DNA of 24,884 nt, from positions 1-24,884 of the IMG/VR virus record IMGVR_UViG_3300048872_000039; one strand, written 5' to 3'. Within the stretch, counting starts at the first letter, position 1. Each line of letters starts with the position of its first letter. Positions 1 through 24,884 of the stretch are shown piece after piece. The position numbers and the translations under genes are program-made. The notes beneath the pieces were generated by a model. The model saw only the letters and a list, made by a program, of their open reading frames with translations, was not told the DNA's origin and searched no databases. Source of the stretch: a virus.

Positions 1-148
1 GCTTTTGACTTTCCGATCTGAGTTTAAATAAGCTGTTATCTATTGGGCTAGTGGGGTTTGGACTAACTGGTTTGCCTGTTGTGTTGGCTATCTACCTGAA
101 ATGAGGAGAGGAATAGCTGTTTGATTATCTGCCAAATTTGGGGAGGTA
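1..148. other. Left-edge non-coding sequence
   Basis: No convincing gene is seen. A short open frame on the + strand (about 15-104) would encode a hydrophobic segment rich in Leu, Gly and Val, but it has an in-frame TGA at 6-8 and no ATG, so I do not call it. The sequence leads into a G-rich stretch (GGGGAGG at 139-145) ahead of the small frame at 149. Confidence 0.4.
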
Positions 149-265
149 ATGAGGTTACAGGGGGGGGGATCAATGATAATAGTCAAGAAAATAAGGAGAA
201 GTGTTTTTGATTTTGTTAGTAGAATTAGTTTTATTACCTTCATTTTAGTTAGTCGGGAGCGTTAG
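149..265 (+). CDS. Possible 38-aa basic membrane peptide containing a G9 tract
   Basis: The frame opens at ATG 149 and stops at TAG 263-265, with a second in-frame ATG at 173. A run of nine G (160-168) spans codons 4-7, so the N-terminus is MRLQGGGS. It is followed by a basic patch (VKKIRR) and a hydrophobic stretch (ISFITFILV) that could span a membrane. It lies directly ahead of the recA-like gene on the same strand, and its last part overlaps the GTTAGT repeat array. No family is recognised. The overlap with the repeats argues that this could be chance; a second option is a short leader peptide. Slippage in the G tract would switch the first ATG out of frame but leave the ATG at 173 intact. 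Confidence 0.22.
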   Translation: MRLQGGGSMIIVKKIRRSVFDFVSRISFITFILVSRER

Positions 266-297
266 TTATGGTGTTAGTTCTAGTTAGTTGCACTAAC
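215..297 (+). promoter_or_regulatory. GTTAGT repeat array upstream of recA-like gene (candidate operator)
   Basis: The hexamer GTTAGT occurs directly at 215-220, 248-253, 261-266, 273-278 and 283-288. An inverted copy, ACTAAC, lies at 292-297, so 283-297 is a dyad with a 3-nt spacer. The last four copies are 10-13 bp apart, close to a helical turn. The array ends 30 bp before the ATG at 327, whose protein begins with a helix-turn-helix. An autoregulatory operator is the simplest inference; iterons of an origin are an alternative. Confidence 0.5.
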
Positions 298-326
298 GAA
301 AATCGGTCTAAAACTAAAAATAATAT

Positions 327-1568
327 ATGCAAGAACTAATTGACAAATTAAACGAACTGGTGGAATCTGGGACAAAAAAGAAAGACCTTGAGGAGGCCAT
401 AGGGTTGCCGGAAAATAGTCTTTCAACTGTGTTAAAGGGGAGTAAGGAAATGCCTGCAAGTTGGATACCTAAAGTCCAAAAGTTTCTGGAAAAACCTATT
501 GCCGAACCAGAAGTTGAAAAATCGAAATCAGTGGTGCAGATAAATGGGGCTTTAAGCCTTGCGCCAACACCTGAACAAGTGGAAAATATGCAGGCGGCAA
601 TTGATAAGATAAATAAAGATTTTGGCGAAGGTTCAGTGATGAGATTGGGTGACAAACCCATGCGGAAATTGGACACAATATCTACTGGTTCTTTCGGGCT
701 TGATCTTATTTTGCAAATCGGCGGTTTGCCACGCGGAAGGATAGTGGAATTTTATGGCCCCGAATCTTCTGGCAAAACTACCATTGCTCTTTATACGGTT
801 GCTGAAGCTCAAAAAAGAAATGGAAGGTGCGCTTTTATTGACGTCGAACACGCTTTCGATGATGCTTACGCAAAGCTGATCGGGGTAAATGTGGAAGATT
901 TATTATTATCGCAACCCGATTATGGCGAGCAGGCGCTGGAAGAACTCGATAGGCTAATATTATCGAATGGTTATTCCGTTATAGTTGTAGACAGTGTGGC
1001 CGCGCTTGTGCCAAAGGCAGAACTTGAGGGAGAAATGGGTGACGCAAAGATGGCCCTGCAAGCAAGAATGATGTCGCAAGCTATGAGAAAAATTGTCGGT
1101 ACGGTTTCCAAAACTAATACTCTTGTTATCTTTATCAACCAACTTCGGGCAACAATCAATCAGGGTTACGGAACATATAATGGCCCAACAGAAATTACCA
1201 CAGGTGGTAACGCTTTGAAGTTTTATGCTTCGGTAAGGCTTGATGTTCGGAAAGCAGCGCAAATAAAAGATGGCGACGAGGTTGTTGGAAATAAAGTCAG
1301 GATTAAAATAGCAAAGAGCAAAGTTTGCGCCCCTTTCAAAACTACAGAACTTGACATCATGTACGGGCATGGGATAAACAAAGAAGGTGAAGTGGTTGAC
1401 AAAGCTGTTGAATTAGGGATAATCGTAAAAAATGGGAGTTGGTATTCGTATGAAGGAGATAAAATAGGGCAAGGTCGAGATTCGGCTTGCCTGTTATTCA
1501 AAGATAATCCAGAAATGTGTGAGAGGGTTTCCCAACAAGTAAAAGACAAAGTAAACGGCAAACCATAG
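327..1568 (+). CDS. recA: RecA-family recombinase with an N-terminal helix-turn-helix extension
   Basis: A 413-aa protein whose residues ~85-413 match the RecA core. It has the [11 protein letters not shown] start of the core, Walker A GPESSGKT (144-151), the catalytic-Glu segment [11 protein letters not shown] (168-178), the Walker B region [10 protein letters not shown] (218-227) and the [16 protein letters not shown] segment (291-306). It would bind ATP and ssDNA and promote strand exchange and repair of phage DNA. The acidic C-terminal tail of E. coli RecA is missing. Residues 1-~57 are extra and look like a Cro/lambda-repressor-type HTH ([21 protein letters not shown], approximately 19-38), joined by a Pro/Glu-rich linker. 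An internal Met at 89 could give a core-only form. It is one of the few rightward genes, behind a repeat-rich upstream region. RecA identity is firm; the HTH reading is by pattern. Confidence 0.93.
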
Positions 1569-1601
1569 CCCATTATCCTCCCTTTACAGCAAAAAAAGAA
1601 T

Positions 1602-1769
1602 CTAGTGAATACTAATCCTATCAAGCCATCCGGCGTTATTAACCAGCAATAAAATTAATAGAATAAGAAACAAAACATTTATCACCTTCTGGCTTACGGG
1701 GACATTCAAAAGAACAAGCGATAATAGCACTACACAGAATACCAATAGTATAATAGAAAGGATTCCCAT
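1602..1769 (-). CDS. Small two-TM membrane protein (55 aa)
   Basis: ATG at 1769 and TAG at 1602-1604. The 55-residue product is almost entirely hydrophobic. It begins MGILSIILLVFCVVLLSLVL, has a short polar turn (NVPVSQKV), a second segment (LFLILLILLLV) and ends in a polar NNAGWLDRISIH tail. Two closely spaced TM helices with a short turn resemble small phage holins or other membrane-active proteins, but no family is recognised and no lysis gene is seen beside it. It lies between the recA-like gene (convergent) and the terminator at 1791-1822, so it would need read-through or its own promoter. The long stop-free hydrophobic frame with an ATG supports a real gene. Confidence 0.5.
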   Translation of the reverse strand: MGILSIILLVFCVVLLSLVLLNVPVSQKVINVLFLILLILLLVNNAGWLDRISIH

Positions 1770-1790
1770 TGTTATAAAGTTTTAGAAATG

Positions 1791-1822
1791 AAAAAATCAG
1801 GCCACCGATTAAGACGGCCTGA
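1791..1822 (-). terminator. Rho-independent terminator (leftward)
   Basis: Stem TCAGGCC (1797-1803) pairs with GGCCTGA (1816-1822) around a 12-nt loop. On the minus strand it is followed by six T (1791-1796). It sits 33 nt after the stop of the Ig-like gene and should end its transcript. Confidence 0.8.
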
Positions 1823-1854
1823 AGGATTTATTATTAACGGGCTAAACCGAGCGA

Positions 1855-2421
1855 TTAAGGAAATACAACGTCAAATGTCACGCCATCAGCACTCGCTATA
1901 ATGGTGTAATTCTTAGTCACACTGAAATCTCCTGATTGTGCGCTATTGTCGCCCGGATCGGTATAGTCAGCATGAGTTGTGATAACAACGGTTCCCGAAC
2001 CAGCAGCGATGCCTGAACCAATAACCTGATTAGGGTTAGCCGGGTCAAGAGCAAACGAAGCAAGTTCTGGATTGCTATTAGCACCAACAGCCTGATTTGA
2101 GAATGTTACAGTACTGATTGGTAAAAGAGTCTTGTTGTCTACAAGAGTAAAGATGCCTGTCTTGGGGCTACCGATTACTAACGATACGTCTGCCATGAGT
2201 ATAACTTTTTGGTTATTATTTAAAATTGTTGTTAATGCAAAGATTGGTTTTTGCTTCTTTTCCCCAATAAGTTTACCCACTATATGAACAAGGGAGGCTA
2301 TAATCTTCAATTCTTTTTCCTCATTCCCATCATGCTTTTTGTAAACCACATTCTCTATGTGGATGAAGGTTTCATTGATGTGAATCACTTCTATGACTTT
2401 CTTTTGGGGAAACTGCTTCAT
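1855..2421 (-). CDS. Ig-like-fold phage protein, possibly structural
   Basis: The open frame from ATG 2421 gives 188 aa. The C-terminal ~113 residues start at an internal Met (position 76, ATG at 2196) with MADVSLVIGSPKTG and read like a beta-sandwich: alternating hydrophobics, many Gly/Asn/Ser/Thr, and an end segment with DFSVTKNYTI and DGVTFDVVF. That resembles small Ig-like or decoration-type phage proteins. The first 75 residues are Lys/Glu/Ile-rich and of unknown type. Either start is possible: a TAnnTTTG-like box sits just before 2421, while the stretch before 2196 has an A-rich leader typical of this genome. A good terminator follows. Alternative: a 113-aa stand-alone protein from 2196. 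Confidence 0.6.
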   Translation of the reverse strand: MKQFPQKKVIEVIHINETFIHIENVVYKKHDGNEEKELKIIASLVHIVGKLIGEKKQKPIFALTTILNNNQKVILMADVSLVIGSPKTGIFTLVDNKTLLPISTVTFSNQAVGANSNPELASFALDPANPNQVIGSGIAAGSGTVVITTHADYTDPGDNSAQSGDFSVTKNYTIIASADGVTFDVVFP

Positions 2422-2425
2422 ACGG

Positions 2426-2433
2426 CAAAATTA
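2426..2433 (-). promoter_or_regulatory. Candidate -7 box next to ATG 2421
   Basis: The minus strand reads TAATTTTG, which fits the Bacteroidetes -7 consensus TAnnTTTG, four nt before the ATG. No TTTG is seen at the expected -33 distance, so a leaderless start is only a possibility. Confidence 0.25.
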
Positions 2434-2639
2434 CATTATTTAGGAATATCGCCTGTTACATAATTATTTCCTTTTTCATCATTATTCACACAAGGAATTT
2501 TTGAAGTACGAAATTTTTCGTCAGTATTATATACAAAAAAGTTGGTCGTAAGCTCCGCCGAACACTTTTCGATAAAAATTTTGTAGCTTTACATCCGTTG
2601 ATTTTTAAGCTTTCAAAAAAATAAAGACCAATGGTCAGT

Positions 2640-2664
2640 AAGGGGTGTAATAGCCCCTTTTCTA
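2640..2664 (+). terminator. Hairpin with T-rich tail (possible terminator)
   Basis: AAGGGG (2640-2645) pairs with CCCCTT (2654-2659) around an 8-nt loop and is followed by TTCTATTT on the + strand. No rightward gene is seen upstream within 1 kb, so it may belong to a small rightward RNA. Confidence 0.45.
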
Positions 2665-2694
2665 TTTAGAATATGTTTGAGGGTGAATAAAGAT

Positions 2695-2737
2695 AAACCC
2701 CGTAGTTGCAAGTGTCAGATTGCAGTTCCGGGGTTTT
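2695..2737. terminator. Long two-part hairpin, possible bidirectional terminator
   Basis: AAACCCCG (2695-2702) pairs with CGGGGTTT (2729-2736). Inside, TGCAA (2707-2711) pairs with TTGCA (2720-2724). The + strand continues with TTTTG and the minus strand ends in a TTTATC tract. It would end the leftward operon starting near 3868, although it is 234 nt from that operon's last stop. Confidence 0.5.
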
Positions 2738-2970
2738 GTATTGAAAAGCTTGGAAGACTTTTCTTTTTTATAACAAACCCGAATTTGCCCTGACACAAGC
2801 ATATTCAGATCGCTCTGAAAAACGAAGTTAGTTAATTTTTAGGAAAAACAAATCCATCAGGTAGCCGTTTTGAACCCATATCAGGGATCGGTCGTCAAAT
2901 CCAGTATGAATATGCAGGAACTTGAATCTTGTCCGGCTAATCTGCAATATGAATAATGCCGGTATTCTCA

Positions 2971-3324
2971 TTAGTCAACATAGTCTTTCCGGTGAATAAA
3001 ACACTTTTGAGTCTCTATTTGAAACGTGCCGGGAATAAAAGATACCTCCTTAAAATCGAATTTTTGGCAAAATCCGTAATTTATAGCCGCTGAGGTTCTC
3101 CTAAAATGTAGTTTTTGCTTAAACAATTTAGCCAGATTGGTTTTATCTCTAAGCACATAAGCAAGGAATAGCGCCTTGTTCCGGTCTCTTTGATACTCTT
3201 CTAGCTGTAAATCATAGTGAAACCTATCCCAAACTTTATATTTGTTTTGATCTCTACGGAGAAAGCCACAATTATTGCAATTAGAATCTATTTTCTGAAG
3301 TTCGTATGTTGATTCACTTGTCAT
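2971..3324 (-). CDS. Small putative zinc-binding phage protein
   Basis: 117 aa. Cys16 and Cys19 (DSNCNNCGF) form one CxxC. Cys86 (YGFCQKF) and a C-terminal CFIHR (Cys108, His111) provide further ligands. The segment FKEVSFIPGTFQIETQKCFI resembles a small zinc-binding family I associate with Bacteroidetes phages, in which the Phe after GT is often Cys. Function is unknown; a nucleic-acid-binding role is a guess. Its ATG overlaps the end of the preceding gene by 11 nt, which suggests translational coupling. Confidence 0.65.
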   Translation of the reverse strand: MTSESTYELQKIDSNCNNCGFLRRDQNKYKVWDRFHYDLQLEEYQRDRNKALFLAYVLRDKTNLAKLFKQKLHFRRTSAAINYGFCQKFDFKEVSFIPGTFQIETQKCFIHRKDYVD

Positions 3325-3868
3325 TGCTTATTACTATTATTGGTTTTCCTGATTTGTCGAGACGTTCTTCTATCTTCTTAGCCGCCTCTCTATACACAAC
3401 CTTCTTTTCTTCTTTAGATAAGGCTGTTGGATCAACATTATTACCTTCAAGATATTGCGCTACTATACTTTTACGATTTTTAGCTACGCTTCTTTTATTT
3501 CTTGCTTCGTCTGATTTAAGATTATTAAGCAACTTTCTGATATTCTTTGACGCTGATTTTATTCCTAATTGCTTGTGATGTATCAACGTTCTCGGCATTA
3601 TTCTTTTTAAATGTTTGGGATTATCGAAATTAATCCCCCTTCTTAAAAACTTATAGTAATTGTCAACTTGAAGTCGATTAACCTTTGGCGGCTGAAATGC
3701 TTGTAGTAAATCAATAATTACTTTTTCCCTTCCGATTCCTGATTTTGTCATTTTTATTTTCAGCACAACGCTTTTCCTATACCCATCAAACAAACGGTGT
3801 TCTATGACGCACTTATCATTGAGGTCACAAATACTTTTGCATAAGCATTTTCCATCTAAACAATCCAT
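3314..3868 (-). CDS. Basic protein with Cys-rich N-terminus, unknown function
   Basis: 184 aa from the first ATG (3868); a TTG three codons upstream would add three residues. The first 20 residues hold five Cys (3, 8, 10, 14, 20), which suggests a metal-binding knuckle. The rest is strongly basic, with Lys/Arg-rich helices (KHLKRIMPRTLIHHKQLGIK and EARNKRSVAKNRK), as in nucleic-acid-binding proteins. No family is recognised. It is coupled to the next gene by an 11-nt overlap. The segment upstream (3869-4027) is about 160 nt of AT-rich sequence with no clear promoter. Confidence 0.6.
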   Translation of the reverse strand: MDCLDGKCLCKSICDLNDKCVIEHRLFDGYRKSVVLKIKMTKSGIGREKVIIDLLQAFQPPKVNRLQVDNYYKFLRRGINFDNPKHLKRIMPRTLIHHKQLGIKSASKNIRKLLNNLKSDEARNKRSVAKNRKSIVAQYLEGNNVDPTALSKEEKKVVYREAAKKIEERLDKSGKPIIVISNDK

Positions 3869-4027
3869 ATACTTCAAATTACCTCATTCCTTTCGTATAG
3901 CCAAGAGAAAAAAATAGCCAGAGTTGGGAACAACCCCGACTACCGATGATTCTAATTGAATCACCAAACCTTATCCTATGAAAATTACACTAATCCACTA
4001 CGGAATAGCAAGTTAAAATCTATTTGT

Positions 4028-4059
4028 AAAAAAGGGGGAGCTACTAGAAAGAGGCTCCC
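4028..4059 (-). terminator. Rho-independent terminator (leftward)
   Basis: GGGAGC (4036-4041) pairs with GCTCCC (4054-4059) around a 12-nt loop. On the minus strand it is followed by CC and six T. It lies 58 nt after the stop at 4117 and ends the 5552-4117 operon. Confidence 0.8.
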
Positions 4060-4116
4060 GTACATTTTTCAACTTTGATGAACCAACAATACCATTTGGC
4101 ATGGCACTGAAAGAGT

Positions 4117-4482
4117 TTACCTATTTTTAGATTTATTTTTTAATGTATCAGCTTGTTGTTTATTTACCTGAACATAAATATCCTGCATAAGGGGGGCTAT
4201 TAGCGAGTCAGTCATAAAGGATACGTCCCGGCTTGGTAGATCAGATTGCCTAAGTCTATTGACAACATAATTCAAATGGGTAAGTCTGTTCTGCCAACCC
4301 AACAATGAATTATACACAGGGATGCTATCCGTCCTTACTACTATTGGCGCAAAAGCAGCCATAGATGAATGAGGGGGAGTCATTAAAAATATAGAAAATA
4401 TCAAAACGGCTCCTGTTAAGTAGGTGTAGAGGCTTTTATTTTTCATTTTATTTTGTGGTTTACTTATTTTAGTAATCGACAT
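4117..4482 (-). CDS. Small exported or membrane-anchored protein, unknown function
   Basis: 121 aa. I start it at ATG 4482 because this ATG overlaps the stop of the upstream gene (TAATG). A basic start (KMKNKS) is followed by a hydrophobic segment (YLTGAVLIFSIFLM) and a small-residue stretch (SSMAA) that could be a signal-peptidase site or an anchor. The remaining ~80 residues are polar with Arg/Gln and Asp. A single N-terminal TM plus polar periplasmic part would fit an inner-membrane spanin subunit, but no lysis genes are beside it, so this is only an option. It is the last gene of its operon, before the terminator at 4028-4059. Confidence 0.55.
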   Translation of the reverse strand: MSITKISKPQNKMKNKSLYTYLTGAVLIFSIFLMTPPHSSMAAFAPIVVRTDSIPVYNSLLGWQNRLTHLNYVVNRLRQSDLPSRDVSFMTDSLIAPLMQDIYVQVNKQQADTLKNKSKNR

Positions 4483-4988
4483 TATTCGGAGTATCCCGGT
4501 GATCCCGGACAATTAAATTCGCACACATCGCGCATTAATTCATTACAAATGCACTTAACGCTATCCCAATGTGGCCCGATCAATTCCCTTAATTCTGCAA
4601 AAACTTTAACGTAGCTTTTCTTTTTTTCATCTCCACTGGTATCCTGTTTTGCAGCTTCTTGACGAATGGGGATTGCGATGACCCGAAGTTGTTCATCGCC
4701 TGTCATATATTGCATTTCGGTTTTAAAATATCCTACCCACTTACCGTTCTTATCATCGTACCATTGGTGGTGAAATATAAAATCTCGTCTTTCTAACCAT
4801 TCCCTTCCGTCATCTTCAGGTAGTAGTCCTTCACATGGATATTCGCGCAGGGAATCAATTTGCCCTTTATACTTATCAATAGCATCCAAATAATCAAGCA
4901 TATCCGGGTAGTCATCTCCATCCGGCTTTGGTAATGCTTTCTTCTTAATGCTCTTTGATTGATAGTTGACTATATAAATGTCAGGCAT
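4482..4988 (-). CDS. Hypothetical phage protein (168 aa)
   Basis: No family is recognised. It begins MPDIYIVNYQSKSIKKKALP, has an acidic PDGDDYPDML region, a central aromatic block (HHQWYDDKNGKWVGYFKTEMQ) and a C-terminal Cys cluster (KCICNEL, DVCEFNC) that could bind a metal. It reads as soluble. It overlaps the next gene as TAATG and lies in the same leftward operon as the 5008 gene, 19 nt away. Confidence 0.6.
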   Translation of the reverse strand: MPDIYIVNYQSKSIKKKALPKPDGDDYPDMLDYLDAIDKYKGQIDSLREYPCEGLLPEDDGREWLERRDFIFHHQWYDDKNGKWVGYFKTEMQYMTGDEQLRVIAIPIRQEAAKQDTSGDEKKKSYVKVFAELRELIGPHWDSVKCICNELMRDVCEFNCPGSPGYSE

Positions 4989-5007
4989 GGGATTATTATT
5001 TTTTAGT

Positions 5008-5382
5008 TTAGTTGAATCGCTTAATAAGATTATCTTCCGATTGATAAGTAAATCCCCTTTTAGTCACCAAATGTTTAGCAAGTTCTTTATTCCAGACTTC
5101 CAATATTCTTAGTGCCTTTTTATCTCTTATACAACTTTGCTCAAACCATTCCAGTACGTCATCAAAGTGTCCGTTACCCGGATCGTCATTAATGACAGAA
5201 AGAATATCATAGCTATCATTTGTTGAAGTCCATTGACCATTGCAGGTTCCTATTTTGAATATTTGCCAACCTTCCTGATTAAAAGGATTGTTCCAATGAG
5301 CCGATAAAAATTCAAGGTTATGAGAGCTTTTAAATCCATCTTCAATAATTTGTTCAGCTCCCGGTGTGTTAGGATTGGTCAT
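5008..5382 (-). CDS. Hypothetical phage protein (124 aa)
   Basis: Start chosen at ATG 5382, which overlaps the upstream stop as ATGA; an in-frame ATG three codons upstream exists. The protein is soluble and rich in Asn, Asp and Trp, with a C-terminal half predicted helical (DDVLEWFEQSCI, RILEVWNKELAKHL). No recognised domain. Its position between two other small unknown genes with overlapping starts points to one transcript. Confidence 0.6.
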   Translation of the reverse strand: MTNPNTPGAEQIIEDGFKSSHNLEFLSAHWNNPFNQEGWQIFKIGTCNGQWTSTNDSYDILSVINDDPGNGHFDDVLEWFEQSCIRDKKALRILEVWNKELAKHLVTKRGFTYQSEDNLIKRFN

Positions 5383-5552
5383 GGTTTGCATCCTTTTAAA
5401 TTTTTATGAATAGCATAATACTCTTTCTCTGCTTCGGTCATTGAGCGGGGAGGAGTGTTTTTCAATGATATATCAGGACGGTTTTCAGCCCGAACACTGA
5501 ATGAACGAGGCCACCCTGCAAGAAAATATTCAAGTTGTTTTAATGTGGTCAT
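5379..5552 (-). CDS. Small phage protein (57 aa)
   Basis: ATG at 5552, 10 nt after copy 1 of the 39-bp repeat. The N-terminus MTTLKQLEYFLAGWPRSF is followed by a Pro/Arg-rich middle and an acidic-basic tail (EAEKEYYAIHKNLKG). No family recognised. Its first ~20 nt resemble the start of the broken frame at 5803-5931, which also follows a copy of the repeat, so the leader plus start region appears duplicated. ATGA overlap with the downstream gene. Confidence 0.55.
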   Translation of the reverse strand: MTTLKQLEYFLAGWPRSFSVRAENRPDISLKNTPPRSMTEAEKEYYAIHKNLKGCKP

Positions 5553-5562
5553 ATTTTTATTT

Positions 5563-5601
5563 TTTATACTTATTGACCCCAACTATGGGGATTTTACGAT
5601 T
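5563..5601 (-). repeat. 39-bp repeat, copy 1
   Basis: Identical to copy 2 (5931-5969) except for two adjacent bases. Core on the + strand: TATACTTATTGACCCCAACT. It begins at the stop codon of the LuxR-like gene and ends 10 nt before the ATG at 5552. Similarity continues into the next gene's first codons. Confidence 0.9.
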
Positions 5602-5795
5602 CATTCAATGATCTTTTTTCTAAAGGCTATGGCTATCAAATGGGCTTGCGTGGCTGCATTCATCTTGGTTCGTAATTTCTCTACTTGCGATCCTACTGTC
5701 CGATGGCTGGTATTAAATAACTGCCCTATTTGAATAGTCGTAAAGCCTTCTGCTAACTTAACAAGCACTTCTTTTTCTCTGCGGGTAATATTCAT
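5601..5795 (-). CDS. Solo LuxR/GerE-type HTH protein
   Basis: 64 aa that consist only of a LuxR C-terminal DNA-binding domain: REKEVLVKLAEG, a turn, then TIQIGQLFNTSHRTVGSQVE as the helix-turn-helix, then KLRTKMNA. The usual sensor or receiver domain is absent, so it would bind DNA constitutively or with a partner. ATG at 5795 fits the family start (MNITRREKEV). It ends inside copy 1 of the 39-bp repeat. A second protein of the same type is encoded at 8339-8536, so the phage has two. Likely an early regulator; the targets are unknown. Confidence 0.85.
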   Translation of the reverse strand: MNITRREKEVLVKLAEGFTTIQIGQLFNTSHRTVGSQVEKLRTKMNAATQAHLIAIAFRKKIIE

Positions 5796-5802
5796 ATCTT
5801 AA

Positions 5803-5931
5803 TTACTTTTCTTCAAGTTCAGCAGCCACTTTGTTAATATATTGAAGCAATGGAAATAAATCTTGCGTTGATGTTGCCGATTGTTTCAGTCTTATTATTT
5901 CATCAAGATGTTGTTTTAATTTTTGGTGACT
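5803..5931 (-). pseudogene. Coding-like frame without a start codon, next to repeat copy 2
   Basis: The minus strand is open for 42 codons to TAA 5803-5805. It reads like a soluble helical protein (LKQHLDEIIRLKQSATSTQD and LLQYINKVAAELEEK). There is no ATG, GTG or TTG before the helical part. Upstream it abuts copy 2 of the 39-bp repeat. Its beginning (ACC, A-run, TTAAAACAAC) matches the start of the 5379-5552 gene, but with a changed start codon and extra A residues that break the frame. I infer a duplicated small gene that lost its start. It could still be expressed from an unusual start, as the next ATG (5795) is only 7 nt away. Confidence 0.35.
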
Positions 5932-5969
5932 TTATACTTATTGACCCCAACTATGGGAGTTTTACGATT
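5931..5969 (-). repeat. 39-bp repeat, copy 2
   Basis: 37 of 39 bases match copy 1, 368 bp away. The stop codon of the radical SAM gene (5962-5964) lies inside it. Adjacent sequence towards lower coordinates also resembles that beside copy 1 (an 11-nt block GTTGTTTTAAT is shared). Confidence 0.9.
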
Positions 5970-6861
5970 GTTTATATTTATATTCATTCCAACTACATGA
6001 TTTAAAGACCGCTCTATTATTTACCCATCTTGAAAATGATTTTTGATACGGATCACTTTTGTTAAATGGCATTACGAACGGCATACACCTCTTTTCCCGC
6101 AATGTCATTACTCTCTCATAGTCCTGATCAGGCGTAGTATCAAATCCAATCAACACAAAAAATTGCATGTGATTACAAGGAATACCGGCGTTATTGCAAA
6201 TTTCAATTCCCTTATCTATCAGCTTGCCATCGTTGTAACGATCCCACGCAAACGTTAAATACTTCTGATTAAACCGGCTGTTAGTATAGTTGCATTGTTT
6301 GAGCAACGCAGCCTGATCAGGCGTAATAATGCGAATGTTTAAGCCCTGAATAAAACAAACCTTCAGCTTCAGTTCTATTATTCGCAGTAAATTTTCTTTC
6401 CAATCCGACCCTCCAAAAAAGTCATTATCTAATAGCATAAGCCTATTCCCCCCTATGGGATTAGTCAGCAAGCCATCAATAGTGCTATTTACTTTCGGTC
6501 TGCCTTCTTTCTTTGGAACGCAACAAAACTTACACGCAAATCTGCAACCCTTCATGGAAAAACCTATATGATAATTACAATTAGGATACAATGAATAAGA
6601 AGGACGTGCAGCCTCTATTTCTTCAGGCAACCTATTTGTGAAGTCAATACCAGTACCTCCAACAATGGCATTAGGTGGCAATATGGGCATATCCGAAAAT
6701 CCGAATATCTTAGAAACGTACACCTTGTCATATTGATCTGAAAACAGCGGGCCTTCATACCATTTAACTACGTCTCCCCTTTGCTCATGGAAAGACGCCA
6801 CTTGCATAAGTGCCAAATTTGGATATGATCCATCAACCTGTATAATTCCTATTCTTTGCAT
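5962..6861 (-). CDS. Radical SAM enzyme
   Basis: 299 aa from ATG 6861 (a TTG just upstream would add one residue). The [4Fe-4S] motif CxxxCxxC is complete in KGCRFACKFC (Cys106, 110, 113). A Gly-rich MLLDNDFFGG segment and the later IQGLNIRII and FFVLIGFDTT strands match a radical SAM barrel. The N-terminal ~100 residues (GSYPNLALMQVASFHEQRGD) resemble the shortened B12-binding-like region of the MiaB/Elp3-like branch, without an obvious cobalamin His motif. The substrate is unknown; a modification of tRNA, DNA base or peptide are options. It stands alone between copy 2 and the inverted copy 3 of the 39-bp element, which could mean that it came in as a cassette. Confidence 0.88.
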   Translation of the reverse strand: MQRIGIIQVDGSYPNLALMQVASFHEQRGDVVKWYEGPLFSDQYDKVYVSKIFGFSDMPILPPNAIVGGTGIDFTNRLPEEIEAARPSYSLYPNCNYHIGFSMKGCRFACKFCCVPKKEGRPKVNSTIDGLLTNPIGGNRLMLLDNDFFGGSDWKENLLRIIELKLKVCFIQGLNIRIITPDQAALLKQCNYTNSRFNQKYLTFAWDRYNDGKLIDKGIEICNNAGIPCNHMQFFVLIGFDTTPDQDYERVMTLREKRCMPFVMPFNKSDPYQKSFSRWVNNRAVFKSCSWNEYKYKQS

Positions 6862-6862
6862 C

Positions 6863-6901
6863 AATTCGTAGTTTTACTCATTTAGGGTCAATAGGTATAT
6901 A
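6863..6901 (+). repeat. 39-bp repeat, diverged inverted copy 3
   Basis: In inverted orientation to copies 1 and 2, 26 of 39 bases match without gaps, and 18 of the first 22 (core TATTGACCC). It ends two bases before the radical SAM ATG, so the gene is flanked by inverted copies. Confidence 0.55.
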
Positions 6902-6960
6902 GTTGCCCTTATTTAATTGGGTAAATAATTATTGCTCTCTTTTGTCTCAATGGAGAGGGA

Positions 6961-7245
6961 TTACTCACGTACTCTTTCAATTCTTTTACTGAGCGGGTCA
7001 AATACTTCCTGTAAAACTGGTTCGTAAACGCCGGGAGTAAGTTTTATATCAGTATGCTCACCTGACCATACTTCTCTACCTTCCATCCAATCTTTTTCTA
7101 AAAGGTGTTTAAGGACGGCATTACTATCTTCACTCACAATGATCCTTCCTTTACTATCAAATTCAATTTCGCCTGTTATTACATGACAGTGATTTTTTGA
7201 TTCCCCCACTGCGAGGATTCTTTTTTTACGTTCTTGAATATTCAT
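6961..7245 (-). CDS. Hypothetical protein of the Gly-X repeat cassette (94 aa)
   Basis: Begins MNIQERKKRILAVGESKNHC, then HVITGEIEFDSKGRIIV, and a region with Trp and Gly (GREVWSGEHTDIKLTPGVYE) ending in a charged tail. The pattern 'GES..H.HVITGE' and 'GEHTDI.L.PGVYE' appears to me as a conserved small family beside DUF6745-like genes in bacteria and phages, but I cannot check this. Mostly beta; function unknown. It starts 12 nt after the repeat protein and is probably co-transcribed with it, suggesting a joint role. Confidence 0.65.
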   Translation of the reverse strand: MNIQERKKRILAVGESKNHCHVITGEIEFDSKGRIIVSEDSNAVLKHLLEKDWMEGREVWSGEHTDIKLTPGVYEPVLQEVFDPLSKRIERVRE

Positions 7246-7257
7246 TTTATTAAATTT

Positions 7258-7929
7258 TTATGATTCAGAAAATGGGATTGTTATTTCTTCTCCAATTTTA
7301 ACCAATGCAACATCTCCATGTCGTATCGCTATTGGTTTATTTTTAAACGTAGATGCTTTTGCCTCAAAACAAGTTTTAGCTTTTTGATTAGGTGGATAAA
7401 GATGATACATGCGTCCAGTTGAGGGACAGACGACTTGAAGCAACAATGAGCTTTCTCCAATTTCTTTGCAAGAATAAAGTTTCATTTCATTGCCTTGATG
7501 ATCTATTTGTTCGTTAATAATTTTTGCATCCAATAATTTAATGTATCTATCCAGACCAATTTTTTCACGCAATGCCCTAAGGCTTTCCAAATTAGTGATT
7601 CGTTGCAAAAATTCTTTATCAACTTTATCATATAGATGTTCTGGCAAATTACTACATAAGCTATTTTCCAATTCACCAGAAACCTCAAACCATTGGCCCC
7701 AAAGTTTAACACTGTATATGCCGTCGCCGTTGCCGTTGCCGTAGCCGTAGCCGTAGCCGTTGCCGTTGCCGTTGCCGTAGCCGTTGCCGTAGCCGTAGCC
7801 GTTGCCGTAGCCGTTGCCGTTGCCGTTGCCGTCGCCGTAGCCGTAGCCGTCGCCGTCGCCGTCGCCGTCGCCGTTGCCGTTGCCGTAGCCGTCGCCGTTA
7901 TACGTCAGCAGATACACGTTTCCTTTCAT
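7258..7929 (-). CDS. Protein with a 60-residue (Asn/Asp/Tyr)-Gly array and a DUF6745-like C-terminus
   Basis: 223 aa. Residues 1-10 (MKGNVYLLTY) are followed by 30 dipeptides X-Gly at 11-70, where X is Asn (13), Tyr (10) or Asp (7) and never another residue. Residues 71-223 form a normal-complexity domain with LWGQWFEVSG, IGLDRYIKLLDAKII and VVCPSTGRMYHLYPP. This part reminds me of DUF6745, where 'NPSTGR.Y.L.VPP' is typical; moderate certainty. Similar Gly-Asp/Tyr/Asn/Ser strings occur in other phage and bacterial proteins, but their role is not known to me; an extended, flexible, possibly metal- or sugar-binding segment is a guess. The start overlaps the upstream DUF6948-like gene by 32 nt. 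The array is far more GC-rich than its surroundings. Confidence 0.85.
   Translation of the reverse strand: MKGNVYLLTYNGDGYGNGNGDGDGDGDGYGYGDGNGNGNGYGNGYGYGNGYGNGNGNGYGYGYGNGNGDGIYSVKLWGQWFEVSGELENSLCSNLPEHLYDKVDKEFLQRITNLESLRALREKIGLDRYIKLLDAKIINEQIDHQGNEMKLYSCKEIGESSLLLQVVCPSTGRMYHLYPPNQKAKTCFEAKASTFKNKPIAIRHGDVALVKIGEEITIPFSES
7720..7899 (-). repeat. 30-unit hexanucleotide array GGC-NAC with one variable base
   Basis: On the + strand the unit is GCCGTN, repeated exactly 30 times without interruption. N is T 13 times, A 10 times, C 7 times and G never. The other five positions are invariant in all 30 units. In the gene's frame N is the first base of the AAC/TAC/GAC codon. On the + strand the same array would read (Ala-Val)n, with N as the Val wobble base. 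Confidence 0.99.
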
Positions 7930-8212
7930 ATAACGAATTTAAGGTTGACTTAGAACTAATAGGGATAATTTCAATGACATTGGGAAGTTCAATTTCATCT
8001 ACAGTTACAGCGATCTTGCTGCCAGATATTTGAGGGCCAATCATTGCTACTTCTGATAATGATAGCGCCCCCGTCCAATTCCATAATCTTTTAGCCCTAC
8101 TAAGGCAAACAACAAAGAAACCGGCAGTAATGCTTTTTTCTTCTAGGAATCCAAAGTGAATTCCTGATGAAAATGTTCTAAGTAAAACAAAGTCTCCTTT
8201 TTTGGTTGGCAT
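7898..8212 (-). CDS. DUF6948-like phage protein
   Basis: 104 aa from ATG 8212, preceded by an A-rich leader (AAAATAAAAGT). The pattern FVLLRTFSSGIHFGFLE, then AKRLWNWTGALSLSEVAMIG, then KIAVTVDEIELPNVIEIIPI matches what I know as DUF6948 ('.IVRTYSAGVF.G.L', 'ARRLWYW.GA.SLSQLA..G', 'V.EV.LTEAIEIIP'). It is a small, mostly beta protein common in phages of many hosts; function unknown. Its TAA (7898-7900) lies within the first unit of the hexamer array, so the two genes are interleaved by 32 nt. Confidence 0.8.
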   Translation of the reverse strand: MPTKKGDFVLLRTFSSGIHFGFLEEKSITAGFFVVCLSRAKRLWNWTGALSLSEVAMIGPQISGSKIAVTVDEIELPNVIEIIPISSKSTLNSLYERKRVSADV

Positions 8213-8271
8213 ACTTTTATTTTTTAAATGATTGAACAAATGAGTAAAGAACTAAGCAATAATAGGTATCT

Positions 8272-8322
8272 GACTGCTTCACGGCGATCATCCGTGTGAT
8301 TTAAAGTGTTGCACTCACAGTC
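8272..8322. other. Intergenic three-way-junction fold
   Basis: In the 126-nt gap between two leftward genes, GACTG (8272-8276) can pair with CAGTC (8318-8322). They enclose two hairpins: CACGG/CCGTG (8280-8284 with 8292-8296, 7-nt loop) and AGTG/CACT (8305-8308 with 8312-8315, 3-nt loop). No T-run follows, so it is not a standard terminator. A small RNA, processing site or leader structure of the 7898-8212 gene are possible. The gap also has short open frames (24 codons from an ATG; a longer one without a start) that I do not call. Confidence 0.35.
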
Positions 8323-8338
8323 AGAATACCCACTATCC

Positions 8339-8536
8339 TTAAATCAATTTTTCATCTTTTGCTATTCCCACCGCATGAGAAGCTGATTTTGCCCCTAATT
8401 TAGCCCTGATTAATCTTATATGGTTACGGGCGGTGAATACCGAAATCTTCAATTTAAGCCCTATTTCCGTGGCTGTCTTTCCATCTGCAACCAATAGCAG
8501 CACTTCTTTCTCTCTGGGGGATATTTTCAATTCCAT
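8339..8536 (-). CDS. Second solo LuxR/GerE-type HTH protein
   Basis: 65 aa from ATG 8536; an in-frame GTG upstream is possible but would add a non-family N-terminus. Pattern: ISPREKEVLLLVADGKTATE, then IGLKLKISVFTARNHIRLIR as the helix-turn-helix, then AKLGAKSASHAVGIA. As with the 5601-5795 protein there is no sensor domain. The two share the REKEVL core but differ in the recognition helix (FTARNHIRLI versus HRTVGSQVEK), so they probably bind different sites. It sits between small unknown genes in the leftward block. Confidence 0.85.
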   Translation of the reverse strand: MELKISPREKEVLLLVADGKTATEIGLKLKISVFTARNHIRLIRAKLGAKSASHAVGIAKDEKLI

Positions 8537-8573
8537 GGCGCTAAGATATGCTAACACATTATTATTACCAAAA

Positions 8574-8846
8574 TTATTTATGCAGGATTTCTCCCATCAT
8601 GTTATGGATTACGCAATAATCACCGAATAATTGTTCTCTGCGGGTAAGGGGTGAACCGCATCCAAAATGTTTGCAAACTATCGGTTCGTGGCTGACATCG
8701 CCAAAATCCCATTCATGCCATGATTCGTAATGAGTATGATGATATGGGATAGGTTTAAGCCCTCTTAATTTGTAAGCCAAAATATAGTCATCCCATTCCT
8801 CTTTACTAATCTTTCTTTTGATATTTGCAAATTTGCCCCGCCCCAT
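8574..8846 (-). CDS. Small zinc-binding phage protein (90 aa)
   Basis: Four likely metal ligands near the C-terminus: Cys58 and Cys63 (VCKHFGCGSPL), then Cys78 and His81 (DYCVIHNM). The spacing and the 'CGSPLTRREQLFGDYC..H' phrase recall small treble-clef-like proteins in Bacteroidetes phages. The N-terminal half is helical and basic (KISKEEWDDYILAYKLRGLK), followed by a His/Trp-rich stretch (YHHTHYESWHEWDFGD). Function unknown, possibly nucleic-acid binding. Confidence 0.7.
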   Translation of the reverse strand: MGRGKFANIKRKISKEEWDDYILAYKLRGLKPIPYHHTHYESWHEWDFGDVSHEPIVCKHFGCGSPLTRREQLFGDYCVIHNMMGEILHK

Positions 8847-8874
8847 ATCATTGAAGTATATTTATTAGGTTTGT

Positions 8875-9015
8875 TTAGGGGTTGGATTCGGAATCTAGCT
8901 CTTCAGGAATTTCTTCGTCAACTTCTTCTGGTTCCCATCCATAGTATCCATAGCCGTGATTTTCCGGGTTGTCATCGGCGCAAGGCCATTCGTATGGTTC
9001 TTTGGGGTCAATCAT
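8875..9015 (-). CDS. Small acidic protein (46 aa)
   Basis: I start it at ATG 9015, four nt after the stop of the upstream gene; a longer frame begins inside that gene and is unlikely. The peptide is rich in Glu, Asp, Pro, Tyr and Trp (DPKEPYEWPCADDNPENHGY and a C-terminal EEVDEEIPEELDSES). Such highly acidic small phage proteins can act as inhibitors or DNA mimics, but nothing specific supports this here. Confidence 0.5.
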   Translation of the reverse strand: MIDPKEPYEWPCADDNPENHGYGYYGWEPEEVDEEIPEELDSESNP

Positions 9016-9019
9016 AAAA

Positions 9020-9226
9020 TTATGCCATTTGTAAATCTTCTTCGTGTTCGTAATTTGTTCCGAAGTAAGAGCCGTTGATAAAATAGTTCTCCATTTTCCC
9101 ATCCACATTAACAACAAGTGGTGCGGGCTGCCCCTGTTTCAGCATTGCCACAAACTCAGCAGATTTCCCGTTTCTTGTTTTTGCCGTAACTCCATTAATG
9201 AAGTCTTTTAATCTAAAGTCGTTCAT
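9020..9226 (-). CDS. Hypothetical phage protein (68 aa)
   Basis: Begins MNDFRLKDFINGVTAKTRNG and continues with KSAEFVAMLKQGQPAPLVVN, VDGKMENYFINGSYF and an acidic end. The 'V..A.TRNG..A.FVA' and 'PLVV.V.G....Y..NG.Y' pattern is a beta-rich small phage family; I have no function for it. It lies four nt downstream of the clamp gene stop and is probably co-transcribed with it. Confidence 0.65.
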   Translation of the reverse strand: MNDFRLKDFINGVTAKTRNGKSAEFVAMLKQGQPAPLVVNVDGKMENYFINGSYFGTNYEHEEDLQMA

Positions 9227-9229
9227 ATT

Positions 9230-10306
9230 TTAAAGTTTTGATAATTCCATTATTGAACCTGTATAATTTTTTTCTTCCGGTGACGAAACGATCATGTTCC
9301 CCATTATTTTTTCGATCTTTATTTTTTCTACCCCCAAATCTTTCATTACGATTAATAAATTCTTTGGAAGAAAAAGTATATCTGGAATGTCAAAGGTCTT
9401 TCCTTCTACGGCAATTGGCTCAGAGGCTTTTTCCACGCCAGTAAGATCAATGTATTTCAACAACACCTTATTCTTATCTACGTTTATCATGGAAACCTCG
9501 GGGGGTATCGTTGTTCCATTAAAAGACTGAACCATTTCGCAGAAATCAACCAAATCTTTACGGTTTACAGTAAGACTATCTTCAGATTTAAATTTATCGA
9601 ATATCCCTTCCAATTGTGGCCTTCCCGTTTCCGCTTTTATAAATCCGTAGGTTGTTCCTTCGTGCTGGAAATAATCATATCTGTCATTTGAACTATAATC
9701 AGCCTCCGGGAATTTGGTAATGATGGCAACCGTTTCCGGGTCTAATGATATTTCTGGCATTTTTTGTTTAAACGATTTAAAATAAGAAACCGCCCCGCTA
9801 ATGCCAACTATAAAACTTTTATTTTCAATTTTAAGAACGTGAACAAAGCACTTCCATTCTCTCATGCCGCCACTTGCCGCAGGTAGTGTATGGCTCTTTG
9901 CAAGAGACAACGAAGCCATTACATCGGCATCGAAAGGAGTTTTTTCTCCTGTATTCGTTTCTATTTCAGGAAAGTTTTTTTCATCTTCGCATTGACTTTT
10001 CAATTCCCTGAATCCGTCATCCATTATCACATTACCATTCTTTAAAGTTATCTTCACTTCTTTGCCCTTTCCGAAATTTACACAGGCGGATAGTGTTTGT
10101 TGGTCAATCAAAATAGTTTCATCTTTTTTAAATTCTGCTTTTATTTCGCAAACCACAAACGAATTAAGATTGCTTTTAGTAAGTGTTGCCGAGTTTCCTT
10201 TACATTCCAATTTTACATAAGAAAGAATTGGCAGTATTCTATTATCCCTGATATTTTTTGCATGATACAGGAATCGTTTAAGTTCTGACGTTGAAATAGT
10301 AATCAT
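9230..10306 (-). CDS. dnaN: DnaN-like DNA polymerase sliding clamp
   Basis: 358 aa, close to the usual ~366-375 of bacterial beta clamps. The N-terminal MITISTSELKRFLYHAKNI matches the clamp start where helix 1 follows the first strand. 'RILPILSYVKLE' corresponds to the conserved LPIL motif of domain I, and the C-terminus has the expected beta strands (KNYTGSIMEL). Residues 170-230 (YFKSFKQK, ITKFPEAD) are atypical, as in diverged phage clamps. It would tether a polymerase and other replication proteins to DNA. No polymerase gene is present in this window. It is 11 nt from the helicase-methyltransferase gene, in the replication operon. Confidence 0.8.
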   Translation of the reverse strand: MITISTSELKRFLYHAKNIRDNRILPILSYVKLECKGNSATLTKSNLNSFVVCEIKAEFKKDETILIDQQTLSACVNFGKGKEVKITLKNGNVIMDDGFRELKSQCEDEKNFPEIETNTGEKTPFDADVMASLSLAKSHTLPAASGGMREWKCFVHVLKIENKSFIVGISGAVSYFKSFKQKMPEISLDPETVAIITKFPEADYSSNDRYDYFQHEGTTYGFIKAETGRPQLEGIFDKFKSEDSLTVNRKDLVDFCEMVQSFNGTTIPPEVSMINVDKNKVLLKYIDLTGVEKASEPIAVEGKTFDIPDILFLPKNLLIVMKDLGVEKIKIEKIMGNMIVSSPEEKNYTGSIMELSKL

Positions 10307-10317
10307 TGTAAGTAATT

Positions 10318-12537
10318 TTAAAAATTGAATATGGGGTTGTTTTCTTGTCTTAATTCCTGCATAAGCACCTGAATATTTTTCTTTGATAAATCGAAGTAGC
10401 TTTCCTTTAATTCAAACCCGATTGCCTTTCGACCCATCTTTACAGCCTGATACACTTCGCTGCCAATTCCCATAAAAGGAGTTAGTACGATATCTCCTTT
10501 GTTGCTGTACAGGTAAACAAGTCTTTCAATGGTTTCAAGTTGCAGGGGGGCTATATGCTTTTCGTCGCTTTCTTCCCGACCATTTCTATACCCCTGCAGC
10601 GTGTTCCCATAGTTAATATCCATCCAAACGGGGGACGCATACTTTTGCCAAAGATCAACGGGTAAATCTATATTACTAACTGGATTCTCTCTTTCGCCGT
10701 CCTTTCTGAATATTAAAACATAATCAGGAATACCAACCCGACTCATGGTACTATCTTTTTTAATCTGCTTATGAAGTAGTCCTAATGCTTTTGTTCGTTG
10801 CATTTCAACTACCGGGTCTTTCCATATCGTTACTCTTGAGTGATATACAAATCCAGCATCTTCAAAAGCCCGTAATATCATTCCCGAAAAATCTCTTAGC
10901 CCGATAAAACCTTCTTTACCCTTCTGAATAGGTAAATCCATGCAATGAACAGCCACATTTCTTCCCGGAAGCATTACCCGATACAGTTCTTTTATTAAAA
11001 AGGAAAAAGCTATCAAAAACTCTTTGTAATCTTTTGAGTTACCCATATCCTCTACATGACTGGAATAAGTATATAGATCGGCAAATGGTGGGCTGAAAAC
11101 AGAAAGTCCTATGCTTTCGTCAGGTATTTCGCGAATAAGTTTAACACAATCGCCGTGTCGCATATCAGCCCAATGGTTTATAAATTTTTCATTATCGAAT
11201 AACGTTTCTGTTAATTTGTTCCCTGAAAGGTTATCGTTGATGGCTTTACTCATTTCTGCTTGCATATATTCAAATTGTTTTTGTTTTTCATCTATTGCTT
11301 TTTTTACATTGGTCATCGTATCGGTTGTGATAAGGTAAATATTTACGTCCTTATCTTGACCAAACCTATAAGACCTTCTTATTGCCTGATAAAGCCCCTC
11401 AAAGCTAAAATCTAATGAAGCGAATATTTGGTTGTGGCAAGACTGGAAATTCATGCCGAATGACGCTATTTTTGTTTTAGTTATCAGCAACCGAAAATTC
11501 CCATTCGCAAACCCCAATAGCTTTTCTTCTTTCCACTTATCCGTATCATTTCCGCGAACTTCAATAGCTTCTGGAAGTAGTTCCTTAAGCAAGCCCCCTT
11601 CTTCATTGTGTTTTATCCAAATAATAAAACTTTCATCTTTCTTTTCATTAACCAACTTTACAACATCGTTCAGCCTTTCAAATTTCGTTAATCGCAATTC
11701 ACTATTAAAATTGGTTGCCGATACAGAAGTATCGTTAAATAATTTTCCGTTTCTTGAGGGGGTGATTATTTTTCTTTCTTCAATAACCAACGGAGGTAAA
11801 TTATACCCATCCATGTGAAAGCCTATATCTTCCGGCTTATTCAGCATGATTGACCATGTTCCAACAAACTGATAGAATAATTTAACAGCATGACCTTTTA
11901 AGCGCCACTTAGCCGTTTCGCCGCCATCATGGACAAAGTACATGGCAAGCATTTCGTTTCGGTTCATTACATCTAAAAACTCTGAGTGATTGCCCAATTC
12001 CATCGGATCGTTTGGTGAGGGGGTTGCGGTGCAGGCAAGTTTATACGGGGTATCTTTAAACGTTTCGATAATATTTTTCTTTGTCGCCCCTTCAAAGTTT
12101 TTCAAGATGCTTGATTCATCCAATACGATTCCAGAAAAGATAGAACAGTCGATGTTATCAAGTTGATCGTAGTTGGCTATCAATACCCCTTGTGTCAAAT
12201 TTTCAGTATCGCCATTATCAACCGCCTCAAAATAATCCTGACAGTATATTCCAAACTTTTTTCCTTCTTGAATAGTTTGCGCTTTTACTGCTAATGGAGC
12301 AAGGATAAGCACCCACCCGTTTACGTGTTCGGCTACTCGTTGCGACCAGTCCAATTGCATCAGGGTCTTGCCAAGCCCGCAATCCGCAAAAATTGCATAT
12401 TTACCCGCCAATAGCGCTCGGTCAACAATAAATTTCTGGAAAGGGAAAAGGTATTTGTTTAGTTTATCACACTTAAAGCCAGATCGTACATGAGCCTTTT
12501 GCTTCGTCAATAAAAAATCTTCGTATTGCATAATCAT
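10318..12537 (-). CDS. Helicase-DNA methyltransferase fusion
   Basis: 739 aa with two halves. Residues ~30-430 form an SF2 (SNF2/DEAD-like) helicase: motif I GLGKT (54-58), motif II DESS (140-143), motif III ATPSPND (171-177) and motif VI QAIRRSYRFGQ (384-394). Residues ~455-725 form an amino-methyltransferase of the N4-cytosine/N6-adenine type: catalytic SPPF (482-485), then LTPFMGIGSE (685-694) and AIGFELKESYF (705-715) as the SAM-binding region. The order (SPPF before the SAM motif) is the beta-type permutation. The start overlaps the upstream gene as ATGA. It may modify phage DNA during replication or remodel DNA ahead of methylation. No restriction nuclease domain or specificity subunit is seen. 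Confidence 0.88.
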   Translation of the reverse strand: MIMQYEDFLLTKQKAHVRSGFKCDKLNKYLFPFQKFIVDRALLAGKYAIFADCGLGKTLMQLDWSQRVAEHVNGWVLILAPLAVKAQTIQEGKKFGIYCQDYFEAVDNGDTENLTQGVLIANYDQLDNIDCSIFSGIVLDESSILKNFEGATKKNIIETFKDTPYKLACTATPSPNDPMELGNHSEFLDVMNRNEMLAMYFVHDGGETAKWRLKGHAVKLFYQFVGTWSIMLNKPEDIGFHMDGYNLPPLVIEERKIITPSRNGKLFNDTSVSATNFNSELRLTKFERLNDVVKLVNEKKDESFIIWIKHNEEGGLLKELLPEAIEVRGNDTDKWKEEKLLGFANGNFRLLITKTKIASFGMNFQSCHNQIFASLDFSFEGLYQAIRRSYRFGQDKDVNIYLITTDTMTNVKKAIDEKQKQFEYMQAEMSKAINDNLSGNKLTETLFDNEKFINHWADMRHGDCVKLIREIPDESIGLSVFSPPFADLYTYSSHVEDMGNSKDYKEFLIAFSFLIKELYRVMLPGRNVAVHCMDLPIQKGKEGFIGLRDFSGMILRAFEDAGFVYHSRVTIWKDPVVEMQRTKALGLLHKQIKKDSTMSRVGIPDYVLIFRKDGERENPVSNIDLPVDLWQKYASPVWMDINYGNTLQGYRNGREESDEKHIAPLQLETIERLVYLYSNKGDIVLTPFMGIGSEVYQAVKMGRKAIGFELKESYFDLSKKNIQVLMQELRQENNPIFNF

Positions 12538-12902
12538 CCAAATAATGAGTTGTTAACTTGTTGTATTCTTTTAGCTATTGATTGCTGCTTGTCGGTTTTG
12601 GCCGGGGATATGGGAAGTAATTCTCTACATTGCCAAACAATCCCTTTTACCCCGGACTTTAATTTTCTTGTAATCCCAGTGTCGTAAATTGTTCCGTCAC
12701 GTTGGGCCTCGGATAAACGTTTCCATACCTGATCTGGGCGCATACCCGTAATCAAGCCAATTTCTTCATGCGTCCCGCCTATGCGAAGCACTTGTAGCCC
12801 CGAAATTATCTTCTGTTTATGGGATTCTTTGAAGGGTTTTATATAGGCTTCTCCGGCCTTCGATGTAGGTTTATGTGATCGTTTTTTACTCATATTCGAC
12901 AT
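12534..12902 (-). CDS. Winged-HTH protein
   Basis: 122 aa. Residues ~33-77 (ISGLQVLRIGGTHEEIGLIT, then GMRPDQVWKRLSEAQRDG) resemble a winged helix-turn-helix, with IYDTGITRKLKSGVKGIVWQ as the wing. This arrangement is common in small phage proteins that act on modular genes before a replication protein. The N-terminus is basic. It overlaps the fusion gene as ATGA, so the two are probably translated together, which suggests a possible DNA-recruitment role. Regulator is the alternative. Confidence 0.7.
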   Translation of the reverse strand: MSNMSKKRSHKPTSKAGEAYIKPFKESHKQKIISGLQVLRIGGTHEEIGLITGMRPDQVWKRLSEAQRDGTIYDTGITRKLKSGVKGIVWQCRELLPISPAKTDKQQSIAKRIQQVNNSLFG

Positions 12903-12947
12903 TTATCAATTTTGTCTACAATGCCTCTGTGGAGTCATTAGGGACGA

Positions 12948-13078
12948 TTACAGCCACTCTTTAATTTCGTGGTAGAAATCCTTGCCTTAGTGGTCAATCC
13001 ATCCTTCCTGCCCTATATCTGCAATCCACAAGCCGCTTCCATAGGGTTACGGTCACCTGCCCCTGTTCTTTTGGCTTT
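12948..13078 (-). pseudogene. Possible decayed coding remnant after the HTH gene
   Basis: After the TGA at 13079-13081 the same frame stays open for about 20 codons (KAKRTGAGDRNPMEAACG) and hits TAG. Moving one frame over, it continues LWIADIGQEGWIDH, TAA, then GKDFYHEIKEWL and TAA 12948-12950. Both parts read as protein, interrupted by one frame change and one stop. This looks like an eroded small gene, or the lost C-terminus of the 13079 gene. It fits no recognised family. Chance or non-coding is still possible. Confidence 0.3.
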
Positions 13079-13345
13079 TCAAATTACACAGTTGTCGAAC
13101 AACTTCCAATCGAAACACCCATCCGGCACATCCCCTTTCTTTTTCCTCTTTACTTCCCTTGTTACGTCATAGGTTTTCAATCCTTGCTCCGACATAAATC
13201 TATAAACTGTTCTAGCCGATACATTAAATCTTTTTGCCATTTTACTTACGGGCATTTCCTCATAGTTCTCTTTGATGAATATTTCATCCTTTTCCGTTAA
13301 TGATCTCGCTGTCTTTGGTCTGCCGGGGTATTGTGGATGACTCAT
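13079..13345 (-). CDS. Resolvase-type HTH protein (88 aa)
   Basis: Residues ~32-56 (PVSKMAKRFNVSARTVYRFM, SEQGL) form a helix-turn-helix. Before it, SLTEKDEIFIKENYEE is the first helix, as in many phage and transposon HTH proteins. The rest is basic (REVKRKKKGD) and ends GCFDWKLFDNCVI. ATG 13345 overlaps the upstream zinc-ribbon gene as ATGA. It may be truncated: in-frame coding-like sequence follows its TGA (see 12948-13078). Likely DNA-binding; target unknown. Confidence 0.75.
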   Translation of the reverse strand: MSHPQYPGRPKTARSLTEKDEIFIKENYEEMPVSKMAKRFNVSARTVYRFMSEQGLKTYDVTREVKRKKKGDVPDGCFDWKLFDNCVI

Positions 13346-13623
13346 TTTGCTTCGTGTTCAAGTTGGGCAATTCGATTTGTAATGGCGGTTTTGGTTCTTT
13401 CGTTCAGCTTCATGGTTTTGATAGCCCATTGCAAATAATTCAGATCGGCTATTTCTTCGATTGGCTTTCCAGAATATTTTCCTACATACAGCGCAGGTTT
13501 ACTATACGGAACATTTTTTAAAAAACCACTGCACTCATTACACCATGCGGTGTTTTGATTCGATTTTAATTCAGTATAAAATCCTACTTGCTTATCACAA
13601 TGGCCGCAGTATAAAGTTTCCAT
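13342..13623 (-). CDS. Zinc-ribbon protein with a DUF3820/ExoX-C-like tail
   Basis: 93 aa. Four Cys form a zinc ribbon: C6 and C9 (YCGHC), C28 and C31 (WCNEC). The second half (LYVGKYSGKPIEEIADLNYL, then QWAIKTMKL) matches the 'GKYKGKPI.E....YL.WA' pattern of DUF3820/exodeoxyribonuclease X C-terminal-like modules, often in phage recombination and replication neighbourhoods. There is no exonuclease domain. Location between SSB-like and HTH genes suggests DNA processing. It overlaps the next gene as ATGA. Confidence 0.75.
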   Translation of the reverse strand: METLYCGHCDKQVGFYTELKSNQNTAWCNECSGFLKNVPYSKPALYVGKYSGKPIEEIADLNYLQWAIKTMKLNERTKTAITNRIAQLEHEAK

Positions 13624-13632
13624 GATTAAAAT

Positions 13633-14223
13633 TTAAAAAGGAAGCCCATCTATCGGAGTTGAAATATCTGATGCCAATGGAATATTGTCTTTGCTTTCCG
13701 GCAACTGATCTTTGCCGTAGGAAGCAATAAGTTCATGCTCCCATTTTAAGCTGGATAGCCAATTTTTCCAATATTCTGTTTGATCTGTGCCATCCCATAC
13801 GTCCTGTCCTTTAAATCGAACACGTTTCATCTGCGGCAATTCACCCTGATTCTCTTTAGTAAAAAAATGCTTTAACCATTGCCCGTTTTGCTGAATAAAA
13901 ATATTGGCCTTTTCGTCTTTATATGATGGAGATATTTTAATTCTTTCGGTTGGCTTCCCGGATTTCAGCGAATTGACAAATCCCCTGAAATATCCCGATT
14001 CCGTTCTTAGTTGCAGCAAAAACAAATCAGCGCCATCAATAATTTTAATTTTCGCTAATTCAAATTCTTTTCCTTCGTAAGTGTCTTTGGCAAACTCAAT
14101 TCCGGTTATTGTTCCAGACAGTGAACCGAAATAGTCTTTTTCGCCACCTTTCGGCTTTGTGTATAATCTGCCCTCCGAAATATTAACGAAGGTCATTCCT
14201 TTAGTTTCTTTTTCTAATCCCAT
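13633..14223 (-). CDS. SSB-like single-stranded-DNA-binding protein
   Basis: 196 aa. The first ~110 residues look like an OB-type beta barrel (GSLSGTITGIEFAKDTYEGK, ELAKIKIIDGADLFLLQL), not the canonical bacterial SSB sequence. The final residues PIDGLPF strongly resemble the SSB C-terminal tip (DDIPF/DDLPF) that recruits replication and repair partners. An acidic/Ser linker precedes the tip. It sits two genes before the primase-helicase in the operon. I infer an ssDNA coat protein of a phage-specific family; no direct match can be shown. Confidence 0.6.
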   Translation of the reverse strand: MGLEKETKGMTFVNISEGRLYTKPKGGEKDYFGSLSGTITGIEFAKDTYEGKEFELAKIKIIDGADLFLLQLRTESGYFRGFVNSLKSGKPTERIKISPSYKDEKANIFIQQNGQWLKHFFTKENQGELPQMKRVRFKGQDVWDGTDQTEYWKNWLSSLKWEHELIASYGKDQLPESKDNIPLASDISTPIDGLPF

Positions 14224-14229
14224 TGTTAA

Positions 14230-14451
14230 TTATTTTTTATTGTTATCGAATTTTAATTGCAACTTATTTATAAATTCTGCTACTAACGGATTATCCAGAA
14301 TTATTTGGGTAGCATCGATGTTTATTTTAAAAATTTTCGCTGCTGTTTCGTCATCAACAACCCCCTCTTTTAACGTTAACAGGTTTTTGAATTTATTTTC
14401 TCCTAAATATTCGTAAGCAACATTATTCTGTATATTTCTGCATATAGCCAT
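14230..14451 (-). CDS. Small hypothetical protein (73 aa)
   Basis: Start at ATG 14451, overlapping the primase-helicase stop as TGATG. The product starts MAICRNIQNNVAYEYLGENK, has TLKEGVVDDETAAKIFKINI and ends KLQLKFDNNKK. It is helical and soluble with no recognised family. The tight coupling to the primase-helicase and the six-nt gap to the SSB-like gene suggest an accessory replication role, by position only. Confidence 0.6.
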   Translation of the reverse strand: MAICRNIQNNVAYEYLGENKFKNLLTLKEGVVDDETAAKIFKINIDATQIILDNPLVAEFINKLQLKFDNNKK

Positions 14452-16517
14452 CAAAAACTAATTTCTGTGTTGTTGTCATCTTTGAAGGGCATCCACGAGT
14501 TTTCTGTATTCATTGACCTAAATAGTGTCGGCTGATCTACCTTATTCGTCTTGTTATGCCAACTACTAACCGGGTCGACTCCTTTTGCAAATCCATCGAA
14601 TTTTTCTACAAACGAACATCCCCAATTATACATTTCAAGTTTTACTGGTTTGTCTATTGGCGATACCCTTCCCCCGGTATCGGTATCCTTTATCTTGCGA
14701 ACATATATTTCAGTGACCATCCACTCTGTTGGGTGTTGCGTAATTCTGTGGATAGTTAAAAAGTCGTCAGCCTTGTTTGCTATCTTACCGCCTTGTTCCG
14801 TGTCTGCTTTTTGCGGGGCGATTGGGTATTTTTTTTCACTGTCTTTTTGGCGAAGCGCGGCGGTAACGGCATGATGATTTATAAACCATCCAAAATTATT
14901 TACCTGTCCAAACAACTTTAATTCGCTTAGTGCTTCATAATGATATTCATGCGTATTTAATTTGCTGTACCCGCTTAAATCCACTTTCAAACTGTTGTAG
15001 GGATCAATCATTCCACAATGAATCTTTTTTTTCTTTAGTGCTTTCTTAACCATATTGATTATATCCTTGTAGTTATACATTGCCTCCTCAGATTTAATCA
15101 ATATGAAATGATCTTCGATAAAATTTTTAGCTATTTGATATTCTTTTTCATTGATAGCGAATTGACCTCTTAGCGGTTTACCCCAATAGAACTGAATTAG
15201 CTTTCTCATTACGCCACCCAAAACATTTTCGCTGGAAAGAATTATCCAATTCCAGTCATGATACATTGCCGATAGTAAGGCTAAATACCAAACCACTACC
15301 GACTTGCCCGCATTGTCGTGACCATTGGTCATTACCATATTGCCCTCTTTAAAAAGAAAATATTCGTCAAGCGATGGGATACCAGTAGTCAAGCCTTGCT
15401 TTAGGGTTCCGTCTCTTACCGCTTGCAAATAATCGTTGTAATCGTTTCCGGTAGCCATGAAAGAATAATCCTCATCGTCTGAACTCACCCTTGACTGAAT
15501 TACTCTTGTACTTGGCTGTTCCTTTTTATCTTTTCTTTCGCCATAACCCATATCATAGAGTCGTCGTGAAGCTTCTGAAAAATCTTTATTACATTCCAGC
15601 ATGGCAAAAACAGCATAGGGTAAATATGCTTTCTGTGGATCAAATTCTGTACTTGTAGTAAAAACGCTAAACCAATTTTTTTCATGATCGAAGTTTCCGC
15701 TGCTTTGCGAAGTCGTTTGACCGGGGCGAAGAAATATAGTTTTCTTTCCGTGCTGCTTTACAACTTGCCATCCATGTGATTGAAGCAGTCCAATCACATC
15801 TCCATTTTGATTATAATCATCAAAAGAAGTTCCTTTTACTTTATCAATTTTAGATTTTTGATAAGTGATTTCTTCGTGAAACTCATTGAATTGACGCGCA
15901 ACTCCCAACAATATTTCTCTTTCATCGGATGTTATCTCGCTTATTGATTGAAAGTCACCAAATATTAATTCATACCCCGGCGTAGGGAAACAATTGAATT
16001 GACCTCCGCTACCACGAGTTTCAAACAACACCCTCACCTTGTCACTCCCTTTAGTTTTTTCAGCAATTCCCTTCGCCGTCACTTCGTCTTTACCTTTTTT
16101 CTTTTCAGCAGCCAATGTTTCGTTATAGGTATTTTCTTTTTCTTCCTGCGTAGTCGGACGATTTGCAAGTTTTGTATTACCCGCTATTGACGAACAACGG
16201 TAAATCAGATGATGGCCTCCTGATGGCGTTTTTTCAACAACCATTTTTAAAAGAAGTTTGTCGTCAATTTCATGAATTGTTTTTTTATATCGTTCAAATA
16301 AGTTTCCAGTAAGATCATATTTTTCATCAACGTCAATACATTCTAAATTTCCAGACGGTTCACCACATAAAATTCCAACTCCATAACATTTATTTAAATC
16401 GTGTTTGCCGTTTGGTATTTGCCATTTTTGTATAGTCGGAACCTTGTTTTTACCAATAGGTAAAAAATAAATCCCTTCTATATTGTGTAAATCGTTATAA
16501 TTCGTTTTAGTAGCCAT
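14451..16517 (-). CDS. Primase-polymerase / replicative helicase fusion
   Basis: 688 aa from ATG 16517 (a TTG just upstream adds one residue). The N-terminal ~215 residues are an archaeo-eukaryotic-type primase (bifunctional prim-pol): YGVGILCGEPSGNLECIDVD with the metal-binding D62/D64, SGGHHLIYR (99-107) and RGSGGQFNCFPTPGY. The C-terminal part (~375-640) is a RecA/DnaB-type helicase: LTTGIPSLDEYF (376-387), Walker A GHDNAGKS (399-406) and Walker B GMIDPYNSL (502-510). It would prime and unwind phage DNA. A basic linker with KKKGK (139-143) sits inside the primase part. Overlaps both neighbours (11 nt upstream, TGATG downstream). Well supported; polymerase activity is unproven. Confidence 0.9.
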   Translation of the reverse strand: MATKTNYNDLHNIEGIYFLPIGKNKVPTIQKWQIPNGKHDLNKCYGVGILCGEPSGNLECIDVDEKYDLTGNLFERYKKTIHEIDDKLLLKMVVEKTPSGGHHLIYRCSSIAGNTKLANRPTTQEEKENTYNETLAAEKKKGKDEVTAKGIAEKTKGSDKVRVLFETRGSGGQFNCFPTPGYELIFGDFQSISEITSDEREILLGVARQFNEFHEEITYQKSKIDKVKGTSFDDYNQNGDVIGLLQSHGWQVVKQHGKKTIFLRPGQTTSQSSGNFDHEKNWFSVFTTSTEFDPQKAYLPYAVFAMLECNKDFSEASRRLYDMGYGERKDKKEQPSTRVIQSRVSSDDEDYSFMATGNDYNDYLQAVRDGTLKQGLTTGIPSLDEYFLFKEGNMVMTNGHDNAGKSVVVWYLALLSAMYHDWNWIILSSENVLGGVMRKLIQFYWGKPLRGQFAINEKEYQIAKNFIEDHFILIKSEEAMYNYKDIINMVKKALKKKKIHCGMIDPYNSLKVDLSGYSKLNTHEYHYEALSELKLFGQVNNFGWFINHHAVTAALRQKDSEKKYPIAPQKADTEQGGKIANKADDFLTIHRITQHPTEWMVTEIYVRKIKDTDTGGRVSPIDKPVKLEMYNWGCSFVEKFDGFAKGVDPVSSWHNKTNKVDQPTLFRSMNTENSWMPFKDDNNTEISF

Positions 16518-17007
16518 CAATAAAATTTTGCAATTTCCTGTCTAGTGATTTTCTCAATGTTGAATAATTGAATAAGATTGATGACAAGTAATCAATATTT
16601 ATGCAATTCCCAAAAAAACTAATCTTTTCTAATTCTGGCAATCCTGATGCTTTTAAATTATGCCGGGTATTTATAAGCATAGCTAATATTATTTCAGAAA
16701 GGGTAAACTCTCTATATCCAAATTCACTTATAAAAGATTCTATTTCTTTTGAAATAAATCTTGCAAACATTTCGGTTTGAGGAAGATTACATCCGCAAAT
16801 AGCCGCACCCCTCAACATAATTCGATCACATGCAATAGCAATATCGTTCCCCTCAAGTTGACAAAAAGACAATCCGTCAAGTCGGCTTTGAATTATTTTT
16901 TCCTCCACTTCGTTTAGCTTTAAATTCACTATCGGCAAGGTTGTTAAAGAGTACTTCTTCCCCTCGTGCTTTAAAGTTTCCGCTATTGATTTTTTTTGGT
17001 TCTCCAT
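16507..17007 (-). CDS. Conserved phage protein upstream of the primase-helicase
   Basis: 166 aa from ATG 17007. The middle (IAIACDRIMLRGAAICGCNL, then PQTEMFARFISKEIESF) and a helical end (FTLSEIILAMLINTRHNL; LSSILFNYSTLRKSLDRKL) fit a family I associate with Bacteroidetes phage replication regions, position equivalent to a helicase loader or replisome organiser. No P-loop is present, so it is not a DnaC-type ATPase. Its first 131 nt overlap the end of the preceding gene in another frame, and it overlaps the next gene by 11 nt. Role by position only. Confidence 0.7.
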   Translation of the reverse strand: MENQKKSIAETLKHEGKKYSLTTLPIVNLKLNEVEEKIIQSRLDGLSFCQLEGNDIAIACDRIMLRGAAICGCNLPQTEMFARFISKEIESFISEFGYREFTLSEIILAMLINTRHNLKASGLPELEKISFFGNCINIDYLSSILFNYSTLRKSLDRKLQNFIDGY

Positions 17008-17368
17008 TTTCTATTGTATTTATATTTTCATTTTCATTTTCATTTTCCATATGAGAAACATATGAAAAAGATGTGTTTGGCTTTTTTGACCTGTTTTTTG
17101 ACCTACTTTTTGAGTAATTTTTTCTTTTATTTATCTCATCCTCAAGGCGTTGGTTGTAGTATTTACCATCTTCGTCTTTTATGAATTTTTTAAACACATC
17201 TTCATCATATGTTTTACATATCTGTAACATATGTTTTTGGTCTAAATGCCCTGTTTGGTGTTGCGCCATTAGCAATCTAACATACTTACCAACCTGCTCG
17301 TCTGTAAAAAATTGAGTTCCGGTACTAAAATCACCAGTGTAAAACAAAAACGCAGGGTCTTTAGCCAT
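16877..17368 (-). CDS. DUF1376-like phage replication protein, C-terminally short
   Basis: 163 aa from ATG 17368; the frame extends upstream without a family match. Residues 1-~90 (MAKDPAFLFYTGDFSTGTQF, EQVGKYVRLLMAQHQTGHLD, GKYYNQRLEDEINKRK) match the DUF1376-like type found before phage replication initiators. A linker with a short (Glu-Asn) repeat follows, then a Lys/Arg/Gly-rich end. Relatives as I know them continue into a ~100-residue domain; here that space is taken by the next gene in the +1 frame, starting 131 nt before this stop. The last ~40 residues look like frame-shifted filler. An A8 run in the overlap is a possible slip site. Likely replication-related. Confidence 0.75.
   Translation of the reverse strand: MAKDPAFLFYTGDFSTGTQFFTDEQVGKYVRLLMAQHQTGHLDQKHMLQICKTYDEDVFKKFIKDEDGKYYNQRLEDEINKRKNYSKSRSKNRSKKPNTSFSYVSHMENENENENINTIENGEPKKINSGNFKARGEEVLFNNLADSEFKAKRSGGKNNSKPT
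17024..17047 (-). repeat. Four-unit GAAAAT hexanucleotide repeat
   Basis: On the minus strand GAAAAT is repeated four times in tandem, encoding (Glu-Asn)4 in the DUF1376-like protein, 17 nt before the ATG of the overlapping gene at 17007. A typical slippage-prone tract. Confidence 0.9.
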
Positions 17369-17400
17369 TGGATTTTTGGTCGCTTTAATGGGTGACTGAA

Positions 17401-17434
17401 AAATAAAAATCCCCGCCGGGGTAAACCGGCAGGG
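17401..17434 (-). terminator. Strong rho-independent terminator (leftward)
   Basis: CCCCGCCGG (17411-17419) pairs with CCGGCAGGG (17426-17434): nine pairs with one G-T, six-nt loop. On the minus strand it is followed by ATTTTTATTT. It ends the transcript of the small gene at 17458-17616, just before the DUF1376-like gene. Confidence 0.85.
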
Positions 17435-17457
17435 CTGCAAATAAAGTCACGATAAAA

Positions 17458-17616
17458 TTACTGATATGGAAAATTGACGGGAGCCGTCAACGATGTAAAG
17501 ATAATAAGTTTGCCCCATTGCTCAATTTTTTTATCATTAATTATTTGCGTTCCAAAAGTACCAACTATAAATCCAAACCACAAAATCTTTTTCGAACTAT
17601 TTTCTCCACTGTTCAA
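17458..17616 (-). CDS. Small membrane protein with a TTG start (52 aa)
   Basis: The minus strand is open from TTG 17616 to TAA 17458-17460. The product begins MNSGENSSKK, has a hydrophobic helix (ILWFGFIVGTFGTQII), a charged turn (NDKKIEQWGK) and a second hydrophobic part (LIIFTSLTAPVNF). It thus has one or two TM segments. There is no ATG, so start use is uncertain. A terminator sits just before (17636-17682) and just after (17401-17434), as for a single-gene unit. A promoter-like motif (17553-17584) inside the frame is a competing explanation. No family recognised. Confidence 0.42.
   Translation of the reverse strand: MNSGENSSKKILWFGFIVGTFGTQIINDKKIEQWGKLIIFTSLTAPVNFPYQ
17553..17584 (-). 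promoter_or_regulatory. Candidate Bacteroidetes-type promoter (leftward)
   Basis: TACTTTTG on the minus strand (17553-17560) fits TAnnTTTG, with TTTG (17581-17584) 20 nt upstream as -33. It could drive the DUF1376-like gene and the replication operon, but the terminator at 17401-17434 lies between. It overlaps the 17458-17616 frame. Confidence 0.3.
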
Positions 17617-17635
17617 AAAAATGTATCAATTGTCG

Positions 17636-17682
17636 AGTAAAAATAGAGCCGGGATTAGGCTAATCATTTTGTCCCGGACTCT
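17636..17682 (-). terminator. Hairpin terminator (leftward)
   Basis: AGAGCCGGGA (17645-17654) pairs with TCCCGG-A-CTCT (17672-17682, one bulged A), 17-nt loop. On the minus strand it is followed by ATTTTTAC. It insulates the small gene at 17458-17616 from upstream transcription. Confidence 0.7.
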
Positions 17683-17703
17683 CTTGACCATTAAACCTTC
17701 TAA

Positions 17704-17811
17704 CTAGTGAAAAAAGTTTTTTAAAAGAGGAGGCAACGTAGAAACGGCCTCCGGTTGAATCGCTTGGCCGATTAGCGCGGGGAATATTCCCTGTTGGCTT
17801 TCGGCTATCAT
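17704..17811 (-). CDS. Possible 35-aa peptide
   Basis: ATG 17811 to TAG 17704-17706. The sequence MIAESQQGIFPALIGQAIQP, then EAVSTLPPLLKNFF is of normal composition (Pro, Ala, Ile, Leu), with no low-complexity sign. It lies between two terminators, and a hairpin (GGAGGC 17729-17734 with GCCTCC 17747-17752, followed by TCTTTTAA on the minus strand) falls inside the frame, so the region could instead be only a further terminator. No family recognised. Confidence 0.3.
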   Translation of the reverse strand: MIAESQQGIFPALIGQAIQPEAVSTLPPLLKNFFH

Positions 17812-17830
17812 ATGTACTTATCCGCTTTTT

Positions 17831-17860
17831 AAAAAGGGGTCAGTGGAGAACCACAACCCC
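17831..17860 (-). terminator. Rho-independent terminator after the sigma gene
   Basis: GGGGT (17836-17840) pairs with ACCCC (17856-17860), and GTGG/CCAC pairs inside with an AGAA loop. On the minus strand five T follow (17831-17835). It lies about 80 nt after the sigma factor stop. Confidence 0.85.
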
Positions 17861-17879
17861 GAAAGTCACCAAACCGTCC

Positions 17880-17927
17880 GTTCCCAACGTCAGCGGTATT
17901 GCTGGTTAGCGGGGAACTTCTGGCATA
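17880..17927. other. Hairpin between sigma gene and terminator
   Basis: GTTCCC (17880-17885) pairs with GGGAAC (17922-17927), with CAGC/GCTG (17891-17894 with 17901-17904) nested inside. With the downstream terminator it forms a compact structured 3' region of ~100 nt that could be a 3'-UTR-derived small RNA. Confidence 0.45.
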
Positions 17928-17937
17928 AAAAAAAGAG

Positions 17938-18507
17938 CTAATGAGATGCCTCAAAGTTTTTGAATCGTTCAATCATGGCATCTCTGAATCTTTTTATTTG
18001 AGTGCATACACCGCCCAATTTCAAATGTAACATTTCAGCTATTTCATTATGGGAATAGCCCATTAGGTAAAGTTTAGCTATTTTTTTACGAGCTGTCGGG
18101 AATGACTCAACTTCTCTTAATATAATTTCCATCAGATCAGCTTTCATTAAAGCATCTTCAATATCTATATCAGAAGTTAAAAAATATCCTACTGGAATAA
18201 GACCTTCTATTACATCGGGGTCGGATTTATCTATATTGGGAGTCCACCGAGAATTTTCTGCAAACGAAATAATGTTTTTTACTTTTGTGTGTTTATTGGT
18301 ATTTACGCAAGCGTTCCTGCAAGATAAATACAGCCATGATCTTATTGATAACTCTTCCCTAAAATTATCTATCCGACAAAACCCCTTAATCATTACATCC
18401 GCAACGACATCTTCCGCCAAATATTTCTCTCTAAGTATTTGACCACAAAAATAAATAAGAGGCTTATTGTATTTTTTGAATATTACTATGTATTCCGATT
18501 CCGTCAT
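17938..18507 (-). CDS. ECF-type sigma factor
   Basis: 189 aa with the two conserved regions of the ECF (RpoE/FecI-like) class. Region 2: YLAEDVVADVMIKGFCRIDN (29-48) and SIRSWLYLSCRNACVN (54-69). Region 4 HTH: KKIAKLYLMGYSHNEIAEML (141-160), followed by VCTQIKRFRDAM (167-178). The linker (80-115) is longer than in most. It would redirect host RNA polymerase to phage promoters, probably middle or late genes outside this window. No anti-sigma gene is adjacent. The next gene upstream is eight nt away; a strong terminator follows. Class is well supported; target promoters are unknown. Confidence 0.88.
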   Translation of the reverse strand: MTESEYIVIFKKYNKPLIYFCGQILREKYLAEDVVADVMIKGFCRIDNFREELSIRSWLYLSCRNACVNTNKHTKVKNIISFAENSRWTPNIDKSDPDVIEGLIPVGYFLTSDIDIEDALMKADLMEIILREVESFPTARKKIAKLYLMGYSHNEIAEMLHLKLGGVCTQIKRFRDAMIERFKNFEASH

Positions 18508-18515
18508 TGTCTTTT

Positions 18516-18917
18516 CTATCTATGTTGGGGGAAGGGAATTACTTCAAGAATATTAATAGCCTGTCGGGCTGGAGAAATATTTTCTAATTTAACCATACAC
18601 TTTAGTAATGGATTGTGAAATCCTATTAATTTCATTATTTCCTGAACGGCGTGTTCGTTGGGAAGTTTTTCATCTTCATCTACGGACATTGATAAGTGCC
18701 TTATCTTCCCCGCTGGTTGATCTTCAATAGTAAACACAATCCGATAGCCGAATGGTAAATGCCTTGTATATTCTTCAAAGTCTCCGGGTGGATTTTCTTC
18801 GCCGTTCTTTTGGTCAAGCAAATAATCCATTGGAATAATGTTCTTTTCGGCATAAGCAACCAATGAGTTTATTTGGTCGGTAATATCGCTATCAATTAAC
18901 AACGGGCGTACTCTCAT
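18516..18917 (-). CDS. Conserved hypothetical phage protein (133 aa)
   Basis: Start chosen at ATG 18917, overlapping the DHH gene by 26 nt; the longer frame runs inside that gene. It begins MRVRPLLIDSDITDQINSLV, contains IPMDYLLDQKNGEENPPGDF and a beta part LPFGYRIVFTIEDQPAGKIR, then HLSMSVDEDEKLPNEHAVQE, ending in QAINILEVIPF. The pattern looks like a conserved alpha+beta phage protein; function unknown. Eight nt separate it from the sigma gene. Confidence 0.65.
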   Translation of the reverse strand: MRVRPLLIDSDITDQINSLVAYAEKNIIPMDYLLDQKNGEENPPGDFEEYTRHLPFGYRIVFTIEDQPAGKIRHLSMSVDEDEKLPNEHAVQEIMKLIGFHNPLLKCMVKLENISPARQAINILEVIPFPQHR

Positions 18918-19806
18918 ATACGTGGATTTTAAATTCGTCTGGAAGTTCTTTGAGTTTGAAACCAGCAGCTTTTTTATGACCACCGCCGCCTTTTGATTTG
19001 GCTATTACGGAGCAATCAACTTCGTCTTTGGTAGTGTAAAGTGAAAATGTCCAATGCTTTCCGGTAAAGACAAACGGGATCATTACATCGTGTTTATTTT
19101 CATCCCAAACGGATTCAAATACTTGTGAATTTGCGCCGCCATTATTCAGGCAGATAGCCCGCAATCCTTCAAATGTTATTTCAAACGAACTCTTGCACGC
19201 TCTTTCATTTTGTGTTTTCTGGTAGGTCAATATCAATCTACCGTTTTCACATATTTTATTACAATAGGCATCTGCATAAGAAATGGCTATATCTTGCGCC
19301 TCACTAAATAGTTCTTTTGGAAACGTTTCCGGCGAACTGCAAATCATTCTCATTCCATATTGAAACGGCACGATTGCATTATCCCAACGTTTTTTATCCT
19401 GATTGCGCCACGTATCATATTCTCCCAATAACTTAACAGCAGTTGGCATTTGTTTATCTGGAAATAAATATTTCCAGCCACCTTCGCAAGCTGCGATTCC
19501 ATTTTCAAGCACACCATCACATTTAAACGGATTGCCGCCTTCTTGTACCTCTTTATAATCTTTAATAGCGGATGCGTGGTGATCTACCCAAGTTAATTGT
19601 CCATCTGTATGGTATGAAAGTTTTCGCATATCGTCCATAGGAAGCGACACGTCAATCATAATAACGGGAGTATTTGTAGGTATTTCATTCCACGGAAATG
19701 GTTGCCCATAATCATAGCCAATTAATTTTGCGTCAGGATATTTTAATTTAACAATAACCCCCGAACAATAGCCATCTAAATCTTTGTTGTGATAAATACA
19801 AATCAT
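18892..19806 (-). CDS. DHH-family phosphoesterase
   Basis: 304 aa from ATG 19806. DHH signatures are complete: HNKDLDGYCSGV (6-17, metal ligands D9 and D11), VIMIDVSLP (48-56, D52), WVDHHAS (73-79) and the C-terminal DHHA1 motif GGGGHKKAAGF (273-283). The family includes RecJ, NrnA-type nanoRNases and cyclic-di-AMP phosphodiesterases. The arrangement DHH plus DHHA1 at ~300 aa suits an NrnA-like enzyme that degrades short oligonucleotides or a cyclic dinucleotide. In a phage this might recycle RNA ends or blunt a nucleotide-signal defence (e.g. CBASS); this is inference. Ten-nt gap from the HNH gene and 26-nt overlap with the next. Confidence 0.88.
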   Translation of the reverse strand: MICIYHNKDLDGYCSGVIVKLKYPDAKLIGYDYGQPFPWNEIPTNTPVIMIDVSLPMDDMRKLSYHTDGQLTWVDHHASAIKDYKEVQEGGNPFKCDGVLENGIAACEGGWKYLFPDKQMPTAVKLLGEYDTWRNQDKKRWDNAIVPFQYGMRMICSSPETFPKELFSEAQDIAISYADAYCNKICENGRLILTYQKTQNERACKSSFEITFEGLRAICLNNGGANSQVFESVWDENKHDVMIPFVFTGKHWTFSLYTTKDEVDCSVIAKSKGGGGHKKAAGFKLKELPDEFKIHVYESTPVVN

Positions 19807-19816
19807 ATTTTTTATT

Positions 19817-20356
19817 TTAAAACGGTTTATTATCTTCCATAAATTTAAGAACACTATCTGGAAAAAATCTTCTTTCTTCTATGGCTAAATCAGGATAAAC
19901 CATTACTAATCGTTCGATAATGATCGGCCACGCACCCCAAAGCTCTATTTCTTTCCAGTTGCTTTTATCAAGAATATCGTGGTGGTAGGGACATAGGGTA
20001 ATAAAATTCATGGGGTGATATTTTACCGAAGGCGCTACGGCATCCCTTTTTGCTAAGATGTGACAAATTGAATTAATGGCATATTGATAAACACGGGTTT
20101 CGACCGCCAAACCACATTCGTCGCAGGTAGATGACATCACTTTCATGTGTGATTTATACCACCGCACAAGAAAAGAATCTTGCCCCGCCAATGCCGCCTT
20201 CTCCGCATCCAGTTTAGCCTGTCTCTTGACGCTTACTTTTGGGATGTAATATTTTTTCTTCTCTGGAAGTGGACGACCATTTTGAATATGCTCACGACGC
20301 TTTTCAAGAAAAGATTTTTCCGGCTGCTCATTATCAGGTGTAGTATTAGCATCCAT
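19817..20356 (-). CDS. HNH-like nuclease / zinc-binding protein
   Basis: 179 aa. The N-terminal ~70 residues are charged and linker-like. Then CDECG (Cys78, Cys81), NSICHILAKRD (His99), PMNFITLCPYHHDILDK (Asn117, Cys122, His125, His126) form an HNH or NinG-like ββα-metal arrangement. The pattern 'C..C...H...K....P.N...LC..HH' is common in phage HNH proteins. It may nick or cut DNA during recombination or packaging. It overlaps the tiny membrane peptide upstream by 11 nt and precedes the DHH gene by 10 nt. Confidence 0.75.
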   Translation of the reverse strand: MDANTTPDNEQPEKSFLEKRREHIQNGRPLPEKKKYYIPKVSVKRQAKLDAEKAALAGQDSFLVRWYKSHMKVMSSTCDECGLAVETRVYQYAINSICHILAKRDAVAPSVKYHPMNFITLCPYHHDILDKSNWKEIELWGAWPIIIERLVMVYPDLAIEERRFFPDSVLKFMEDNKPF

Positions 20357-20444
20357 ATTTACAAGTTAAAAGTAAAACCGATATGATTAATATCCAGAAA
20401 AAGCATCCTATCGCCTCATACATATCATTTTTTTGACTACCCAT
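20346..20444 (-). CDS. Tiny single-TM membrane peptide (32 aa)
   Basis: ATG 20444 to TAA 20346-20348, overlapping the HNH start by 11 nt. Polar N-terminus MGSQKNDMYEAIG, then a hydrophobic helix CFFWILIISVLLLTC and a short KYGC tail. A soluble head plus one TM is typical of small phage membrane peptides. The Cys residues are unusual for so short a peptide. Overlap of its end with the next gene's start supports a real gene. Function unknown. Confidence 0.5.
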   Translation of the reverse strand: MGSQKNDMYEAIGCFFWILIISVLLLTCKYGC

Positions 20445-20466
20445 AAAAGCTATTGTTGTTTGTTCT

Positions 20467-20781
20467 CTATTTCTTTTTATAATACGACGGTTGCTTTCTT
20501 ACATATATATTCAATAATCCAAATTGATCTGCGGTTGGATCAATGATTTTCCCATCGTCAAGTGTAATCCAAAAATGATGCAGTTCGTTATCACAATGAA
20601 TAATATCCCCCTCAGTTAAAGAACAACTAATGCCACAAAAAGATAAGTAAGCCTGCAACGGAGAACATACTATAAAACACATATCTGTTGTCGGCTTTCC
20701 ATCCAAAATCCCCTTAACGAATCCCTTTGATATTTTTATCAATTCCTTATCCGCCATCTTTATTTTAGCTTTTGCACCCAT
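20467..20781 (-). CDS. Small protein with a possible Cys-His-Asp triad
   Basis: 104 aa from ATG 20781. The segment MCFIVCSPLQAYLSFCGI (Cys35, Cys39), then ELHHFWITLDDGKIIDPTAD (His68/69, Asp81) has the order Cys, His, Asp used by papain-like and transglutaminase-like folds; 'H.W..L.DG.IIDPT..QF' is a phrase I know from phage proteins. It could be a small cysteine peptidase or amidase. A pure binding protein is an alternative, because Cys35/Cys39 could instead be structural. It is the last gene before the tRNAs. Confidence 0.6.
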   Translation of the reverse strand: MGAKAKIKMADKELIKISKGFVKGILDGKPTTDMCFIVCSPLQAYLSFCGISCSLTEGDIIHCDNELHHFWITLDDGKIIDPTADQFGLLNIYVRKQPSYYKKK

Positions 20782-20808
20782 TTCAATTAGTTTGTCTGAG
20801 ATTCAAAG

Positions 20809-20882
20809 TTTCGCTTATTGGATTTGAACCAATGACCCCCGAATTAAGAGTTCGGTGCTCTACCGGGCTGAGCTAAAGCGAA
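20809..20882 (-). tRNA. tRNA-Lys (CTT)
   Basis: Acceptor TTCGCTT pairs fully with AAGCGAA. The anticodon stem CCGAA/TTCGG holds the loop CTCTTAA (anticodon CTT), the D arm has AGCTC/GGTAGAGC and the T arm ATTGG TTCAAAT CCAAT. Discriminator base A fits Lys. CCA is not encoded (the DNA continues CT). Two nt separate it from the next tRNA. Confidence 0.95.
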
Positions 20883-20884
20883 AG

Positions 20885-20954
20885 TTTTCCAACAAGGATT
20901 CGAACCTTAACTAGCAGAACCACATCTACTGTGCTACCGTTACACCATTGGAAA
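20885..20954 (-). tRNA. tRNA with an atypical anticodon arm, provisionally His (GTG)
   Basis: 70 nt. Acceptor TTTCCAA pairs with TTGGAAA, D arm GTG...CAC, T arm TAAGG TTCGAAT CCTTG. The anticodon arm GTAGA TGTGGT TCTGC leaves only six loop bases, or eight if the A-T pair opens and an outer A-T closes. With T33 the anticodon reads GTG (His). A His tRNA should carry G at -1 and C73; here they are T and A. CCA is not encoded. Confidence 0.65.
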
Positions 20955-20963
20955 AATCTTGAA

Positions 20964-21335
20964 TTATTTCAACATAGCTTCAAGCTGCTTTATAGTTTTA
21001 CCTTTTAGCGATTCGTCTTGTTTTTCCGAAATCAAGGTAATAATCTTTTTGTTGTGCTCCTTAATTTCAGCAGCTTCGGCAGCGGCTTGCATTTCTTCAA
21101 CCTTAGTATTTAAAACGTCAAGTACGACATCGAATCGAAGTTTGGCGGTTTTATCTTTAGCCGAAGTTTTAATTAAGAATGACTTTTTGCCAGATTCTTT
21201 ATGCTCTTGTTCAAGCGACACTGCTAAAGCGTCTAAATCGTCAAGAGATAAATCCCACAATTGTTCTGCCGATAACGACCCCCTTGTAGTTTGAAATCTT
21301 AGTTTCTGCTGGCTTGCTAATTTAAAATTTTCCAT
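20964..21335 (-). CDS. Conserved coiled-coil phage protein (123 aa)
   Basis: The start MENFKLASQQKLRFQTTRGS, then LSAEQLWDLSLDDLDALAVS matches a widespread small phage family ('LATR.KLRF....G.LS.EDLWDL.L..L'). A Lys/Glu/Ala-rich helix (EEMQAAAEAAEIKEHNKKII) and an end KDESLKG-type region (DESLKGKTIKQLEAMLK) follow, which suggests a coiled coil. Function unknown. It lies between the long 709-residue gene and the tRNAs. Confidence 0.75.
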   Translation of the reverse strand: MENFKLASQQKLRFQTTRGSLSAEQLWDLSLDDLDALAVSLEQEHKESGKKSFLIKTSAKDKTAKLRFDVVLDVLNTKVEEMQAAAEAAEIKEHNKKIITLISEKQDESLKGKTIKQLEAMLK

Positions 21336-21403
21336 GTCTTTGTTTTTTTAATATTTAGAATTTTATTTTTATTAAGCGGCCTTTGTAGTCATACTGCAAT
21401 ATA

Positions 21404-23533
21404 TTAAAACCGTATTTTCATTACTCTTTTATGAGTGCCTTGTAACCTCACAATTAATTCATCTTTGACAGTAGCATTAAATCCAAGTCCAGATAACTGC
21501 TTCCCATTAGATTCGATCATGTTAGTTGTTCCAATGATTTCCAATACCTTTCTGTGTTGCGCCAATTCTGGCAACAGGTTTTCAATGTGGAAGCTCCTAA
21601 TAGATACTTGCGATATACATCCATCAAGCATGAAAAAAAAGTGCTTATTCCCGGTATTGTTTGCGCCCCAATGATTAGGAGACAGGCACACTAAATTTAC
21701 CTTATGGAATTGGTTAGTTTCAAGCCCGTAAATCTCTTTAGATGAAACGGAGGATTCTGGTATTAAGTGCTTAATGGCAAACTGTCCACTTTTTAAAGTA
21801 ACCTCTGCTATCTGCACGTTTCCGCTAACTGGTTTGCTATATTCATAGCAAAAAGTTTCTCCATCAAATTCAATTTCCGCCTTAAACCCTTTTGAGTTTC
21901 TGGCACTAAACTGGTTCACCCAAAATTTATAAACCCCTTCTTTCATCTTTGATTTACTAAGCCACGTAATATTTTCAACCGCCAACTTACCCGAAGGCTG
22001 TGTATTGTCAACGTCCAACTGTCCTGACATCGTTGTCCTAACGTTTCCCCTGTCTTTTCGGTATCCCGAACTGTATCCTATTGACACACCATTTGGTTCG
22101 GTAGCCCACGCATCCAAATCGGAATTATCATTTAATCCATCGTCATTCCACGCTAACCTAAAGTTGAGAATCCCTTCGACATTTCCCCCAGCGTCCTTTA
22201 CGGCTTGCTTTATCTGAGACTTCCCGGCTAAGTTGCCATTAAATGTCCACGAATAATTATTATCCCACTTAAAAATGGATTTTGAATTGGCTTTGTTGGC
22301 AGTAGTTAGGGACACTAAATTACCTTGATGGCTGTTAGCGAAAAATGCCTCTACTGAAGAACAAGACGGCAAAATGTCCTTCATGAATTTATCAATAGCA
22401 ACCTCTTCAATTCCCTCGAACTCATTTCTTTTATGTCTTGTTGAATTTGATTTTACTCCATCAAATATTGACACTGATTTTATTTCTCCTTTACCGACAT
22501 TTGAATGCAGAATCTCAGAAACTTTAATGTCGTCAATGGTAGCAAAGCGTCTGTCAAAAGATTCCACATAGCCATTATCCTCAACAAACTTCTTTGCTTC
22601 TTCAATTTGTTTTTTAGTAATGGGAGCCGTGACCTTCATATAATTGGCCGGGTCTACTCTCTTGTTCCATGATTGGCAGGCTTTATTAAGTTCTTCTCCT
22701 TCAGATAGTTCAGAACACAATACGCCTATCAATTCGTTTTTAAATTTAGCGCAAGGCAGTTTGAAGGAGTTTACCCAACACCAATTATCTCTATTTGATA
22801 CCAGCAACCTATCATATTGTTTTTTTAATGGAATAATCTGTTCAATTTTAAACAAATGCGTTGTCCCGTCCAGCAGAGAACCCTGATTTATTAAATCTTT
22901 CACCAACCCGAGGGTGTCTAAAGAGATTGTTTCCATCGCTCTCTGGAACACATTTTTGGCATCTCTGTAATTTCCCATTATCGACTCAACCGAATTTCCA
23001 GAAGCATCAACGAAGTTTTTATCCAAAATCAAATGCAGGTGATTGAAAGTTCTTATCTCGTCAGGCTTTACTACTCCGAACTTATCAGCTTCTTCTTTAG
23101 TGTACCTCTTTGGGTTGCTTGCGACACCCAACTGAAACACCTTATTTGATTTAGTGCAGGATTCATAAGGAAGTGAGTTTAGTTCGTTGAATGTCTCAAA
23201 AAATACTTCTGTGATTTTAGATGATTTAATTGCATTTGACAATGCTTTAGCGGTAGACGAAAATTCTTCATCGGCAACAACATCGAACATGGTAACTATA
23301 TCGTAGTTTTCGTCTACCGATACAATATTCCCATATCTTCGAATAAAGTTTTTACAATGATTGCAATTGTGCGAAGTGCTGTTTGGATCACGGAAAATAG
23401 GATCGTTCTCTTTGGAAAAAGAGCTTAGATATAAGTCCCAAATTTGCTGTCCAATTAATTCTACTCTGAATAGTTTACCCGTTTGGGACATTTGAGCAAA
23501 CCTCTCTTGTACTTGTTTGTTAAACGCTTTCAT
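21404..23533 (-). CDS. Large conserved phage protein with a zinc-like site and a DUF2135-like region
   Basis: 709 aa. Near the N-terminus, HNCNHCKNFIRRYGNI (55-70) provides a His/Cys metal site. The middle is helical. Residues ~452-560 read like DUF2135: LNFRLAWNDDG, SDLDAWATEPNGVSIGYSS, GQLDVDN, VENITWLS, GVYKFWVNQFS. That domain is a beta-sandwich seen in extracellular or surface proteins, here inside a phage gene. 'MKAFNKQVQERFAQMSQTGK' and 'FRVEL..QQIWDLYLSSF' recur in phages. Function unknown; possible roles include virion-associated or host-takeover protein. First gene behind the candidate promoter at 23589-23621. Confidence 0.8.
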   Translation of the reverse strand: MKAFNKQVQERFAQMSQTGKLFRVELIGQQIWDLYLSSFSKENDPIFRDPNSTSHNCNHCKNFIRRYGNIVSVDENYDIVTMFDVVADEEFSSTAKALSNAIKSSKITEVFFETFNELNSLPYESCTKSNKVFQLGVASNPKRYTKEEADKFGVVKPDEIRTFNHLHLILDKNFVDASGNSVESIMGNYRDAKNVFQRAMETISLDTLGLVKDLINQGSLLDGTTHLFKIEQIIPLKKQYDRLLVSNRDNWCWVNSFKLPCAKFKNELIGVLCSELSEGEELNKACQSWNKRVDPANYMKVTAPITKKQIEEAKKFVEDNGYVESFDRRFATIDDIKVSEILHSNVGKGEIKSVSIFDGVKSNSTRHKRNEFEGIEEVAIDKFMKDILPSCSSVEAFFANSHQGNLVSLTTANKANSKSIFKWDNNYSWTFNGNLAGKSQIKQAVKDAGGNVEGILNFRLAWNDDGLNDNSDLDAWATEPNGVSIGYSSGYRKDRGNVRTTMSGQLDVDNTQPSGKLAVENITWLSKSKMKEGVYKFWVNQFSARNSKGFKAEIEFDGETFCYEYSKPVSGNVQIAEVTLKSGQFAIKHLIPESSVSSKEIYGLETNQFHKVNLVCLSPNHWGANNTGNKHFFFMLDGCISQVSIRSFHIENLLPELAQHRKVLEIIGTTNMIESNGKQLSGLGFNATVKDELIVRLQGTHKRVMKIRF

Positions 23534-23588
23534 ATTTTTGTTTTATTCTGACACTACTATTTTCGTAATCAGATTGATTGTTCGACAT

Positions 23589-23621
23589 CAAAGATATGTG
23601 TTACAATTGTACTTTTCCAAA
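23589..23621 (-). promoter_or_regulatory. Bacteroidetes-type promoter for the leftward block
   Basis: On the minus strand, TTTG (23618-23621) and TATCTTTG (23589-23596, consensus TAnnTTTG) are 21 nt apart. The predicted start lies ~50 nt before ATG 23533. It would drive the 709-residue gene and possibly the tRNAs. Confidence 0.6.
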
Positions 23622-23662
23622 TTATTTTAAAGATTTATTTTTTAATGTGTTACTAACTGTGT

Positions 23663-23670
23663 TATATTTG
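23663..23670 (+). promoter_or_regulatory. -7 box for the rightward RHH gene
   Basis: TATATTTG fits TAnnTTTG exactly and ends five nt before the ATG at 23676. No clear TTTG is seen at -33. If used, the transcript would be nearly leaderless. Confidence 0.35.
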
Positions 23671-23675
23671 CAATC

Positions 23676-23816
23676 ATGGCGGCAATTTATACACCAATAA
23701 GGATTCCCGAAAATGTTATGCAAAAGATTGAGGAAGAAATGAAAAAGCAGAGTAGCAAGAATAAGAGCCGAACTATTATCGCCATTATTAAAAAACAATT
23801 GAAAATAAAAAATTAA
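23676..23816 (+). CDS. Ribbon-helix-helix-like small protein (46 aa)
   Basis: ATG 23676 to TAA 23814-23816. A short strand (IYTPIRIPENV) is followed by two helices (MQKIEEEMKKQSSKNKSR and TIIAIIKKQLKIKN). This is the CopG/Arc layout: an N-terminal strand with alternating residues, then helix A and B. It is strongly basic. Such proteins act as dimeric DNA-binding repressors. It sits between the divergent leftward promoter and the glycosyltransferase genes, so it is a candidate regulator of that promoter. Confidence 0.6.
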   Translation: MAAIYTPIRIPENVMQKIEEEMKKQSSKNKSRTIIAIIKKQLKIKN

Positions 23817-23881
23817 CCCTTGATCCTCCTCCTTTGGTATGGGTATGGGGGGGGCAATAAATATTAAAGCAAAGTAAATAA

Positions 23882-24550
23882 TTGAATCCATCCATCCTGA
23901 TAAAATTTCCTTGTAGGGAAAGACCTGCGAAAATGTTTTCGGCTATTGACAACATTCAGTCATTGATAGGGATTAGTAATTATTTAATTACACTTACTCT
24001 TGACCTTGACGATCCCACAATGAATAACGAAGAAATAAAAGGCCGACTAAAGAAATACGATAACCTTATTGTGTATTGGGGGTTGAGTAGGTCAAAAATA
24101 GAGGCGATAAATAGATCAATTCCTATGAACGTATCGTGGCGTTATTTACTTGTTACTTCTGACGACATGGTGTATATAAAAAAAGATTTCGGTAAAGATA
24201 TTATCGAAGAATTTGAAAAAGATAAAGGAATAGGACTGCTTCATGTTCCAGATCAGCACGTAAATGAAAAATTAATTACATTGCCATTAATGACAAGAGA
24301 ATACTATGAACTATTTGGGTACGTGTATAATCCCGAGTACGATTCAGTAAAGGCAGATGGAGAGCAAATGGAAGTGGCGCAAAGGTTGGGCAAGTACAAG
24401 TATAGACCCATAAACATAGTGCGCCATGAGCATTACAGATGGGGATATGGTCAAAAAGACGAACTAAATAAGAAACAAGATTGTCCTGAAAAGTATATTA
24501 AGGATGGTCAGACGTTTCAAAGACGAAAAATGATGAATTTCGGGTTATGA
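23882..24550 (+). CDS. GT-A-type glycosyltransferase-like protein
   Basis: 222 aa from a TTG start; a stop lies immediately before and the first ATG comes only at residue 18, inside the conserved start (SILIKFPCRERPAKMF). LDLDDPTMNN (40-49) and VTSDDMVYI (91-99) provide aspartates in the positions used by GT-A glycosyltransferases for metal and nucleotide-sugar binding. The C-terminal part ends with RHEHYRWGYGQKDELNKK. It may glycosylate phage DNA bases or virion proteins, or modify host surface. Overlaps the next gene as ATGA; both probably work together. A G8 tract (23847-23854) lies 28 nt upstream. Confidence 0.75.
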   Translation: MNPSILIKFPCRERPAKMFSAIDNIQSLIGISNYLITLTLDLDDPTMNNEEIKGRLKKYDNLIVYWGLSRSKIEAINRSIPMNVSWRYLLVTSDDMVYIKKDFGKDIIEEFEKDKGIGLLHVPDQHVNEKLITLPLMTREYYELFGYVYNPEYDSVKADGEQMEVAQRLGKYKYRPINIVRHEHYRWGYGQKDELNKKQDCPEKYIKDGQTFQRRKMMNFGL

Positions 24551-24884
24551 TTATAATCACAAGTCTTTCCCCAAACCACTCAAACAAATCACAGCAGCAC
24601 ATTGCTCTTGAAAGCTGGCAACCATACGGCAATATCTTTTCAATGAACAAAGAGGAGGAAATAAAAATACTTAATGCTGAAGATTACAAAGGAGTACATT
24701 TCGTACCAACCATAAAAACTATCGAACACTTAATTAATAAACCGCTAGTTACAATATCGAGTATGATCGACATGGCTAGATCGCAGTATAAAGATTTGCT
24801 CATTATCAACAGTGATATTGAGATAGAAAATATGCCAGAACTAAGGGATGACGGGATAACGTTGTTTAGTAGATGGGATTATAG
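24547..24884 (+). CDS. Second glycosyltransferase-like protein, partial (3' end outside the window)
   Basis: ATG 24547 overlaps the previous stop as ATGA; the frame runs to the window edge (112 codons seen). The start MIIITSLSPNHSNKSQQHIA, then LESWQPYGNIFSMNKEEE, and LLIINSDIEIE (a DxE/DxD-like metal-binding turn) fit the N-terminal half of a GT-A-type glycosyltransferase. The full length, catalytic C-terminus and substrate cannot be seen. Most likely acts with the preceding gene. Confidence 0.7.
   Translation, partial: MIIITSLSPNHSNKSQQHIALESWQPYGNIFSMNKEEEIKILNAEDYKGVHFVPTIKTIEHLINKPLVTISSMIDMARSQYKDLLIINSDIEIENMPELRDDGITLFSRWDY

Follow-up and report, generated by a model that had tools for sequence, protein, structure and literature searches.

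A hypervariable (X-Gly)n coding array coupled to DUF6948 in phages, probably shaped by unit turnover and protein-level selection

Introduction

What keeps one base of a tandem repeat diverse when every other base in it is uniform? The question is raised by a hexamer array in an IMG/VR virus record, 24,884 bases long and analysed here over its whole length (the window). On the plus strand, the unit GCCGTN is repeated 30 times without interruption at 7720-7899. N is T in 13 units, A in 10 and C in 7, and the remaining letters G, C, C, G and T are each found in 30/30. We conclude that this is probably a coding (X-Gly)n array in a coupled DUF6948 module, shaped by turnover of its units and by selection on the protein. 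The conserved upstream partner gene, DUF6948, is considered the main finding.

The array and its gene

The initial annotation had described the 30 units, the three values of N and the five fixed positions, and both a recount and Tandem Repeats Finder (7719-7899, period 6, 30.2 copies) agreed with it. The array lies in frame in a minus-strand ORF (Table 1), so that every change of N exchanges Asn, Tyr and Asp. The silent positions are fixed, as had also been stated: all 60 silent choices are C (60/60), an outcome with a probability of ~10^-35 under the window's own codon usage. The window has a GC content of 37.5% and favours codons other than those of the array. A single array is nevertheless weak evidence of selection, since two substitutions together with copying are enough to produce three unit types; the 30 units need not represent 30 independent events, and the pattern is strong only over many arrays (139/139, see below). 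The order of the letters shows no excess of internal repeats (p 0.96 in the internal-repeat test), and block duplication of long segments is therefore not the main visible source of the window array.

Table 1. Features of the array locus and other genes in the window
Feature	Position	Strand	Description
Hexamer array	7720..7899	-	30 x (NAC GGC) in gene sense, i.e. (Asn/Tyr/Asp-Gly)30; first base of the X codon the sole variable
Array gene, 223 aa	7258..7929	-	N-terminus MKGNVYLLTY, (X-Gly)30, then C-terminal domain
C-terminal domain of array protein, ~150 aa	7258..7716	-	65-72% identical in orthologs
DUF6948 gene, ~104 aa	7898..8212	-	PF22253, E 1.7e-18; first of coupled pair; predicted Sm/LSm-like fold
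Overlap of both genes, 32 bp	7898..7929	-	ATG of array gene (7929) inside DUF6948
RecA, phage-encoded	327-1568	+	N-terminal extension of ~85 residues
Radical SAM protein	5962-6864	-	Phage family phrog_9298, E 7e-69
SNF2/helicase-C and methylase ORF	10318-12537	-	SNF2/helicase-C domains and N6/N4 DNA methylase domain in one ORF
Sigma-70-like factor	17938-18507	-	

Searches with the whole array protein found no close relative in IMG/VR or among GenBank phages, and orthologs sharing its C-terminal domain (L416, L417, L418 and L510) surfaced only through the DUF6948 search; the identity range in Table 1 refers to L416, L417 and L418 against the window. The N-terminus of the window protein is also present in L117/L415. 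No Pfam or NCBIfam family matched the C-terminal domain at usable scores. A DUF6745-like identity was considered for it and dropped, as neither database gave support, and its AlphaFold model (pLDDT 56, from four sequences) is too weak for interpretation.

Among the orthologs, synonymous sites outside the array are almost saturated (pS 0.65-0.80). The array codons are all GGC/NAC in four of the five genes (window, L417, L418 and L510), and in the remaining ortholog (L416/L512) Gly is GGA in 58/58 units. Uniform arrays beside nearly saturated synonymous sites, with GGC in some and GGA in another, suggest that uniformity within the array is continually renewed and that the letter can switch wholesale.

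Across the array loci compared, arrays run in frame into several unrelated domains, and to judge by their sequences they look like a linker common to these. A domain with the invariant core WHxxLTGSCxxGRxxF, which has no Pfam family, recurs C-terminal to many phage arrays (L052, L099, L151, L251, L195, L204, L129, L026 and L164). A second post-array domain, FWRSDxxGxPANGG ... LHATxxPPKWKG, is found in L070, L087, L101, L103 and L106, and an N-terminal module, GACIDGV ... W..AAN, precedes the array in L006, L040, L104 and L110.

The DUF6948 partner gene

The gene upstream of the window array scores 67 bits against PF22253, for which the Pfam curated cut-off is 27, placing it in the DUF6948 family. 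Two bases of its stop codon, TAA (7900-7898), also belong to AACGGC, the first unit of the array, and the overlap DNA is nearly identical between the window and L117. The arrangement is general: among 161 arrays whose upstream sequence reaches 400 bp or more, 141 have a DUF6948-like gene there. The reverse test started from a DUF6948 protein search blind to arrays, which gave 80 loci, 77 of them with enough downstream sequence; in 75 of these 77 an array lies within 500 bp behind DUF6948 (median 48 bp), and one more lies at 628 bp. The pair also turned up in GenBank, in phages of Pectobacterium, Chlorobiaceae, Iodobacter and Vibrio.

Among 231 gene pairs, 196 have an ATG in the X-Gly frame that is open into the array; for the other two frames the counts are 66 and 8. 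The start of the array gene usually overlaps the DUF6948 stop, most commonly by 1, 4, 13, 16, 17 or 19 nt. These overlaps place the two genes in either of two relative frames, the arrangement expected of translational coupling. In a single case (L010) the two genes form a natural in-frame fusion. Gene order and overlap give good support to a conserved phage module of two translationally coupled genes, in which the array gene comes second.

Small proteins upstream of the arrays in L017, L009 and L039 were linked to DUF6948 by BLAST and missed by the Pfam model, indicating a family broader than PF22253. Among the papers searched, there was none that names DUF6948, nothing relevant on peptide or DNA repeats of this kind, and no account of the module of DUF6948 and array.

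Silent and variable positions across phage arrays

An exact scan of IMG/VR for eight GCCGTH units returned at least 120 stretches, and wider scans that accepted Gly-X arrays whatever their codons found further loci beyond the GCCGTH matches. That Gly-X strings occur in other phages had been anticipated; the class proved widespread, and its statistics were computed on 139 deduplicated mixed arrays of at least 15 units each. Mean pairwise diversity was 0.036 at the third position of the Gly codon (G3) and 0.553, 0.170 and 0.056 at the three positions of the X codon (X1, X2 and X3, respectively). G3 was invariant in 81% of the arrays, and X1 diversity surpassed that of either silent site in 139/139. 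The initial annotation had called the pattern the reverse of normal purifying selection, a description that therefore extends to the whole class.

Seven codon classes were counted among the 139 arrays: GGC/NNC in 107, GGA/NNT in 11, GGC/NNT in 8, GGT/NNT in 6, GGA/NNC in 4 and GGG in 3. GGA and GGG arrays are as uniform as GGC arrays. The check proposed in the initial annotation, whether relatives share the fixed and variable positions, finds X1 more diverse than the silent sites in every array, and the fixed silent letters differing from array to array. As these letters are array-specific, differing even between orthologs, they form no conserved nucleic-acid motif.

X2 also varies in many arrays, through Ser. 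The X codons are mainly TAY, GAY, AAY and TCY. Ala codons (GCx) were observed 4 times against 129 expected if the two bases were independent, Ser codons (TCx) 421 times against 285 expected, and His codons (CAx), one transition away from Tyr, only 7 times in ~4,180. Fifty-six arrays combine Tyr, Asp and Asn and 45 combine Tyr, Asp and Ser, and arrays combining both sets are rare (8). Judged from these counts, the X codons appear to pass an amino-acid filter for Tyr, Asp, Asn and Ser.

The silent letters themselves are biased. In the DUF6948 sample gathered blind to arrays, Gly is GGC in 53/64 arrays and GGY in 61/64, and GGC is used in 18/21 arrays from genomes below 40% GC. Ser is TCY in 97% of array cases, compared with 31% in neighbouring ORFs. 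The silent choice is therefore not neutral. It could reflect translational codon optimality, as Gly codons number in the dozens in such a gene, or one-step descent from TAY; avoidance of Shine-Dalgarno-like GGA runs is another possible reason, and a role of the transcript as RNA would be the alternative to these.

Turnover of the array

Arrays change between close relatives. The Pectobacterium phages Ymer/Abuela and Amona have 0 mismatches over 961 bp covering DUF6948 and its upstream region, yet Ymer/Abuela carry ~30 units and Amona 27, with a different letter order and both array ends shared. The suggestion that length or order might differ among close relatives is borne out by these phages, which are relatives rather than the window phage itself; so is the suggestion that units keep recombining, as the arrays of same-flank phages differ by rearranged units. 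Other phages of the Pectobacterium group range from 22 to 40 units and show few silent changes, and annotated array genes span 162 to 270 bp. Long internal repeats are in excess (p<0.05) in 19% of arrays, and segmental duplications are seen in some.

L040 and L063 have identical flanks and 21 and 48 units, a comparison that gives weak support only, because assembly collapse is possible. In L237 and L238, whose flanks are 96% identical, a (Gly-Asn)n array differs by one unit. IMG/VR contigs often end inside arrays (L003, L004, L007, L035 and L117), and L510 begins with an apparently inverted array piece (positions 1-60). Contig breaks at arrays indicate that short-read assembly struggles with them, so that array lengths from metagenomes are unreliable, and some of the differences in length may be artefacts of such assembly.

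Bacterial control and simulation

Bacterial genomes provide a natural control. The 118 (GX)n stretches found there with a similar pattern are mostly Gly-Tyr, Gly-Asp or Gly-Asn homopolymers, and mixed arrays with Tyr account for 3/118 bacterial stretches against 149/170 viral loci, the latter partly fetched with the GCCGTH pattern. In the bacterial genomes L295-L412, many stretches are pure (Gly-Tyr)n runs of ~8-15 units, and others are pure (Gly-Asp)n or (Gly-Asn)n. No DUF6948 was detected by tblastn in the bacterial array loci fetched; a PF22253 search of 18 bacterial genomes with GX arrays gave no match, but its controls were likewise without a match, so the tblastn result carries more weight.

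We simulated arrays in which turnover outpaced mutation 100-fold and breakpoints could fall at any base of a unit; residues were filtered, and a mixed composition was required. Diversity in the simulated arrays was 0.070 at G3, 0.516 at X1, 0.142 at X2 and 0.041 at X3, with G3 invariant in 76% of samples. Without selection on composition, X1 collapses too. A version with breakpoints between units only was rejected because its silent sites stay too diverse across X types, a defect that breakpoints within units mend. Fast unit turnover plus selection for a mixed X thus yields the diversity seen at each variable position; as we chose the composition thresholds ourselves, this is sufficiency and not proof. 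The earlier argument that slippage cannot confine variation to one position stands for slippage without selection, as the bacterial homopolymers, which lack the partner gene, illustrate.

Predicted fold of DUF6948

An AlphaFold2 model of DUF6948 built with 71 family sequences reached a pLDDT of 93. The best Foldseek matches were Sm/LSm proteins (probability 1.0, E 0.03); among the matches listed, all are Sm/LSm or spliceosomal Sm chains, with Z up to 8.6 and ~2 A over 60-68 residues. A profile search (profile A4) against PDB chains returned none at E<=10, and the likeness to Sm/LSm is accordingly a prediction at fold level. DUF6948 is thus predicted to have an Sm-type barrel, the match being moderate in both E and Z. 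Among known members of this fold, a tuning role in RNA binding or assembly is ascribed to the acidic C-terminus of Hfq and to the Arg-Gly tails of SmD1/SmD3.

Alternative explanations

Two other readings concern the origin of the variation. In a neutral microsatellite, a few founder units would slip and X would be unselected. Units do turn over, and the excess of long internal repeats in about a fifth of the arrays fits; however, an unselected X would homogenize like the silent sites, as it does in the simulation and in the bacterial homopolymers, and neither the strict residue filter nor the constant partner gene is expected, making this account very improbable. Mutation targeted to one position, for example by a diversity-generating retroelement or base-specific editing, had also been put forward, and the restriction of variation to one base in the window array agrees with it. 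We regard it as equally improbable. No reverse transcriptase (RVT_1) was found in the window record, possibly a fragment; X2 varies as well in many arrays; and transitions are usually the commonest base changes, yet those yielding His and Cys are rare here. Same-flank phages differ by rearranged units, and neither these nor the simulation requires targeting, so that with the amino-acid filter in the X codons the proposed process is not needed.

The other readings concern what the array does. The initial annotation allowed for something that binds the DNA or RNA. As the cause of the pattern, a bound motif is contradicted by silent letters that differ between arrays and between orthologs; a role at the RNA level keeps some plausibility, because the fold predicted for the partner is of an RNA-binding type. 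On that reading, the functional molecule would be the array RNA, with DUF6948, as an Sm-like protein, reading its GGY anchors and the letters that vary, and coding would be secondary or dual. Besides the predicted fold, the GGY anchor kept whatever the genome GC, Ser written almost solely as TCY, hypervariable arrays in near-identical phages and the precedent of VIPR, in which phage repeat RNAs carry GGY anchors (PMC13142463), speak for it. The variable codon is filtered by amino acid, however, the ATG in the X-Gly frame is coupled to the upstream stop, arrays join several domains in frame and GGA and GGG arrays are equally uniform. Moreover, an X limited to about four dinucleotides is a poor guide code, and neither a period-5 array nor a Vipr-like protein by sequence was found. 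We therefore hold it improbable. The same low likelihood attaches to its fuller form, a second repeat-RNA system with dual coding, in which an Sm-like ring would bind the GGY-NNY transcript unit by unit, the letters would be informative and the (X-Gly)n chain would be a second layer; if true, it would parallel VIPR with another protein fold and a six-base period. A more serious contender, although still unlikely, is that the (X-Gly)n chains act independently of DUF6948 and that gene order reflects co-expression. Gly with Tyr, Asp, Asn and Ser is the composition of sticker-and-spacer or silk-like chains, so structural or condensate roles are conceivable, and arrays are joined to different domains; against this stand the near one-to-one association in both directions and the one natural fusion.

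Proposed model

We favour the coding array within the DUF6948 module. That the array is protein-coding DNA, that it belongs to a module and that its units turn over appear well supported by the sequence data. The array would encode a low-complexity chain in which Gly alternates with Tyr, Asp or Asn, Ser replacing Asn in other phages. Its units would be duplicated, deleted and recombined far faster than bases mutate, and since breakpoints may fall anywhere in the unit, silent bases would become uniform within each array. Selection on the protein would remove other residues and retain a mix of aromatic and polar or acidic residues at X, as the bacterial natural control and the simulation suggest. 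Composition and length of the chain, rather than order, would be what is selected.

The gene association and one fusion suggest that the two proteins may act together. DUF6948 might form an Sm-like ring, with the (X-Gly)n chain as a flexible, exchangeable partner or tail that would tune RNA binding or assembly in the way ascribed to the tails of Hfq or SmD1/SmD3. This last part (the ring, its RNA binding and the tail function) is tentative and has a well under even chance of being right.

The proposal supplies a testable hypothesis for each gene of a module that is very common in phages, where DUF6948, a family without known function, is nearly always found coupled to a hypervariable Gly-X array. 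The arrays also offer a clean natural case in which turnover and amino-acid selection mark silent and coding positions in opposite ways.

Comparison with known systems

Pfam assigns no function to DUF6948 (PF22253), of which the upstream gene of the window is a member above the cut-off, and the Pfam model misses several related subfamilies whose genes likewise stand before arrays. The array shares with coding microsatellites and VNTR proteins the in-frame gain and loss of units and fast changes in length, but in every array here a single codon position is kept variable amid uniform ones. Sm, LSm and Hfq proteins with low-complexity tails resemble the module in that a predicted Sm-like fold stands beside, and is once fused to, a Gly-dipeptide chain. 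The chain of the module, known here from sequence and models, is by contrast Tyr/Asp/Asn/Ser-Gly, hypervariable and encoded by its own coupled gene.

VIPR is among the closest known parallels: a phage-encoded system of a RAMP protein, Vipr, and vrRNA tandem repeats, with 9-16 YNNGG repeats of period 5 in a noncoding, intergenic array (PMC13142463). Both systems pair a small phage protein gene with an adjoining GG-anchored array in which hypervariable letters stand amid constant bases. The window holds no YNNGG period-5 run, only the period-6 array, and the SUSP1 Vipr protein gave a best window match of E 0.26 and none at E<=1e-3 in the array loci, although RAMPs share little sequence. Unlike the noncoding VIPR array, the one described here has a period of 6, lies in frame and bears the signs of translation: its start overlaps DUF6948 and a domain continues downstream. 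The anchor may also be GGA or GGG, X is bounded by amino-acid identity and the partner is predicted to be Sm-like rather than a RAMP. The module is a counter-example to the view that a GGY repeat whose letters vary must be a guide RNA of the VIPR type.
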